Below are positions 1-64,000 of a DNA stretch of 64,000 nucleotides, piece after piece (the first letter of the stretch is position 1; the number at the start of each line of letters is the position of its first letter). A model generated the notes under the pieces. That model saw nothing but the letters and a program-made list of their open reading frames with translations, had not been told where the DNA came from and ran no database searches. Source of the stretch: Caryophanales bacterium (GTDB lineage: Bacteria > Bacillota > Bacilli > Exiguobacteriales > Exiguobacteriaceae); the NCBI GenBank assembly GCA_902363455.1, contig CABJAC010000001.1, positions 868,001-932,000 on the forward strand, in the 5' to 3' direction. The position numbers were made by a program, and so were the translations under genes.

Positions 1-108
1 GACCGGACTCAACCGATGTTTACATTTGATGAAGAAGTCAGTGAGGCAAAGGACATCATTAATGGGCATCTGTTGGATTACCGGGAGCAACTAGAGAAAA
101 TGAAATAA
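1..108 (+). CDS. 3' end of an unidentified protein (partial)
   Basis: Thirty-five codons are open from the first base of the window and end in TAA at 106-108. The visible tail is charged and helical-looking (ends REQLEKMK). It is followed at once by a strong bidirectional terminator shared with the convergent rqcH gene, so this is very probably the end of a real gene. I do not recognise the family from this fragment; in Bacillus the region upstream of rqcH holds pyrimidine and sulfate-assimilation genes, but nothing in the tail links it to those. Confidence 0.6.
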   Translation, partial: DRTQPMFTFDEEVSEAKDIINGHLLDYREQLEKMK

Positions 109-163
109 AAATGTCGTCCCTGTCACTTCTTTTCAAAAGAAGCAAAGGGACGACATTTTTTCT
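109..163. terminator. bidirectional intrinsic terminator
   Basis: A long hairpin: AATGTCGTCCC at 110-120 pairs with GGGACGACATT at 147-157, and CTTCTTTT with AAAAGAAG close the top. It is flanked by an A-run on the left and a T-run on the right, so it can end both the plus-strand gene and minus-strand rqcH. Confidence 0.9.
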
Positions 164-1857
164 TAAGTTGCCCGAAGAGACTGAACAAGATCAGCGTCTG
201 GTGTGACGTAAAGCGTCGTTTGATCCGTGTAGATGACGAAACCGGGTTTAGCGCCGCTTGGTTTCTTGACATAACGTAATTCGGTGAAGTCGACTGGAAC
301 CTGACTGGATTCACGTGCTTTCGAATAGTAGGCGGCAACGATTGCTGCTTCCTTTAATGTGGTCTCATCCGGTTGTTCGCTGCGGATGATGACGTGTGAA
401 CCGGGAATGTCTTTTGTATGAAGCCATGTTTCCGAACGTCGAGCAAACTTGAATGTCGCATAATCGTTTTGTTTATTGTTTTTTCCGACGAAAAACGGAA
501 TGCCGGTCGAAGACTGATACGCTTCAAGTTTCGGAACGACGGGTTTCTTTTTCTTTTTGCTCCGTTCCCGCACGTATCCTTCTTCGACGAGTTCTTCACG
601 CATCTCACGGATATCATCCGGAGACGCGACGTCGAGTTGAGCGAGTAACGATTCAAAGTAATCAATTTCACGCTGGTTTTTCTCAAGTTGTTTGGCGACT
701 TCAATCTTAGCCGTCTTTAGCTTATTGTAGCGTTTGTAATACCGTTGGGCGTTCTCGTTTGGTGAGAAGCGGGGATCAAGAGTGATTGTAATTTCTTTCC
801 CGTCTTCATCATAATAATCGACGACTGTCGCTTCTTTCATACCGCGTTCAAGCTGGTACAGGTAAGTTGTCAACAGTTCCCCTTTGTGTTTCAGTTCATC
901 CATCTTTTCCGTTGCGGCGAGATCACGTTCGAGCTTGGTTCGTTTGAGAATGTTTTTATCGTATTCACTTTTAATGAACCGTTCGACATCCGCTGCCTGC
1001 TGTTTCACTCGGTCCCGATTAGATTTCTGATGGAAAAAAGCATCGAGGACCTCGCCGCTCGTAGTGAAGGTTTTTTCATCGACGATTTCCCCGTGATGCA
1101 ATGCGACGGGAGAAAATCGTTCTTTCCCATTCGCAAGGCGTTGGAAATAATAAGGCCCCGTCAATTCACCAAGAACGGATTGAATGGCCTGAGTGAGTGA
1201 CGTCCGGTTTGCGAGACCAGCCCGGTGAACGATTTCTGCCGTAAGTTGGGGCGAGAAACCACTGAATAAACTCAGTAATTGACGATCGAGTTTTCCCGCA
1301 TTCCAGTCAATCCGGTGAAGGGTCTTCTCGATGTCTCCAGTTAAGGGATCGACCTTATCTTGTTCCGGCGGCAACTGGTATTGGACCCCCGGCATGATTG
1401 TCCGAAACGTATTTTGACTGAGTGGAAGATGCTTGATGGCATCCAAAATTTTATCCTGTCCATCGGTTAACAGGATGTTGGAATGGCGTCCCATCAGTTC
1501 GATATATAGTTTTTTCGCTTCTTCATCACCGAGTTCATTACGTGAGCGGACGCGCATCAGAATGACCCGGTCTCGTCCCAGCTGTTCAATCGATTCGATG
1601 AAGCCACCTTCAAGATGTTTCCGGAGCATCATACAGAACATCGGCGGTTCGCTCGGATTGCTTGTTGACTCTGCTGTCAGATGAAGGCGGGCATACATGG
1701 CGTTCGCTGATGCGAGTAACATCACATTTTTCCGTTCCGCCCGAACGCTGAAAATTAAATCGAGTGCATACGGTTGATGTATTTTGTTGATACGAGCTCC
1801 GACGAGCGGTTGGAGTTCGCGGACGACCCGTGTCGTCATTAGTCCATCAAAAGCCAT
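163..1857 (-). CDS. rqcH: RqcH, ribosome-associated quality control factor (NEMF/FbpA family)
   Basis: A protein of 564 residues, matching the family (B. subtilis YloA/RqcH is about 570). The order is N-terminal NFACT-N domain (MAFDGLMTTRVVREL start), long central coiled coil (about residues 270-430), then the NFACT-R domain near the C-terminus with the WLHTKDIPGSHVII block. RqcH binds obstructed 50S subunits with peptidyl-tRNA and recruits tRNA-Ala to add C-terminal alanine tails to stalled chains. The start at 1857 is chosen over the upstream in-frame Met because AGAAGG lies just before it. It is transcribed away from gmk and shares a 164-bp divergent control region. In B. subtilis this gene is on the same strand as gmk, with yloB, yloC and remA between; those are absent here. 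Confidence 0.93.
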   Translation of the reverse strand: MAFDGLMTTRVVRELQPLVGARINKIHQPYALDLIFSVRAERKNVMLLASANAMYARLHLTAESTSNPSEPPMFCMMLRKHLEGGFIESIEQLGRDRVILMRVRSRNELGDEEAKKLYIELMGRHSNILLTDGQDKILDAIKHLPLSQNTFRTIMPGVQYQLPPEQDKVDPLTGDIEKTLHRIDWNAGKLDRQLLSLFSGFSPQLTAEIVHRAGLANRTSLTQAIQSVLGELTGPYYFQRLANGKERFSPVALHHGEIVDEKTFTTSGEVLDAFFHQKSNRDRVKQQAADVERFIKSEYDKNILKRTKLERDLAATEKMDELKHKGELLTTYLYQLERGMKEATVVDYYDEDGKEITITLDPRFSPNENAQRYYKRYNKLKTAKIEVAKQLEKNQREIDYFESLLAQLDVASPDDIREMREELVEEGYVRERSKKKKKPVVPKLEAYQSSTGIPFFVGKNNKQNDYATFKFARRSETWLHTKDIPGSHVIIRSEQPDETTLKEAAIVAAYYSKARESSQVPVDFTELRYVKKPSGAKPGFVIYTDQTTLYVTPDADLVQSLRAT

Positions 1858-1919
1858 GATATTACCTTCTTTCTTGATTTCGTTTCCACTTTCTAAAGGT
1901 AACAGAAAGTGCATGGATA

Positions 1920-1928
1920 TGGTATGAT
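1920..1928 (+). promoter_or_regulatory. candidate extended -10 promoter for gmk
   Basis: TGG followed by TATGAT (1923-1928) resembles an extended -10 sigma-A element about 90 bp before gmk, within the 164-bp divergent region between rqcH and gmk. No good -35 lies 17 bp upstream, which fits an extended -10 promoter, but the call is tentative. Confidence 0.35.
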
Positions 1929-1985
1929 TAAGCAGTCGAGCTGAAAAGACCACTTGCGAACTTCCTGTCTCTACTGCTAATATGA

Positions 1986-2642
<657 letters not shown>

Positions 2643-2643
2643 C

Positions 2644-2847
2644 ATGTTATATCCATCAGTAGACAAGCTTCAAAAGACAATTCCTTCAAAGTACACAATC
2701 GTGACGGTCGCAGCGAAACGGGCGCGTCAACTCCAAGACGGGAAACGCCTGAAAGTCGCGAACCCGAAATCATACAAACCAGTCGGAAAAGCACTCGAAG
2801 AACTCTTTTCTGGTGAAGTCGTGGTTACGAACCAACCGCAAGACTAA
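2644..2847 (+). CDS. rpoZ: RNA polymerase omega subunit
   Basis: A 67-residue protein, the same length as B. subtilis omega. It begins MLYPSVDKLQ and has the conserved KYTIVTVAAKRARQL segment followed by NPKSYKPVGKALEEL. Omega helps fold and retain the beta-prime subunit in RNA polymerase. Its ribosome binding site GGAGGT is inside the last codons of gmk, so the two are likely co-translated. The pairing of gmk with rpoZ is conserved across many bacteria and puts a GTP-producing enzyme beside a polymerase subunit. An intrinsic terminator follows. Confidence 0.95.
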   Translation: MLYPSVDKLQKTIPSKYTIVTVAAKRARQLQDGKRLKVANPKSYKPVGKALEELFSGEVVVTNQPQD

Positions 2848-2855
2848 TTTTGAAG

Positions 2856-2884
2856 CAGCCACTCCTCATTGTGGCTGTTTTTTT
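2856..2884 (+). terminator. intrinsic terminator between rpoZ and coaBC
   Basis: CAGCCAC at 2856-2862 pairs with GTGGCTG at 2871-2877, followed by seven Ts. The stem is short (7 bp), so it may only attenuate transcription into coaBC, whose ribosome binding site lies just downstream. Confidence 0.75.
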
Positions 2885-2903
2885 CAATAAGGAGGAACTC
2901 ATC

Positions 2904-4094
2904 ATGCTAACGAATCGAAAAATCCTTTTGTGTGTTGGAGGAGGCATCGCCTCGTATAAAGCGGCGGCCCTAGCTTCAAAACTGGTTCAGGCGGGAGCGA
3001 GTGTTCAAGTCGCCATGACGAAGAATGCCCAACAATTCGTTGGGAAAACGACGTTTGCGGCACTAACACGCAAGCCGGTCTATGATGATGTCTTCATCGA
3101 ACATGATGCATCTAAAATTGCCCACATTGATTTAGCGGATGAAGCCGATTTGATTGTCGTGGCACCCGCAACAGCCAATTTAATCGCAAAACTCGCTCAC
3201 GGAATCGCGGATGACTTCATCACGACGACGATTTTGGCAGCAACCTGTCCCGTCGTCGTTGCGCCGGCGATGAATGTCAATATGCTCGAACATCCGGCGA
3301 CGGTGCGAAACATGGAACGGCTGATGGCAGACGGAGTCCAGTTAATCGCCCCGGGAGTCGGAAACTTGGCATGCGGCTGGGTCGGAAAAGGCCGGTTGCC
3401 TGAACCGGAAGAACTTGTCGAAACATTATCCGGTTTGTTTCAAGTCAAACCACTTGTAGATCGACATGTCCTGATCAGTGCCGGACCGACCGTCGAACGT
3501 ATTGATCCGGTTCGTTATTTGACAAACGACTCATCCGGTAAGATGGGTATTGCGCTTGCTGAAGCCGCCCGTGATGCCGGTGCGACCGTCACACTCGTCC
3601 ACGGTCCGATCCGTGAGACTTTGCCGGCCGGTATGACAACGATTGCTGTCGAATCCGGAGACGAGATGCTCGAAGCGATGTTAGCAGTGTATGACAAGCA
3701 AAATCTTGTCATCATGGCAGCGGCGGTGGCGGATTACCGTCCGACCATTCAGTACGACCGGAAGCAGAAAAAAATCGATGGACCTTTACGAATTGAACTG
3801 GAAGAGACTACAGACATCTTACGGACGCTCGGCGAACGTAAAACACAGCAGATTCTTGTTGGGTTTGCCGCTGAAACGGAAAATCTGGAGAAACATGCCC
3901 AGCAAAAATTGGTGCGGAAGCAGGCTGATTTTATCGTAGCCAATGACGTATCCCGAGCAGATATTGGTTTTTCAAGCAATGAAAATCAAGTGACGGTTTA
4001 CGGAAAAAATCAAGAAACTGTTCATTACGATCAACAGTCAAAGACACAGTTGGCTGTGGAATTGATTAAACAATTTACCGAGGCCATACGATGA
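2904..4094 (+). CDS. coaBC: bifunctional phosphopantothenoylcysteine decarboxylase / phosphopantothenate-cysteine ligase
   Basis: Catalyses the second and third steps of coenzyme A synthesis: CTP-dependent joining of 4'-phosphopantothenate with cysteine, then FMN-dependent decarboxylation to 4'-phosphopantetheine. The protein is 396 residues. The N-terminal CoaC half has the flavin-binding GGGIASYKAA segment, His of HIDLADEADL and the PAMNVNM motif (about residues 115-125). The C-terminal CoaB half starts near residue 185 with the VLISAGPTVERIDPVR motif. ATG 2904 has GGAGGA 10 bp upstream; the longer frame from 2850 would run through the terminator and is rejected. The stop overlaps the priA start (ATGA), suggesting translational coupling. 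Confidence 0.95.
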   Translation: MLTNRKILLCVGGGIASYKAAALASKLVQAGASVQVAMTKNAQQFVGKTTFAALTRKPVYDDVFIEHDASKIAHIDLADEADLIVVAPATANLIAKLAHGIADDFITTTILAATCPVVVAPAMNVNMLEHPATVRNMERLMADGVQLIAPGVGNLACGWVGKGRLPEPEELVETLSGLFQVKPLVDRHVLISAGPTVERIDPVRYLTNDSSGKMGIALAEAARDAGATVTLVHGPIRETLPAGMTTIAVESGDEMLEAMLAVYDKQNLVIMAAAVADYRPTIQYDRKQKKIDGPLRIELEETTDILRTLGERKTQQILVGFAAETENLEKHAQQKLVRKQADFIVANDVSRADIGFSSNENQVTVYGKNQETVHYDQQSKTQLAVELIKQFTEAIR

Positions 4095-6415
4095 TTGCGG
4101 AAGTTATCGTCGACGTTGCCGCGGCAACGGTTGATCGTCCGTTTGATTATGAAGTTCCGGAACTTTGGCAAAATCTCGTCGTTCCCGGTATGCGTGTCGA
4201 AGTTCCATTCGGACCAAGGGCATTACTTGGAATCGTTGTCGGAGTCAAGCCGGAATCGGAACTGGACCGCATCAAGCCGATTGTCCGGGTACTTGACGAA
4301 ACCCCGACCTATACGGAAGAGTTGCTCCGTTTGTCGTCGTATCTATCTGAAACGACACTATGTTATCAGGCGACTGCGCTTCTTGCGATGTTACCTGCTG
4401 CTCTGAAAGTCAGCTATGATAAACTGATTTTGACGGAAAGTCCGAAATGGGCAAACTGGAATCATAAGAAAATTAGCCAGTTTCCGAGTGAAGTCCAACA
4501 AAAGATTTTATTAGCTGCGCAAACAGGAGACATACACCTTCAACCGGTCGTCAAAGAAAAAAAGACGTCCAAAACCGATAAGCGAATCCGGTTACTGGAC
4601 GCAACGATTGAATTATCAAAAAAAGCAACAAAACAGATTATGCTTCGGGAACACCTGCTGGAACGACCGGAAGTGCTGTGGAGTGAAGTCATGCATGAAC
4701 TTGACTTAACGGTCAGCATTCTGAACAGTCTCGAGAAAAAAGGTGTGATTACGGTTGAAACGATTGATGTGAACCGTAATCCGTACGAACATCTGGTTCA
4801 AGATATTTTTGTTCCTTCCACATTGACGACGCATCAGCAGGATGCTGTCGACGCCGTTACGGCACCGGATGAGACAAACACGTTTTTACTGCACGGGGTG
4901 ACCGGAAGCGGAAAAACAGAAGTGTATTTAGAATCGATTCACACGATGCTTGAACGGGGACGGCAAGCCATCCTGCTCGTACCGGAAATCAGTTTAACGC
5001 CGATGATGGTCAAACGGTTTAAAAGACGGTTTGGGGAACGGGTTGCTGTCCTGCATAGCGGTCTGTCCTTAGGCGAAAAATATGATGAATGGCGGAAAAT
5101 TGCTCAAGGTGAAGTAGAGGTCGTCGTCGGAGCACGTTCGGCGATTTTTGCTCCACTGACGAACATTGGTCTCATTATTTTGGATGAGGAGCATGAAACA
5201 ACCTATAAACAAGAAGAAAATCCGCGGTACCACACACGGGATGTCGCGACGTGGCGGGCCGCGTATCATCGCTGTCCTGTCGTGCTCGGCAGTGCGACGC
5301 CAATTCTTGAGACGTATGCACGTGCCCAAAAAGGGGTATACCGCTATTTGCCGTTGACCGAACGGTTTGGAGGCGAACTGCCTCCGGTCGATATCATTGA
5401 TATGCGAAAAGAACTGGAACGCGGCAACCGAACTCCATTCAGTCTGTCGCTCATCGAAGGCATAAAACAACGGATTGAACGCGGGGAACAGACGGTTTTA
5501 CTATTAAATCGCCGAGGGTATACGACGTTCGTTCTTTGTCGGGACTGTGGGGAAACACTTCAGTGTCCGCACTGTGCCGTCAATTTGACCTACCACCAGC
5601 AGCAAGATTGTTTGAAGTGCCATTACTGCGGATTTGAAGCGGCGATGCCGAAAACCTGTCCTTCCTGCGAATCCCAAAAGATTCGTCAATTCGGTACCGG
5701 TACACAAAAAATTGAAGAAGAATTGTCCCATTTGATTCCGGAAGCTAAAATCATCCGAATGGATCAAGATACCACGTCCCGTAAAGGGGCTCATGAGAAG
5801 TTGCTGAATGCCTTTGAACGGGGAGAAGGCAATATTTTGCTCGGGACACAAATGATTGCGAAAGGACTCGATTTTCCTAACGTGACACTTGTTGGTGTCA
5901 TCGCGGCGGATGCCACTCTCGGAATTCCCGATTTTCGTGCCAGTGAACGAACGTTTCAACTGATCACACAGGTTTCGGGGCGTGCCGGTCGTGGAATCCT
6001 TGCCGGACAATCGATTATCCAAACGTATAATCCGGAGCATTACGTCATCCAAACTGCAAAGCGGCATGATTATGAAGCATTTTATCAGCGGGAAATGCAA
6101 TTACGAAAACTCGGGGGGCATCCACCGTTCTGGTTTTTGGGGCTGGTGACCGTCTCGGCGGCACACCCACTCGAAGCCCAGGCGGAAGCCGAGGCAGTGG
6201 CGGATCAACTCCGCCATCTGGAATCAGATGATTTGGTCATCAATGGACCGCTCGAAGCCCCGCTGGCACGGCTGAAAAATATGTATCGATATCAAGTGAT
6301 TTTGAAACATAAAGGACAGGAAGAAGTCCGGGAGGCGCTCCGGGCGATGCTTGCGTTACGCATCAAACAAAAAGTCCAAGTAACAGTGGATCTGAATCCA
6401 TTTGTATTTATGTGA
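4091..6415 (+). CDS. priA: primosomal protein N', replication restart helicase PriA
   Basis: A 774-residue superfamily 2 helicase that recognises stalled or D-loop forks and reloads the replicative helicase through DnaD/DnaB/DnaI. The N-terminal 3'-DNA-binding and winged-helix domains (about 1-200) precede Walker A GVTGSGKTEVY (about residue 270), the DEEH box (about 364) and a C-terminal helicase lobe interrupted by eight cysteines (about 483-535) arranged as two zinc sites (CRDC, CPHC, CHYC, CPSC). All key motifs look intact. It overlaps coaBC by four bases. The def::fmt ribosome binding site GAGGTGG spans its stop codon, so expression should be coupled down the run. Confidence 0.96.
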   Translation: MIAEVIVDVAAATVDRPFDYEVPELWQNLVVPGMRVEVPFGPRALLGIVVGVKPESELDRIKPIVRVLDETPTYTEELLRLSSYLSETTLCYQATALLAMLPAALKVSYDKLILTESPKWANWNHKKISQFPSEVQQKILLAAQTGDIHLQPVVKEKKTSKTDKRIRLLDATIELSKKATKQIMLREHLLERPEVLWSEVMHELDLTVSILNSLEKKGVITVETIDVNRNPYEHLVQDIFVPSTLTTHQQDAVDAVTAPDETNTFLLHGVTGSGKTEVYLESIHTMLERGRQAILLVPEISLTPMMVKRFKRRFGERVAVLHSGLSLGEKYDEWRKIAQGEVEVVVGARSAIFAPLTNIGLIILDEEHETTYKQEENPRYHTRDVATWRAAYHRCPVVLGSATPILETYARAQKGVYRYLPLTERFGGELPPVDIIDMRKELERGNRTPFSLSLIEGIKQRIERGEQTVLLLNRRGYTTFVLCRDCGETLQCPHCAVNLTYHQQQDCLKCHYCGFEAAMPKTCPSCESQKIRQFGTGTQKIEEELSHLIPEAKIIRMDQDTTSRKGAHEKLLNAFERGEGNILLGTQMIAKGLDFPNVTLVGVIAADATLGIPDFRASERTFQLITQVSGRAGRGILAGQSIIQTYNPEHYVIQTAKRHDYEAFYQREMQLRKLGGHPPFWFLGLVTVSAAHPLEAQAEAEAVADQLRHLESDDLVINGPLEAPLARLKNMYRYQVILKHKGQEEVREALRAMLALRIKQKVQVTVDLNPFVFM

Positions 6416-6428
6416 GGTGGCAAAAATT

Positions 6429-7814
6429 ATGTATAAAGTAGTAGAGGTACCAAACGATGTGTTGCGTCAAACATGCCAAAAGGTGACGAAGTTTGATAAA
6501 AAGTTAGCAAAAATGATTGATCGTATGTTCGATACGATGTACGAATATGATGGTGTCGGACTGGCGGCCCCGCAGATCAATCAGCCGATTCGTGTAGCGG
6601 TTGTCCATACGGACGATGAAACAGGACCGGTCGAACTGATTAATCCGGAGATTATTGAGGCAAGCGGTTCGGAAATCGATGATGAAGGGTGCTTGAGCAT
6701 GCCGGGTATTTTTGGACCTGTCGAGCGATTCGAACAGATTATCGTCAAATCGCAGGATCGTCTGGGACGGAGTGTCAAAATCAAGGCAACCGGATTTTTT
6801 GCACGTGCGATTCAGCACGAGATGGATCATTTGGACGGTGTCTTATTTACGGATAAACTGGTCGACACTTCACGATCAACGCGTGTTGTCTTCATGGGGA
6901 CACCGGAGTTCGCCGCGAATACGCTCCGTGAAGTCATCGATGCCGGATATGATGTCGTTGGTGTTGTTTCGCAACCGGATAAACCAGTCGGGCGAAAACG
7001 TGAAATCAAGCCAACACCGGTCAAGGAAGTTGCGCTTGCGCATGACATTCCGGTACTGCAACCGGTTAAAATCCGTGAAGACTATCAAGAACTGCTCGAC
7101 CTGAAACCGGATTTGATCATCACGGCCGCTTACGGTCAAATTGTTCCGTCAGCTGTACTCGAAGCACCCCGGTACGGTGCGATTAACGTTCATGCTTCCT
7201 TGTTGCCGAAATACCGTGGCGGTGCACCGATTCATCAGGCAATCATCGATGGTGAAACGGAAACCGGTGTGACGATCATGTATATGGTCGATAAGCTGGA
7301 TGCGGGTGATATGTTGTCAAAAATCATTGTCCCGATTGAAGAACGCGATACAGTCGGATCGATGTTCGACAAACTCAGTGCAGCCGGTGCAAGATTATTA
7401 ATCGAAACGTTACCACAGTTGATTGCCGGAACGTTGACGGCAGAAGCTCAACAGGAAGAGAATGTCACGTTCTCCCCGAACATCAGCCGGGAACGCGAAC
7501 GGTTGGACTTTTCGCGACCAGGTGAAGACTTGTACAATCAAATCCGCGGAATGAATCCATTTCCAAGTGCGTATACGATGCTTGGTGCTGATCGCCTGAA
7601 AGTCTACTTTGCGGAAAAGGTGTCCGGTCGCGGAGCGGCTGGAGAAATCATTGCTCTTGAAGCGGACGGTCCGGTCATTGCGACAGGTTCAGACACTGCC
7701 TTGAAATTGGTGGATGTTCAGCCGGCAGGAAAAAAACGAATGGATGGTGCGACGTTTATGCGCGGTGTCGGACAAACTTTGACGATTGGACAGAAAGTGG
7801 GCGATGACGCATGA
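6429..7814 (+). CDS. fused peptide deformylase - methionyl-tRNA formyltransferase
   Basis: A single 461-residue frame carries two enzymes that normally are separate neighbours. Residues about 1-148 are a type 1 peptide deformylase with all three metal motifs: GVGLAAPQ (about 43), EGCLS (about 86) and HEMDH (about 130). Residues about 149-461 are a complete Fmt, beginning STRVVFMGTPEF where ordinary Fmt begins MTRVVFMGTPEF, with INVHASLLP, RGGAP and KLDAGD catalytic and folate-site motifs, and the C-terminal tRNA-binding domain. Def removes the N-formyl group from nascent chains; Fmt puts it on Met-tRNAi. At the junction (6874-6882) there is neither a stop for Def nor a start for Fmt. The next ATG, inside the VFMG motif, would delete the first Rossmann strand. 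Gene order def-fmt is standard; the fusion is what is odd. A sequencing error cannot be excluded. It overlaps rsmB by ATGA. Confidence 0.9.
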   Translation: MYKVVEVPNDVLRQTCQKVTKFDKKLAKMIDRMFDTMYEYDGVGLAAPQINQPIRVAVVHTDDETGPVELINPEIIEASGSEIDDEGCLSMPGIFGPVERFEQIIVKSQDRLGRSVKIKATGFFARAIQHEMDHLDGVLFTDKLVDTSRSTRVVFMGTPEFAANTLREVIDAGYDVVGVVSQPDKPVGRKREIKPTPVKEVALAHDIPVLQPVKIREDYQELLDLKPDLIITAAYGQIVPSAVLEAPRYGAINVHASLLPKYRGGAPIHQAIIDGETETGVTIMYMVDKLDAGDMLSKIIVPIEERDTVGSMFDKLSAAGARLLIETLPQLIAGTLTAEAQQEENVTFSPNISRERERLDFSRPGEDLYNQIRGMNPFPSAYTMLGADRLKVYFAEKVSGRGAAGEIIALEADGPVIATGSDTALKLVDVQPAGKKRMDGATFMRGVGQTLTIGQKVGDDA

Positions 7815-9139
7815 ATGTCAGAGATGCAGCAGTAACGACCTTATTGAAAATTGGACAAGGTGGAGCATTCTCGACGATCTCGGTTCACCAAATGCTTGAA
7901 AAACGAGCCATCTCAAAGGCCGACATCGGTTTATATACGGAACTGGTCTACGGAACACTCAGTCGGGAATTGACACTTGATTACATTTTGGCACCGTTTC
8001 TGGCCTCACAAAAAAAATTAGATCCATTTATGCGTCCGTTGTTACGCATGAGCGTCTATCAACTGTTTTATTTGGACCGGATTCCGGATCACGCGGTCAT
8101 CAATGAAGCGGTCGAGATTGCGAAGACCCGGGGGAAACCGCATATTGCCAAAGTCGTCAATGGTGTACTGCGCAACGTGTTGCGAAAAGGAAAACCGGAC
8201 TTTTCTATAATTTCATCCGTTGTCGAGCGGATCAGTATTGAAACGAGTCATCCGGTCTGGCTTGTCTCGCGTTGGATGGAACTGTTCGGAGAAGACGAGA
8301 CATGGCAGATGTGTCGATTGAACAATGAACCGGCACCTGTCACGGTACGCGTCAACCGGACACGTACCGACAGACAAGAAGCGGTTAAGTTGTTAGAAGA
8401 ACAAGGTGTCATCGCCAAACCGACGCCTACTGCACCGGATGGTTTAGAAATCATCAGTGGCAGTGTCCAGCAGACGGATTTGTTGGAGCGGGGTTATCTG
8501 TCGTTACAAGATGAAAGTTCGATGCTCGTGGCACTGGCTGTCGGCGCACAACCGACAGATCACATCCTAGACAGTTGTGCCGCACCGGGTGGTAAAGCGA
8601 TGCATATCGCGGAAGGATTGACGACGGGATCCTTGCAGGCACTCGATTTACATGCACACAAAGTAAAGTTGTTGCAAAAACAAGCTGACCGGCTTGGTTT
8701 ACAAACCGTTCAGGCTGAAGCACTTGATGCCCGGAAAGCCGGTGAACGGTTCGAAACCGGTTCTTTTGACCGGATTTTAGTGGATGCGCCGTGTTCCGGT
8801 CTTGGTGTTATTCGCCGGAAACCAGACATCAAATGGACGAAACGACCGGAAGATTTGACACATCTACCGGTGATTCAACGGGAAATCATTGAGTCGGTTC
8901 TTCCGCTTGTCAAATCCGGGGGCACATTCGTTTATTCGACCTGTACGATTGATCCGCTTGAAAATGAACAGCAAACTGATTATATCCTCAGTCAGGGATT
9001 TGTTTTTGACGAATCGTTTAAAACACGGATGCCTGAAATCGTCCAGTCTTTAATCGGAGAACGGGCAGAACTGAAGTTATTGCCGACAACCCTTGGAACG
9101 GACGGGTTTTATATCGCCGCTTTCAGAAAAAACGATTGA
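7811..9139 (+). CDS. rsmB: 16S rRNA (cytosine-5)-methyltransferase B
   Basis: Methylates C967 (E. coli numbering) of 16S rRNA with S-adenosylmethionine. The 442-residue protein has an N-terminal NusB-like RNA-binding domain (about 1-140), then a Rossmann methyltransferase domain with the SAM loop DSCAAPGGK (about 255) and the two catalytic cysteines in DAPCSG (about 326) and YSTCTIDPLENE (about 376). The start overlaps the preceding stop by four bases. In B. subtilis rlmN follows here; in this window the next gene is prpC, with only 38 bp between and no rlmN remnant. Confidence 0.95.
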   Translation: MNVRDAAVTTLLKIGQGGAFSTISVHQMLEKRAISKADIGLYTELVYGTLSRELTLDYILAPFLASQKKLDPFMRPLLRMSVYQLFYLDRIPDHAVINEAVEIAKTRGKPHIAKVVNGVLRNVLRKGKPDFSIISSVVERISIETSHPVWLVSRWMELFGEDETWQMCRLNNEPAPVTVRVNRTRTDRQEAVKLLEEQGVIAKPTPTAPDGLEIISGSVQQTDLLERGYLSLQDESSMLVALAVGAQPTDHILDSCAAPGGKAMHIAEGLTTGSLQALDLHAHKVKLLQKQADRLGLQTVQAEALDARKAGERFETGSFDRILVDAPCSGLGVIRRKPDIKWTKRPEDLTHLPVIQREIIESVLPLVKSGGTFVYSTCTIDPLENEQQTDYILSQGFVFDESFKTRMPEIVQSLIGERAELKLLPTTLGTDGFYIAAFRKND

Positions 9140-9177
9140 CGAAACAGCAGCATCAAACACGGTAGAGGAGGACGGGT

Positions 9178-9912
9178 ATGGAGTTAGCGTATTTGACGAC
9201 GACCGGCAAGGTCCGTTCAAAAAACGAAGACACGGTCTTATTAGTAGGCGATGCGAAGCAAGGGTTGGCTGTAGTCGCCGATGGTATGGGCGGTCACGCG
9301 GCCGGAGAAACCGCGAGTGCCATCGTAAGGCAGCTTTTTGCCGAAGCGTATCCCGACATGCCGAACCGCCCGATGGAATTATCTGCGTGGATCGAGCACT
9401 TGGTGAAAGAAGCCAACACACAAATTTTACATTTTTCTCAGAGCGAAAATTTATCGATTGTCGGTACGACGATGGCCTGTGTCTGTTGGTCGGATGATTT
9501 ACTGGTCATTGGTCACGTAGGAGACAGTCGGGTGTATGCGTTAGAAGAAGGACGCTTGACACAACTGACGGATGACCATTCGTATGTCAACATGTTAAAA
9601 CAATTAGGCGAATTGTCGGAAGCAGAGCTTGAAAATCATCCGCGACGCAACGTCATCACACGTTCAGTCGGCTCCAATGAATCCGTTGACGTGGATATTC
9701 AAGTCCGGGATGCACCGGATTATGATATCGTGTTAGTGTGCAGTGACGGTTTGTCGGATGAAGTCCCTCATGATGTCATGCAACGACTGCTTCAAGAAGA
9801 CGCATCGCTTGATACAATCGTTGAACGTCTTGTAACCGAGGCAAATGACCGGGGGGGCGCAGACAATATTACAATTGCTGCAATCCGTTTTAAAGAAAGA
9901 GAGAGGATCTGA
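9178..9912 (+). CDS. prpC: PP2C-type Ser/Thr protein phosphatase PrpC
   Basis: Dephosphorylates PrkC and its targets. The 244-residue PPM/PP2C domain has the metal-binding VADGMGGHAAGE motif (about residue 32), HVGDSRVY (about 117), CSDGLSDEV (about 190) and GGADNITIA at the end, so the Asp residues that hold the Mn ions are present. AGAGGAGG lies six bases before the ATG. The gene ends two bases before prkC, the usual arrangement of this antagonistic pair. Confidence 0.95.
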   Translation: MELAYLTTTGKVRSKNEDTVLLVGDAKQGLAVVADGMGGHAAGETASAIVRQLFAEAYPDMPNRPMELSAWIEHLVKEANTQILHFSQSENLSIVGTTMACVCWSDDLLVIGHVGDSRVYALEEGRLTQLTDDHSYVNMLKQLGELSEAELENHPRRNVITRSVGSNESVDVDIQVRDAPDYDIVLVCSDGLSDEVPHDVMQRLLQEDASLDTIVERLVTEANDRGGADNITIAAIRFKERERI

Positions 9913-9914
9913 AT

Positions 9915-11840
9915 ATGCGATACGGAGATCGATTGAACGACCGCTACCGCATAGAACGGTTAGTTGGAAATGGCGGGATGGCAAACGTTTATCAGGCATA
10001 TGATGAAATCTTGAACCGCATGGTGGCAATTAAAGTTTTACGCACCGAGTTTTCACATGATGAACAATTTATCCGTCGATTTGAACGAGAAGCCCATGCC
10101 GCAACAAGTTTAAACCACCCGAACATCGTTGCCGTGTATGATGTGGGAGAAGAAGAAGCGATTTATTATATCGTGATGGAATATATCGACGGTATGACAC
10201 TGAAGACGTATTGTGAAGGCCGGGCATTACCGGTCACAAAAGCGATTGATATCATCAGTCAAATTTGTGATGCGATCGATCATGCCCATGCCCATCGAAT
10301 CATCCATCGGGACATCAAACCGCAAAATATGCTGATTCGAGAAGACGGAACGGTGAAGGTAACCGATTTTGGAATCGCCGTCGCCATGTCGAATGCCACA
10401 TTGACCCATACGATGTCTGTACTCGGATCTGTGCATTACTTTTCGCCGGAACAGGCAAAAGGAAAATTTGCAGACGAAAAATCCGATATTTACTCTCTTG
10501 GAGCAGTTCTTTATGAACTCGTGACCGGACAAGTTCCGTTTGAAGGTGATTCGCCGGTTGCGGTTGCCTTAAAACATTTACAAGATACAGCCCGTCGTCC
10601 GACGTCGTTAAACCCTGCCGTGCCACAAGCTTTAGAAAATTGTATCATGCAGGCACTTGCCAAGGCTCCTCACGATCGCCAACAGTCGGTAGCAGCATTT
10701 AAAGAAGATATGGTGACGGCAATGTCGACTGAACGTGCAAATGAAGGTATCCGTGGGGATGATCAGATGGAGCAAACGATGGTTCTCCGCCCTGTGTCGT
10801 TGCCGGATGAAACGATGGAACAAACTGCACCTGTCCCGAAAGTCGCGACGGTCACACCTAAACCGGAAAAGAAGAAGAAGCGGACTTGGTGGATCGTCTT
10901 GTTGGTACTTTTGGTGATGGGAGGAGCGGCGACGACTTTTGCGATGTGGCCCGATCCCACTGTTATGGTACCGGATGTGACGGGAAAAGACGCAGATGCA
11001 GCGGAAACGTCGCTTGAAAAAATCGGTTTTGTCGTCGAAACGACGGAACGGGCAAGCGATACAGTAAACGAAGGACTGGTCATCAGTCAATCTCCGAGAG
11101 AACAGGCATCAGTCAAAAAAGGCTCAACAGTGGATTTGATCGTCTCGACAGGAAGCGACCCAGTCGAAGTGCCGGATGTATCGGATGAGACGGAGAAAAA
11201 AGCCATTGCCATCCTGAAGGACAGCGGATTTAAAAAAGTAGATGTTGAACGTGAAGATTCAGAAGATATCAGTCGCGGCAACGTCATTCGCCAGTCGATT
11301 TCGGCAGGAACGGAAGTCATTGCAAAAGAACAGACCATTACCATTACCGTCTCAAACGGATCATCGACGTTTGTGTTAAAAGATTTGACTGATTTATCGA
11401 GTGACGATGCGAAAGCATATTTGGATAAAATGGGTCTTGATGGAACATTTGAGCAAGAGTACTCAAGCGACGTTAAACTTGATCAAGTCATTCGACAGTA
11501 TCCACAGGCGGGTGCTCAGGTGGAACCGAACGATTCCGTCACCGTCTTTATTTCTCGCGGGGAAGAAGAAAAAACCGTGACAGCGACTTTCCCGGAAAAA
11601 GTAGTCTATGACGGGGTTAGTGAGGACGAAGAACCTGCTCCGCGCCAAATTGTTCGGATCGAGACGGAAGATGCGAAAGGAAAGCGAACGGTCATCGAAG
11701 AATCGATTGATCAAGATGAGACATTTGATGTTCCGTTGACGATTGATCCCGGTGACGAAGGCAAGATTACGATTTACAAAGATGATGAAGTGTACCGGGC
11801 AAAAACGATTACGTATAATCAGGCAAAATCACAAGAGTAA
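9915..11840 (+). CDS. prkC: membrane Ser/Thr protein kinase with PASTA repeats, PrkC
   Basis: A 641-residue transmembrane kinase sensing cell-wall fragments or lipid II through its outer domain. The cytoplasmic kinase domain has the glycine loop VGNGGMANVY (about 16), catalytic Lys in VAIKVL, HRDIKPQN (about 133) and the DFG loop (about 151). A basic KKKKR stretch precedes one membrane segment (about 325-345). Three extracellular PASTA repeats follow (about 350-560), each with a PDV/GxV-type core, and then a C-terminal beta-rich domain of about 80 residues, as in B. subtilis. Forms a reversible switch with prpC immediately upstream; rsgA downstream is a reported PrkC substrate in B. subtilis. 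Confidence 0.95.
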   Translation: MRYGDRLNDRYRIERLVGNGGMANVYQAYDEILNRMVAIKVLRTEFSHDEQFIRRFEREAHAATSLNHPNIVAVYDVGEEEAIYYIVMEYIDGMTLKTYCEGRALPVTKAIDIISQICDAIDHAHAHRIIHRDIKPQNMLIREDGTVKVTDFGIAVAMSNATLTHTMSVLGSVHYFSPEQAKGKFADEKSDIYSLGAVLYELVTGQVPFEGDSPVAVALKHLQDTARRPTSLNPAVPQALENCIMQALAKAPHDRQQSVAAFKEDMVTAMSTERANEGIRGDDQMEQTMVLRPVSLPDETMEQTAPVPKVATVTPKPEKKKKRTWWIVLLVLLVMGGAATTFAMWPDPTVMVPDVTGKDADAAETSLEKIGFVVETTERASDTVNEGLVISQSPREQASVKKGSTVDLIVSTGSDPVEVPDVSDETEKKAIAILKDSGFKKVDVEREDSEDISRGNVIRQSISAGTEVIAKEQTITITVSNGSSTFVLKDLTDLSSDDAKAYLDKMGLDGTFEQEYSSDVKLDQVIRQYPQAGAQVEPNDSVTVFISRGEEEKTVTATFPEKVVYDGVSEDEEPAPRQIVRIETEDAKGKRTVIEESIDQDETFDVPLTIDPGDEGKITIYKDDEVYRAKTITYNQAKSQE

Positions 11841-11872
11841 GCAGCGTTATGCTGAAAAAAGGAGTGCACAGG

Positions 11873-12778
11873 ATGGCAGAAAGTCGAATCGAAGAAAACC
11901 GGGACGGGACGATTATTCGTCTGCAGGGTGGATTTTATGATGTCATGACACCTCAAGGAGAAATTCGGTCACGCGCACGCGGTAATTTCAGAAAACGTGG
12001 GATCAGTCCTGTCGTAGGCGATGAGGTTGTGTTACACATCGAAAGTGAGACCGGCTACATCTTGGAAGTAAAGGAACGTCAAAATTTCTTGGTCCGACCA
12101 CCGGTTGCGAATATCGATCAAGCGCTACTGGTTGTCTCAGCGGCGGAACCCGATTTTTCTGCCCATCTGCTTGACCGGTTTCTTGTACTGATTGAAGCGA
12201 AGGACATCCAACCGATCATTATTTTAACGAAAATGGATCTGTTGCAAGGGACAACCGAACAGGCGGTAAAAGAAGCTATCGCGGCGTACCGAAAAATCGG
12301 CTACCCCGTCGTTGAGACTTCGAGCGAGACGCTTGTCGGAGTGGAGCTCGTCCGCCCCTTGCTGAAAGATAAGACCAGCGTACTGGCGGGACAATCCGGT
12401 GTCGGGAAAAGTTCGTTGCTCAATGCGCTCGAACCCTCATTGGCTCTTGAGACGAGTCATATTTCGAAGTCACTTGGACGCGGTCGACATACGACACGTC
12501 ATGTCACCTTGATTCCGCTCGGTGAAGGGTTGATCGCAGATACACCAGGTTTTTCAAATCTCGATTTCCCGCATGAAATGGAACTCGAAGAATTGCGTTG
12601 GTGTTTTCCTGAATTCGTCGCTTTGCAAGACGACTGTAAATATCGGGGATGTCTGCATTTGAATGAACCGGGATGTGCCGTCAAAGAATCGGTTGAAGCG
12701 AACGAAATCATGCTCTCACGGTATACGAATTATGGTATGTTTGTAGAGGAAATCAAGAATCGAGCCCGGAGGTATTAA
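11873..12778 (+). CDS. rsgA: ribosome small subunit-dependent GTPase A (RsgA/CpgA)
   Basis: A circularly permuted GTPase that helps late 30S maturation. The 301-residue protein has an N-terminal OB fold (about 1-65), the G4 motif TKMD (about 120) before the P-loop GQSGVGKSSLLN (about 173) and the DTPGF G3 motif, then a C-terminal zinc knuckle (Cys residues in RWCFPEF, DDCKYRGC and PGCAV). The ATG at 11873 is preferred to 11849 because GGAG lies eight bases upstream and the length then matches CpgA (298). In B. subtilis this protein can be phosphorylated by PrkC, encoded just upstream. Confidence 0.95.
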   Translation: MAESRIEENRDGTIIRLQGGFYDVMTPQGEIRSRARGNFRKRGISPVVGDEVVLHIESETGYILEVKERQNFLVRPPVANIDQALLVVSAAEPDFSAHLLDRFLVLIEAKDIQPIIILTKMDLLQGTTEQAVKEAIAAYRKIGYPVVETSSETLVGVELVRPLLKDKTSVLAGQSGVGKSSLLNALEPSLALETSHISKSLGRGRHTTRHVTLIPLGEGLIADTPGFSNLDFPHEMELEELRWCFPEFVALQDDCKYRGCLHLNEPGCAVKESVEANEIMLSRYTNYGMFVEEIKNRARRY

Positions 12779-12779
12779 G

Positions 12780-13436
12780 ATGATTAAAATTGCACCATCA
12801 ATCTTATCAGCAGATTTTGCAAACTTGGAGCGGGACGTCAAAGCCGTCGAGGCGGCAGGCGCCGACTATATTCATTTTGATGTCATGGACGGTCAGTTTG
12901 TCCCGAACATCTCGTTCGGTTTGCCCGTCTTAAGCAGTTTGCGCCAAAAAACAGAGATGATTCTCGACGTTCATTTAATGATCGACCGCCCGGAAAACTT
13001 TGTGGAGGCTTTTGTTGCAGCAGGCGCTGATATCGTGACCTTCCATGTCGAAGCGACGAACCATGTGCACCGTGTCCTCCAGCAAATCAAAGCAGCGGGT
13101 GCGAAGGCGGGGGTTGTTCTGAACCCGCATACACCACTTTCGACGATTGAGCATGTCTTGGAAGAGGTCGATATGGTCTTGCTGATGACCGTTAATCCAG
13201 GATTCGGCGGTCAGGCCTTTATTCCAGGTGTCATGAAGAAATTAAAGCAATTGGCAGAATTGAAAGTGGCACGAAATCTTTCGTTTGAGATTGAAATTGA
13301 TGGGGGTGTGAATCCGGAGACAGCGAAGCTGTGCATCGAAAACGGGGCGAACGTCCTTGTTGCCGGGTCCGCCATTTACAATGCACCCGATTATACGGAA
13401 GCAATCACTAGTATTCGCAGTGCCGCTCACGTATAA
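12780..13436 (+). CDS. rpe: ribulose-phosphate 3-epimerase
   Basis: Interconverts ribulose 5-phosphate and xylulose 5-phosphate in the pentose phosphate pathway. The 218-residue TIM barrel has the APSILSADFANL start, HFDVMDGQFVPN, DVHLMI, MTVNPGFGGQ and EIDGGVN motifs, covering the metal-binding Asp/His residues and the phosphate loop. GGAGGT precedes the ATG, and it starts one base after rsgA ends. The position after rsgA is the usual one in Bacillales. Confidence 0.96.
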   Translation: MIKIAPSILSADFANLERDVKAVEAAGADYIHFDVMDGQFVPNISFGLPVLSSLRQKTEMILDVHLMIDRPENFVEAFVAAGADIVTFHVEATNHVHRVLQQIKAAGAKAGVVLNPHTPLSTIEHVLEEVDMVLLMTVNPGFGGQAFIPGVMKKLKQLAELKVARNLSFEIEIDGGVNPETAKLCIENGANVLVAGSAIYNAPDYTEAITSIRSAAHV

Positions 13437-13464
13437 TAAAGAAAGAAATCAAAACTAAATGATG

Positions 13465-13553
13465 ACCGCAAGGGGTGTCGCGTCAAGCGGCTGAGAGAAG
13501 TGATTGGACTTTAACCCTTCGAACCTGTTCCGTTCAGACGGACGTAGGGATGT
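13465..13553 (+). ncRNA. TPP riboswitch (thi box)
   Basis: The core matches the thi-box consensus: GGGGTG at about 13472, GGCTGAGA at 13489-13496, ACCCTT-CGAACCTG at about 13514-13528 and CGTAGGGA at 13543-13550. It binds thiamine pyrophosphate. It sits between rpe and thiT and is followed ten bases later by a terminator hairpin, so TPP should favour termination and shut off thiT-thiN. Confidence 0.95.
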
Positions 13554-13562
13554 GGCGCACGC

Positions 13563-13594
13563 AGGCAGTACGGCGTCCGTCGTACTGCCTTTTT
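13563..13594 (+). terminator. TPP riboswitch expression-platform terminator
   Basis: AGGCAGTACG at 13563-13572 pairs perfectly with CGTACTGCCT at 13581-13590, followed by a T-run. It lies between the riboswitch core and the thiT ribosome binding site. Its position directly after the aptamer makes it the likely regulated terminator as well as an end for upstream rpe transcription. Confidence 0.9.
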
Positions 13595-13630
13595 GCCGTC
13601 CTGCGATTTTATTTTTAGGAGGAAACAAGT

Positions 13631-14194
13631 ATGAAACGGCTACAAATGTTAATGGAAATTGCAATTTTTGCAAGTCTCGGGGTGGTGTTTGATTTATTGA
13701 TTCCCTTTAAGATGCCCCAAGGAGGTTCTGTCAGCTTGGCGATGCTGCCGATTTTTGTGATGGCGTTCCGTCACGGCGTCGTGGGTGGTGTCGTGACAGG
13801 AGCACTCGTCGGAACGATTCAGCTGATGTTCGCGCCGCAAATCTTGACGGTCGTCCAACCGTTACTTGATTATACGATTGCGTTTGGTGTTGTTGGACTG
13901 AGTGGTTTATTTGCCGGTCAGGTCAAAAAAGCGGCAGCGGCTGGGAAAAGCGGACGTTTGATGACCATCGTCCTGATGGCGACGTTCCTTGGTGCCGGAT
14001 TACGGTACGTCTGTCATGTCATCAGTGGGGTTGTCTTCTTTGCTGAATACGCGGAAGGTAGTCCGGTCGTACCGTACTCCTTGATTTACAATGCGACGTA
14101 CATGGTTCCATCGTACCTGTTATGCGGCATTGTCGCAGGGCTCTTATTCACGACGGCGCCACGACTCCTCCGTTACTCGGCGCGTGGTGTCTGA
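13631..14194 (+). CDS. thiT: thiamine ECF transporter substrate-binding subunit ThiT
   Basis: A 187-residue membrane protein with about six hydrophobic helices, matching the ThiT/YuaJ S-component that binds thiamine and works with the shared ECF energising module (EcfT/EcfA, not in this window). It starts MKRLQMLMEIAIFASLGVV and has the GGSVSLAMLPIFVMAFRHG segment typical of the family. AGGAGG precedes the ATG. It is directly downstream of a TPP riboswitch, and its stop overlaps the thiN start as TGATG. In B. subtilis thiT (yuaJ) is elsewhere on the chromosome, so this placement joins uptake and activation of thiamine in one unit. Confidence 0.93.
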   Translation: MKRLQMLMEIAIFASLGVVFDLLIPFKMPQGGSVSLAMLPIFVMAFRHGVVGGVVTGALVGTIQLMFAPQILTVVQPLLDYTIAFGVVGLSGLFAGQVKKAAAAGKSGRLMTIVLMATFLGAGLRYVCHVISGVVFFAEYAEGSPVVPYSLIYNATYMVPSYLLCGIVAGLLFTTAPRLLRYSARGV

Positions 14195-14802
14195 TGCGCG
14201 CTGTGATCGTCGCAGCAGGACCGGTCGAGGACGTACCGTCCCTGACGCCGTTTATCGATGAAAACGCGGTTATCATCGCGGTTGACGGGGGTGTTTCTAC
14301 GCTAGTGCAACAAGGTCTCACGTTTGACTTGGCAATCGGGGACTTTGATTCGCTCGGATATACGCCGGAAGGGGCGATGATTCATCCGGCTGAAAAAGAT
14401 GAAACCGATTTAGAACTCGCTTTGCGTCATGTCAGCGAACGGTATGAAGTGACGGACGTGTTGATTTTCGGGGCGACAGGTGGTCGACTGGATATGACCC
14501 TGCAAAACGTCTATCTATTGAAACAGTTCCCGACAGCGCGTCTTATGACGAAGCGCGAAGAGGTGCGTTTCTTACAGGAAGGACATTATCAAATCAAGGC
14601 GGATCAGTATCATTACCTGTCCTTCATCCCACTCGTTCCGACGCGTTTGACGCTTCGAGGTGTCAAGTATCCGCTGACCGATCATGACGTGCCCGTCGGC
14701 GGTTCCTTAACCGTCAGCAATGAATGGACGGATCATCAGCTGGCCGATGTCACGGTCCACACGGGTGAAGTAATCGTATTACGAAGTCTGTCTGATCAAT
14801 AA
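14194..14802 (+). CDS. thiN: thiamine pyrophosphokinase
   Basis: Converts thiamine plus ATP to thiamine pyrophosphate, the ligand of the riboswitch upstream. The 202-residue protein has the VDGGVSTL, IGDFDS and KDETDLELAL motifs of the catalytic domain and a C-terminal beta domain with SLTVSNEW. Its ATG shares two bases with the thiT stop, so it is translationally coupled to thiT. The frame extends upstream to 14122, but the start at 14194 agrees with the family N-terminus (MRAVIVAAG). Regulation by TPP is inferred from the riboswitch. Confidence 0.94.
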   Translation: MRAVIVAAGPVEDVPSLTPFIDENAVIIAVDGGVSTLVQQGLTFDLAIGDFDSLGYTPEGAMIHPAEKDETDLELALRHVSERYEVTDVLIFGATGGRLDMTLQNVYLLKQFPTARLMTKREEVRFLQEGHYQIKADQYHYLSFIPLVPTRLTLRGVKYPLTDHDVPVGGSLTVSNEWTDHQLADVTVHTGEVIVLRSLSDQ

Positions 14803-14812
14803 AAAATGACTA

Positions 14813-14867
14813 AAAAAGAACGTGACGGCCAGGGAATCACTCCTGTAGCCGGTCACGTTCTTTTTGA
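14813..14867. terminator. bidirectional terminator between thiN and the permease gene
   Basis: AAAAAGAACGTGAC at 14813-14826 pairs with GTCACGTTCTTTTT at 14852-14865, flanked by A-run and T-run on either side. It serves the convergent genes thiN (plus) and the permease (minus). Confidence 0.92.
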
Positions 14868-16271
14868 TTATGGCTCTAAGGTCGAACTGGCTGCTTGTCG
14901 TTCCGTTTGGGCAGCGAGATGTTTTCCTTTGACGAACCAATGATAAGACGCCCATGTCAAGAGGAAGAAGGGGACACCGATATATAAGGCGATCCGTTGA
15001 TCCGCTTGGAAGGCAAGGCTGATCAGGACAAGCATGTTTAAAGAAAACGAGATGATCGGTAAGACCGGGAAAAACGGTGTTTTGAACTTCAACTCGCTAA
15101 CAGAGTGTCCGTCCTTGATGAATTGGCGACGGAAGGCGATCTGTGAAGCAGAAATCGAAATCCATCCGACCTGCGCCCCGAGTCCGGCGAGTGACAACAA
15201 CCAGATGAAGACGGTGTCTTCCGCAAAAAAGGCGGTCAGGAGTGATAACATGGCGAATAACATCGTAAAGCACAACGCCCGCATCGGCACACCCCGCGAA
15301 TTGACGATTGCCAGTTTTTTTGAGATCATGCCTTCTTGCGACATCGACCATAACATCCGTGTCGCCGCATACAATCCTGAGTTTCCGACGGATAATAGGG
15401 CAGTCAAGACAACGATGTTCATCAAGTCAGCCGCATAAGGAATTCCGATGGCATCAAATACCATGATGAACGGACTGCTGATTCCGCTTGCTGTTTCATA
15501 GGGAATCAAGGCACCGACGATTGTGATCGAGAGGACAAAAAAGATGAATGTTCGCCAGACGGTATTACGGATGGCTTTTGGAATTGATTTTTCGGGGTCG
15601 TTTGACTCGCCTGCAGCGACACCAATCAATTCCGTACCTTGAAACGCAAAGTTAACGGCGATCATTGTCGTCAACACCCCAATAGCACCATTCGGAAATA
15701 ATCCATTTGAGGTAAAGTTGGCGAACAAACTCTCCGGACGGGCTGCCGTCATATCAATCCAGCCAAACCAAGCGGCTCCCCCGAGCACGATGAAAAAGAG
15801 AATAGCGAGAACTTTCAGACTCGAAAACCAAAATTCAGCCTCCCCAAAGGCTTTTGCAGATATAGCATTGAGACCAAACAAAATGATGGTAAAGATAGCA
15901 CACCAAATGACGATGGGTGTATCCGGAAACCATCGATCCATCAGACTTCCGGCTGCCGTAATTTCGAGTGCTACCGTGACAGCCCAACCGAGCCAGTAAA
16001 TCCAACCGACCGCAAAACCGATGCCTGGTCCGATGAACCGTGTCGTATACGTCTGGAATGATCCGGAGACCGGCATATGGACGGCCATTTCTCCTAAACA
16101 TAACATCGTCAGATACATGATGGTCCCACCCACGATGTAACTGAGCACTGCCCCGAGCGGTCCAGCTTGTGAAATCGTCAATCCGGAACCGAGGAACAGT
16201 CCCGTTCCGATGATACCGCCGAGCGAAATCATGAAGAGATGCCGGCTTGTCATTTCTCTTTTTAACTGCAT
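14868..16271 (-). CDS. amino acid permease, APC superfamily (AAT family)
   Basis: A 467-residue protein with about twelve hydrophobic helices. The N-terminal MTSRHLFMISLGGIIGTGLFLGSG block, the GWIYWLGW segment and QGTELIGVAAGES in the middle are hallmarks of the amino acid transporter family that includes LysP, AroP and GabP-type proton symporters. I judge it closest to lysine/basic amino acid permeases, but the substrate cannot be fixed from sequence. ATG 16271 is chosen because AAGGGGGAAGGG lies just upstream; another ATG 12 codons earlier lacks this. The gene is alone on the minus strand between thiN and rpmB and has its own promoter with an overlapping cre site, so it is probably catabolite repressed. 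It occupies the place where B. subtilis carries spoVM. Confidence 0.88.
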   Translation of the reverse strand: MQLKREMTSRHLFMISLGGIIGTGLFLGSGLTISQAGPLGAVLSYIVGGTIMYLTMLCLGEMAVHMPVSGSFQTYTTRFIGPGIGFAVGWIYWLGWAVTVALEITAAGSLMDRWFPDTPIVIWCAIFTIILFGLNAISAKAFGEAEFWFSSLKVLAILFFIVLGGAAWFGWIDMTAARPESLFANFTSNGLFPNGAIGVLTTMIAVNFAFQGTELIGVAAGESNDPEKSIPKAIRNTVWRTFIFFVLSITIVGALIPYETASGISSPFIMVFDAIGIPYAADLMNIVVLTALLSVGNSGLYAATRMLWSMSQEGMISKKLAIVNSRGVPMRALCFTMLFAMLSLLTAFFAEDTVFIWLLSLAGLGAQVGWISISASQIAFRRQFIKDGHSVSELKFKTPFFPVLPIISFSLNMLVLISLAFQADQRIALYIGVPFFLLTWASYHWFVKGKHLAAQTERQAASSTLEP

Positions 16272-16309
16272 GTTGACCCTTCCCCCTTGAAAAAAATAAC
16301 TGCCCACTT

Positions 16310-16338
16310 ATTGTAAGCGTTTTCAATTGTTCCGACAA
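16310..16338 (-). promoter_or_regulatory. sigma-A promoter of the permease gene
   Basis: Read on the minus strand: TTGTCG (16338-16333), exactly 17 bases, then TACAAT (16315-16310). It is about 40 bp before the permease start codon. Confidence 0.7.
16312..16325. promoter_or_regulatory. cre site (CcpA operator)
   Basis: TGTAAGCGTTTTCA fits the consensus TGWAANCGNTNWCA at every position. It covers most of the -10 and part of the spacer of the permease promoter, so CcpA binding would block RNA polymerase when preferred sugars are present. Confidence 0.8.
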
Positions 16339-16367
16339 TTAGTTTAGGAGAAAAATAAAAAATGGAT

Positions 16368-16403
16368 AAAAAAAGAACCGGAAGGGAAGATTCCCATCCG
16401 GTT
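16368..16403 (-). terminator. intrinsic terminator after rpmB
   Basis: AACCGGAAGGGAA (16376-16388) faces TTCCCATCCGGTT (16391-16403), with one mismatch; read on the minus strand it ends in a T-run. It separates rpmB from the downstream permease, which therefore depends on its own promoter. Confidence 0.85.
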
Positions 16404-16411
16404 ACTGCGCC

Positions 16412-16600
16412 TTATACGCGTTCGACTTTACCTGATTTGAGAGCTCGAGCTGAAACCCAAACCTTTTTAGGTTTACCGTCAACGAGAATACGTACTTTTT
16501 GTACGTTGATTCCCCAAGTGCGTTTCGTTTTGTTCAATGCGTGTGAACGGTTGTTTCCCGACTTCGGCGATTTCCCAGTAACGTAGCATTTACGTGCCAT
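16412..16600 (-). CDS. rpmB: 50S ribosomal protein L28
   Basis: A 62-residue basic protein beginning [23 protein letters not shown], the standard L28 N-terminus, and containing the conserved [22 protein letters not shown] segment. Only two residues precede the KCYVTGK motif. AGGAGG lies upstream on the minus strand. As in B. subtilis, rpmB is transcribed opposite to the following asp23-like/fakA pair. It has its own promoter and terminator. Confidence 0.97.
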
Positions 16601-16653
16601 GTGTTCCGCCTCCTTTTATGTTGTTTTGCGTTCGTCCTAATAGACACTTTGCT

Positions 16654-16682
16654 ATCTTAGCATGGTGTCGAGACGGTTGCAA
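16654..16682 (-). promoter_or_regulatory. sigma-A promoter of rpmB
   Basis: On the minus strand TTGCAA (16682-16677), 17 bases, TAAGAT (16659-16654), about 55 bp before the start codon. Confidence 0.6.
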
Positions 16683-16712
16683 CATAAAAAAAGTAGCTGA
16701 CAAGAAAAAAAC

Positions 16713-16742
16713 TTGACAGACAACCTCAAAATTTAAAATAAT
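16713..16742 (+). promoter_or_regulatory. candidate promoter for the asp23-like/fakA genes
   Basis: A perfect TTGACA (16713-16718) is followed by AATAAT at 18 bp (16737-16742) or TAAAAT at 15 bp. It would leave a leader of about 135 nt before the GTG start. The whole 283-bp stretch 16601-16883 otherwise holds only the divergent rpmB promoter and no gene I can support. Confidence 0.5.
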
Positions 16743-16883
16743 GAATGAGGATGATGGTAAAAGTTCATTTGACCGCTACTATTTTTCACTTATTCATTGT
16801 ATAGTCAGTACGGCGACTTTTCAATAGTAGGTCCTTATAGTAGAATTATGAGAAGAACACAATTAACAAAGGGGGCTACTCAG

Positions 16884-17246
16884 GTGGCGATCGAGATGAA
16901 AACGACCTATGGAAAAATTGATGTGGATAATGATGTCGTTGCGCAACTTGCAGGCGGAGCGGCAATGGAATGTTTTGGTGTCGTTGGTATGGCATCCCAG
17001 TCGCAGATTAAAGATGGACTGGCTGAACTGCTCAAACGTGAAAACTTTGCGCGTGGCGTTATCGTTCGACAAGCGTCGGAACAGGTTCATATCGATATGC
17101 ATATCATCGTGAGTTACGGTACAAAAATTTCAGAAGTCGCAAACAATGTCCAGAGCCGTGTGAAATACTCACTCAGCCAGGCACTTGGTTTAGAAGTAAC
17201 ATCTGTGAATATTTTTGTCCAAGGAGTCCGCTTGACGAATGTCTAA
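16884..17246 (+). CDS. Asp23/YloU family envelope-stress protein
   Basis: A 120-residue protein of the Asp23 (DUF322) family, the same length as B. subtilis YloU. The conserved core AGGAAMECFGVVGMAS and QVHIDMHIIVSYGTKISEVA is clear. The exact function is unknown; the family includes membrane-anchored AmaP partners and is often linked to fatty acid kinase. GTG 16884 is preferred because GGGGG stands eight bases upstream and aligns with the family N-terminus; the longer frame from 16797 runs through the promoter region. It ends 25 bp before fakA. Confidence 0.85.
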   Translation: MAIEMKTTYGKIDVDNDVVAQLAGGAAMECFGVVGMASQSQIKDGLAELLKRENFARGVIVRQASEQVHIDMHIIVSYGTKISEVANNVQSRVKYSLSQALGLEVTSVNIFVQGVRLTNV

Positions 17247-17271
17247 GGCGGGAATAGAGGAGGAAACTTTA

Positions 17272-18945
17272 GTGAGCGTAGATCGTTTAACAGGAGCGCA
17301 ACTGGTCAAGATGATCCAGAACGGCGCAGCGAATCTCTATCAAAATGCGGATTTCGTTGATTCGCTGAACGTTTTTCCGGTCCCAGATGGTGACACGGGA
17401 ACCAACATGAATTTGACGATGACTTCGGGTTCAAAGGAAGCATCGAAAACAACATCCGATTCTGTCTCAGAAGTTGCCACGGTGTTTGCACGTGGTCTTT
17501 TAATGGGCGCACGAGGAAATTCAGGTGTTATCTTAAGCCAATTGTTCCGCGGTTTCTCAAAATCAATCGAAGGAAAAGAAACGATCGATACACAGGAATT
17601 TGCGGATGCCTTACAAAAAGGAGTCGACACAGCCTATAAAGCGGTCATGAAACCGGTTGAAGGAACAATTTTGACGGTGGCACGCGAGACGGCTGTTGCA
17701 GCCATTGCCCAATCAGAAACGACGACGGATTTACTCGAGCTGATGCGCGGTATCGTCGAAGCATCAAAAGTATCACTCGAAGGCACACCGGATTTACTGC
17801 CTGTACTTAAAGAAGTCGGCGTCGTCGACTCCGGCGGTCAAGGACTCGTCTGCATTTATGAAGGATTCCTCGCGACACTTGAAGGCAAAGAGTTAGAGAA
17901 GCCCCACGCGCCGGTCATGGAAGCGCTCGTCGAAGCAGAGCATCATAAATCGGCTCAGAGCTTCATGTCGACAGAAGAAATCCATTACGGTTACTGCACG
18001 GAAATCATGGTTCGTTTCCAAGACGATAAATTGGTGGACACACCATTCAGTGAAGAAGCATTCCGCAATGAATTGGCGGAATTCGGTGATTCCTTACTCG
18101 TCGTCGCAGACGAAGAATTGTTGAAAGTCCATGTTCACGTTGAAACACCGGGCGAAGTCATCACCAAAGGACAACGGTTTGGTGAACTTGTAGCGGTCAA
18201 GATTGAAAACATGCGTCAACAGCATTCGACGATTCTTGAAGAAGAGGGCGTTAATCAAGTGGCCGCTCCGGTTGCAAAAAAAGCAAAAGCCCAGTCGGCA
18301 CTTGTCACAGTAGCGATGGGCGAAGGGATCAGTGAGCTCTTCAAATCGCTCGGCGTCAGTGTTGTCATCGAAGGCGGACAAACGATGAACCCGTCAACGG
18401 AAGACATTGTCAAAGCCATTGAGGATGCGCATGCGGAACACGTTTATGTCTACCCGAACAACTCAAACATCATCATGGCGGCAGAACAAGCGGCATCGGT
18501 TGCATCTTGTGGTGTAACTGTCGTGAAATCGAAGACAGTTCCCCAAGGATTGGCGGCTACGATCGTCTACAATCCGGAAGCGACCGTCGAAGAAAACGAA
18601 CGGCATATGGTGGATGCAATCGCAGCCGTCAAATCCGGTCAAGTGACATATGCCGTCCGTGATACAAGCATTGATGGTGTCGAGATTAAAAAAGACGATC
18701 ACATGGCGATTGCCGAAAAACAAATTATCGCAACGGATCGTTCGAGTCTTGGTGCTGTCAAGAAATTGGTTGATACACTGGTTACACCAGACGATGAGAT
18801 CATCACTGTCTTGTTCGGTGAAGGTGTGGCTCAAGAAGAAGTCGACGAACTGGTCGCCTATATCGAATCAGTCAACCCGGACGCAGAAGTAGAAGTGCAC
18901 GATGGCAAACAGCCGCTCTACTCGTATATCTTAAGCGTCGAATAA
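17272..18945 (+). CDS. fakA: fatty acid kinase catalytic subunit FakA (DAK2/DegV-associated, YloV)
   Basis: A 557-residue protein. The N-terminal DhaL/DAK2 domain has the metal/ATP motifs FPVPDGDTGTNM (about residue 37) and GARGNSGVILSQ (about 82); the middle and C-terminal domains (from about 220) follow. FakA phosphorylates fatty acids presented by DegV-like FakB proteins, giving acyl-phosphates that PlsX/PlsY chemistry uses; plsX itself is 4.3 kb downstream. GTG 17272 is chosen because GAGGAGG lies eight bases before it and the length matches B. subtilis YloV (553); an ATG at 17239, overlapping the asp23-like gene, is possible but has a poorly spaced site. Confidence 0.9.
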   Translation: MSVDRLTGAQLVKMIQNGAANLYQNADFVDSLNVFPVPDGDTGTNMNLTMTSGSKEASKTTSDSVSEVATVFARGLLMGARGNSGVILSQLFRGFSKSIEGKETIDTQEFADALQKGVDTAYKAVMKPVEGTILTVARETAVAAIAQSETTTDLLELMRGIVEASKVSLEGTPDLLPVLKEVGVVDSGGQGLVCIYEGFLATLEGKELEKPHAPVMEALVEAEHHKSAQSFMSTEEIHYGYCTEIMVRFQDDKLVDTPFSEEAFRNELAEFGDSLLVVADEELLKVHVHVETPGEVITKGQRFGELVAVKIENMRQQHSTILEEEGVNQVAAPVAKKAKAQSALVTVAMGEGISELFKSLGVSVVIEGGQTMNPSTEDIVKAIEDAHAEHVYVYPNNSNIIMAAEQAASVASCGVTVVKSKTVPQGLAATIVYNPEATVEENERHMVDAIAAVKSGQVTYAVRDTSIDGVEIKKDDHMAIAEKQIIATDRSSLGAVKKLVDTLVTPDDEIITVLFGEGVAQEEVDELVAYIESVNPDAEVEVHDGKQPLYSYILSVE

Positions 18946-18973
18946 TATAAAACGTGAACGTACCTTTTCACAC

Positions 18974-19009
18974 ATCCCACCATCTGCGATAATAGAGGTG
19001 GGATTTTTG
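18974..19009 (+). terminator. intrinsic terminator after fakA
   Basis: ATCCCACC at 18974-18981 pairs with GGTGGGAT at 18997-19004, followed by TTTTTG. Confidence 0.85.
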
Positions 19010-19038
19010 TTTGATTTGGAAAGAGAGGGGAAAAAAAG

Positions 19039-19701
19039 ATGAAGTACCGAAGTGTATTTGATATCATCGGTCCGATCATGGTCGGACCATCCAGTTCGCA
19101 TACGGCAGGGGCGGCGCGAATCGGATTAATGGCAGGGAAATTGTTTGGTGAACAGCCAACGGATATTACGATTACGTTTTATGGGTCATTTGCCGACACG
19201 TACCGGGGACACGGAACAGACGTCGCCATCATCGGCGGCGTTCTCGGCTATGATACGTTTGACGACCGGATTCCGGAATCGATTAAGATTGCGGAACAAC
19301 AAGGAATCCGGATTCATTTTGAAACAAGCGAAGCGCTGACAGACCATCCGAATACGGCACGCGTTCATTTGACGGATGGACAGGCGGAATTTGAGCTGGT
19401 AGGCATCTCGATTGGCGGGGGAACGATTGAGATTACCGAACTGAACGGAGTACCATTACGCTTGTCCGGCGGAGGTCCCGCATTGATCGTCTTGCATCAT
19501 GACCGCTTCGGGGCAATTGCGGCAGTCACGAGCATCTTGGCCGATTATGAAATCAACATCGGACACATGGAAGTATCGCGTCATGAAAAAGGTAAGCAGG
19601 CATTAATGGCCATTGAAATCGATGACCGGATGCCAACTGCCGTACTTGAAGAAATTAACCGGTTACCACAAGTCGAGCGTTCTGTCATGATGGGAGAGTG
19701 A
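19039..19701 (+). CDS. sdaAB: L-serine dehydratase, beta subunit
   Basis: With SdaAA forms the iron-sulfur enzyme deaminating L-serine to pyruvate and ammonia. The 220-residue protein opens with the conserved FDIIGPIMVGPSSSHTAGAARIG segment (residues 7-29) and ends in an ACT regulatory domain (about 148-220, starting VLHHDRFGAIAAVTSIL). AGAGAGGGG precedes the ATG. It is followed after four bases by sdaAA. The split two-gene form is the usual one in Bacillota. Confidence 0.95.
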   Translation: MKYRSVFDIIGPIMVGPSSSHTAGAARIGLMAGKLFGEQPTDITITFYGSFADTYRGHGTDVAIIGGVLGYDTFDDRIPESIKIAEQQGIRIHFETSEALTDHPNTARVHLTDGQAEFELVGISIGGGTIEITELNGVPLRLSGGGPALIVLHHDRFGAIAAVTSILADYEINIGHMEVSRHEKGKQALMAIEIDDRMPTAVLEEINRLPQVERSVMMGE

Positions 19702-19705
19702 AGAG

Positions 19706-20602
19706 ATGTTTAAATCCGTAAAAGAACTTGTCGCACTGGCGACTGAAAAAAATGTACCGATTTCAGAAATCATGATTGAGCAGGAAATGACGGTTCGTCA
19801 CCTCGAACGGGACGAAGTACTCGGGATGATGGAACGAAATTTAGAAGTGATGGAAGCGGCAGTCGAACGTTCTTTGACAGGGGACGGGGTCGAATCGGTC
19901 ACCGGTTTGACAGGCGGTGATGCGGTCTTGTTACAACGTTACCGCGCGAGTGGTCGGGGATTGTCCGGGGATTTGTTGTTGGACGCTGTCAGCAAAGCGA
20001 TTGGAACGAATGAAGTCAATGCCGCGATGGGTAAAATCTGTGCGACGCCAACCGCTGGGAGTGCCGGGGTCGTACCGGGAACACTATTCGCTGTCAGAGA
20101 ACGCTTAAATCCGAGCCGAGAGCAGATGCTGCGTTTCTTGTTTACTTCCGGAGCATTCGGTTTCGTTGTCGCGAACAATGCTTCGATTTCCGGTGCAGCG
20201 GGCGGATGCCAAGCAGAAGTCGGCTCGGCAACGGCAATGGCTGCTGCCGCAATCGTTGAAATGGCAGGTGGAACACCGGATCAATCTGCCCACGCCTTCG
20301 CCATCGCGCTTAAAAATATGTTGGGGCTCGTGTGTGATCCTGTTGCTGGACTGGTCGAAGTACCGTGTGTGAAACGAAATGCCATGGGTGGGGCAAATGC
20401 GCTTGTTGCCGCTGATATGGCACTTGCCGGAATTACATCACGAATTCCGTGTGATGAGGTCATAGGGGCCATGTATGAGATCGGACAGATGATGCCGTCC
20501 GCCTTACGGGAAACGGCAAAAGGTGGTCTTGCGAACACTCCAACGGGGCGCTGGCTGGAATCTAAAATTTTTGGGGAACTCTCGAATGAATCCATCAAGT
20601 AA
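19706..20602 (+). CDS. sdaAA: L-serine dehydratase, alpha subunit
   Basis: A 298-residue catalytic subunit that should hold the 4Fe-4S cluster. Conserved stretches include GKICATPTAGSAGVVPGTLF (about 110), SISGAAGGCQAEVGSA (about 161) and LVCDPVAGLVEVPCVKRNA (about 208); cysteines in CATPTAG, GGCQAE, VCDPV and VPCVK are the cluster candidates. Its end overlaps the recG start by 17 bases, so recG is probably translated from the same message. Confidence 0.95.
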   Translation: MFKSVKELVALATEKNVPISEIMIEQEMTVRHLERDEVLGMMERNLEVMEAAVERSLTGDGVESVTGLTGGDAVLLQRYRASGRGLSGDLLLDAVSKAIGTNEVNAAMGKICATPTAGSAGVVPGTLFAVRERLNPSREQMLRFLFTSGAFGFVVANNASISGAAGGCQAEVGSATAMAAAAIVEMAGGTPDQSAHAFAIALKNMLGLVCDPVAGLVEVPCVKRNAMGGANALVAADMALAGITSRIPCDEVIGAMYEIGQMMPSALRETAKGGLANTPTGRWLESKIFGELSNESIK

Positions 20603-22616
20603 CGTAACGACTTTAAAAGGAATCGGGCGTGATTTAGCCCGTAAACTTGAAGAAATGAATATTTTGACGATTGCGGACGTGCTTGAGCACGTCCCGTTTC
20701 GTTATGACGACTTCGTGACGGGCAGTTTAACGGAAGCGATTCACGAGGATAAAGTCAAGTTCACCGGTCAGGTGCAATCGGAAGCCTTGGTCCGCTATTA
20801 CGGAAAAGGAAAAAACCGGTTGACGTTCCGTTTGCTTGTTGAAGACCGGTACAGTGTTACCGTCACGATGTTTAACCGTGCTTTTTATAAAGACCAGTTG
20901 AAACTGGGAGAAGAAGTGACGGTCAGTGGAAAATGGGACCTGCACCGGATGACGATTTCCGCGACGGAACTCCAATTCGGAGCAATCGAAGGCGAATTAA
21001 CACCGGTTTATTCGTTAAAGGGAGACATGCGGATGAAAACGTTCCGACGTGTCGTCGAACTGGCTTTCGCGGAAAGTAAGCCGCTTGACGAACGGATTCC
21101 GGAGCCGATTCGCAAGACATACCGTTTACTGGATCGGATGACGATGTTGAAACGGTTACATTTCCCGGCGACCCGTCAAGACCTGACGACGGCACGGCGC
21201 AGTTATGTGTATGAAGAATGTCTGTATTTTCAATTGAAGTTACAGACGTTACGCCTTGGAAAACGTAAAGGGCAAGGGATTGCTTTACCGCTCTTTCAAC
21301 CAGAAATGGAGCAATTCATTCAAAACCTGCCTTTCCCTTTGACAGGCGCCCAACAGCGTGTGACGGAAGAAATCTTAAACGATATGCACCGTGCGGAACG
21401 AATGAACCGACTCCTTCAAGGAGATGTCGGGAGCGGGAAAACGGTCGTTGCGGCGATTGCCTTATACGCCACAGTTCGTGCGAACAAACAAGGCGCATTA
21501 ATGGTCCCGACTGAAATTTTAGCCGAGCAACATGCGTCGTCGCTTGCACCGTTGCTTGAGCCGCTCGGCATCAAGGTCGGCTTATTGACAAGTTCCGTCA
21601 AAGGGAAAAATCGGGTTCTATTGCTCGAAGCCCTGCGGCAAGGCGAAATTGATGTGTTGGTCGGAACACATGCGTTGATTCAAGACACGGTCGTCTTCAA
21701 GGATCTTCATCTCGTCATCACGGATGAACAGCATCGGTTCGGGGTCGAACAGCGGAAACGACTCCGGGCAAAAGCCGATCAGGCAGACGTGTTATACATG
21801 ACGGCTACACCGATTCCGAGAACACTTGCCATTTCCGTTTTTGGTGATATGGATGTCTCAATCATTGACGAGATGCCGGCAGGAAGAAAAGAAATTGAAA
21901 CATACTGGGCGAAACCGGAACAGATGGAACGCGTTTTCGGCTTTGTCGAAAAAGAGTTACTGCTCGGTCATCAAGCTTATATCATCACGCCGTTGATTGA
22001 GGAATCTGAATCACTGGATGTTCAAAATGCGATCGAACTGCACCAGCTTTTGACGGAACGCTTTTCGACACATCAAGTTGGTCTGATGCACGGGCGACTC
22101 AGTTCGTCTGAAAAAGAGGATGTCATGCAGGCCTTTAAAGAAAATCAAGTCCAAATTCTCGTCTCGACGACTGTCGTCGAAGTCGGGGTCAACGTCCCGA
22201 ACGCGTCGATCATCGTCATCTATGACGCGGAACGGTTTGGTTTAGCCCAACTGCACCAATTAAGAGGTCGTGTCGGACGGGGAGATGCCCAGTCTTTTTG
22301 TATTTTAATTGCCGATCCTTCTTCTGATACAGGGAAAGAACGCATTAAGACGATGACAGAGACAAATGATGGCTTTAAGTTGGCTGAAAAAGATTTGGAA
22401 TTACGAGGAGCAGGGAACTTTTTCGGAACGGAACAGAGTGGTCTGCCCCGCTTTGTGCTGACGGACCCGGCACTCGACATTCACGTGATGGAAACCGCAC
22501 GAAATGACGCGGTCCGTCTATTGCGTTCAGATGCCTTTTGGCAACATCCGGAGTACATGGTTTTACGGCAATACATCGAACAGCAAGGACTGCTTGATGG
22601 AGAAAGAATTGAATAA
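20586..22616 (+). CDS. recG: ATP-dependent DNA helicase RecG
   Basis: A branch-migrating helicase for fork regression and recombination. The 676-residue protein has an N-terminal wedge/OB domain (about 50-150), Walker A GDVGSGKTVVA (about 279), DEQHRFG box (about 379), TATPIPRTLA and the C-terminal QLRGRVGRG motif VI. The start ATG lies inside the end of sdaAA with GGGGAA upstream; the much longer frame from 20523 would overlap sdaAA by 80 bases without a site. B. subtilis RecG has 682 residues. Confidence 0.95.
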   Translation: MNPSSNVTTLKGIGRDLARKLEEMNILTIADVLEHVPFRYDDFVTGSLTEAIHEDKVKFTGQVQSEALVRYYGKGKNRLTFRLLVEDRYSVTVTMFNRAFYKDQLKLGEEVTVSGKWDLHRMTISATELQFGAIEGELTPVYSLKGDMRMKTFRRVVELAFAESKPLDERIPEPIRKTYRLLDRMTMLKRLHFPATRQDLTTARRSYVYEECLYFQLKLQTLRLGKRKGQGIALPLFQPEMEQFIQNLPFPLTGAQQRVTEEILNDMHRAERMNRLLQGDVGSGKTVVAAIALYATVRANKQGALMVPTEILAEQHASSLAPLLEPLGIKVGLLTSSVKGKNRVLLLEALRQGEIDVLVGTHALIQDTVVFKDLHLVITDEQHRFGVEQRKRLRAKADQADVLYMTATPIPRTLAISVFGDMDVSIIDEMPAGRKEIETYWAKPEQMERVFGFVEKELLLGHQAYIITPLIEESESLDVQNAIELHQLLTERFSTHQVGLMHGRLSSSEKEDVMQAFKENQVQILVSTTVVEVGVNVPNASIIVIYDAERFGLAQLHQLRGRVGRGDAQSFCILIADPSSDTGKERIKTMTETNDGFKLAEKDLELRGAGNFFGTEQSGLPRFVLTDPALDIHVMETARNDAVRLLRSDAFWQHPEYMVLRQYIEQQGLLDGERIE

Positions 22617-22619
22617 TAC

Positions 22620-22648
22620 TTGAAAGTGAACAACAAGGGATATATACT
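22620..22648 (+). promoter_or_regulatory. sigma-A promoter of the fapR operon
   Basis: TTGAAA (22620-22625), 17 bases, TATACT (22643-22648). The predicted start, around 22655, falls inside the FapR box. Confidence 0.8.
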
Positions 22649-22651
22649 ACT

Positions 22652-22670
22652 ATTAGTACCAGGTAATAAT
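22652..22670. promoter_or_regulatory. FapR operator
   Basis: ATTAGTACC-A-GGTAATAAT is an imperfect inverted repeat matching the FapR box (half-site TTAGTACC). It covers the predicted transcription start, so FapR would repress its own operon; in B. subtilis malonyl-CoA releases it. Confidence 0.85.
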
Positions 22671-22701
22671 GGTAGTTATCCTTCTTGTAGGAGGAACGTA
22701 C

Positions 22702-23271
22702 ATGCGGGTACCTAAAAAGGAACGACAAACAGAATTACAGCATACAATTGAACAAAATCCTTTCATCACCGATGAAGCGCTGGCGACACATTTCAACGTC
22801 AGCATCCAGACGATTCGATTGGATCGAATGGAGATGAAGATTCCCGAATTACGTGAACGCATTAAACATGTGGCGACGGAACGACTGGACGATGTGCGTA
22901 CATTGACTGAAAATGAAGTCATTGGTGATATGATTGACCTGAAACTCGATACATCAGCCATTTCCATTTTGGAAATTTTACCGGAACACGCATTCAGCCG
23001 AAATGCGATTGCTCGTGGACACATCTTGTTTGCGCAAGCCAACTCGCTTGCGATTGCCTTGATTGACGACGAATTGGCCTTAACGACAAAAGCCAATGTC
23101 CAGTTCACACGGTCTGTTCACGTCGGTGAACGTGTCGTGGCGAAAGCCTTCGTCAGTTCGCACCGGCAGGATGGACGCTCGGACATCAACGTCGAAAGTT
23201 TTGTTGGCGATGAGTGTGTATTCATTGGTGAATTTACGGTGTACCGAAGTAGTAAGGAGGAGTCAAAATGA
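22702..23271 (+). CDS. fapR: fatty acid and phospholipid biosynthesis repressor FapR
   Basis: A 189-residue regulator: an N-terminal DeoR-like helix-turn-helix ([19 protein letters not shown], about 22-41), a linker helix, and a C-terminal hot-dog domain (about 65-189) that binds malonyl-CoA, with [14 protein letters not shown] and [10 protein letters not shown] matching B. subtilis FapR closely. AGGAGG precedes the ATG at 22702; the longer frame would start inside the operator. It heads the operon it controls; its stop overlaps the plsX start. Confidence 0.96.
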
Positions 23272-24263
23272 TTTTAGCAGTAGACGCAATGGGCGGCGAT
23301 CATGCACCGCGCGCCATCGTGGAAGGTGTCGTTCAGTTTTTGGCGGAACGTCCAACTGAACAATTGGAGATTCGTCTGGTTGGTGATGAATTAAAGCTCC
23401 GTTCGTATGATATCAAAGACCCGCGGGTGACGATTGTGCATGCGGCATCCGTCATTACCGGAGAAGACGAACCGGTCCGGGCAATCCGTCGCAAGAAGGA
23501 CAGCTCACTTGTGGTGGCTGCAAACCTGGTGAAATCAAAAGAAGCAGATGCTCTGATTTCAGCAGGCAACACGGGTGCTCTCATGACAGCAGGATTGTTC
23601 GTGATTGGTCGAATCGAAGGAATTGACCGTCCGGCATTAGCGCCGACTTTCCCAACACGAAATGGAAAAGGGGTCGTCATCTTAGATGTCGGTGCCAATC
23701 CAGATGCAAAAGCAGAACATCTTTTGGATTATGCAATCATGGGATCGGTCTACGCAGAACAAGTCAGAGGAATTAAACAACCGAAAGTGGCATTACTGAA
23801 TATCGGATCAGAAGCCGGCAAAGGGAATGCCCTGACGAAAGAGACGTATCCTCTGCTTGAGACCGCTCCAATCCATTTTGTTGGGAACGTCGAGGCGCGA
23901 GAAGCGATGAGTGGTGAAGTAGATGTCATCGTGACAGAAGGTTTTGCTGGAAATACGCTGCTAAAGAGTACAGAGGGCGCTGCCAGCATGATCATGGGTG
24001 TCATGAAGGAACAATTCATGAGTTCGTTCAGTTCCAAAATCGCGGCATTGATTTTAAAGCCGAAACTGAAGAAAATGAAACAATTGCTTGCCTACGAGGA
24101 ATATGGCGGAGCCGGGTTGTTCGGGATTGCCGCTCCAGTCATCAAAGCGCACGGCTCAAGCAACGCCTATGCGTTCAGTCGGGCGTTGGCACAGGCGCAA
24201 TTGATGGTCGACCAACAAGTCGTCGCCAAAATCATTGAGGCGAAGGCAACAAAAGAAATCTAA
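23268..24263 (+). CDS. plsX: phosphate acyltransferase PlsX
   Basis: Transfers acyl groups from acyl-ACP to phosphate, giving acyl-phosphate for PlsY in phospholipid synthesis. The 331-residue protein starts [14 protein letters not shown] and contains SAGNTGALM (about 102) and DVGANPD (about 140) blocks. GGAGG precedes the ATG, which lies in the fapR stop (AATGA). Acyl-phosphates made by FakA, encoded upstream, enter the same pool. Confidence 0.96.
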
Positions 24264-24276
24264 AGGAGTGAGGCGG

Positions 24277-25197
24277 ATGGGTAAAACAGTTTGGATGTTT
24301 CCTGGTCAAGGCTCACAAATGCCGGACATGGGTCAAACACTCGTACAACAGGACGATACGCGTCAGGCATTGAAGGATCTAGGTACACGGATCGGACTCG
24401 ATTTGACGGATTTATTGACGACGGGTACAAAAGAGGACTTGAAGCCGACCGAAATCGCGCAACCGGCCATCGTTGCTCATAGTACGTTGTTAGCAGAGCG
24501 TTACGCATCACTTGGTCACCGACCGGACTTCGTACTCGGACACAGTGTCGGAGAGTACAGTGCACTCGTTGCGGCTTCCGTTTTGACTGCCAGTGAAGCA
24601 GTATATTTGGTGCGTGAACGTGGAAATCTGATGAATCAGGTCACCGGCGGAACGATGGCGGCTGTCATTGGTTTAAACGATGTCGAAGCCGCACATCATG
24701 CCGTTGAGTCCATTGCGGCGACCGGAGAAATCGTTCAAATCGCAAACTACAACTGTCCGGGACAATTCGTCATTTCAGGACAAGTTGCTGCGGTAGAGAC
24801 GGCAACTGCGAAATTAAAAGAGTTGGGTGCTAAACGTGTCTTGCCGCTTGATGTATCCGGGGCATTCCATTCGTCCTTGATGACACCATTCGCTCCCCGT
24901 TTTGAAGACATCTTAGTTTCGTCCCCTTTTCAGGCGGCGAAAACGAAATTTATTTCAAATGTCGACAGTGATTTTCACGATCAGCCGGACGAATTGATTC
25001 GTTTGCTTGTCCAACAGTTGTATTCACCTGTCCGGTTTGAAGCATGTGTGGAGAAACTGATTGCAGAAGGTGCCGATACATTTATTGAATTCGGACCGTC
25101 TTCGCCACTCAGCGGACTCGTCAAACGGATTAAAAAAGATGTCAAGATCGTCAGTATTACGACGCTTGAACAATTAGAAGCGGAGGCCGTTCAGTGA
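24277..25197 (+). CDS. fabD: malonyl-CoA:ACP transacylase
   Basis: Loads malonyl units on acyl carrier protein. The 306-residue protein has the MFPGQGSQ loop at the N-terminus, nucleophile Ser in GHSVGEY (about residue 90), catalytic His in [11 protein letters not shown] (about 200) and the [12 protein letters not shown]-terminal motif. The start at 24277 has AAAGGAG before it; an upstream ATG would overlap plsX. It overlaps fabG by four bases. Confidence 0.95.
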
Positions 25198-25925
25198 GTA
25201 AAGTAGCCCTTGTGACCGGCGCTTCACGCGGAATCGGAGCTGCGATCGCCAAACGTCTTGCGGCAGACGGGTTCCGGATCGTTGTGAACTATGCCGGTAA
25301 TACAGCAAAAGCAGAAGAAGTCGTTTCAACCATCGTTGATGCGGGTGGTGAAGCCATCGCCGTTCAAGCAGATGTTGCTGATGCGGATCAAGTAAAAGCG
25401 TTATTGAAAACGACACTTGATACGTACGGACAATTGGATTGTGTGGTCAACAATGCGGGGATTACGCGTGATGGTTTATTGATGCGTATGAAAGAGGCAG
25501 ATTTTGACGCTGTTCTGAATACGAATCTAAAAGGTGCGTTTCTTGTGACACAAGCAGCGACGCGACCATTGTTGAAATCGAGCGGCCGTATCATCAATAT
25601 TGCTTCTGTCGTTGGAATCACCGGAAATCCCGGTCAAGCCAATTATGTAGCCGCAAAAGCGGGTCTGATCGGATTTACGAAGTCGGTGGCACGTGAGCTG
25701 GCAAGTAAAGGTGTGACGGCAAATGCGATTTGTCCTGGTTTCATTGAAACCGATATGACGGATGAATTGACAGAAGCACAACGCAATCAGACATTGGATC
25801 AAATTCCGTTAAAACGATTTGGTCAAACGGAAGATATCGCATCGTTAGTTAGTTTTATCGCGTCAGACAATGCTCGTTACATCACGGGTCAAACCTTGGC
25901 TGTTGATGGCGGCATGACAATGTAA
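25194..25925 (+). CDS. fabG: 3-oxoacyl-ACP reductase
   Basis: NADPH-dependent reductase of fatty acid elongation, short-chain dehydrogenase family. The 243-residue protein has the TGASRGIG cofactor loop, NNAG (about 84), catalytic Ser in IASVVG (about 138), YxxxK as YVAAK (about 151) and the GGMTM C-terminus. It uses a GTG start overlapping the fabD stop, with GGAGG upstream. Confidence 0.96.
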
Positions 25926-25943
25926 TTAAACAGTGGTAGTACT

Positions 25944-25972
25944 TTGCCAAATTGGCAATCATCTTATATACT
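25944..25972 (+). promoter_or_regulatory. candidate promoter for acpP
   Basis: TTGCCA (25944-25949), 17 bases, TATACT (25967-25972), just upstream of the acpP ribosome binding site. It would give acyl carrier protein, needed in large amounts, an additional promoter beyond the FapR-controlled one. Confidence 0.6.
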
Positions 25973-25994
25973 CAACTCATGGAGGGATTTTCAA

Positions 25995-26234
25995 ATGACA
26001 AAAGAACAAATTTTAGTAGACGTGCAAGAAGCAATCGCAGAGAAGTTAGGCAAAGAACAAAGTGAAATCACACTCGACAAATCGTTTAAAGACGATCTCG
26101 GTGCAGATTCACTTGAAGTCATGGAACTCGTTATGGATCTCGAAGACAAATTCGAAATCACAATCGAAGATGACCAAGCAGAAAACCTAAAAACAGTCGG
26201 CGATGTCGTCAGCTACATCGAAACACAAGTCTAA
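25995..26234 (+). CDS. acpP: acyl carrier protein
   Basis: A 79-residue acidic carrier. Ser39 in the LGADSLEV motif receives the 4'-phosphopantetheine arm made from coenzyme A. AGGGA precedes the ATG by a normal distance (ATGGAGGGATTTTCAA). The frame extends upstream, but that part has no site and lies on the putative promoter. A hairpin follows, before rnc. Confidence 0.97.
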
Positions 26235-26248
26235 TACATGAAGCTGGA

Positions 26249-26275
26249 CCCACCGCTGTTTTTGCGGTGGGATTT
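26249..26275 (+). terminator. GC-rich hairpin between acpP and rnc
   Basis: CCCACCGC (26249-26256) pairs with GCGGTGGG (26264-26271), followed only by ATTTAG. The weak T-run suggests partial termination or an mRNA-stabilising end for acpP. Confidence 0.55.
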
Positions 26276-26293
26276 AGCTGTTTAGGAGGCATT

Positions 26294-27064
26294 ATGACGA
26301 ATCAAAAAGGGCGTCGTGTCCGAAAAGGACCCTATGTAAAGCGACGTAAAGACTCTCGGGCTATGGCGCAGATTGAACAAAAGTTTGAGCAACTTCAGGA
26401 GCGTCTTGCTATTCATTTTTCCAATGTGGAGCTACTGAAGCAAGCGTTTACGCATTCTTCTTTTGTGAATGAACAACGTGAATCAGATGGAGATAACGAA
26501 CGTCTTGAATTTTTAGGCGATGCGGTACTTGAACTTACTGTCTCCCGCTATCTCTTTCAGCACTATCCGGAACGTTCCGAGGGGGAATTAACAAAGCTGC
26601 GTGCGGCCATCGTGTGTGAGCCGTCACTGGTCCAGTTCGCGAATCATTATCAGTTCTCTGAAATGATTCTACTTGGTAAAGGGGAGGAACTGACAGGGGG
26701 AAGAAATCGTCCGGCACTATTAGCGGATGTGTTTGAAGCCTTCATCGGTGCCTTGTACCTCGATCAAGGGATCGAAGCTGCAGAACAATTCCTCGCCGAA
26801 GCGGTTTTTCCGAAAGTGGCATCCGGATTTTTTGAAGAACAGACAGATTTTAAAAGTCAGCTCCAAGAAGCAATTCAGCGTGTCGGACTGGGACAAATTG
26901 AGTATGAAATCATTGAAGAACGCGGTCCGGCACACAGCCGGGAATTCATCTCGCGTGTCCATGTTGCGGATAAATTAGAAGGCATTGGGACCGGCCGGTC
27001 AAAAAAAGAAGCCGAACAGCAAGCTGCAAAGCAAGCCTTACTCGTCCTAAAAAACAGTGTATGA
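26294..27064 (+). CDS. rnc: ribonuclease III
   Basis: Cleaves double-stranded RNA in rRNA processing and mRNA turnover. The 256-residue protein has a basic N-terminal tail, the catalytic signature [13 protein letters not shown] (about 71-83), the second acidic pair in [13 protein letters not shown] and a C-terminal dsRNA-binding domain (about 185-255, ending [15 protein letters not shown]). AGGAGG precedes ATG 26294. In B. subtilis smc follows directly; here a minus-strand DUF1128 gene separates them. Confidence 0.96.
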
Positions 27065-27066
27065 AA

Positions 27067-27098
27067 AAAAGGCATCCATTTTAAATGGAGTGCCTTTT
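27067..27098. terminator. bidirectional terminator between rnc and the DUF1128 gene
   Basis: AAAAGGCA and TCCATT on the left face AATGGA and TGCCTTTT on the right; A-run and T-run flank the stem, so it can serve both convergent genes. Confidence 0.9.
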
Positions 27099-27106
27099 CC
27101 TGCGTT

Positions 27107-27307
27107 TTAGACGGTTTTTAAGGATTTTAACTCGTCGACAATCGCATCCACTTCTGCAAGGGATAAAGAATCGCGCATCATGACAAATTCATAAATCTCT
27201 TTTAAGTCGTCATTTTTTGTACCGTCAAATTGATCCGCCTTGATGACACCTTTGTTAATAATGTTTAATTTATCCAAAATTGCTTCAATCATTTGTTCAA
27301 TCGTCAT
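27107..27307 (-). CDS. DUF1128 family small protein (YfkK-like)
   Basis: A 66-residue acidic protein resembling the DUF1128 family (B. subtilis YfkK): the IEAILDKLNIINKG opening and the pattern DLKEIYEFVMMRDSLSLAE fit. Its function is unknown. AGAGGAG stands ten bases before the ATG. It is a single-gene unit on the minus strand between rnc and smc, with a shared terminator at its end, and divides a block that is continuous in B. subtilis. Confidence 0.8.
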   Translation of the reverse strand: MTIEQMIEAILDKLNIINKGVIKADQFDGTKNDDLKEIYEFVMMRDSLSLAEVDAIVDELKSLKTV

Positions 27308-27364
27308 GTCTGATATGCTCCTCTTCAGTTCTTTATGCTTAACATTACCATAAAAGCTACCATT

Positions 27365-27391
27365 TTGTAGACCTCTCGGCTATGGTAAACT
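27365..27391 (+). promoter_or_regulatory. candidate promoter for smc-ftsY
   Basis: TTGTAG (27365-27370) and TAAACT (27386-27391) are only 15 bp apart, but TGG stands before the -10, giving an extended -10 element. An inverted repeat TACCATA...TATGGTA overlaps it. Confidence 0.4.
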
Positions 27392-27432
27392 AAAAGAAAA
27401 TCAAAAGAAATTTAAACATATGGGTGGTCAAG

Positions 27433-30400
27433 ATGTACTTAAAACGAATTGAAATCAATGGCTTCAAGTCATTCGCCAGTCGGACGGAGCTCGACTTCCT
27501 ACCGGGAGTCACGGCCGTCGTTGGTCCGAATGGCAGCGGGAAGTCGAATATATCGGATGCAGTCCGCTGGGTGCTCGGTGAGCAGTCGGCTAAATCATTA
27601 CGTGGTGCGAAGATGGAGGATGTCATCTTTGCCGGCAGTATATCGGAACAACGGAAACAATTTGCGGAAGTCACCCTTGTGCTCGACAATGAGTCGGGAA
27701 CGGTCGCTTTGCCGTATCAAGAAATCAGTGTGACACGACGTGTGACGCGAAACGGGGACAGTGACTACTTTTTAAACAAAAAACCATGCCGTCTAAAGGA
27801 TGTGCTTGATTTATTTCTCGATACCGGATTATCACGTGACGCGTTTGCCATCATCGGTCAAGGCCGGGTCGAACAAGTCATTTCCGGAAAACCGGAAGAA
27901 CGACGTTCCGTTATCGAAGAGGCGGCTGGTGTCTTGAAATACCGGAATCGCAAAAAACAAGCTGAACGAAAATTAACGGATACGGAAACGAATTTATCGC
28001 GTATCGACGATATTTTGTTTGAACTCGGCGGGCGAATCGAGCCGTTACGGGAACAAGCATCACTGGCAAAGGAATTCTTAGTCGCACGGGAGCGTTACGA
28101 CTTTTTGGAACGCGGTATCATCGCAACAGAAATCCAACACTATATGACGCAGCTTGCTGACGTCTCGACGGAGATTGAAGCATGCCAAGCACAATTGCTG
28201 GCAGAACAGGACCGGTTACAAGGTACGATCGATACACGGGAAACGCAAGAAGCGTCACTAGAAGAGACACGACGGCTAGAGACGGAGATGCAAGATCGTT
28301 TACGGCATGTATCAACGAAACTCGTTGAGATCGAAGGGGCTTTGAATCTGGCCAAAGAACGGGAAAAACACGGGACGGAAATGAAAGAGCGTCTTGAGCA
28401 AGAAGTGACGGTTGCGGAACAACGGGTCGCGCAAATCGAGCAAGAGGAACAGACGATACTAAAACAACAGCAACAGACACACCAACTGTACCTTGATACT
28501 GTCGCGCAACGGGAAAAAGCTGATGCTGCCTTATCTTACTCTGACCGGGATTTTGAAAAAGAAGCGGAACAATTGCGTTCGGAAGCCTTTGAAGTAGCCA
28601 GCCGTTTGGCGGCGACGACCAATGCGTACCACCGTGCCAAACAAGATCTTCTTCATGCAGAAGAACAGCAACATAGCTTTTCGGAAAATGTCGGTTCAAA
28701 ACAAACGGACCGTTCAACGTATGAAGCTGAAACGATCCGTCTAGGGCAACAAGTGGAAGAGTTGCGCGATCGTTTGGAAACATTGCGTCAAGAAGAACAA
28801 GCACAACAGGAACGGAATCGGCAACAACAAGAGACATTACGCCAAATGGAACAATCCATCCTGGATCTGCACCGGCGTCGTGATAAGACAGAAGACCGGA
28901 TTGAGTTTTTAGAATCCGTCAAAGCCGACTACAGTGGTTATTTCGGTGCCGTCAAAACAGTCTTGAAACAACGGGACCGGATGGCAGGCATCCACGGTGC
29001 TGTCGCGGAACTGATTACCGTTCCGGCCCGTTTTGAGGCGGCGATCGAAACCGCATTAGGCGGAGCGATGCAAAATATCGTCGTCGATACAGATGCGACA
29101 GGACGAAAACTGATTCAAGAACTGCGTCGATTAAACGCCGGGCGGGCGACATTCATGCCGCTCTCATCCATTCAGCGTCGTGAACTGAGTACGTCCGTTC
29201 AAGAAAGTCTGTCAAGTATGCCGGGCTATCTTGGCGTCGCGAGTCATCTGGTCACGACACGAGAAGACTTCACAAAGCTGAAAGATAACCTACTGGGCAC
29301 GACACTCGTCGTCGAATCGCTTGAGCAAGCCAATACGATTGCCCGTTCAACAGGGCATCGTTACCGGATCGTGACGCTCGAAGGTGACGTCGTCAACGTC
29401 GGAGGATCGATGACGGGAGGCAGCCGGAAGAAAGGAACACCTCTCTTCAGCCAGTCTCGTGAACTGGAAGAATTAAAAACAGGCTTAAAGCAAGGTCAGG
29501 CCGTCATTCGTGAACAAGAGCGACGTCGTGATGAAATGAGAACAGCGGTCAAACAACTCGGCGAATCGCTTGAAGAAAACGTCCGCGACATTCAACTTGT
29601 CCAGGCGCAATTGGAAAGTGTTCGTGAAGCCTTTACAGAGGCGAAGCGTAGTCTCGCCGTCACCTCCTCTGAATTATCGGTCCATGATGGTCAATTGAAC
29701 CGTCTCGCGGAACAAGTGGCAGAAGCCAAAACCATCATCGCGACATCGGAGCAGGACATGGAACTGTTGACGAACCGTCAAGGGGAACTGCGACAGGCAC
29801 TCGATCAGCTGAAAGAAGCGCAGTCACGCGGAGCGGTTGCGGTCGAAGAATTGAAACAACAACAAGCGGAAGCGTTACTTGAGGAACGGACCGTCAGTAT
29901 GACACGGGATCAAATTGACCGTGAAGTTATACGTTTGCGGGAGACGCTGAGTCATGCGAAATTAGAAAGAAGTCATAAACGACGTGACTTGAAGCACGTT
30001 TTGGAAGGATTCGACGAAGCGAAGATAGATGCCCTGCACGCAGAAAAAATGCAGATGGAGCAAGAACAAACTGCAGTTGAACGTGAGTTAACGCTTGTGA
30101 CGAACAAAATCAAGCAGGCAGCGGAATCTCTACGTCTGCTACGGATTCAGGAAGCGAAGTTGACGGAAGCACGTCAGGGGACGACGCAACGTCTCGATCA
30201 AGCCCGCCTTGCCCAAGGACGACTCAGTACACGTCTTGAGACGCGTCATGAAACACTGGAGGAAATGGGACTGATCGTGGACTTGATTCAACCGTTGACG
30301 ACCTCATTCGAGGAAGCCAAGGAAGAATTGCATCTCTTAAAGCGCCAACTCGAGGAAATTGGGATTGTCAATCTCGGTGCCATCGAGGAATTTGCCGAAG

Positions 30401-31002
30401 TTGATCAACGCTTTACGTTTTTATCGACGCAACGTGACGATTTAGTCAATGCGAAAACGGATTTGTATGCCGTCATCGAAGAAATGGACCGGGAAGTCAT
30501 CCGATTGTTCAAACAGACATATACAGCCGTCCGGGAACATTTCCGGGAGACTTTCCGGGAACTGTTCGGCGGTGGGGAAGCTGATTTGATTTTAGTGGAT
30601 CCAACTGATCTCTTGACGAGCGGTATCGATATCGTTGCCAAACCACCCGGGAAGAAGTTACAAAATCTGTCCTTGTTGTCCGGTGGGGAACGTGCTTTGA
30701 CTGCGATTGCTTTATTATTTGCCATCTTAAAAACCCGACCGGTTCCCTTCTGTGTCCTCGATGAGGTCGAAGCAGCGCTCGACGAAGCGAATGTCGCCCG
30801 ATTCGGAGAATTTGTCCATCAACTGGCACGCGAAACGCAGTTCATCATCATCACACACCGAAAAGGAACGATGGAATCCGCCGATGTCCTTTATGGTGTT
30901 ACGATGCAACAAAACGGGATTTCTGAAGTATTGTCCGTTAAACTGGAGGAAGCAAGACGGACACTTAGTGAAGAAGCAGAACCAAAGGAGATAAAAAAAT
31001 GA
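27433..31002 (+). CDS. smc: chromosome segregation ATPase SMC
   Basis: The condensin core ATPase that organises and separates chromosomes with ScpA/ScpB. The 1189-residue protein has Walker A GPNGSGKSNISDA (about 32), a first long coiled coil (about 170-500), a hinge (about 505-670, GGSMTGGSRKKGTPLFSQ at its end), a second coiled coil, and the ABC signature LSGGERALTAIAL (about 1082) with Walker B FCVLDEVEAALDEANV. ATG 27433 fits the family N-terminus (MYLKRIEINGFKSF); the site GGGTGG is modest. The stop overlaps ftsY. Confidence 0.97.
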   Translation: MYLKRIEINGFKSFASRTELDFLPGVTAVVGPNGSGKSNISDAVRWVLGEQSAKSLRGAKMEDVIFAGSISEQRKQFAEVTLVLDNESGTVALPYQEISVTRRVTRNGDSDYFLNKKPCRLKDVLDLFLDTGLSRDAFAIIGQGRVEQVISGKPEERRSVIEEAAGVLKYRNRKKQAERKLTDTETNLSRIDDILFELGGRIEPLREQASLAKEFLVARERYDFLERGIIATEIQHYMTQLADVSTEIEACQAQLLAEQDRLQGTIDTRETQEASLEETRRLETEMQDRLRHVSTKLVEIEGALNLAKEREKHGTEMKERLEQEVTVAEQRVAQIEQEEQTILKQQQQTHQLYLDTVAQREKADAALSYSDRDFEKEAEQLRSEAFEVASRLAATTNAYHRAKQDLLHAEEQQHSFSENVGSKQTDRSTYEAETIRLGQQVEELRDRLETLRQEEQAQQERNRQQQETLRQMEQSILDLHRRRDKTEDRIEFLESVKADYSGYFGAVKTVLKQRDRMAGIHGAVAELITVPARFEAAIETALGGAMQNIVVDTDATGRKLIQELRRLNAGRATFMPLSSIQRRELSTSVQESLSSMPGYLGVASHLVTTREDFTKLKDNLLGTTLVVESLEQANTIARSTGHRYRIVTLEGDVVNVGGSMTGGSRKKGTPLFSQSRELEELKTGLKQGQAVIREQERRRDEMRTAVKQLGESLEENVRDIQLVQAQLESVREAFTEAKRSLAVTSSELSVHDGQLNRLAEQVAEAKTIIATSEQDMELLTNRQGELRQALDQLKEAQSRGAVAVEELKQQQAEALLEERTVSMTRDQIDREVIRLRETLSHAKLERSHKRRDLKHVLEGFDEAKIDALHAEKMQMEQEQTAVERELTLVTNKIKQAAESLRLLRIQEAKLTEARQGTTQRLDQARLAQGRLSTRLETRHETLEEMGLIVDLIQPLTTSFEEAKEELHLLKRQLEEIGIVNLGAIEEFAEVDQRFTFLSTQRDDLVNAKTDLYAVIEEMDREVIRLFKQTYTAVREHFRETFRELFGGGEADLILVDPTDLLTSGIDIVAKPPGKKLQNLSLLSGGERALTAIALLFAILKTRPVPFCVLDEVEAALDEANVARFGEFVHQLARETQFIIITHRKGTMESADVLYGVTMQQNGISEVLSVKLEEARRTLSEEAEPKEIKK

Positions 31003-32003
31003 GTTTCTTTAAAAAATTAAAAGATCGTCTGACGACATCCACGCAAGAAGTGACGTCGAAGTTTACGGAAGGATTATCGAAGACACGGGATGGATTGGCA
31101 AACGCTGTCAACGATCTCGTCTACCGTTTCCGGGAAGTGGACGAAGATTTCTTTGAAGAGTTGGAAGAAGTATTGATTCAGGCAGATGTCGGTGTCACGA
31201 CGACGATGGATCTTGTTGAGAAGTTAAAGGTCGAAGTCAAACGTAAAAACGTCAAGGATACAAAAGAAGTTCGTGACGTACTGGTAGAAGTCGTAGCCAA
31301 CATGTTAATCGAAGAAGAGGAGACAGAACTGGATCTCAGTCATGAACTCAATGTTATCTTATTCGTCGGTGTCAACGGTGTCGGAAAAACGACGACAATC
31401 GGCAAACTAGCGAACCGGCTAAAAAACGAAGGGAAGACGGTCATGCTCGCAGCCGGAGATACGTTCCGGGCTGGGGCGATTGACCAACTTCAAGTTTGGG
31501 GCGAACGCTCCGGCGTTCCCGTCATCCGTCAAGGCGAAGGGTCGGATCCGGCTGCTGTGATCTACGATGCCGTTCAAGCCGCTAAAGCACGGAAAGTCGA
31601 CGTCTTGATTTGTGATACGGCCGGACGTCTGCAAAACAAAGTTAACCTCATGAACGAGCTCGAGAAAGTCAAACGCGTCATCGAACGGGAAATCCCCGGG
31701 GCGCCGCATGAAGTGTTACTCGCGCTTGACGCGACGACGGGACAAAATGCAATGGTTCAAGCAAAAGCTTTTAAACAAGCGACCGATGTCAGCGGCATCG
31801 TGTTGACGAAGCTGGACGGAACAGCGAAAGGCGGAATCGTCCTTGCGATTAAGAACGAGTTGGATTTACCGGTGAAATTCGTTGGTCTCGGTGAAAAAAT
31901 CGACGACCTGCAACCGTTTGATGCGGAACAATTCGTCCACGGATTATTCGGGGATGTCTTTGAAGAAAAAGAAACAGTCGAAGAAGTCCGAGAAGAGGAC
32001 TGA
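30999..32003 (+). CDS. ftsY: signal recognition particle receptor FtsY
   Basis: GTPase that docks SRP-ribosome complexes at the membrane. The 334-residue protein has a short N-terminal amphipathic region, NG-domain helices (about 30-115), G1 GVNGVGKTTT (about 125), the DTAGR loop, TKLDG (G4) and GLGEKIDDL near the end. It lacks the long acidic A-domain of E. coli FtsY, as usual in Bacillota. It overlaps smc by four bases. Confidence 0.96.
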   Translation: MSFFKKLKDRLTTSTQEVTSKFTEGLSKTRDGLANAVNDLVYRFREVDEDFFEELEEVLIQADVGVTTTMDLVEKLKVEVKRKNVKDTKEVRDVLVEVVANMLIEEEETELDLSHELNVILFVGVNGVGKTTTIGKLANRLKNEGKTVMLAAGDTFRAGAIDQLQVWGERSGVPVIRQGEGSDPAAVIYDAVQAAKARKVDVLICDTAGRLQNKVNLMNELEKVKRVIEREIPGAPHEVLLALDATTGQNAMVQAKAFKQATDVSGIVLTKLDGTAKGGIVLAIKNELDLPVKFVGLGEKIDDLQPFDAEQFVHGLFGDVFEEKETVEEVREED

Positions 32004-32030
32004 CCACGATTTCCTTGTAAAGAAAAAAAC

Positions 32031-32059
32031 TTGACAACACACTGTGAGGGCTGTACTAT
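32031..32059 (+). promoter_or_regulatory. sigma-A promoter of ylxM-ffh
   Basis: Perfect TTGACA (32031-32036), 17 bases, TACTAT (32054-32059), 45 bp before ylxM. Confidence 0.75.
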
Positions 32060-32104
32060 ACTATCTGTAAAGGAATTTCACTTAACAACCGTGGAGGTGT
32101 TCAA

Positions 32105-32425
32105 ATGACACTTGATAAGACGAACCGGATGAATTATCTGATTGACTTTTATCAGGAGCTTTTGACGCCGAAACAACGGAATTATATGTCACTCTATTAT
32201 TTGGATGACTTTTCGTTAGGTGAAATCGCCGATGAGTTTGAAGTCAGCCGACAAGCAGTCTACGACAACATAAAACGTACGGAAGCGATGCTTGAACAAT
32301 ATGAAGAACGACTGGGTTTGTTCGAAAAGTATGAACAGCGAAAGTTACTTCTTGATCAGTTGAAGCAACTAGACCTTCCGAGCGAAGCTCACGTGACCAT
32401 TACGGCACTCGAGCAATTAGAGTAG
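32105..32425 (+). CDS. ylxM: YlxM family helix-turn-helix protein (UPF0122)
   Basis: A 106-residue protein with a sigma-70 region-4-like helix-turn-helix ([16 protein letters not shown] and [14 protein letters not shown]). The family is found beside ffh in Gram-positive bacteria and is reported in streptococci to modulate SRP assembly and GTPase activity; its role here is inferred from that. GGAGGT precedes the ATG. Ends 11 bp before ffh, from which it is probably not separable transcriptionally. Confidence 0.92.
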
Positions 32426-32436
32426 GGGGCAATTTC

Positions 32437-33789
32437 ATGGCATTCGAAGGATTATCGGAACGGCTTCAAGCCAGTCTCGCTAAAATGCGGGGTAAAGGTA
32501 AGATTTCTGAAGCTGACGTAAAAGAAATGATGCGTGAGGTTCGCCTTGCGTTATTAGAAGCTGACGTCAACTTCAAAGTCGTCAAACAATTCGTAAATGA
32601 TGTGAAAGAACGTTCAGTCGGGCAAGATGTCATGACGTCTCTCACGCCAGGTCAGCAAGTCGTCAAAATCGTCCATGACGAATTGACGAAACTGATGGGG
32701 TCAGAAGTTTCTCCATTGACGTTATCGAACCGTCCGCCAACCGTCATTATGATGACCGGTTTGCAAGGGGCAGGTAAGACGACGACGGTCGGAAAACTTG
32801 CGAATCATTTACGGAAGAAACAAAATCGCAGTCCACTGCTTGTTGCAGCGGATATTTACCGACCGGCTGCGATCAAACAGCTCGAGACGTTAGGGAAACA
32901 ACTCGAACTGCCTGTTTTCTCGATGGGAGATCAGGTCAGTCCACAAGAGATTGTCACTAACGCCCTCGACTATGCAAAAGAGCATCACCACGATATCGTG
33001 TTGATCGATACGGCGGGACGCTTACATATCGACGAGGACCTCATGCAGGAACTGGTTGATGTGAAAGAAATCGCCAAACCGAATGAAATCTTCCTTGTCG
33101 TCGATTCGATGACGGGTCAGGATGCCGTCAATGTCGCGGAAAGCTTTAATGAAAAGCTCGGCGTGACAGGTGTCATCTTGACGAAGCTCGACGGGGATAC
33201 TCGAGGCGGAGCAGCACTCTCCATCAAGGCAGTCACCGGAGCACCGATTAAGTTCGTCGGTCTTGGAGAGAAGCTGGACGCAATCGAGCCATTCTATCCG
33301 GAGCGGATGGCGTCACGAATTCTCGGCATGGGAGATATGCTGACGCTGATTGAAAAAGCGGAGTCTCAAATGGACGCGACACGCGCCAAAGAGCTCGAAG
33401 GCAAAATGCGCGATGCATCGTTCACGTTTGACGATTTCATCGAGCAGTTACAGCAAGTGAAACAGATGGGTCCTTTGGATGAGTTGTTAGGAATGATTCC
33501 GGGTGCCGGTAAAGGAAAGATGAAGGGTCTGAAAAATGCCCAAATCGATGAAAAGCAACTTGTTTATGTCGAAGCGATTATTCAATCGATGACAAAACGA
33601 GAGCGGACTGAACCGGAAATTCTCAATGCGAGTCGTCGGAAACGGATTGCGCGCGGCAGTGGTCGCAGCATTCAAGAAGTGAACCGATTGATCAAGCAAT
33701 TTGAAGACATGCGGAAGATGATGAAACAATTCTCCGGCCAAATGGGCAAAGGGAAAAAGAAAGGCGGCTTTGGCCTCCCATTCTTCTAA
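32437..33789 (+). CDS. ffh: signal recognition particle protein Ffh
   Basis: The SRP54 homologue that binds 4.5S/scRNA and signal sequences. The 450-residue protein has the N domain (1-95), G1 [10 protein letters not shown] (about 108), [17 protein letters not shown] and a methionine-rich M domain (about 300-450, for example [17 protein letters not shown]) that contacts RNA and hydrophobic signals. AGGGGGC precedes the ATG. It ends in a basic tail. Confidence 0.97.
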
Positions 33790-33794
33790 AAGTC

Positions 33795-33823
33795 TTTTCA
33801 CTTTTGCTGGAACGTTGTATACT
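33795..33823 (+). promoter_or_regulatory. candidate promoter for rpsP
   Basis: TTTTCA (33795-33800), 17 bases, TATACT (33818-33823), shortly after ffh. The -10 context GTATACTAG recurs at lepB and rbgA. Confidence 0.55.
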
Positions 33824-33883
33824 AGTGAAGTTGTCAATTTGACTAAACGAAAAAAATTATTTATTATCTGGAGGGACTTACGA

Positions 33884-34159
33884 ATGGCAGTTAAAATTCG
33901 TCTTAAGCGCATGGGCGCAAACAAATCACCTTTCTACCGTGTGGTAGTAGCAGACTCACGTGCACCACGTGATGGTCGTTTCATCGAGCAAATCGGATAC
34001 TACAACCCGGTTGCTAAACCAGAAGCAGAAGTAAAACTTAACGAAGAGCTTGCTCTTAAATGGCTCGCTGAAGGTGCTAAACCTTCGGACACAGTTCGTA
34101 ACCTCTTCTCAAAAGCTGGTATCATGGAGAAATTCCACAACGCGAAACTCGCGAAGTAA
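33884..34159 (+). CDS. rpsP: 30S ribosomal protein S16
   Basis: A 91-residue protein, starting [26 protein letters not shown] with the conserved IEQIGYYNP segment. GGAGGG precedes ATG 33884. A strong terminator follows; in B. subtilis the KH-domain gene khpA (ylqC) and ylqD stand between rpsP and rimM, but neither is present here. Confidence 0.97.
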
Positions 34160-34166
34160 GACGATT

Positions 34167-34195
34167 GGAGGTGAGCGAAAGCTTACCTCCTTTTT
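34167..34195 (+). terminator. intrinsic terminator after rpsP
   Basis: GGAGGTGAGC (34167-34176), GAAA tetraloop, GCTTACCTCC (34181-34190), then five Ts. Confidence 0.9.
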
Positions 34196-34249
34196 CTATG
34201 GCGAAATAATGAGGAAGAAAGTCAGTAAAAAGAGAAGGAAGTGAAACAA

Positions 34250-34759
34250 ATGGAATGGTTGGAAGTTGCTAAAATCGCCAATACCCATGGTTTAAAAGGA
34301 GAACTCAAACTTCTGGCGAGCACTGATTTTCCGGAAGAACGGTTCAAAGTCGGACATGATGTCTTTTTGGAGTCAAACGGGACATATACACCGTTTACAA
34401 TCAGCAGTTATCGGAAACATAAACAATTCATCATGGTGACGTTCAAGGGAATGCACCATATCAATGATGTCGAGAAATATAAAGGCTTGAAACTGTATGT
34501 TCAGCCGGAAGCCTTACAGGAGCTTGGGGAACATGAATTTTATTATCATGAAATCATCGGCTGCACGGTCTTCGACGGTGAGGACGAAATCGGTGTCGTC
34601 TCTGATATTTTAGAAACCGGAGCCAATGACGTCTGGACGATCAAACGTCCCGGCAAAAAAGATGTCCTGATTCCATATATCGAACAAGTCGTTGCCTCGA
34701 TCGACGTCGAAGCGAAACGGATTCAAATCACACCGTTGCCGGGTTTGATCGAAGGATGA
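34250..34759 (+). CDS. rimM: ribosome maturation factor RimM
   Basis: Binds S19 and helps fold the 30S head. The 169-residue protein has the N-terminal RimM domain ([16 protein letters not shown], residues 5-20) and C-terminal PRC barrel (about 95-169, [10 protein letters not shown] and GANDVWTI to IPYIEQVV). ATG 34250 is preferred to the GTG at 34241 because GAAGGAA is spaced correctly only for the ATG. It overlaps trmD by four bases. Confidence 0.94.
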
Positions 34760-35484
34760 AGATTACGGTCTTGACGTTGTTCCCGGAAATGTTCACGGCG
34801 CTCAATCATTCGATTGTCGCCCGGGCCCAAGAGGAGAAGCGAATCGAGCTGAACTATGTCAATTTTCGCGATTATTCCACCAATCGCCATGGTCGGGTCG
34901 ATGATACTCCATACGGTGGGGGCGCAGGCATGTTACTTACGCCGCAACCGGTGTTTGACGCGGTCGCTGCATTACCTGAAGCGAACCGACGAATCATTGC
35001 GTTGACACCGACCGGACGCCGGTTTGACCAACGTCTTGCGGAAGAATGGTCACAAGAAACGGAACTTGTTTTTTTATGCGGTCATTATGAAGGATTCGAT
35101 CAACGGATTCATGATGAACTGGTGACGGATGAAGTTTCACTTGGTGACTTTGTTTTGACCGGAGGAGAGCTTGCGGCGATGACAATGATTGATGCGACCG
35201 TCCGTTTATTGCCGTCGGTTCTAGGCAAAGCAGCCAGTCATGAAGACGATTCTTTTTCAACGGGATTGCTCGAATATCCTCATTATACGCGTCCCGCCGA
35301 CTTTCGCGGACTTGTCGTTCCGGAAGTGTTATTGTCCGGCAATCATGCCCGGATTGAAACGTGGCGACGCGAGCAGGCATTGAAACGAACGCTTGAGCGG
35401 CGACCGGATCTACTCGAAGAGGCCGACTTGTCCGATGCTGACCGTCGTTACTTACAATCAATTTCAGGATTGTCAAACGACTGA
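34756..35484 (+). CDS. trmD: tRNA (guanine37-N1)-methyltransferase
   Basis: A SPOUT-fold enzyme that methylates G37 of tRNAs to prevent frameshifting. The 242-residue protein contains LTLFPEMF at the start, [12 protein letters not shown] (about 50), [11 protein letters not shown] (about 112) and [13 protein letters not shown] (about 132), which form the trefoil-knot SAM site. The start overlaps the rimM stop. The rimM-trmD-rplS order is widely conserved. Confidence 0.97.
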
Positions 35485-35499
35485 AACTGTGATAAGTTA

Positions 35500-35580
35500 A
35501 AACATGTGGCAAAAGCCACCTATTAACGATGTTCCGCTGTTGGATGCCAAGGGCAAATGAAGATACGAACATTGGTGAAA
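35500..35580 (+). ncRNA. ribosomal protein L19 leader
   Basis: The 112-bp gap before rplS contains a hairpin GTGGC-AAAA-GCCAC (35506-35519) and a longer stem GATGTTC (35528-35534) with GAACATT (35567-35573), with the internal GCTG, GGATGCCAAGGG pieces I recall in the Firmicutes L19 leader family. L19 is expected to bind it and repress its own synthesis. Recognised by eye, not by covariance model. Confidence 0.75.
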
Positions 35581-35596
35581 AAAGGAGAAATCATTC

Positions 35597-35950
35597 ATGA
35601 ACACACAACAATTGTTCCGTGAAATTACACAAGAACAAATCAAGTCAGACGTCCCTGCATTCCGTCCTGGTGATACAGTCCGCGTCCACGTTAAAGTCGT
35701 CGAGGGAACGCGTGAGCGGATCCAGCTTTTCGAAGGCGTAGTCATCAAACGTCACGGTGGCGGCATCAGCGAAACGTTTACAGTTCGTAAGATCTCTTAC
35801 GGAGTTGGCGTTGAGCGTGCATTCCCGCTTCACTCACCACGTGTTGCGCAAATCGAAGTCGTTCGTTACGGTAAAGTCCGTCGTGCGAAACTTTACTACC
35901 TCCGTAACCTTCGTGGTAAAGCGGCTCGTATTAAAGAAATTCGTCGTTAA
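35597..35950 (+). CDS. rplS: 50S ribosomal protein L19
   Basis: A 117-residue protein that sits at the subunit interface. Conserved pieces include [20 protein letters not shown] (about 24-43), [12 protein letters not shown] and the C-terminal [24 protein letters not shown] precedes the ATG. It follows the L19 leader and ends in a strong terminator. Confidence 0.97.
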
Positions 35951-35965
35951 TCATGTGAAAAAGTG

Positions 35966-35994
35966 GCTTGTCTCCGGACAAGCTTCTTTTTTTT
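35966..35994 (+). terminator. intrinsic terminator after rplS
   Basis: GCTTGTC (35966-35972) pairs with GACAAGC (35977-35983) around TCCG, followed by a long T-run. The T-run also supplies the apparent -35 of the next promoter. Confidence 0.9.
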
Positions 35995-36012
35995 AGCGTT
36001 TATGCGTATACT
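35984..36012 (+). promoter_or_regulatory. candidate promoter for lepB
   Basis: TTCTTT (35984-35989), 17 bases, TATACT (36007-36012). The weak -35 lies in the T-run of the rplS terminator. Confidence 0.5.
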
Positions 36013-36050
36013 AGGCATAGGCAAGAGATTGAGTTGAAGGAGTGGAACGT

Positions 36051-36590
36051 GTGAAGGAGTTATTTAGTTGGATTAAGGCATTGGTCGTGGCGCTTGTCAT
36101 TGCGTTCATCATCCGGACGTTTTTATTTGTTCCGGTCATCGTGGACGGTGAATCGATGATGCCGACCTTACACAATTCGGACCGCATGATTGTCAATAAG
36201 GTTCCTTATTATTTTAACGAGCCGGAACGCGGCGATATCGTTGTTTTCCATGCGACGGAGACGCGGGACTATATTAAACGTGTCATTGCTGTTCCTGGAG
36301 ATACGATGTATTACAAGGATGACACATTATATGTCAATGATAAAAAAGTCGAAGAGCCGTATCTGAATGAGTTCAAGGCACAGATGAACGGTGTTCCCTT
36401 AACAGAAGATTTTACGTTGGAAGAAAAAACGACGCAAACGACCGTCCCGACAGGAAAAGTATTTGTTATGGGCGATAATCGTCAAAATTCAAAAGACAGC
36501 CGCGATATCGGTTTCGTGGATGAAGATCAAATCGTCGGTACGACGAACTTCGTCTTCTATCCTTTTAGTGACGTCCGGTCTGTTGATTAA
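36051..36590 (+). CDS. lepB: signal peptidase I
   Basis: Removes signal peptides of secreted proteins. The 179-residue protein has one N-terminal membrane anchor (about 8-28, ALVVALVIAFIIRTFLF), catalytic Ser in VDGESMMPTL (about 36), catalytic Lys in DYIKRVIAVPGD (about 76) and the GDNRQNSKDSR box, so it is the prokaryotic Ser/Lys type. GTG 36051 is chosen because AAGGAG lies eight bases upstream; another GTG three codons earlier is too near the site. It is placed between rplS and rbgA as in several Bacillales. Confidence 0.93.
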   Translation: MKELFSWIKALVVALVIAFIIRTFLFVPVIVDGESMMPTLHNSDRMIVNKVPYYFNEPERGDIVVFHATETRDYIKRVIAVPGDTMYYKDDTLYVNDKKVEEPYLNEFKAQMNGVPLTEDFTLEEKTTQTTVPTGKVFVMGDNRQNSKDSRDIGFVDEDQIVGTTNFVFYPFSDVRSVD

Positions 36591-36606
36591 TCTGATCTAA
36601 CAAGGA

Positions 36607-36639
36607 GCGAGGTTCACACATACGTGAGCTTCGTTTTTT
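36607..36639 (+). terminator. intrinsic terminator after lepB
   Basis: GCGAGGTTCAC (36607-36617) pairs with GTGAGCTTCGT (36624-36634), with G-U pairs, followed by a T-run. Confidence 0.8.
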
Positions 36640-36658
36640 CGTTCCTGCCGAGACAGGG

Positions 36659-36687
36659 TTCTTTTCTTTCCGGAAGTTGCGTATACT
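36659..36687 (+). promoter_or_regulatory. candidate promoter for rbgA
   Basis: TTCTTT (36659-36664), 17 bases, TATACT (36682-36687), the same hexamers and spacing as the lepB promoter. The resulting leader of about 107 nt contains a hairpin at 36718-36741 (GTGTACCGG facing CCGGATATAC). The 210-bp gap 36591-36800 holds no gene I can support. Confidence 0.5.
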
Positions 36688-36800
36688 AGAAAGTGGATCG
36701 TTTCTCTCGAACAAACAGTGTACCGGTCCTTCCGGATATACGTTGAAGCAATCGTTCATTATTAGCAGTCCAAGCACTATGAAAATTTGAGGTGGAAGAA

Positions 36801-37667
36801 ATGACAATACAATGGTTCCCGGGACACATGGCGAAAGCCCGCCGTGAAGTGACGGAAAAATTAAAATTAATTGATGTCGTCATCGAGTTGGTGGACGCTC
36901 GCTTGCCGATGTCGAGCCGCAATCCGATGGTCGAACAAATTACGGCAGGGAAACCGCGTTTGATTGTCTTAAACAAATCAGACATGGCAGATGCCCGACT
37001 GACCGAAAAATGGATGCAGGCACTGCGCAAGGATGGCGTTGACGTCATTGCCGTCGATGCGAAACACAATAAAGGACTCGGTCAGATTCATGAGGGTGCT
37101 TTACGCCTGATGAAAGACAAGCATGACCGGATGCGGGACAAGGGACGTAATCCAAGTGCGATCCGAGCTTTGATCATCGGGATTCCAAACGTCGGGAAAT
37201 CGACATTGATCAATCGCTTGGCAGGTCGAAACATTGCGATCACCGGTGACCGTCCGGGCGTGACGAAGCGTCAACAATGGATCAAGATGAAGACCGGTGA
37301 GATGGAGTTGCTTGATACACCGGGTATTCTCTGGCCGAAGTTTGACGATCAGCTTGTCGGATACCGTTTAGCTGCGACAGGTGCCATCAAAGATGACATT
37401 TTAAACATTGATGATATTGCTTTATTTGCGATTCGAGAACTGAAATCGCGTTATCCGGAACAGTTGAAAGCACGTTACCGTATACAGGACGTATCAGGTG
37501 AGGCTGTTGAGGTGCTTGAAGCGATTGGAAAAAACCGTGGATTCGTTACGGGAGGATATGTCGACTTTGAACGGACAAGTGAAATGTTGCTACATGAACT
37601 CCGGACAGAAAAGATTGGTCGTGTGACACTTGAAACCGTCGAAGAATGGGCGACGGTAGCAGAATAA
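36801..37667 (+). CDS. rbgA: ribosome biogenesis GTPase RbgA (YlqF)
   Basis: Needed for a late step of 50S assembly. The 288-residue protein has circularly permuted G motifs: NKSD (G4, about 56) before the P-loop [14 protein letters not shown] (about 127) and LDTPGILWP (G3, about 173), and the [17 protein letters not shown]-terminus typical of YlqF. ATG 36801 follows GAGGTGG. A terminator follows the gene. Confidence 0.95.
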
Positions 37668-37671
37668 GACA

Positions 37672-37710
37672 GGCTTGGACTTCTCAAAGATGAGAATTCC
37701 AAGCTTTTTT
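37672..37710 (+). terminator. intrinsic terminator after rbgA
   Basis: GCTTGGACTTCTCA on the left faces TGAGAATTCCAAGC on the right, with one mismatch, followed by TTTTTT. Confidence 0.88.
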
Positions 37711-37727
37711 CAAAAAGGAGTTTGAAT

Positions 37728-38480
37728 ATGAAGATTACAGAGTTAAAAGCACGATTAGCTGATGTATCTAAACCGGAATTCGATGCGTTGAAAGCTGCCT
37801 TTTCCGACGATACCCGAAAAGGTGTCGAGGTCGCCTTTTTACAAGCCGAACGACGATTGCAGCTCGAAGCACAGCAACGTATCGATTTTCAAGAACGGAT
37901 GTTGTTCGAAAATCAGTACCGGGCACAAGGATATGACCGGATTGCAGGTGTCGATGAGGTCGGTCGGGGACCGCTGGCCGGTCCTGTCGTCGCAGCAGCC
38001 GTCATTTTACCGGTCGACTTTTATCATCCCGGGTTAACGGATTCGAAACAGATGTCGAAAAAGCAGCGACTCGTTGCCTATCAGCATATTCAGGAGGTCG
38101 CAGAAGTCGCAATCGGCATCATCGAACCGGAGGAAATTGATCGGATTAACATCTATCAGGCATCCAAACAGGCGATGCAGCAGGCAGTCGCTCAGCTGAG
38201 ACCGGATGCGTTATTGGTGGATGCCATGACACTCGCTGTTGAGCTCCCGCAAGAATCATTGATTAAAGGGGATGCCCGCAGTGTTTCGATTGCGGCCGCG
38301 AGTGTAATTGCCAAAGAAACGCGGGATACGATGATGGAGCAATACGCCCGTCTCTATCCGGAGTACGGCTTTGAAAAACATGCCGGATACGGAACGGCGC
38401 AACACCTACAGGCGCTTGACAGTGCAGGGGTGACGCCGATTCACCGGAAAACATTTAAACCGGTCCTGGACCGACTTTAG
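37728..38480 (+). CDS. rnhB: ribonuclease HII
   Basis: Removes RNA primers and single ribonucleotides from DNA. The 250-residue protein has an N-terminal helical extension (about 1-68) typical of Bacillota RnhB, then the catalytic Asp-Glu in GVDEVGRGPLAGPV (about 75), LTDSKQMSKK, the Asp of LLVDAMTL and GDARSVSIAAASVIAK. AAGGAG lies seven bases before ATG 37728. It is followed by ylqG. Confidence 0.95.
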   Translation: MKITELKARLADVSKPEFDALKAAFSDDTRKGVEVAFLQAERRLQLEAQQRIDFQERMLFENQYRAQGYDRIAGVDEVGRGPLAGPVVAAAVILPVDFYHPGLTDSKQMSKKQRLVAYQHIQEVAEVAIGIIEPEEIDRINIYQASKQAMQQAVAQLRPDALLVDAMTLAVELPQESLIKGDARSVSIAAASVIAKETRDTMMEQYARLYPEYGFEKHAGYGTAQHLQALDSAGVTPIHRKTFKPVLDRL

Positions 38481-38493
38481 GAGGTGAACCGTC

Positions 38494-39372
38494 GTGCAGA
38501 TTGAGCATCGTGCTTTGTTACCCTTCAAAATCATTGATCCAACCAATCAACCGTTACGTGAAGGGGCGAATGTCATCGGGAAAGTGTTGAAATTACTTCC
38601 GGATGGTCTGATGGAGTTGCAGGTCGGACAACGTGTTTTAACGGCAGGGACAACCGCTGAACTAAAGGAAGGGGCGACTTATCGGTTTCTCGTCACGAGT
38701 ACAGATGGACAGCCTGTTTTAAAAATCGTCTCACAAGAAACCAATCTTCCGAAATTACCGGCGCTTCCGACATTTGATCGAATCGCTCAACTTTCAACGG
38801 AATCCGTTCCACAAACGACACGCGATCTGTTGCAACAAGTTGGTCAAAAAATGCTGGAAGGGTCGGGTCCGGCATTAAAACAGGCCATCTTGGACATTGT
38901 TCAACTCGCCCGACAAGCAGACGGGACGGCGGAGGGACAACTGGATCGGAAGACGAGTGATCAAGTACTTACCCAACAGATTGTGCAAGCAACAAATGAA
39001 ACGGGTCGTGGTGTGTTTTTGTTTCAATTACCGCAATTCGGTCCATTTGAAGAAGTCGATGTCACGATGGAGGGACCATTTGATCAAAAAGAATTTAATC
39101 CAGATCACGCCCGGATGGCCTTTTACTTAAAACTGCCGCAACTTGGTGAAATTGCACTGGATATTTTAATTACAGATCGGAAAATTGCCATTTCTGTTTT
39201 TCATCCGGATGAACGGATTGCATCGTTCATGTCATACTATCAACCGACGATTGAACAGCGTCTGCAAGAGCAGGGGTATGATTTGATTCGATTCGAACAA
39301 GTGGAATCCGAAAAAGAACGCATTGCCTTTCAGCCGACGGATCGAAACGGAAGGGTGGACTATCAAATATGA
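38494..39372 (+). CDS. ylqG: YlqG-like protein with FliK C-terminal-like domain
   Basis: A 292-residue protein in the position of B. subtilis ylqG. Residues about 1-110 are beta-rich and uncharacterised. The C-terminal part (about 205-280) has the pattern of the FliK C-terminal (Flg_hook) domain: MAFYLKLPQLGEIALDILI followed by hydrophilic strands, RIASFMSYYQPTIEQRL and QGYDLIRF. In flagella that domain docks on the FlhB C-terminal domain to switch export from rod/hook to filament proteins; here the partner-like gene ylqH overlaps it by four bases. Function unproven. GTG start with a strong TAGGAGGTGA site. Confidence 0.75.
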   Translation: MQIEHRALLPFKIIDPTNQPLREGANVIGKVLKLLPDGLMELQVGQRVLTAGTTAELKEGATYRFLVTSTDGQPVLKIVSQETNLPKLPALPTFDRIAQLSTESVPQTTRDLLQQVGQKMLEGSGPALKQAILDIVQLARQADGTAEGQLDRKTSDQVLTQQIVQATNETGRGVFLFQLPQFGPFEEVDVTMEGPFDQKEFNPDHARMAFYLKLPQLGEIALDILITDRKIAISVFHPDERIASFMSYYQPTIEQRLQEQGYDLIRFEQVESEKERIAFQPTDRNGRVDYQI

Positions 39373-39629
39373 AAAAAGCGATTGCTTTATCGTATGAAGA
39401 GCAGATGCAGGCCCCTAAAGTCGTCGCCAAAGGATCAGAGCGGGTTGCGGAACGAATTCTCGAAGAAGCCTTACAGCACGATATTCCGATCCGTGAAGAT
39501 GCGACGTTAATCACGTTGCTTGATGCCGTTCAAGTCTCGGAACAAATTCCGAACGAATTATACGGCGTCATCGCGGAGTTATTTGCCTTTTTGTATCAAC
39601 TCGATCAAAACGGCATTTCGAAGAAATAA
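39369..39629 (+). CDS. ylqH: FlhB C-terminal domain-like protein (YlqH/FlhX)
   Basis: An 86-residue cytosolic protein resembling the post-cleavage C-terminal fragment of Flh[40 protein letters not shown] and [19 protein letters not shown] follow FlhB order. The NPTH self-cleavage motif and the four membrane helices are absent; the protein begins just after where cleavage would occur. Such proteins can act as spare FlhB tails in some bacteria (for example Helicobacter HP1575). ATG overlaps the ylqG stop, so the pair is co-translated. It lies about 10 kb upstream of the flagellar operon. Confidence 0.88.
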
Positions 39630-39650
39630 AATGCTTTCGGTCGATAACGA

Positions 39651-39679
39651 TAGACAGCGCTTCCAATTTTAACTACAAT
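39651..39679 (+). promoter_or_regulatory. sigma-A promoter of sucCD
   Basis: TAGACA (39651-39656), 17 bases, TACAAT (39674-39679), 40 bp before sucC. Confidence 0.7.
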
Positions 39680-39718
39680 GAAAGAGCCGAAACTAAAGGG
39701 GTTAAGGGGGATTTTTTC

Positions 39719-40879
39719 ATGAATGTACATGAATATCAGGCAAAAGAGTTACTTCGTTCGTACGGTGTACCCGTTCCGAACGGAATCGCAGCATTTACGG
39801 TTGAAGAAGCAGTCGATGCAGCAGAACAATTGTCAGGTCCAATCAAAGTCGTAAAAGCACAGATTCACGCAGGGGGGCGCGGTAAAGCCGGTGGTGTTAA
39901 ATTGGCGAAATCGCAAGAAGAAGTGAAAGAATTCGCGACAGAGTTACTCGGCAAAACACTCGTCACGCATCAAACAGGTCCAGAAGGTAAAGTCATCCAA
40001 CGTCTTCTTGTTGAGGAAGGTTGTGCGATTGACAAAGAATACTATCTCGGAATTGTCCTTGACCGTGTAACGGGACGTGTCGTCATCATGGGTTCAAGTG
40101 AAGGCGGAATGGATATTGAGGAAGTAGCAGAAGCAACTCCGGAAAAAATCATCAAAGAAGTGGTTGATCCGGCAGTAGGTCTTCAAGCCTTCCAAGCCCG
40201 TAAACTGGCGTTTGCAATGGGTGTTCCGGTTAAGCTTGTCAATAAGTTCGTCGGTATGGTCACGAAATTATATACATTCTTCGTCGACAAAGACTGTTCA
40301 ATTGCTGAAATCAATCCACTCGTCACAACAAAAGACGGGGATGTCTTGGCACTTGATGCGAAACTCAACTTTGACTCAAACGCCTTATACCGGCATGCGG
40401 ATGTCGTCGCACTTCGTGACGAATCAGAAGAAGATCCACGTGAAGTGGAAGCTTCTAAAAATGACTTAAACTATATTGCTCTTGACGGTAACATCGGATG
40501 TCTCGTCAACGGTGCAGGTCTCGCGATGGCGACGATGGATATCATCAAGCATTTCAGTGGTGATCCGGCAAACTTCCTTGATGTCGGTGGTGGTGCGACG
40601 AAAGAGAAAGTAACAGAAGCCTTCAAACTGATTTTATCGGATGAGAACGTCAAAGGAATTTTTGTTAACATCTTTGGTGGAATCATGAAATGTGACGTCA
40701 TTGCAGAAGGTATCGTTGCAGCAACAAAAGAAGTGGGCTTAGAATTGCCACTCGTCGTTCGTCTCGAAGGTACAAATGTCGATGCCGGGAAACAAATTCT
40801 CAAAGATTCAGGTCTAGCGATTACAGCAGCTACATCAATGGCAGACGGCGCAGAAAAAATTGCTGCGCTCGTGAAGTAA
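39719..40879 (+). CDS. sucC: succinyl-CoA synthetase (ADP-forming), beta subunit
   Basis: The substrate-level phosphorylation step of the TCA cycle, joining succinyl-CoA to succinate with ATP formation. The 386-residue protein starts [20 protein letters not shown] (ATP-grasp fold), with [15 protein letters not shown] (about 46), EINPLV (about 198) and FLDVGGGA (about 284) and the loop near [19 protein letters not shown] precedes the ATG. Followed by sucD after 13 bp. Confidence 0.97.
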
Positions 40880-40892
40880 GGGGGAGCTAAGG

Positions 40893-41807
40893 ATGAGTAT
40901 TTGGGTAAATGAATCAACAAAAGTCATCATTCAAGGAATTACAGGGAATCAAGGGATGTTCCATGGCGAACAGATGATTGATTACGGAACAAACCTCGTC
41001 GGTGGTGTGACACCAGGTAAGGGTGGAACTGAAGTATTAGGTGTGCCGGTCTTCGATACAGTCGCTCAAGCGGTTGAAAAAACAGGTGCTAATGCTTCAA
41101 TCATCTACGTACCGCCTGCATTCGCAGCTGATGCGATCATGGAAGCGGCTGATGCGAACATCGCATTGATCATTTGTATCACGGAAGGGATTCCGGTTCT
41201 TGATATGGTCAAAGTCAAACGTTATTTGGATGGAAAACCAGTCCGCTTGATTGGACCAAACTGTCCGGGTGTCATTACGCCAGGCGTTGCGAAACTTGGT
41301 ATCATGCCAGGATACATTCATACACCAGGTCACGTCGGAATCGTTTCGCGTTCTGGGACGTTGACGTATGAAGCAGTTCATCAATTGACGACAGCGGGAA
41401 TTGGTCAATCAACAGCAGTCGGAATTGGTGGCGATCCAGTTAACGGAACGGATTTCATTGATACGCTCAAAGCGTTTAATGAAGATCCGGAAACAAAAGC
41501 TGTTATCATGCTTGGTGAAATCGGTGGAACGGCAGAAGAAGAAGCGGCAGAGTGGGTCAAAGCCAACATGACGAAGCCGGTCATCGGATTCATCGGTGGA
41601 CAGACAGCACCTGAAGGCAAACGGATGGGTCATGCCGGTGCCATCATTTCAGGTGGTAAAGGAACAGCAGCAGAAAAAATTAAAACACTTCGTGCCAACG
41701 GGATCGAAGTGGCTGAAACACCAGCTATCATTGGTGAGACGTTGATTCGTGTCATCAAAGAAGCCGGTATTTACGACGAATGTGTTACAGGTTCGACTGT
41801 AAAATAA
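40893..41807 (+). CDS. sucD: succinyl-CoA synthetase (ADP-forming), alpha subunit
   Basis: A 304-residue subunit carrying the CoA-binding Rossmann domain ([14 protein letters not shown], about 11) and the active-site His phosphorylated during catalysis, in the block [18 protein letters not shown] (about 245). GGGGGAG precedes the ATG. It ends in a terminator. The coding sequence of sucCD is richer in favoured codons than neighbours, consistent with high expression. Confidence 0.97.
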
Positions 41808-41817
41808 ACAAGACGTC

Positions 41818-41850
41818 AGCTGTCCTGATATAATCAGGACGGCTTTCTTC
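41818..41850 (+). terminator. intrinsic terminator after sucD
   Basis: AGCTGTCCTGAT (41818-41829) pairs with ATCAGGACGGCT (41833-41844), with one G-U pair, followed by a T-rich stretch. Confidence 0.8.
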
Positions 41851-41871
41851 TATATAAAAGGAGCGTAATGA

Positions 41872-42699
41872 ATGGACAGAGAACTGTATGCACGTTTTGC
41901 GACTTGCCGGGTTCCGTATTCAATCGTTGTTTTGATCGAGCAGTACGGTCTTTTGCCGGTAGAGGATTTACCTGTGTCAAGGTCCATCAAAAACCGTTAT
42001 CAGCATGCCTTACAATTGGATCAAGTTCCAACGAACCTCCTTGTTCCCGGAGATCCATATTTCCCAATGCAGTTACTTCAGATTCCTCAGCCCGTCTATG
42101 GTCTCTTCTTCCGTGGTGATCCTTCCTTATTAAAACAGCCGATGATCAGTATCATCGGAAGTCGTCAACCCTCTTCTTCTTATTCCAAGCGTTTGTCTTT
42201 TTTACGTCCGTTTTTCCAATCTCCGTTCGTCACTGTGTCGGGCGGTGCCCGTGGTATCGATTCTCTGGTACATCGTCTTTCCCTGAAACATCATCAAGCG
42301 ACGATTGCCGTTTTAGCGAGCGGATTTGATTCGCTGTATCCTGCTCAGCACGAAAAACTGTTTCAGCGAATTCAGCAAGCAGGGCTGCTTTTATCCGAGT
42401 ATGCTGCTCCGACACCCGTCAAAAAACATCAATTTTTGGAACGAAACCGGATTATTTCTGGGCTGACGTCAGGACTGATCATCGTCGAGGCAGCACATAA
42501 AAGCGGGACGATGAATACGGCCGGTCATGCGTTGGAACAGGGGAAAGATGTGTATTGTATCCCGGGTTGTCCGACGGAAAAACACTTTCAAGGAACAAAT
42601 CAACTGATTGCGGAAGGTGCGATTCCACTCTTGAATCCGCAAGAAGTTTCAAAAAGTATCTTGATGAACGTTGACAAATGGGAATCGAGACTACTATGA
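41872..42699 (+). CDS. dprA: DNA processing protein DprA
   Basis: Protects incoming single-stranded DNA and loads RecA in natural transformation. The 275-residue protein has the Rossmann-like core: GSRQPSSSYS (about 97), SGGARGIDSLVH (about 122), LASGFDSLYP (about 144), ERNRIISGLTSG and EAAHKSGTMNTAGHALEQG. AAGGAG is eight bases before ATG 41872. It is the only competence-related gene here; presence does not prove competence. It follows sucCD and precedes topA as in Bacillus. Confidence 0.94.
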   Translation: MDRELYARFATCRVPYSIVVLIEQYGLLPVEDLPVSRSIKNRYQHALQLDQVPTNLLVPGDPYFPMQLLQIPQPVYGLFFRGDPSLLKQPMISIIGSRQPSSSYSKRLSFLRPFFQSPFVTVSGGARGIDSLVHRLSLKHHQATIAVLASGFDSLYPAQHEKLFQRIQQAGLLLSEYAAPTPVKKHQFLERNRIISGLTSGLIIVEAAHKSGTMNTAGHALEQGKDVYCIPGCPTEKHFQGTNQLIAEGAIPLLNPQEVSKSILMNVDKWESRLL

Positions 42700-42746
42700 T
42701 AAGTGAGATTAAAATACGAGTACGCCTCTAATAGGGAGCGATTGTA

Positions 42747-44843
42747 ATGGCAAAATATTTAGTAATTGTCGAATCACCTGCAAAGGCAAAAACCATCAAA
42801 CGTTATCTCGGTTCAAACTATACCGTGAAAGCTTCGATGGGGCATGTCATCGACTTACCGAAAAGTCAAATGGGTGTTGACGTAGAACATGATTATGAAC
42901 CAAAGTATATTACGATTCGTGGTAAAGGTCCGGTTTTAAAAGAATTAAAAACGGCCGCTAAAAAAGCACAAAAAATCTATCTCGCAGCCGACCCGGACCG
43001 CGAAGGGGAAGCGATCGCCTGGCATTTAGCGAAAGCCCTCGGTGTCGATGAATCGACAGAATGCCGGGTTGTCTTTAATGAGATCACAAAAGACGCCATC
43101 AAAGATTCGTTCAAGAGACCCCGCAAGATCAACTACGATCTTGTCGATGCACAGCAGGCACGGCGTATCTTGGACCGTCTCGTCGGCTACAGCATGAGTC
43201 CATTGCTTTGGAAAAAAATTAAAAAAGGATTGTCAGCAGGACGTGTTCAATCGGTTGCTGTGAAGATGATCATTGACCGCGAACAGGAAATCAATGCGTT
43301 TTTACCGGAAGAGTACTGGACGATCAAACTCGAGTTGGACGCAAATGGTGAAAAGCTCGAAGCAAACTTTTACGGAATTGACGGAAAAAAACGTGAACTG
43401 CATTCAGAAGAAGAAGTCAACGAAGTATTGGCAAAACTCTCCGAGTCCTTCACTGTCGATTCTGTTACGAAAAAAGAACGACGCCGGAATCCGGCTCTGC
43501 CGTTTACGACGAGTTCTTTGCAACAAGAAGCAGCCCGTAAGCTGAACTTCCGTGCGAAGAAGACGATGATGATTGCCCAGCAGTTATATGAAGGAATCGA
43601 GCTCGGAAAAGAAGGGACAGTCGGTTTGATTACGTACATGCGGACCGATTCGACCCGGACATCCGAAACCGCCAACATTGAAGCACAAGGATTCATCGAA
43701 AATGCGTACGGGAAAGAATACATCGCTGTTGAAAAACGGAAAGAGAAAAAATCAGCGAATTCACAAGATGCCCACGAAGCGGTTCGTCCGACATCGACAA
43801 TGCGGGACCCGCAACTCGTCAAATCATATTTATCCCGCGACCAGTTCCGGTTGTACAAATTGATTTGGGAACGGTTCGTCGCCAGTCAGATGGCTCCGGC
43901 TGTTCTGGACACGGTAAAGGTTGACTTGATCTCAAATGATGTCATGTTCCGGGCAAACGGTTCGACGGTCAAATTTGCCGGATTCATGAAAGTCTACATC
44001 GAAGATACAGATGATGAGACGGTAACGGACGTCAAAGACGGGTTATTGCCGCCGCTTGAAGATGGTGAAGTTTTAGAGCAGGAAATGATTGAGCCGAAGC
44101 AACACTTTACGCAACCACCACCACGGTATACAGAGGCCCGCCTCGTCCGGGCGATGGAAGAACTCGGTATCGGTCGTCCGTCGACCTATGCACCGACACT
44201 GGATACGATTCAAAAACGTGGATATGTGACGCTCGAAGAGAAAAAATTCCTGCCGACTGAACTCGGGGAACTAGTCATTGACATGATCAGCGATTACTTC
44301 CAAGAATTTATTACGGTTCAATTTACGGCTGACATGGAAGCCTTGCTTGATGCGATCGAAAAAGGAGACATGCAGTGGACGGAAGTCGTCGATCCGATTT
44401 ATAAATCATTCGAAAAACGTCTAACGCGTGCAGAAGCTGAAATTGAAAAAATTGAAATCAAAGATGAACCGGCTGGAGAAGATTGTGAAGTCTGCGGTCA
44501 CGCGATGGTCATCAAGATGGGGCGTTATGGAAAATTCATGGCGTGCTCCAACTTCCCAGAATGTCGGAATACCAAACCGATTCAAGTTGAAATCGGGGTT
44601 AAATGTCCGACGTGTGGAACAGGTGAAATTGTGGAACGCCGGAGCAAAAAAGGACGCTTGTTCTACGGCTGTTCGAATTATCCGGAATGTGAATTCGTTT
44701 CTTGGGATAAACCAGTGGAAGAACCATGTCCGGTTTGCAGCAGTATGATGGTACAAAAGAAAATTAAGAACGGTGTGAAAGTAGAATGTACGTCGTGCGG
44801 ACATCATGAAACACGCATCGATCAGGAGCAAGAGGAGGAATGA
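42747..44843 (+). CDS. topA: DNA topoisomerase I
   Basis: Relaxes negative supercoils by single-strand passage. The 698-residue type IA enzyme has the TOPRIM domain ([24 protein letters not shown] about 79), active-site Tyr in [11 protein letters not shown] (about 297), and three C-terminal zinc ribbons: two complete CxxC...C...C fingers (about 578-605 and 620-650) and a third (CPVCSS to CTSCG). All features intact. AGGGAG precedes the ATG. trmFO begins three bases after its stop. Confidence 0.97.
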
Positions 44844-44846
44844 CCG

Positions 44847-46151
44847 ATGAAACGGGTAACCGTAATCGGCGCCGGACTCGCAGGTTCAGAAGCAGCATGG
44901 CAACTTGCGAAACGCGGTGTACAAGTAGATTTATATGAAATGCGACCAGTCAAGCAGACACCTGCTCACCATACCGATCAATTTGCAGAACTCGTCTGTT
45001 CGAATTCACTTCGAGCCAATCAACTGACAAATGCAGTCGGTGTATTAAAGGAAGAGATGCGTCAACTCGACTCGCTGATTATGAAAGCAGCCGATCTTGC
45101 CAGTGTACCAGCTGGTGGAGCACTGGCTGTCGATCGGCATGACTTTGCCGGATACGTGACGGAAACGTTAAAAAACCATCCGAATGTCACTGTGCATCAT
45201 GAGGAACTTGAAGCGATTCCAGATGGTCCGACCATCGTCGCGACGGGTCCGTTGACAAGTGCTGCGTTATCCGAATCACTCAAGCAGTTCACCGGTGAAG
45301 ATTATCTGTACTTCTTCGATGCAGCAGCACCAATCCTCGACGGTGATACGATTGACCGGGAGAAGGTGTACCTGAAATCACGGTACGACAAAGGCGAAGC
45401 CGCTTACTTGAATTGTCCGATGACCAAAGAGGAGTTTACACATTTCCATAACGAATTGATTCAAGCGGAAGTCGTTCCTTTAAAAGAGTTCGAGAAAGAA
45501 ATCTACTTTGAAGGCTGTATGCCGTTTGAAGTGCTCGCATCACGCGGACCGAAAACTCTTTTATTTGGACCGATGAAACCGGTTGGACTTGAAGATCCGA
45601 AGACTGGTGAACGTCCTTATGCCGTCGTTCAACTTCGCCAAGATAACTCAGCAGGGACACTGTTTAATCTCGTTGGATTCCAGACCCATCTAAAATGGGG
45701 CGAGCAAAAACGGATCATCCGGTTGATTCCAGGTCTTGAGAATGCTGAAATCGTCCGTTATGGTGTCATGCATCGCAACACGTTCGTCAATTCCCCGAAT
45801 CTGTTGCAACCGACCTATCAGACACGGACGCGCCATGACTTATTCTTTGCCGGTCAGATGACCGGTGTCGAAGGATACGTCGAATCAGCCGCATCCGGTT
45901 TGACGGCAGGAATCAATGCGGCACGCCTCGTCAATGAGGCAGAGCCGGTCGCGTTTCCGAAAGAAACAATGATGGGTGCGATGGCACATTACATCACGAC
46001 GACGGAAGGCAAGAACTTCCAACCGATGAATGCGAACTTTGGTCTTGTACCGACATTGGACGGTCATCCGGTTCGAATGAAGAAACCGGAAAAATATGCC
46101 TTGCTGGCCGAGCGGGCATTGGAAGCAATCAAAGACTTTACCGATATGTAA
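44847..46151 (+). CDS. trmFO: folate-dependent tRNA (uracil-54-C5)-methyltransferase TrmFO
   Basis: Makes ribothymidine at position 54 of tRNA, using methylene-tetrahydrofolate and FADH2. The 434-residue protein begins with the FAD loop [15 protein letters not shown] (about 5), has the [12 protein letters not shown] motif with the conserved Cys (about 51), [20 protein letters not shown] (second Cys) and [12 protein letters not shown] near the C-terminus. GAGGAGG lies upstream. Formerly called gid. A terminator separates it from xerC. Confidence 0.97.
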
Positions 46152-46157
46152 GGCCAG

Positions 46158-46202
46158 ATGGGAGAGAAGGCGCGATTTCGCGTTCTTTTCTCCCATTTCT
46201 TA
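46158..46202 (+). terminator. intrinsic terminator after trmFO
   Basis: ATGGGAGA...AGG-CGCG faces CGCG...TTCTCCCAT with ATTT in the loop; a T-rich tail follows. Confidence 0.8.
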
Positions 46203-46252
46203 ATTTGTCATAAAAGCGTGATAATTTTGTTATTTTTCCGGTTTTTGGTCTA

Positions 46253-46281
46253 TTGTCAGACTACTTACGGTGTGCTATGCT
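46253..46281 (+). promoter_or_regulatory. sigma-A promoter of xerC-hslVU-codY
   Basis: TTGTCA (46253-46258), 17 bases, TATGCT (46276-46281), 42 bp before xerC. Confidence 0.65.
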
Positions 46282-46323
46282 AAGGGCGATTCGAGTATGA
46301 AATGGTTAGAAGGGGGCTCACTG

Positions 46324-47202
46324 ATGGGAGTAGACTCAGAGTTTGACGTACTGCGAAAATCTTTTTTACGGTATGTACACATCGAACGTCAATTATCTCC
46401 AAACACAGGCCGCTCTTATGATCAAACACTTCGACAATACGCCGCTTTTTGCCTCGATCATCAGTTGAGATCGATTGAATTGGCAACTGCACGGCGTTAT
46501 TTGTTTGCTCTTTATGATCAAAAAGCTTCTAAATCGACGATCGCTCAAAAAGTTTCCTGCTTAAAACAGTTCGGGCGATTTGTGACACGTGATACGGATG
46601 AGCTGAATCCGTTTGAAGGATTAAAAGCACCGAAACGTGATCACACATTGCCGACGTTTCTAGTCCCTTCAGAGTATGAGCGGTTTTTGGAAGTATTTCG
46701 GACAGCAGATGCGTTCGGTACACGAAATGTGGCTTTGATCGAGGTTCTATATGCGACAGGAATGCGCGTCAGTGAACTGGCAGGACTGAATCTTTCAGAC
46801 TTGGATTCAGATTTGGAATACGTCCATGTGTATGGAAAAGGGAGAAAAGAGCGGATCACGCCAATCGGTTCGTTTGCACGTAAGGCGCTGGCTTGTTACT
46901 TGGATGAACGGTGTCCATTTGAAGACGGTGAACAAGCCGTTTTCCTATCGCGATTAGGTCGTCGCTTGACGACAGATGGAATCCGGAAGATTTTAAAAAA
47001 GAGTGATCCGTATGTATCAAAACATGTGACACCACATGCCTTACGACATAGCTTCGCAACAGATTTGCTTGAGCGGGGAGCTGATTTGCGGGCAGTCCAA
47101 GAGCTGCTCGGACACGCTTCGCTCTCGACGACAGGACAGTACACACACGTCACGACGGAGCGGCTACGACATGTTTACCAACAAGCGCATCCGCGTGCCT
47201 AA
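46324..47202 (+). CDS. xerC: tyrosine recombinase XerC (CodV)
   Basis: Resolves chromosome dimers at dif with XerD. The 292-residue protein has the SAM-like N-terminal domain (about 10-90) and a catalytic domain with Arg in TGMRVSEL (about 148), Lys in [19 protein letters not shown] (His and Arg, about 237), [10 protein letters not shown] and the nucleophile Tyr in QYTHVT (about 272). ATG 46324 follows AAGGGGG; the longer frame would start inside the promoter. It heads the xerC-hslV-hslU-codY unit. Confidence 0.95.
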
Positions 47203-47215
47203 GGGAGGAAACAGC

Positions 47216-47767
47216 ATGTTTCATGCAACGACGATTTTTGCGATTCAACATAACGGACAATCCGCGATGAGCGGGGATGGACAGGTGACCTTTGGAAATC
47301 AGGTCATCATGAAGAAAAGTGCGAAAAAAGTACGACGTCTCTATGGCGGCAAGGTAATTGCCGGTTTTGCCGGAAGTGTGGCTGATGCGTTCACCTTATT
47401 TGAGAAATTTGAAGCGAAACTCGAAATGTACAACGGAAATCTTCAACGGGCAGCTGTCGAACTGGCAAAAGAATGGCGCGGGGACAAGATGTTACGGCAA
47501 CTCGAGGCACTGTTACTTGTAATGGATGGCTCACATCTGTTGCTCGTATCAGGAAACGGTGAAGTCATTGAGCCCGATGATGGAATTTTGGCCATCGGTT
47601 CAGGTGGGAACTATGCACTCGCGGCAGGTCGTGCGCTCGCCCGGCATGCCAGCCAGATGACAGCAGAAGAAATTGCCCGTGCAGCTCTTGAAACAGCCGG
47701 AGAATTGTGTGTATTTACGAATGATCAAATTATTTTGGAAACGATTGGGGGAAGTGCAGATGCATGA
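47216..47767 (+). CDS. hslV: ATP-dependent protease peptidase subunit HslV (ClpQ)
   Basis: The proteasome-like peptidase of the HslVU complex. The 183-residue protein starts [27 protein letters not shown], with the catalytic Lys region [22 protein letters not shown] and [14 protein letters not shown] typical of the family. Unlike B. subtilis ClpQ, remembered as MSSFHATT, the N-terminus has no Ser; the first Thr is residue 5. GGGAGG spaces correctly to 47216, and there is no alternative upstream start in frame near by. It overlaps hslU by eight bases. Confidence 0.95.
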
Positions 47768-49130
47768 ATTTACACCGAGACAAATCGTGGAGAAATTAAA
47801 TGAACATGTCATTGGTCAAGCAGACGCGAAACGTGCCGTTGCCATTGCGCTTCGAAACCGTTATCGCCGTCAACTGCTCGATCCGAGTCTACGTGATGAA
47901 GTCACACCCAAAAACATTCTGATGATCGGGCCAACAGGTGTCGGAAAAACGGAAATTGCGCGCCGACTGGCGAAACTCGTCCGGGCTCCATTCGTCAAAA
48001 TTGAAGCAACCAAATTTACGGAAGTCGGTTATGTCGGTCGAGATGTTGAATCGATGGTCCGCGACTTGGTTGAAGCGTCGCTTCGTCTCGTGAAAGATGA
48101 GAAAAAGGAAGCTCTCCGGGAACGGGCTGAAGCCGTCGCGAACGAACGAATCGTCGATGCGCTGGTCGGTAAAAAATCTTCCGCAGGTTTAGGGGGAGGG
48201 AATCCGTTCGAGATGCTGTTTGGTGGAAACCAAAAACCGCCTGAACAAGAAACTGCCAATGATACAGCAGACCGTTCGGTGATCCGTCAGCAGTTATTCC
48301 AAGGTCAACTAGAAGACCGCATGATTGATGTTGATATCGAAGAACGGCAAATGGATCTGTTCTCCGGACAACAAGGGATGGAAGGACTGGCTAATCTGCA
48401 GGACATGCTTGGACAGGTCATGCCGAAAAAAACGAAAAAACGGCAGTTGACCGTTAAAGAAGCACGTCCGATTTTAACAGCGGAAGAAGCGGAACGATTA
48501 CTTGACTTAAATGAAGTCCATGATGAGGCCGTACGGCGTGCAGAACAGATGGGGATCATCTTCGTCGATGAGATCGATAAGATCGCAACGAAAGGTCAGG
48601 ACAGTGCTGGTGTGTCCCGTGAAGGCGTACAGCGTGATATCTTACCTATTGTCGAAGGATCGACGGTTGTCACGAAATACGGTCCTGTGAAGACGGATCA
48701 TATGTTATTCATTGCAGCAGGAGCATTTCATATGGCGAAGCCATCCGATTTGATACCGGAATTACAAGGACGTTTCCCGATCCGTGTGGAACTCGACAGT
48801 TTGACAGAAGATGATTTCGTCAAAATTTTGACTGAACCGAATCAAGCCTTGCTTAAACAATACAAAGCGTTGCTTGGGGCAGAACAAGTTCATGTCACCT
48901 TTACAGAAGATGCGATTCGTCAAATCGCACGAATCGCAGCACAAGTAAATGATGAGACGGATAATATCGGTGCCCGTCGTTTATATACAATTATGGAACG
49001 TGTGTTAGAAGAATTATCGTTTGAAGCGGCAGAGATGCCGGAAACAGATGTCACCATTACACCACAATATGTTTTGGAACGCGTCGGAAAAGTAGCAGAT
49101 GATCGTGACTTAAGTCAGTTCATCTTATAA
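47760..49130 (+). CDS. hslU: ATP-dependent protease ATPase subunit HslU (ClpY)
   Basis: AAA+ unfoldase that feeds HslV. The 456-residue protein has the start [21 protein letters not shown], Walker [10 protein letters not shown] (about 57), pore motif [10 protein letters not shown] (about 85), the intermediate I domain (about 105-235), Walker B FVDEIDK (about 266) and the C-terminal sensor/arginine region with the DRDLSQFIL tail that inserts into HslV. GGGGG lies eight bases before the ATG. Confidence 0.96.
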
Positions 49131-49146
49131 GTGGAGGAAGAAAATC

Positions 49147-49926
49147 ATGAATTTACTGGCAAAAACACGAAAGCTCAACACGATGTTACAACAAGAAGCA
49201 AGCACACATGTCGACTTTAAGGTCATGGCGGATCGCTTAAGTGAAGTCATGGAATCAAATACTTTTATCGTCAGTCGCCGTGGGAAGCTGTTAGGGATCG
49301 CCATTAAACAACAAATCGAAAATGCCCGGATTCGCGGCTTCCTCGAAGAGCGTCAGTTCCCGGAAGATTACACAAAAAAATTGTTCAATGTTACGGAAAC
49401 AACAGCGAACATCGCAATCGACAGTGAACATACCGCGTTTCCAATCGATAACCGTGATATGTTCGAGACGTCTAAAACGACGATTGTTCCAATTATCGGT
49501 GGCGGAGAGCGGCTCGGGACACTTGTTCTTGGTCGGATGATTGAAGATTTTAATGAAGAAGATTTAGTTTTGGCGGAATACGGAGCAACGGTCGTCGGAA
49601 TGGAAATTTTACGTGAAAAAGCGCATGAGGCAGAAGATAAAGCACGTAAAAAAGCTGTTGTCCAAATGGCAATCAATTCGCTTTCCTACTCGGAACTTGA
49701 AGCAATTGAGCACATTTTTGAGGAATTGGATGGAAACGAAGGATTACTTGTCGCTTCTAAAATCGCCGATCGTGTCGGGATTACTCGTTCGGTCATTGTC
49801 AACGCATTGCGTAAATTGGAAAGCGCTGGAGTCATTGAATCACGTTCACTTGGTATGAAAGGAACGTATATCAAGATTTTAAATGACAATTTCTTGTATG
49901 AATTGGAACGAATTAAATCAAACTAA
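49147..49926 (+). CDS. codY: GTP/branched-chain amino acid-sensing repressor CodY
   Basis: Global regulator of stationary-phase adaptation and nutrient genes. The 259-residue protein has the N-terminal GAF-like domain that binds isoleucine/valine (about 1-155) and a C-terminal winged helix-turn-helix ([21 protein letters not shown], about 203-223). The length equals B. subtilis CodY (259). GGAGG precedes the ATG. In B. subtilis CodY represses the flagellar operon that follows; a CodY-like box lies in the 247-bp gap after this gene. Confidence 0.97.
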
Positions 49927-49946
49927 AAATAAAATGTTAAAATTTT

Positions 49947-49985
49947 GAAGGAGATCTGGCGGAATGCTAGTTCTTCTTTTTTTTA
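49947..49985 (+). terminator. intrinsic terminator after codY
   Basis: GAAGGA (49947-49952) and CTGGC (49956-49960) face GCTAG (49966-49970) and TTCTTC (49971-49976), with a three-base bulge, then eight Ts. Confidence 0.7.
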
Positions 49986-50052
49986 TAGGTAATATTTATC
50001 ATTTTTATCAAAAAAGGGTTTGAAAAGCAAAAAAACAACATCTCATTACCCT

Positions 50053-50067
50053 CATTTTCAAAAAACT
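50053..50067. promoter_or_regulatory. possible CodY box
   Basis: CATTTTCAAAAAACT matches the CodY consensus AATTTTCWGAAAATT at 12 of 15 positions. It lies about 60 bp upstream of the -10-like elements before flgB. The region is AT-rich, so chance matching is a concern. Confidence 0.4.
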
Positions 50068-50105
50068 TCTTTTCAAACATTGACCTATTTGTTTCAATTA
50101 TTTCA

Positions 50106-50149
50106 GATATGTTACTAACCGCTTACGATATAATAATAAGTTTTCTAGA
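50106..50149 (+). promoter_or_regulatory. flagellar operon promoter region
   Basis: A perfect TATAAT (50129-50134) lacks a good -35; alternatively TTACGA (50123-50128), 17 bases, TAGATA (50146-50151). Either places transcription just before the flgB ribosome binding site. No convincing sigma-D signature (TAAA-N15-GCCGATAT) is present. Confidence 0.4.
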
Positions 50150-50173
50150 TAATGTATGTGGAGGTTGAAAAAA

Positions 50174-50536
50174 ATGAATTGGCTTGGATCAGATTATGCA
50201 ACAATGACACAGGCAGTTAATCGAACAGTGGCAGCTCAAAAAGTCATTTCAGCAAATATCGCGAATGTCGATACGCCCGGTTATAAAGCAAAGCGTCTTG
50301 TTTTTGGTGATGTACTGGATTCAGAGATGAAAATGAGTTTAAAACGGCATGCGACTATCGGTTCTTCCGGCAGTGTCGTCGAGCAATCCTCCACGATGCG
50401 CAACGATGGAAACGGAGTCGATATTGACCTTGAGATGTCTGAATTATCGCGCAATCAAATCGAATATGAAGCATTGGTTGAGCAACTGAACCGGAAATTC
50501 TCCGGTATTCAATCTGTTATCCGGGGAGGACGGTAA
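50174..50536 (+). CDS. flgB: flagellar rod protein FlgB
   Basis: Proximal rod component joining the MS ring to the axle. The 120-residue protein has the N-terminal rod/hook motif ISANIANVDTPGYKAKR (about 26-42) and a C-terminal helix (NQIEYEALVEQLNRKF) that packs in the rod. ATG 50174 follows GGAGG. It is the first gene of the flagellar operon. Shorter than B. subtilis FlgB (129), within family range. Confidence 0.95.
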   Translation: MNWLGSDYATMTQAVNRTVAAQKVISANIANVDTPGYKAKRLVFGDVLDSEMKMSLKRHATIGSSGSVVEQSSTMRNDGNGVDIDLEMSELSRNQIEYEALVEQLNRKFSGIQSVIRGGR

Positions 50537-50539
50537 TCG

Positions 50540-50938
50540 ATGAGCATGTTTTCAGGCTTTCATACATCAGCAACAGGATTAACGGCACAACGCTTACGTT
50601 TAGATACGGTCTCAGCTAATATCGCAAACGCGCAAACCACGCGTGGTGAACTCGTCAATGGAGAATGGCAACCGTATGCACGTAAACTCGCTGTTTTAAA
50701 AGAAACGGGTAATGGTGTGACGGTCAGCGAGATTCGGAAAGATCAAGAACCGTTTAAATTAGAATACAATCCGAATCATCCGGACGCCGACGATTTAGGG
50801 TACGTTAAGATGCCGAATGTTGATCTCTTAAAAGAGATGGTGGATATGATGGGGGCGACCCGTTCTTACGAAGCCAATGTCACGGCATTGAATGCAACAA
50901 AAGCTATGTTGGTCAAAGCGATGGAAATCGGTAAATAA
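50540..50938 (+). CDS. flgC: flagellar rod protein FlgC
   Basis: A 132-residue rod protein with the shared motif TVSANIANAQTTRGE (about 21), then the linker RKDQEPFKLEYNPNHPDAD, then VKMPNVDLLKEMVDMMGATRSYEANVTALNATK, the C-terminal FlgC signature. Starts four bases after flgB. Confidence 0.96.
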   Translation: MSMFSGFHTSATGLTAQRLRLDTVSANIANAQTTRGELVNGEWQPYARKLAVLKETGNGVTVSEIRKDQEPFKLEYNPNHPDADDLGYVKMPNVDLLKEMVDMMGATRSYEANVTALNATKAMLVKAMEIGK

Positions 50939-50953
50939 CGAGGAGATGGAAAA

Positions 50954-51241
50954 ATGGCGATTCAACCGATACAAAGTATGCAGATGGTCTTGCCATCTCA
51001 ATCTGTAGCCAAAACGACACCAAGTGACTTCAGTGAAGTATTAAGTCAAGCTATGAACGGTTTAAATGAGGCGCAACAAGCGTCATCGCAAGCTCGTGTG
51101 GATCTTGCGACGGGAAAAACGACTGACTTGCATAACATCATGATCAAAACAGAAGAAGCATCGCTTTCTATGCAACTCGCTATCGAAGTTCGTAACAAAG
51201 GCATCGAGGCATACCAAGAAATGATGCGTATGCAACTGTGA
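50954..51241 (+). CDS. fliE: flagellar hook-basal body protein FliE
   Basis: A 95-residue junction protein between the MS ring and the rod. The C-terminal block SSQARVDLATGKTTDLHNIMI and MQLAIEVRNKGIEAYQEMMRMQ is diagnostic. GAGGAG precedes the ATG. In FliP-ring assembly FliE is among the first exported proteins. Confidence 0.95.
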   Translation: MAIQPIQSMQMVLPSQSVAKTTPSDFSEVLSQAMNGLNEAQQASSQARVDLATGKTTDLHNIMIKTEEASLSMQLAIEVRNKGIEAYQEMMRMQL

Positions 51242-51269
51242 TTGTTAAGGAAAGCGTGGGAGATGTTGA

Positions 51270-52841
51270 ATGAATGAAGGTCTTAAAACGCGTTTTGGCG
51301 CTGTAAAAACAACTTGGCAAGAGTGGTCACTGACAAAAAAAGCAACCATCATCGGACTTCTGCTTTTAGTCATTGCAGCTATCATTGTAGCTGCGATTTG
51401 GTTAAGTAAACCAACGATGACACCACTGTATTCAAAACTTTCTCCGCAAGAAGCGGGTCAGGTTACGGAGAAGTTAAATGAAGATGGGGTGAAATCGGAA
51501 GTCGTCAGCAATGCGGATGGTGTCACCATCCTTGTTCCGGAAGAAAGTTCAGAAAACTTAAAAGTTGAACTGGCGACAGCCGGTATTCCGAAATCCGGTC
51601 AAATCGATTATTCATTTTTCAGTGAAAATGCCGGTTTCGGAACAACGGATAAGGAAATGAATATTTTAGAACGCGATACGATGCAGACAGAACTTGAAAA
51701 TTTAATTACACAAGTGAATGGAATTGATGCAGCGAAGGTCATGATTACCTTACCGGAAAAAAGTGTTTTCTTGTCTGATCAAGAAGAGACGTCAACCGTG
51801 TCAGTCGTTTTGACATCAAGTGCCGGCAGTGACTTAAATCAACAGACTGTTCAAGGGTTATACCACTTGATTGCAAAAAGTATTCCGAACCTAAAAGAAG
51901 AAAACATTACCATCATGGATCAATACTTTACGTATTATGAGCCGGGTAAAGGGGCACAGACTGCGGGTGGAAGTGATCCAATGCAGTTGAAGAAAACAAC
52001 CGAGACAGACTTACGCAAACAAATCCAGCAAATGTTATCAGTTGTACTCGGACCTCAAAAAGCACTTGTTTCGGTTACGGCGGATGTGGATGTCACGCAA
52101 CGTCAAGAAGAACAGAAGTTGGTTGAGCCTGTAGATGAAGATAAGATTCAAGGAATTGTCACGTCAGCAGAAAAAGTGGCGGAAGCATACACCGGAGCAG
52201 CCAACGAAGGAACGGCTGGAACAGGCGAAAATGAAACCGTCAACTTCCCACAAGGTACTGGAACGACGGGAGATACAAGTGAAAAAACACATGACATCAT
52301 CAATTACGAAGTCAATCGAATTACAAAACAGATTAAAGGGGCGCCTTACGAAATTCGTGATTTAGGAATTCAAGTGATTGTCGAACCACCTAAAGGACAA
52401 AATCAAATTGACCCTCAACTGCAAACAGATCTGCAGACGATGATGTATTCGATTATCCGGACATCCTTAACAAAAACGGATGCGAAGACGACCTTAACCG
52501 ATGCCGAGCTGGCAAACAAGGTAGTAGTCATGTCACGTCCGTTTGCTGAAACACCAAAACAAACCGTAACGACAGAAACAACACCGATGTGGGTCTGGTT
52601 CGCACTTGGAGCAGCAGGGTTGGTTGTTGCGATTGCCGTCTTCCTCTTAGTACGACGGAGACGTCGGACCGATGAAGTCGAGGAGCTAGAGGAATGGACA
52701 CCGATTGAAACGGATATTCCTGAACTGTCAACGGAAGACACAAGCGAAGGTGCAGTGAAACGGAAACAGCTTGAGAAGCTTGCCGCATCTAATCCTGATG
52801 AATTTGCTAAATTATTACGCACCTGGTTAGCGGAGGATTGA
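51270..52841 (+). CDS. fliF: flagellar MS-ring protein FliF
   Basis: The 523-residue membrane-ring protein: first membrane helix at about 24-44, YscJ/FliF ring-building motifs (about 48-220, for example TPLYSKLSPQEAGQV and GTTDKEMNILERDTMQTELENLI), a periplasmic ring with a Gly/Thr-rich insertion (about 310-340), a second helix (about 440-462) followed by RRRRR, and a cytoplasmic tail that binds FliG (KRKQLEKLAASNPDEFAKLLRTWLAED). GTGGGAG precedes the ATG. Confidence 0.96.
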   Translation: MNEGLKTRFGAVKTTWQEWSLTKKATIIGLLLLVIAAIIVAAIWLSKPTMTPLYSKLSPQEAGQVTEKLNEDGVKSEVVSNADGVTILVPEESSENLKVELATAGIPKSGQIDYSFFSENAGFGTTDKEMNILERDTMQTELENLITQVNGIDAAKVMITLPEKSVFLSDQEETSTVSVVLTSSAGSDLNQQTVQGLYHLIAKSIPNLKEENITIMDQYFTYYEPGKGAQTAGGSDPMQLKKTTETDLRKQIQQMLSVVLGPQKALVSVTADVDVTQRQEEQKLVEPVDEDKIQGIVTSAEKVAEAYTGAANEGTAGTGENETVNFPQGTGTTGDTSEKTHDIINYEVNRITKQIKGAPYEIRDLGIQVIVEPPKGQNQIDPQLQTDLQTMMYSIIRTSLTKTDAKTTLTDAELANKVVVMSRPFAETPKQTVTTETTPMWVWFALGAAGLVVAIAVFLLVRRRRRTDEVEELEEWTPIETDIPELSTEDTSEGAVKRKQLEKLAASNPDEFAKLLRTWLAED

Positions 52842-52845
52842 TGAC

Positions 52846-53853
52846 ATGAAGAAACTAGAGATGAACAGTCGCGAAAAAGCAGCGATTTTAATGATCTCAC
52901 TTGGACCGGAAGTAGCGGCGAGTGTATACAAACATTTATCAGAAGAAGAAATGGAATGGTTAACGTTACAAATTTCAAGTATGAAGCGGATTGATCCGGA
53001 AGAAAAACTTGAAGTAATGGACGAATTTCATGAACTGGCGACAGCCCAAAACTACATCACGCAAGGTGGAATCGGATTTGCGAAATCAGTGCTTGAAAAA
53101 GCGCTTGGTGAAGAAAAAGCCATGGAACTCATCTATCGTTTGACATCGACTTTACAAGTCAGACCGTTTGAATTCGCAAGAAAAGCAGATCCGAAACAGT
53201 TGCTGAATTTCATTCAAAATGAACACCCGCAGACAATTGCGTTAGTACTAGCCCATCTGGATCCGGCTAAGTCCGGACAGATTCTATCAGAACTTCCGGC
53301 TGAAGCACAATCCGATGTCGCGCGACGTATTGCGACGATGGACAGGATGAATCCGGAAATCATCAGTGAGGTTGAGCAAATTCTAGAACGGAACCTCTCG
53401 CAGGCCGGCATGCAGGATTATGCACAGTCGGGTGGTATCGAAGCTGTCGTTCAAGTCTTAAACGGTGTAGACCGGACAACAGAACGAACAATTTTGGATA
53501 CGCTCGAAATTCAGGATCCGGAATTAGCAGAAGAAATCAAGAAACGGATGTTTGTCTTTGAAGATATCGTTACGCTGGATGCCCGAGCGATTCAACGTAT
53601 TATTCGCGAAGTTTCGAATGAAGACTTGTTGCTGTCGCTTAAAGTGTCTTCAGACGACGTAAAAGAAATGGTTTACCGCAATATGTCCCAACGAATGGTC
53701 GAATCGTTCAAAGAGGACATGGAGTTCATGGGACCCGTGCGATTGCGTGACGTCGAAGAAGCTCAAAGTCGAATCGTCGGCATCATTCGTCGCCTAGAAG
53801 ATATGGGAGAAATCGTCGTTGCCCGCGGTGGAGGAGATGATATCGTTGTCTAA
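52846..53853 (+). CDS. fliG: flagellar motor switch protein FliG
   Basis: A 335-residue rotor protein. N-terminal domain binds FliF (AAILMISLGPEVAASVYKHL), middle domain carries EHPQTIALVLAHL (the EHPQ motif contacting FliM), and the C-terminal torque domain has the charged helix for MotA (about 270-300) and DVEEAQSRIVGIIRRLEDMGEIV. GGAGG precedes the ATG. Its 3' end holds the ribosome binding site and start of fliH. Confidence 0.97.
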   Translation: MKKLEMNSREKAAILMISLGPEVAASVYKHLSEEEMEWLTLQISSMKRIDPEEKLEVMDEFHELATAQNYITQGGIGFAKSVLEKALGEEKAMELIYRLTSTLQVRPFEFARKADPKQLLNFIQNEHPQTIALVLAHLDPAKSGQILSELPAEAQSDVARRIATMDRMNPEIISEVEQILERNLSQAGMQDYAQSGGIEAVVQVLNGVDRTTERTILDTLEIQDPELAEEIKKRMFVFEDIVTLDARAIQRIIREVSNEDLLLSLKVSSDDVKEMVYRNMSQRMVESFKEDMEFMGPVRLRDVEEAQSRIVGIIRRLEDMGEIVVARGGGDDIVV

Positions 53854-54559
53854 CGTCATAAAACGTCAAATTGTTTTTGAACGGGATCACCGGACAATCG
53901 TTCATCGTACTCCAGAACAGACTGTTGATCCGGAGCCACTTACGACATACGATGACATGATGAATGAAGGTCAAAGACAATTAAAACAACAGCAGGAGTT
54001 GTTGGAACAACGCGAACAATCACAACGGCTGGCTTTGGAACAAGAACGGATAACGGTATTAGAAGAAGCAAGACAACAAGGGTATCAAGAAGGGTACCAA
54101 ACGGGTCAACATGACGGTCAAGCCTCGTATCAACAACGAATTGAGGAGACCAATCAATTCGCAAGTCGTCTCGAACAGATGTTTTCTGACCGGATCGAAA
54201 TGATGGAAGACGAATTGTGTGCTCTGTCACTCCAATTGACACATCAATTTTTAGAGCATTTACATGATACGGATGAAGAAGCGTTGTATCAAACGATTCA
54301 TAAACTGATACTTCAATTCCGGGACCGTGAAAAATTAGTCGTGTATACATCAGCGGAAGACTTTGAACGGGTCGTATTATTGGATGAACGACTTCAAACG
54401 ATTTTAGGTGGAACAGCGACAATCAGCTTCAGAATAGACGCTGAACTGGCAGCGCGTGATTTCCGTGTTGATTCAGAAAATGGAGCCATTACAGGCGGTC
54501 TGACTTCTAGTTATGACATGTTATTGAAACAGTTATCCGAGGTGCTGCAAGATGTATAA
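53846..54559 (+). CDS. fliH: flagellar export ATPase regulator FliH
   Basis: A 237-residue stator-like protein of the export ATPase. It has a long Gln/Glu-rich coiled coil (about 45-110, including GYQEGYQTGQHDGQ, a glycine-repeat pattern usual in FliH) and a C-terminal FliI-binding domain. TTG 53846 is preferred because GGAGGAG is nine bases upstream; ATG 53837 is in frame but only a base or two from that site. It overlaps both fliG and fliI. Confidence 0.88.
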   Translation: MSNVIKRQIVFERDHRTIVHRTPEQTVDPEPLTTYDDMMNEGQRQLKQQQELLEQREQSQRLALEQERITVLEEARQQGYQEGYQTGQHDGQASYQQRIEETNQFASRLEQMFSDRIEMMEDELCALSLQLTHQFLEHLHDTDEEALYQTIHKLILQFRDREKLVVYTSAEDFERVVLLDERLQTILGGTATISFRIDAELAARDFRVDSENGAITGGLTSSYDMLLKQLSEVLQDV

Positions 54560-55865
54560 ACTGAAACCACTGCAAGCCGCGATTCGGGATGTTCGTTCAG
54601 AAGATTTGGTTCAACATTCCGGGAAAGTCGTTCAAGTCATTGGTTTGATGATTGAATCACGTGGTCCGACAGCAGTCGCCATCGGAGAACGATGCTTGAT
54701 TCGGATCCATCGTGGAGACGAAATCGAAGCGGAGGTCGTTGGTTTCAGAGAAGGACACGTCCTGCTGATGCCGTACGGTGAGACAACGGCAATCGCACCA
54801 GGATCGATTGTCATCGCAACCGGGAAACCACTTCACGTTCCGGTTGGGGATGAGTTGATTGGAAAAGTACTGGACGGTTTGGGACGGTCGTTAGACGGAG
54901 AGGGATTGACACATTTACGGACAACCTCGATTGTCCGTAAACCCCCAAGTCCACTAGATCGTCCTCGAATCGATCAAGTGTTGTCGACCGGGATTCGTGC
55001 CATCGATGGATTATTGACAGTGGGTCAAGGGCAACGGGTCGGATTGTTCGCGGGTTCCGGAGTCGGGAAATCGACATTGCTCGGAATGATCGCCAAACGT
55101 TCGACAGCCGACATCAACGTCATCGCACTGATTGGTGAACGGGGACGTGAAGTGAAAGAATTCATCGAGGCGGAACTCGGCGAAGAAGGGATGAGTCGGT
55201 CGATCATCGTTGTCGCAACCAGTGACCAACCACCACTCGTTCGGCTTAAAGGCGCCTATACGGCAACAGCGATTGCGGAGTATTTCCGGGATCAAGGCAA
55301 AAATGTCGTCTTAATGATGGATTCCGTCACACGTTTTGCGATGGCTCAGCGCGAGATTGGTCTTGCGACCGGTGAACCACCTGCATCAAAAGGTTATACA
55401 CCGAGTGTGTTCGCCTTACTCCCCCAGTTATTAGAACGAAGCGGGAAAACGACAGAGGGTTCCATTACCGCTTTTTATACGGTACTGGTTGACGGAGATG
55501 ACATGAATGAACCAATCGCAGATGCGGTGCGTGGGATTTTAGACGGTCACTTTGTTTTAGATCGAAACCTAGCTAATAAAGGGCAATATCCAGCCATTCA
55601 TGTATTACGCTCCATCAGCCGGGTAATGAATCAAATTACATCGATGGAACATAAAGACAGTGCCATCACGTTTCGTCAATTGCTTTCCACGTATCTCGAT
55701 GCAGAAGATTTAATCAATATCGGGGCTTATAAAAGCGGGACAAACCCTGAAATCGATCGAGCCGTTGAAAAATATCCGGAGTTAATTGGTTTCTTGAAAC
55801 AGCGTGTCGAAGAAAAAACGCATTTTGAAGAAGGTATGGAACGATTGATCTCAACAATCCGTTAA
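54552..55865 (+). CDS. fliI: flagellum-specific ATP synthase FliI
   Basis: The export ATPase of the flagellar type III apparatus, homologous to F1 beta. The 437-residue protein has the P-loop GSGVGKSTLLG (about 167), LIGERGREVKEF (about 193), Walker B NVVLMMDSVTRFAMAQRE and KGYTPSVFALLPQLLERSG. It overlaps fliH by eight bases and is followed by fliJ. Confidence 0.97.
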   Translation: MYKLKPLQAAIRDVRSEDLVQHSGKVVQVIGLMIESRGPTAVAIGERCLIRIHRGDEIEAEVVGFREGHVLLMPYGETTAIAPGSIVIATGKPLHVPVGDELIGKVLDGLGRSLDGEGLTHLRTTSIVRKPPSPLDRPRIDQVLSTGIRAIDGLLTVGQGQRVGLFAGSGVGKSTLLGMIAKRSTADINVIALIGERGREVKEFIEAELGEEGMSRSIIVVATSDQPPLVRLKGAYTATAIAEYFRDQGKNVVLMMDSVTRFAMAQREIGLATGEPPASKGYTPSVFALLPQLLERSGKTTEGSITAFYTVLVDGDDMNEPIADAVRGILDGHFVLDRNLANKGQYPAIHVLRSISRVMNQITSMEHKDSAITFRQLLSTYLDAEDLINIGAYKSGTNPEIDRAVEKYPELIGFLKQRVEEKTHFEEGMERLISTIR

Positions 55866-55878
55866 AGGAGGTTCATCT

Positions 55879-56313
55879 GTGAAAACGATATACGAACGCA
55901 TCATTCCTTTAGCGGAAGCGGAGAAGGATCGTGTTTCAAAGCATACTGCTGAAAAAAAGAAACAATATGAAGTGGAAGTCGAGAAATTGTACCATTTACT
56001 CGTCCGATACGAAGCTTTTTTGAAAGCTCAAAATGAGACCGGTGATGTGGAATTACTGGCATCCCAATACCGGGAACGGGCACGGGATGTCGTCAAACAG
56101 CAAATTGAACGTCAACAACTGTACGTGACACAAGCAAAAAATCAATATGAGCGTGCGCAGGTGGACTTAAAAGAAGCTTTGATTGAAGAAAAGAAGTTTA
56201 CCCGCCTTCAATCGAATCAATTGGAAGAAAATCGTCGGTCCCTTGCACTGGTCGAGCAAAATCAAATGGATGAATTGGCTTTATTACAGTTTGGAAGAAG
56301 GCGAACAACATGA
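55879..56313 (+). CDS. fliJ: flagellar export chaperone/stalk protein FliJ
   Basis: A 144-residue coiled-coil protein of the FliI stalk. Starts with GTG 8 bases after AAAGGAGG. Recognised by position between fliI and the MotE-like gene, by its length (about 147 in B. subtilis) and by heptad-rich helices (VKQQIERQQLYVTQAKNQYERA and so on); sequence conservation in the family is weak. Confidence 0.88.
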   Translation: MKTIYERIIPLAEAEKDRVSKHTAEKKKQYEVEVEKLYHLLVRYEAFLKAQNETGDVELLASQYRERARDVVKQQIERQQLYVTQAKNQYERAQVDLKEALIEEKKFTRLQSNQLEENRRSLALVEQNQMDELALLQFGRRRTT

Positions 56314-56864
56314 GTGATCAAAAATCATCAAAACAATGGATCTTACCTTTGCTGATCATTCCATTATTATTGTTATTATTTACGGCTTATTTGGTCTTAA
56401 ACTATGCAAATGGTCGTCCGATTTTTTCGTTACCGTTTTCGTCAGAAAAGCCGGCTACACAAGTAGGAAAAACAAGCGAAACGACAGACTTAGAAAAACG
56501 CTTGAAGTTGGCAAACGAAGAAATTAAGAAATTACGGTCACAATCGACTGAACAAACAAATACGTTAAAAGCCAAGGAACAAGAAGTGACGCGTTTAATC
56601 GCGGAACGTGACCGCTTGAAGAAAACACCTGCTACACCGGCTGCGACAAGCAGCGAGACAGAAAAGAAAAAAAAGACGGCGAACGTGACGGATGTATACG
56701 CAGAGATGCCGCCAAAAGAAGCAGCTAACATTTTAAATGAGTTGAGCCCGACGGAAGTAGTCGCAATCATTCGGGACATTGACGCGGAACAACAGGCAGC
56801 CATTATTGCGAAAATGGACCCTAAAAAAGCAGCCGCATTGACTCAGCTACTGGCAGTGGAATGA
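56310..56864 (+). CDS. ylxF: YlxF/MotE-like flagellar protein
   Basis: A 184-residue protein with one N-terminal membrane helix (about 11-31), a coiled coil (about 52-105), a Pro/Thr/Lys linker and a C-terminal MgtE-N-like helical domain (YAEMPPKEAANILNEL, KMDPKKAAALTQLL). The MotE family acts with stator proteins as a chaperone in some Gram-negatives; in Bacillota the role is not settled. It overlaps fliJ by four bases. Confidence 0.82.
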   Translation: MSDQKSSKQWILPLLIIPLLLLLFTAYLVLNYANGRPIFSLPFSSEKPATQVGKTSETTDLEKRLKLANEEIKKLRSQSTEQTNTLKAKEQEVTRLIAERDRLKKTPATPAATSSETEKKKKTANVTDVYAEMPPKEAANILNELSPTEVVAIIRDIDAEQQAAIIAKMDPKKAAALTQLLAVE

Positions 56865-56880
56865 GAGGTGAAAAAACGAA

Positions 56881-57996
56881 ATGAATTTGATGGATATCCA
56901 GCAATCACAGTCACTGAAGGCTAATACGAAGATAAACGGGAAAGACGTTTTAGGAAACGGCGGAGATTTTGCGGCGTTGCTTCAATATTTAGTGCAACCT
57001 AAAACGGATCTTTCTCAAGACGCCCTATTGGCCGACTCCGGAATTCTCAATACAGGAGAAAATCAAGTCGATGTGAAACCAATCGTCGAACAGTTACTGG
57101 CACAACCGGAAAAAATCCTTCAGCTGTTAGATCAACCGGAAATTGAAAAATTAACAGATGATCCTAAGAAGGCGATGGAAGTGATCCAGTTCATCAAAAC
57201 CATTCAAGCCGGACAGGTGGAACAGGCGGTCGATGCTTTTCAACAATTGCCGACAACTGTCCAGCAAACGATTGTCACGTCAGTAGCTTCCGTACTCGGA
57301 GTTCCGAAAGAAAACTTCTTATCAGCAGTAGATGTGACAGCAAAGAAAACAGCAACGGCTGATCCTTCTGATGTCACCAAGCTAATATCACAGAAGCCAC
57401 TCGCCGGTTCTTTTAATACAGCACGAACCGAAACAGTGGGAACGGTTGCGAGACCGGAAAGTGGAAGTGACTTTAAAAAGAATCTGGAGCTGTTGAAAGG
57501 ACCGTCTGAGCCGGAAGGAAAAGAACTGGTCACAGCATTAAATGGATTGAAATTGAATCGCTTAAATAGTGCGATGCCGGTCCTGTCCCGTGCCTCTCAT
57601 CCGACTTCTGGTGTTGACGAACAATTAGCCAACCGGATCGAAGCAGCGCTGAAGCAAGCACCGTTCTTAAAAGGTGCCGACGGTTCAACCCGGATGTCGA
57701 TTCGTCTGTATCCGGAGCAACTGGGAGAAGTGGTAGTTCAACTCGACCGGAAAGAAGGTGTGTTGACCGTCAAATTGTTTGCTGCGACAGAACAAGCCAG
57801 ACAGTTGATTGATCAACAACTCGGTAAACTGCACACTTCACTGCAACCACAAGCTCCATTCGTCAAAATCGAGACAGGGATGCTCGCTGCCAGTCTGAAA
57901 GAGTTCGATCAGGGGCTGCCGCAAGAACGACAGGAACGGCAGCAGGAAGAACCTGTGCCACACGAAGAAGAACCAGAGGAGGATGAAGATGACTGA
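56881..57996 (+). CDS. fliK: flagellar hook-length control protein FliK
   Basis: A 371-residue export-switch ruler. The N-terminal two thirds are low in conserved features. The C-terminal Flg_hook domain (about 255-345) has [30 protein letters not shown] and [12 protein letters not shown]. The end is strongly acidic (EEPEEDEDD), and that stretch of DNA also encodes the flgD ribosome binding site. Identity rests on domain and position between the MotE-like gene and flgD. Confidence 0.93.
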
Positions 57997-58459
57997 TTCA
58001 ATCAAAAATGATACATCGTCTTTCCAATTACCGGAGAAAACAAAAACACCTTCCAGTAATTCGATGGATAAAGACATGTTCATGAAAATCTTAATCGCCC
58101 AACTCTCCAACCAAGATCCGACGGCACCGATGGAGGATAAAGAATTCATTTCTCAGATGGCTCAGTTTTCTTCCCTTGAGCAAATGCAAGCAATCGGCAA
58201 AGGGATCGATACGATGATGTTGAACCAGCATGCAGGTGCATTGATGACATACAGTAATTTGATTGGAAAAACAGTCAGTTATGAAAGTGAATCAACGGAA
58301 AAGGATGCATCAGGAAAAAACGTGTCTTCCACTGTGAAAGAAACGGCAAATGTCTTGAGTGTCAAACGGGACGGAGCAGACGTCATCGCTGAATTGTCAA
58401 ACGGGAAAAGCGTCAGTGTCTATGAATTGACAGAGATCAAAACAAAGGAGGAAAAATAA
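57989..58459 (+). CDS. flgD: flagellar hook scaffold protein FlgD
   Basis: A 156-residue cap protein for hook assembly. The core motif [38 protein letters not shown] (about 28-66) is diagnostic. ATG 57989 is chosen because AGAGGAGG is seven bases upstream; an ATG at 57983 is too close to it. It lacks the C-terminal domain of longer FlgDs, as is common in Bacillus relatives. Overlaps flgE by one base. Confidence 0.95.
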
Positions 58460-59358
58460 TGTTACGTTCAATGTATTCAGGAATCAGTGGGTTAAAGAAC
58501 TTCCAAACGAAACTAGACGTCGTCGGGAATAACATCGCGAACGTCAATACGTTCGGTTACAAAAAAGGCCGTGTCACGTTCAAGGATTTAGTTAACCAAT
58601 CGGTTGGTTCTGCTTCAGGCGCAGGCGGCGGAGTCGGGGGAACAAACCCGAAACAAGTCGGTCTCGGGGCATCGATGTCGACGGTCGATAACGTCTACAA
58701 CCAAGGCGCACTTCAAAATACAGGCCGGACACTTGATGTCGGGATTTCAGGTGAAGGATTCTATCAGGTGATGACAGCGGAAGGTGTTCGTTATTCCCGT
58801 TCTGGTAACTTCTATACAGATTTACAAGGTAACATCGTTACTGGTGACGGAAACTACTTGATTGGTCTTCCTGATCCCCGTCCGACGCCTTTGCCAGCGG
58901 TACCTGCGAATCAAGGTGGATTGCAGGCTAATACCTATGATGCCCAAGGGAAAAAAGAGGCTACTAGCCCTACCGGAAACTATATAAAATTAACCATTCC
59001 AACCGGAGCACAGAACTTAGCTGTCGGAAAAGATGGTTTAGTAACATTTGTTGATTCGACAGGTGCATTGCAACGTGTCGGCTATGTCTCTATGGCGAAC
59101 TTCGCGAACCCGGGCGGTCTTGAAAAATCAGGCGTAAACTTATTTGCTGCTTCACAAAACTCAGGTCCAGCAGCAAGTGGAACGCCTAGTACAAACGGTC
59201 TCGGTCAATTGACATCCGGGACACTTGAGATGTCAAACGTCGATTTGTCGGAAGAATTTACGGAAATGATCATTGCGCAACGTGGATTCCAGGCCAATAC
59301 GCGGATCATCACAACATCTGACCAAATTTTAGAAGAACTCGTCAATCTCAAACGATGA
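58459..59358 (+). CDS. flgE: flagellar hook protein FlgE/basal-body rod FlgG-type
   Basis: A 299-residue hook protein. N-terminal rod motif LDVVGNNIANVNTFGYKKGRVTF (about 19), a central domain (GISGEGFYQVMTAEGVRYSRSGNF) and the C-terminal GTLEMSNVDLSEEFTEMIIAQRGFQANTRIITTSDQILEELVNL. Hook function is assigned by position after flgD; family members are hard to separate from FlgG by sequence alone. Confidence 0.93.
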   Translation: MLRSMYSGISGLKNFQTKLDVVGNNIANVNTFGYKKGRVTFKDLVNQSVGSASGAGGGVGGTNPKQVGLGASMSTVDNVYNQGALQNTGRTLDVGISGEGFYQVMTAEGVRYSRSGNFYTDLQGNIVTGDGNYLIGLPDPRPTPLPAVPANQGGLQANTYDAQGKKEATSPTGNYIKLTIPTGAQNLAVGKDGLVTFVDSTGALQRVGYVSMANFANPGGLEKSGVNLFAASQNSGPAASGTPSTNGLGQLTSGTLEMSNVDLSEEFTEMIIAQRGFQANTRIITTSDQILEELVNLKR

Positions 59359-59591
59359 TTACCTTAACGACATTACGTGATGCACCGCTCGTCTTGAATG
59401 CGATTTTAATCGAAGCGGTCCGGTCGACACCTGATACGACGATTCAGTTGGTCGGTGGACAGACATATGTCGTAAAGGAAACGTTGGAAGAGGTAAAAGC
59501 AGCGACCATCGACTTTTACCGACAAGTCGGATTAACGGGCTTGAACAGTGTTAGGAGGCTCGAAGATGGAAGAAGAAAAGAAAAAGAGTAA
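59355..59591 (+). CDS. swrD: FlbD/SwrD family protein
   Basis: A 78-residue protein of the FlbD family, beginning MITLTTLRDAPLVLNAILIEAV with the TPDTTIQLVGGQTYVVKETLEEV core. In B. subtilis the corresponding SwrD raises flagellar motor power for swarming. It overlaps flgE by four bases and extends 26 bases into fliL. Confidence 0.9.
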   Translation: MITLTTLRDAPLVLNAILIEAVRSTPDTTIQLVGGQTYVVKETLEEVKAATIDFYRQVGLTGLNSVRRLEDGRRKEKE

Positions 59592-60015
59592 ATTAAAACT
59601 CCCGATCATCATGATTGTAGTCGCATTGATGATGGTCGGAGCGGGCTATATGCTCTCGAAGTATCTACTGGCGAGTGACCCGACGGAAGCCAAAGTCGAA
59701 CAGCCGACCGGTGCGGAGCTGGAAGAGCGAAGTTTTCAAACGGACGACCTAACGACAAATATCGCGGACGAACGGTTCTTAAACGTCCAGTTCACGATCG
59801 TGACGGATGACGTCACAACGCGGGAAGAACTCGAATTACGGAAATTCCAAATCAACAACATCATCTTAGGCGATTTGGCTTCGATGAAAAAACAAGATTT
59901 GGATTCTAAACAAGACATGGCAAAGCTGGAAGAAAAATTACGGGGGCAATTCAAAAAGCTTCTGCAAGAAGGCGATGTTCAACGTGTCTATACAACGAAA
60001 AAAATCATCCAGTGA
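59566..60015 (+). CDS. fliL: flagellar basal body-associated protein FliL
   Basis: A 149-residue inner-membrane protein surrounding the stator. Basic N-terminus, one membrane helix (about 14-34), then the extracellular stomatin-like domain (TTNIADERFLNVQFTIVTDD to QRVYTTKKIIQ). AGGAGG lies seven bases before ATG 59566, inside swrD. Confidence 0.93.
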   Translation: MEEEKKKSKLKLPIIMIVVALMMVGAGYMLSKYLLASDPTEAKVEQPTGAELEERSFQTDDLTTNIADERFLNVQFTIVTDDVTTREELELRKFQINNIILGDLASMKKQDLDSKQDMAKLEEKLRGQFKKLLQEGDVQRVYTTKKIIQ

Positions 60016-60024
60016 GGTGGGCGC

Positions 60025-61008
60025 ATGAGCGAAGTATTATCACAACATGAAATTGACGCCCTGCTATCAGCCATTTCAAGCGGAGATATGGAAGTTGAAG
60101 AAATACGCAGTCAAGAAGAGGAACGACGGGTAAAAGTATACGACTTTAAACGTGCGTTACGATTCTCGAAAGATCAGATGCGTAACCTGACGCGAATTCA
60201 TGAACAATTCGCACGGGTTCTGACGACGCATTTCTCCGCACAGCTCAGAACATATGTCCAATTTACCGTCAATACAGTGGAACAACTACCGTACGACGAA
60301 TTTATCCATTCGATTCCGAACATGACATTGATCAATCTTGTAAATCTTCATCCACTCGACGGACGGGTTATTTTTGAAGTAAACCCGAATATTGCGTATG
60401 CGATGCTGGACCGCCTGCTTGGCGGACCAGGTGAAGGAATGAACAAGATTGAAAATTTGACGGAAATCGAAACACGGATTTTGACACAATTGTTTAAACG
60501 CGCTTTTGTTCAATATGGGGCGGCATGGGAGTCAATCGCTGAGATTGAAGCCGAATATGACGATTTGGAAATCAATCCGCAATTTCTGCAACTCGTTTCA
60601 CCGAATGAAACCGTCATTCTTGTCTCGATTTACGTGACGGTCGGTGAAGTGAGTGGCACGTTAAATGTCTGTTTGCCGTTTGTGACACTCGAACCGATCA
60701 TTCCGAAATTATCGAGTCATTTTTGGATGCAACAGGAAAAAAGAAAGTCAGCCGATAACCAAGAGTCAGAACATATGCAAACACAGTTGATGGGATCAGT
60801 CGTCGATTTGAAAGCAGTGCTCGGCCAGACGGAACTGTCGTTTGGAGAATTGTTACACCTCGAGGTAGGCGATTGCCTGTCCCTCCAGACACGTACATCC
60901 GATCCGGTTGAATTGTTCGTCGATGATCGGAAAATGTTTAAAGCGCGACCTGGTCTGAATGGGAAGCATCTCGCTTTACAAGTCTTACAACGAATTGAGG
61001 AGGAATAA
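60025..61008 (+). CDS. fliM: flagellar motor switch protein FliM
   Basis: A 327-residue C-ring protein. The N-terminal CheY-P-binding peptide VLSQHEIDALLSAI (3-16), CheC-like middle domain with GGPGEGMNK and LNLV-type helices, and a C-terminal SpoA/SpoP domain (about 250-327, GSVVDLKAVLGQTELSFGEL). GAGGTGG precedes the ATG. Confidence 0.97.
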   Translation: MSEVLSQHEIDALLSAISSGDMEVEEIRSQEEERRVKVYDFKRALRFSKDQMRNLTRIHEQFARVLTTHFSAQLRTYVQFTVNTVEQLPYDEFIHSIPNMTLINLVNLHPLDGRVIFEVNPNIAYAMLDRLLGGPGEGMNKIENLTEIETRILTQLFKRAFVQYGAAWESIAEIEAEYDDLEINPQFLQLVSPNETVILVSIYVTVGEVSGTLNVCLPFVTLEPIIPKLSSHFWMQQEKRKSADNQESEHMQTQLMGSVVDLKAVLGQTELSFGELLHLEVGDCLSLQTRTSDPVELFVDDRKMFKARPGLNGKHLALQVLQRIEEE

Positions 61009-61009
61009 C

Positions 61010-62137
61010 ATGAGCGATATGCTTTCGCAAGATGAAATCGATGCGTTATTACGCGGGACCCCATCATCTGAAGAACCCATGGACACAGATTTGGAAGATG
61101 AACTTAGTCAATTAGACGATATGGAGATTGATGCGCTTGGTGAAGTCGGGAATATTTCGCTTGGCAATTCAGCGACAGCTTTGTCGGCTTTATTGAATCA
61201 AAAGGTTGAAATCACAACACCGCATGTCCGGATGATTTCGATGGAAGAGTTACGGAGCCGGTATCCGATTCCACACGTGGCTCTTCGTGTCGGGTATACC
61301 GAAGGGTTCAAAGGAGAAAATGTGCTGATCTTGACACAACGGGATGCGTCCATCATTGCGAATTTAATGATGGGTGGAGACGGTGTCATAGATGAAAGCT
61401 TAGAAATGGAACCGATTGCGTTATCAGCGGTTCAAGAAGCGATGAACCAAATGATGGGTGCAGCCGCAACGTCGATGTCGACGGTCTTCTCGATGCGCAT
61501 CGATATTTCACCGCCCGCGGTTGAAATTTTTGATTTCTCTCAAGAAAAAAGTATCGTTGACAGCTTCTCTTTGTGGGAAAATATGGTTATCATTGAGTTT
61601 GATTTAAAAATCGGGACATTGATCGATTCGAAAATCGTCCAATTGGCTCCGCTTGAGTTTTCAAAACAGCTGATTCAAAAGTTGTTTAATGCGAGTACGA
61701 CAACGACAGAAGCAGCACCAAGCGCACCAATCGAACCGGTACGGGAACAGCCGGCAGCACCTCAGCCGCAACCCCAACCGGAACCACGATACGAAGCACC
61801 ACCGGCACCTAAAAAAGAACCGGTTGGAGTCAGTCCGGTTCAATTTGGTCAGTTTTCTGATGTGCAACAGGAAGGACCTCCCGGAAATATCGGAATGTTG
61901 TATGATGTTCCGTTAAACGTAACGGTTGAACTCGGACGAACGCGCCGGTCAGTCCGAGATATTTTGGAACTCACCCAAGGTTCCATCATTGAACTGGATA
62001 AATTAGCAGGTGAGCCTGTTGACGTATTTGTGAACAACACGTTGATTGCAACAGGAGAAGTAGTAGTCATCGAAGAAAACTTCGGTGTCCGGATTACAGA
62101 GATCGTCAATACAAAAGAACGTCTGCGGATGTTCTAA
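61010..62137 (+). CDS. fliY: flagellar motor switch phosphatase FliY
   Basis: A 375-residue C-ring protein and CheY-P phosphatase. N-terminal EIDALLRG peptide repeats the FliM-type CheY-binding site. Two CheC-like active sites with the E-x2-N pattern are present (ALGEVGNISLGNSA about 42-55; SAVQEAMNQMMGAA about 140-153). A Pro/Gln/Glu-rich linker (about 235-290) leads to a SpoA domain like FliN. ATG 61010 follows GAGGAGG, one base after fliM. Confidence 0.95.
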   Translation: MSDMLSQDEIDALLRGTPSSEEPMDTDLEDELSQLDDMEIDALGEVGNISLGNSATALSALLNQKVEITTPHVRMISMEELRSRYPIPHVALRVGYTEGFKGENVLILTQRDASIIANLMMGGDGVIDESLEMEPIALSAVQEAMNQMMGAAATSMSTVFSMRIDISPPAVEIFDFSQEKSIVDSFSLWENMVIIEFDLKIGTLIDSKIVQLAPLEFSKQLIQKLFNASTTTTEAAPSAPIEPVREQPAAPQPQPQPEPRYEAPPAPKKEPVGVSPVQFGQFSDVQQEGPPGNIGMLYDVPLNVTVELGRTRRSVRDILELTQGSIIELDKLAGEPVDVFVNNTLIATGEVVVIEENFGVRITEIVNTKERLRMF

Positions 62138-62149
62138 GGAGGAAATAGG

Positions 62150-62515
62150 ATGAGTGCAAAAGTTTTGATCGTAGATGATGCAGCTTTCATGCGAATGATG
62201 ATTAAGGAAATTTTATCGAAAAACGGATATGACGTAGTAGGAGAAGCGGAAAACGGTCGCGAAGCCGTTGCGAAGTATAAAGAATTATCACCGGATCTCG
62301 TTACACTGGATATCACAATGCCGGAAATGGACGGGATTTCTGCCTTAAAAGAAATTAAAGCCTTTAACCCGGCTGCTAAAGTCATCATGTGTTCTGCGAT
62401 GGGACAACAATCGATGGTTATTGATGCGATTCAAGCCGGAGCAAAAGACTTTATCGTTAAACCGTTCCAAGCAGACCGTGTACTTGAAGCCGTTTCGAAA
62501 ACTGTTTCGTCATGA
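62150..62515 (+). CDS. cheY: chemotaxis response regulator CheY
   Basis: A 121-residue single receiver domain. Acidic pocket VDDAAF (Asp9, Asp10), phospho-acceptor Asp in TLDITMPEMDG (about 53), switch residues in MCSAMGQ and Lys in FIVKPF. GGAGG precedes the ATG. Its position between fliY and fliO is the Bacillus one. Confidence 0.96.
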   Translation: MSAKVLIVDDAAFMRMMIKEILSKNGYDVVGEAENGREAVAKYKELSPDLVTLDITMPEMDGISALKEIKAFNPAAKVIMCSAMGQQSMVIDAIQAGAKDFIVKPFQADRVLEAVSKTVSS

Positions 62516-63006
62516 AAAGACTGACCTGTTTGACCTGTCTTTTTCTGTTATTGCTGATGCATCATGTCGGTGCCGAAACAGTGGAAGAGAAGCTTAATCC
62601 ATCTAAGAAAAATGAACCTACAACACAACAGGTCGACGGGTCATCGAATGTAGTCACGGGGATAAAAGTCGTCGTGTCTCTCGTAGTCTTAATCGGCGGA
62701 TTTCTTTTGGTCGCCCGTTTCATCAATGAACGAACGAGAGGCGTCCGTCAATCAAGCCGTCTGTCTCATCTTGGAGGCATTCCGCTTGGAAAAGACCGAT
62801 CCGTTCAGCTGGTAAAGGTTCAGGGCAAGATTTATGTCGTCGGTGTCGGTCAAAACGTTGAGTTGCTCGACACGATTGAAGAAGAGGATGAATGGGCATC
62901 GACAACTGATGTACCAGACCAATCACATACGTCACATGCATCTCCGTTTTTGGAATCGTTTAAGCAACAGCTTGACCAGTTCCAAAAGAATCGAGGGCAA
63001 TCATGA
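62512..63006 (+). CDS. fliO: flagellar biosynthesis protein FliO/FliZ
   Basis: A 164-residue protein with a signal-like N-terminus (about 1-21), a short outer segment, one membrane helix (about 46-66) and a cytoplasmic FliO domain (SRLSHLGGIPLGKDRSVQLVKV, YVVGVGQNVELLDTI). In B. subtilis it is named fliZ. Helps assembly of the FliP ring; overlaps both cheY and fliP by four bases. Confidence 0.92.
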   Translation: MKRLTCLTCLFLLLLMHHVGAETVEEKLNPSKKNEPTTQQVDGSSNVVTGIKVVVSLVVLIGGFLLVARFINERTRGVRQSSRLSHLGGIPLGKDRSVQLVKVQGKIYVVGVGQNVELLDTIEEEDEWASTTDVPDQSHTSHASPFLESFKQQLDQFQKNRGQS

Positions 63007-63671
63007 CAACGATTGAAAATCTGATTTCACTGGATACGCCGTCGGGAACGGCGACCTCGGTTAAATTATTAGTATTACTTACTTTATTATCGTTAGCACC
63101 GTCCTTATTAATTTTAATGACTTGTTTTACGCGTGTTATCGTCGTATTATCGTTTGTCCGTTCGGCACTTGGAACACAACAAACTCCACCGAACCAATTA
63201 CTCGTGGGTCTTGCATTATTCATTACATTATTCGTCATGGCACCCGTTTTGACGGAACTGAATACGACTGCGTTACAACCGTATATGGATGAAAAGATCA
63301 GCCAAGACGAAGCGTTTGATAAAGCGGGTGGAACGATGAAACGGTTCATGTCTCAATACACACGAAGTGACGATTTGGAACTATTCCTGAAGTATGGAAA
63401 TTATGAGAAACCGGAAAAGGTAGAAGATATTCCACTCGTCGCCCTTGTGCCGGCTTATGCAATCAGTGAACTGAAGACAGCTTTTCAGATCGGCTTCATG
63501 ATTTTTATTCCGTTTCTTGTCATTGATATGGTAGTTTCAAGTGTTTTGATGTCAATGGGAATGATGATGTTGCCGCCGGTCATGATCGCCTTACCGTTTA
63601 AATTATTGTTATTCATTCTAGTGGATGGTTGGCATTTGATTGTCGAGTCACTGCTGGTCAGCATGCGATAG
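63003..63671 (+). CDS. fliP: flagellar export gate protein FliP
   Basis: A 222-residue export-gate protein with four membrane helices. LLLTLLSLAPSLLILMTCFTR-type first helix, TPPNQLLVGLALFITLFVM and C-terminal AFQIGFMIFIPFLVIDMVVSSVLMSMGMMMLPP are the family signature. Begins inside the fliO stop. Confidence 0.96.
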   Translation: MTTIENLISLDTPSGTATSVKLLVLLTLLSLAPSLLILMTCFTRVIVVLSFVRSALGTQQTPPNQLLVGLALFITLFVMAPVLTELNTTALQPYMDEKISQDEAFDKAGGTMKRFMSQYTRSDDLELFLKYGNYEKPEKVEDIPLVALVPAYAISELKTAFQIGFMIFIPFLVIDMVVSSVLMSMGMMMLPPVMIALPFKLLLFILVDGWHLIVESLLVSMR

Positions 63672-63681
63672 GGGGGAAGAC

Positions 63682-63954
63682 ATGACGCAGGAAATGATCA
63701 TTCAATTAGCCAGTTCGGCTGTTTGGACTTTATTAAAAGTTTCGGCGCCGCTCTTGCTGGTTTCACTCGTCGTCGGTCTTCTCGTCAGCATTCTGCAGGC
63801 GACGACCCAAATTCAAGAGCAAACCTTATCGTTTGTTCCGAAAATTGTTGCTGTTTTCTTAGCACTTGTCTTTTTCGGACCATGGATTATGGAAGAATTA
63901 AAAACGTTCACGATTGAGATTTTTAAACAGATTGCTGAGGTCTCGAGAAAATGA
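63682..63954 (+). CDS. fliQ: flagellar export gate protein FliQ
   Basis: A 90-residue protein with two membrane helices, starting MTQEMIIQLASSAVWTLLK and with LVSILQATTQIQEQTLSFVPKIVAV, typical of FliQ. ATG 63682 follows GGGGGG; the upstream frame lies in fliP. It overlaps fliR by four bases. Confidence 0.96.
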   Translation: MTQEMIIQLASSAVWTLLKVSAPLLLVSLVVGLLVSILQATTQIQEQTLSFVPKIVAVFLALVFFGPWIMEELKTFTIEIFKQIAEVSRK

Positions 63955-64000
63955 CGTTACTGTCTTTTGTCAGTGTCTTTTTACTGGTATTTGGCCGGAT
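63951..64000 (+). CDS. fliR: flagellar export gate protein FliR (5' part)
   Basis: The first 16 codons (MTLLSFVSVFLLVFGR) match the hydrophobic FliR N-terminus, in the expected place after fliQ and sharing ATGA with its stop. The gene runs off the window. Confidence 0.85.
   Translation, partial: MTLLSFVSVFLLVFGR

What the first reader, a model, noticed from the sequence alone, without database searches (positions are those of the whole stretch)
6429..7814. Peptide deformylase and methionyl-tRNA formyltransferase fused in one reading frame
Seen: one 461-codon frame with all Def metal motifs and a complete Fmt, and neither a stop nor a start between. Known: the enzymes do opposite jobs on the formyl group (Fmt adds it to Met-tRNAi, Def removes it from the nascent chain) and are usually separate neighbours. 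Inference: the junction 6874-6882 reads CGATCAACG; an ancestral CGATGACG would have been a normal ATGA stop/start overlap (CGA-TGA for Def, ATG-ACG for Fmt), like others in this run. One substitution plus one extra base converts it to an open fusion. The product may hold a formylating and a deformylating domain at fixed ratio, with possible effects on Def access to ribosomes.
Basis: partly seen in the sequence, partly recalled or inferred. Interest (0 to 1): 0.7.

Follow-up and report, generated by a model that had tools for sequence, protein, structure and literature searches.

The report
Fused deformylase–formyltransferase gene in Exiguobacterium
In this bacterium, the enzyme that puts a formyl tag on the first amino acid of proteins and an enzyme that takes it off are made as one joined protein; the fusion is real, shared across the genus and already published as functional, and similar fusions seem to have arisen separately in other bacterial groups.

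Summary
Window 6429-7814 is one open 461-codon frame with a complete peptide deformylase (Def) and a complete methionyl-tRNA formyltransferase (Fmt). It is no sequencing slip: 23 of 23 other Exiguobacterium loci are open through the same junction, with linkers differing by whole codons, and 38 of 38 genomes held for the order have a Def in a 461-582 aa frame plus a second Def. In the 13 genomes tested the fused frame holds the only Fmt over the family cut-off.

It is already known: PMC12690207 (2025) reports the fusion in four Exiguobacterium genomes and restores growth of an E. coli def-fmt deletion with it.

Not found in print in my searches: Def-Fmt fusions also occur in other Bacillota-like sequences and in many Patescibacteria-like ones. 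An Fmt tree rejects one origin for all, but does not separate Exiguobacterium from one Bacillaceae-like group. Bacillota Def tails are acidic, unlike the basic tails seen elsewhere, which may make C-terminal fusion tolerable (inference).

The parts
6429..7814 (+). fused def-fmt gene, 461 codons plus TGA
   Evidence: P0001 is 99% identical over the full length
6415..6420 (+). AGGTGG ribosome-binding-like site before the fused gene
   Evidence: an SD-like match before the def start in 24 of 24 Exiguobacterium sequences
6429..6872 (+). peptide deformylase domain, residues 1-148
   Evidence: Pfam PF01327
6552..6575 (+). Def motif 1 GVGLAAPQ, residues 42-49
6684..6698 (+). Def motif 2 EGCLS, residues 86-90
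   Evidence: metal-ligand role of the Cys recalled
6813..6830 (+). Def motif 3 QHEMDH, residues 129-134
6861..6881 (+). junction/linker, residues 145-151, including CGATCAACG at 6873-6881; differs by whole codons between species; no SD-like site at the usual distance before the following ATG
   Evidence: mean pLDDT of residues 141-150 falls to 73
6882..7412 (+). Fmt N-terminal (catalytic) domain, residues 152-328
   Evidence: Pfam PF00551
7185..7220 (+). Fmt stretch NVHASLLPKYRG, residues 253-264
   Evidence: catalytic role recalled
7479..7766 (+). Fmt C-terminal domain, residues 351-446
   Evidence: Pfam PF02911

Best explanation
The gene encodes one bifunctional protein, a Def domain joined by a short flexible linker to a complete Fmt. 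Shown: one frame, both domains and motifs intact, few amino-acid changes relative to silent ones in both halves, conservation across the genus, and (published, for the E. alkaliphilum homologue) growth of E. coli lacking def-fmt restored by the fusion. Inferred: the two domains work as two enzymes made in equal amounts; Fmt is the sole formylase of the cell, while deformylation is shared with a second, free Def; no separate Fmt is made. The fusion arose once before the genus radiated. It was tolerable because the Bacillota Def C-terminus is an acidic tail and not the basic ribosome-docking helix of E. coli-type Def, so little was lost when Fmt took its place.
For: Open frame and domains. Conservation: 23 of 23 Exiguobacterium loci fused; 38 of 38 genomes of the order have a Def in an open frame of 461-582 aa plus a second Def. 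One Fmt over the TIGR00460 cut-off in 13 of 13 genomes, in the fused frame. Products of 458-466 aa with linkers differing by whole codons. Uncorrected pN/pS 0.06 (Def) and 0.11 (Fmt) in each of two clades, 0.24-0.30 in the linker. SD-like site before def in 24 of 24, before the internal ATG found in all 24, in 0 of 24. AlphaFold2: mean pLDDT 93.9, pTM 0.67, dip at the linker. Complementation and second PDF: PMC12690207 (passages, section 7 whole). Tail charge: 25 of 25 separate Bacillales Defs net -1 to -8; 18 of 18 from other phyla or unclassified bacteria net +2 to +9. Docking of PDF on L22 by its C-terminal helix: PMC8712518 (passages).
Against: No proteomic or blot evidence of the joined product in Exiguobacterium was seen; cleavage after translation is not excluded. 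The SD scan is a weak test: its control before rsmB rang in 14 of 24, and in 0 of the 10 sequences of the window's own clade; one species (L005) has AGGAGG 26 bases before the internal ATG. Silent sites are near saturation, so pN/pS is rough. Domain orientation is undetermined (pTM 0.67). The tail-charge contrast follows phylogeny and was not tested on ribosomes. Fig. S1 of the complementation was not seen. The second Def was not seen in the window's own genome, which is not held.
Confidence: 0.9

Rival explanations
1. Sequencing or assembly error (one-base indel) that opened a normal def/fmt overlap in this one strain.
For: Separate overlapping genes are normal: 17 of 38 measured separate pairs overlap by 4 bases.
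Against: 23 of 23 other Exiguobacterium loci are open through the junction, with different junction letters and whole-codon length differences; 38 of 38 genomes of the order have a long Def frame.
Confidence: 0.01
2. The joined frame makes both a fusion and a free Fmt through internal initiation, so the ratio is not fixed.
For: An ATG (in FMGT) is present in all 24 sequences, and several public Exiguobacterium Fmt records begin inside the fused frame: P0013 at residue 156, P0020 at 139, P0021 at 138. The SD scan that argues against it is weak: its rsmB control rang in 0 of 10 of the window's clade.
Against: No SD-like site 6-18 bases before that ATG in 24 of 24; starting there would remove the first strand of Fmt (E152-157); separate Fmts have the same Met inside. 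No dip of synonymous change at the junction itself.
Confidence: 0.06
3. One half is a passenger: the second Def does the cell's deformylation and the fused Def is decaying, or the reverse.
For: A second Def is present in 38 of 38 genomes, with intact motifs in 11 of 11 Exiguobacterium loci read.
Against: pN/pS of the fused Def (0.06) is lower than that of Fmt (0.11) in both clades; Def motifs intact; the published complementation is read by its authors as showing both activities.
Confidence: 0.03

Closest known systems
Def-Fmt fusion of Exiguobacterium (Mol Biol Evol 2025, PMC12690207)
   Same: Same genus, same gene, second free PDF; the E. alkaliphilum version worked in an E. coli def-fmt deletion (section 7).
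   Different: That section reports four reference genomes; here 23 loci and 38 genomes, the junctions, the internal-start check, and further fusions outside the genus.
Separate def and fmt genes of Bacillales (solved: 4iqf, Bacillus anthracis Fmt; 1ws0, Bacillus cereus Def)
   Same: Same enzymes: the model matches 4iqf (56-57% identity, rmsd 1.0-1.2) and 1ws0 (52%, rmsd 0.5). The window's neighbours priA, coaBC, rsmB and PP2C fit the B. subtilis order (recalled).
   Different: There a stop codon separates the genes and Def has a 13-26 residue acidic tail. No solved chain among those shown matches both domains (60 of 153 shown; 50 of 1490).
ArnA (sugar-nucleotide formyltransferase fused to another enzyme)
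   Same: A Fmt-like domain in a bifunctional chain.
   Different: Different substrate and partner domain (recalled); the window scores 156 bits against the ArnA model's cut-off of 777.

Membership tests
peptide deformylase (PF01327 / TIGR00079) | profile match over the curated cut-off | tested here: met
   168 bits vs 22.8; 164.5 vs 103.95
peptide deformylase (PF01327 / TIGR00079) | three catalytic motifs GxGxAAPQ, EGCxS, HExxH (motif forms recalled) | tested here: met
   GVGLAAPQ, EGCLS, HEMDH
peptide deformylase (PF01327 / TIGR00079) | basic C-terminal ribosome-docking helix as in E. coli (not shared by the whole family) | tested here: not met
   a short linker to Fmt stands there; separate Bacillales Defs have acidic tails too, so this does not exclude membership
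methionyl-tRNA formyltransferase (TIGR00460) | equivalog profile match over the cut-off, both domains | tested here: met
   327.6 bits vs 201.5, residues 152-449; PF00551 and PF02911
methionyl-tRNA formyltransferase (TIGR00460) | made from its own start codon (usual, not defining) | tested here: inconclusive
   fused to Def; no SD-like site before the internal ATG in 24 of 24, but the scan's rsmB control rang in only 14 of 24
published Exiguobacterium def-fmt fusion | single frame Def+Fmt in Exiguobacterium | tested here: met
published Exiguobacterium def-fmt fusion | a second PDF elsewhere in the genome | tested here: inconclusive
   38 of 38 genomes of the order, but the window's own genome is not held
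published Exiguobacterium def-fmt fusion | both activities in vivo | not testable with these tools
   shown for E. alkaliphilum in PMC12690207; E. alkaliphilum 12/1 is 68% identical to the window protein (L017)

The most novel reading that the evidence does not exclude
Def-Fmt fusion is a recurrent, convergent architecture, not an oddity of one genus: it arose separately several times, including in Bacillota other than Exiguobacterium and in a broad Patescibacteria (Zambryskibacteria/Parcubacteria) group, and it is permitted where Def does not use a basic C-terminal helix to dock on the ribosome. In the Patescibacteria the fusion may be the cell's only Def and only Fmt.
Probability: 0.45. Interest if true: 0.5.

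Novelty: already known. Interest (0 to 1): 0.32.

Why it matters
The fusion puts the enzyme that adds the formyl group and one that removes it on one chain. That separates two ideas usually tied together: that Def must dock on the ribosome by its C-terminus, and that Fmt and Def amounts need separate control. The Exiguobacterium case is published; the apparent repeated origin, especially across Patescibacteria-like sequences, would give natural test cases for how much ribosome docking and free Def matter.

Tried and rejected
Own-genome search: not held. Sequencing error: rejected. Internal start for a free Fmt: no support, but the scan is weak. Co-translational pause at a tunnel's length after Def: suggested at first by a significant dip of synonymous change at about residues 165-183 over 23 sequences in two clades (0 of 1000 permutations). 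The dip is confined to the other Exiguobacterium clade (13 sequences, 0 of 2000) and absent from the window's clade (10 sequences, P 0.38), so it is no property of the fusion as such; codon use there is not unusually rare. L010 (E. flavidum) was left out of both clade sets. Single origin of all fusions: rejected on the Fmt tree (AU p 2e-26), as are Exiguobacterium with six Patescibacteria-like rows (p 0.005) and Exiguobacterium with P0015 (p 0.001); Exiguobacterium with the Bacillaceae-like rows P0016/18/19/23 as one clade is NOT rejected (p 0.11). These groups were named after the tree had been seen, and only a quick tree was made. Fusions in named isolates outside the genus: none found; 0 stop-free full-length matches listed among 397 genomes of the Bacillus order. 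So the other Bacillota-like fusions rest largely on unnamed or metagenomic records and may include assembly errors. The class survey (398 genomes) lists only part of its matches; in the rows listed, frames over 400 aa came only from genomes that are also in the Exiguobacterium order. Literature: the listings showed no report of Def-Fmt fusion outside Exiguobacterium; besides PMC12690207 and PMC8712518 no paper was opened, and subscription journals and preprints are not covered.

Full report
OBSERVATION. Window 6429-7814 is a single frame of 461 codons. Pfam places a complete deformylase at residues 1-148 and both domains of Fmt at 152-328 and 351-446; NCBIfam gives both equivalogs over their cut-offs. 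The Def motifs GVGLAAPQ, EGCLS and QHEMDH and the Fmt stretch NVHASLLPKYRG are intact. The window is Exiguobacterium: the best protein hit, 99% identical over its full length, is from Exiguobacterium sp. S22-S28. The neighbours are coaBC and priA upstream and rsmB and a PP2C phosphatase downstream, and fmt overlaps rsmB as ATGA at 7811-7814.

IS IT REAL? Of 80 related loci fetched from public genomes, a one-frame motif test found the fusion in 23 of 23 from Exiguobacterium and in 0 of 57 others. Among the 57, the test saw no Def in 9 and no Fmt in 3 (L064, L065, L073), so 45 are informative separate pairs. All 38 genomes held for the order of E. sibiricum have a Def in an open frame of 461-582 aa and a second Def elsewhere; one of the second Defs (G009) has a stop in the frame matched. 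That the long frame holds Fmt was checked in 13 of them: each has exactly one Fmt over the TIGR00460 cut-off, in the fused frame, and one or two weaker matches under it. Junctions differ in letters and by whole codons. Uncorrected pN/pS is 0.06 in Def, 0.11 in Fmt and 0.24-0.30 in the linker in each of two clades (10 and 13 sequences; L010 left out; silent sites near saturation). A chance or erroneous fusion is excluded.

IS FMT ALSO MADE ALONE? An SD-like site lies 6-18 bases before the def start in 24 of 24 and before the internal ATG in 0 of 24. The scan is a weak test: before a start near rsmB it rang in 14 of 24, and in none of the 10 sequences of the window's clade. L005 has AGGAGG 26 bases before the ATG. 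Starting at that ATG would cost Fmt its first strand. Several public records do begin inside the frame: P0013 is an exact suffix of the fused frame of L002 from residue 156, P0020 of L017 from 139 and P0021 of L018 from 138; P0014 and P0022 begin at about 155 and 158 of related frames. I read these as annotation choices, not biology.

HISTORY OF THE JUNCTION. Of the 57 other loci, measured the spacing in 38 def/fmt pairs: 17 overlap by four bases (12 ATGA, 5 TTGA). In one further pair no start was found, 10 loci showed no pair and in 8 no Fmt start motif was found. But none of the other 23 Exiguobacterium junctions has CGATCAACG. After the point HExDH plus eight residues, Exiguobacterium has 7-14 residues before Fmt's first strand, without the acidic tail of 13-26 residues of the 25 separate Bacillales Defs measured. 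An alternative starting point is known: in 397 genomes of the Bacillus order, 34 give a full-length match to a fused query (P0018), and these have one (30) or two (4) in-frame stops inside, none zero. In these, def and fmt stand in the same frame, and loss of the stop would join them. Which route Exiguobacterium took cannot be told.

HOW IT WORKS. AlphaFold2 on an alignment of 50 fused sequences gives two confident domains (mean pLDDT 93.9) with a dip at residues 141-150 and pTM 0.67: two folded enzymes with no fixed orientation shown. They match B. anthracis Fmt and B. cereus Def closely. PDF docks on ribosomal protein L22 by its C-terminal helix (PMC8712518, passages only; that this is the E. 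coli enzyme is recalled). In the fusion that place is taken by Fmt. Tails of separate Defs: 25 of 25 Bacillales in the broad sense net -1 to -8, 4 of 4 Lachnospiraceae -10 to -12, L055 -2, and 18 of 18 from other phyla or unclassified bacteria +2 to +9. My inference is that this lineage did not rely on a basic helix, so the fusion cost little there, and that the second Def shares deformylation. This is not tested, and the contrast follows phylogeny.

KNOWN OR NEW. PMC12690207 (Mol Biol Evol, Nov 2025; passages, section 7 whole, Fig. S1 not seen) reports def and fmt fused in the four Exiguobacterium reference genomes, a second PDF in all, and normal growth of an E. coli def-fmt deletion with the synthesized fusion (that of E. 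alkaliphilum). The finding is therefore already known. Not in that section, and not in the listings of my other searches, is the occurrence elsewhere. A search with the window's Def part, limited by the tool to proteins of 0.55-1.75 times the fusion's length, gave 189 matches; of the 120 listed, 63 by my count carry both Def and Fmt domains, 12 of them Exiguobacterium or close to it (66% identity or more over the fusion). With the Def part of P0214, 117 of the 120 listed (of 399 matches) carry both, with names such as Zambryskibacteria, Parcubacteria group and Patescibacteria group where a name is given. These are not prevalences, since short free Defs were outside the size limits. By motif, 162 of the 323 proteins fetched are Def-Fmt fusions; of these, 158 show the first Def motif and 162 the second. 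On an Fmt tree of 71 rows chosen from 331 by clustering (38 fused), the label needs 7 changes, at least 4 forced by well-supported branches. One clade of all fusions is rejected (p 2e-26), but Exiguobacterium with the Bacillaceae-like group is not (p 0.11). Changes may be gains or losses, transfers are possible, and many of these records are metagenomic and unnamed.

VERDICT. A real, functional and already published gene fusion; interpretation partly right; the wider recurrence is the part worth following.

Noticed in passing
L011-L022 and L029, e.g. L012 4503-4531: In one Exiguobacterium clade, synonymous codon change is significantly low over a promoter-like TTGAGC-N17-TACAAT inside the Fmt part, with a more variable spacer: perhaps an internal promoter for downstream genes. 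The promoter scan itself finds no more than shuffles do (2 vs 1.8). Not significant in the window's clade.
   Followed up: partly
P0210, P0227, P0239, P0241, P0247, P0253, P0278, P0282, P0297, P0307: Linkers of Patescibacteria-like fusions carry recurring in-frame inserts (SPRLAQAGQ, SRGxSxLxRGxGPQ, GGxPLKAVVK), which look like translated short repeat elements, comparable to palindromic elements in Rickettsia genes (recalled).
   Followed up: no
P0126, P0156, P0169, P0179, P0184, P0199, P0215: Def also occurs with other domains in one protein by precomputed Pfam: PriA, RsmD-type methylase, YajC, MsrB, TPR, ABC ATPase and a YqgF-type domain (most domain names recalled).
   Followed up: no
P0013, P0014, P0020, P0021, P0022: Public Exiguobacterium Fmt records begin at internal codons of the fused frame, so these records lack the Def half.
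   Followed up: partly
L041, L047, L049, L051, L062, L071 (Planococcus group): Synonymous change is also significantly low near the 3' end of separate fmt genes (about codon 300, 0 of 2000 permutations), perhaps from the start or RBS of the next gene.
   Followed up: no
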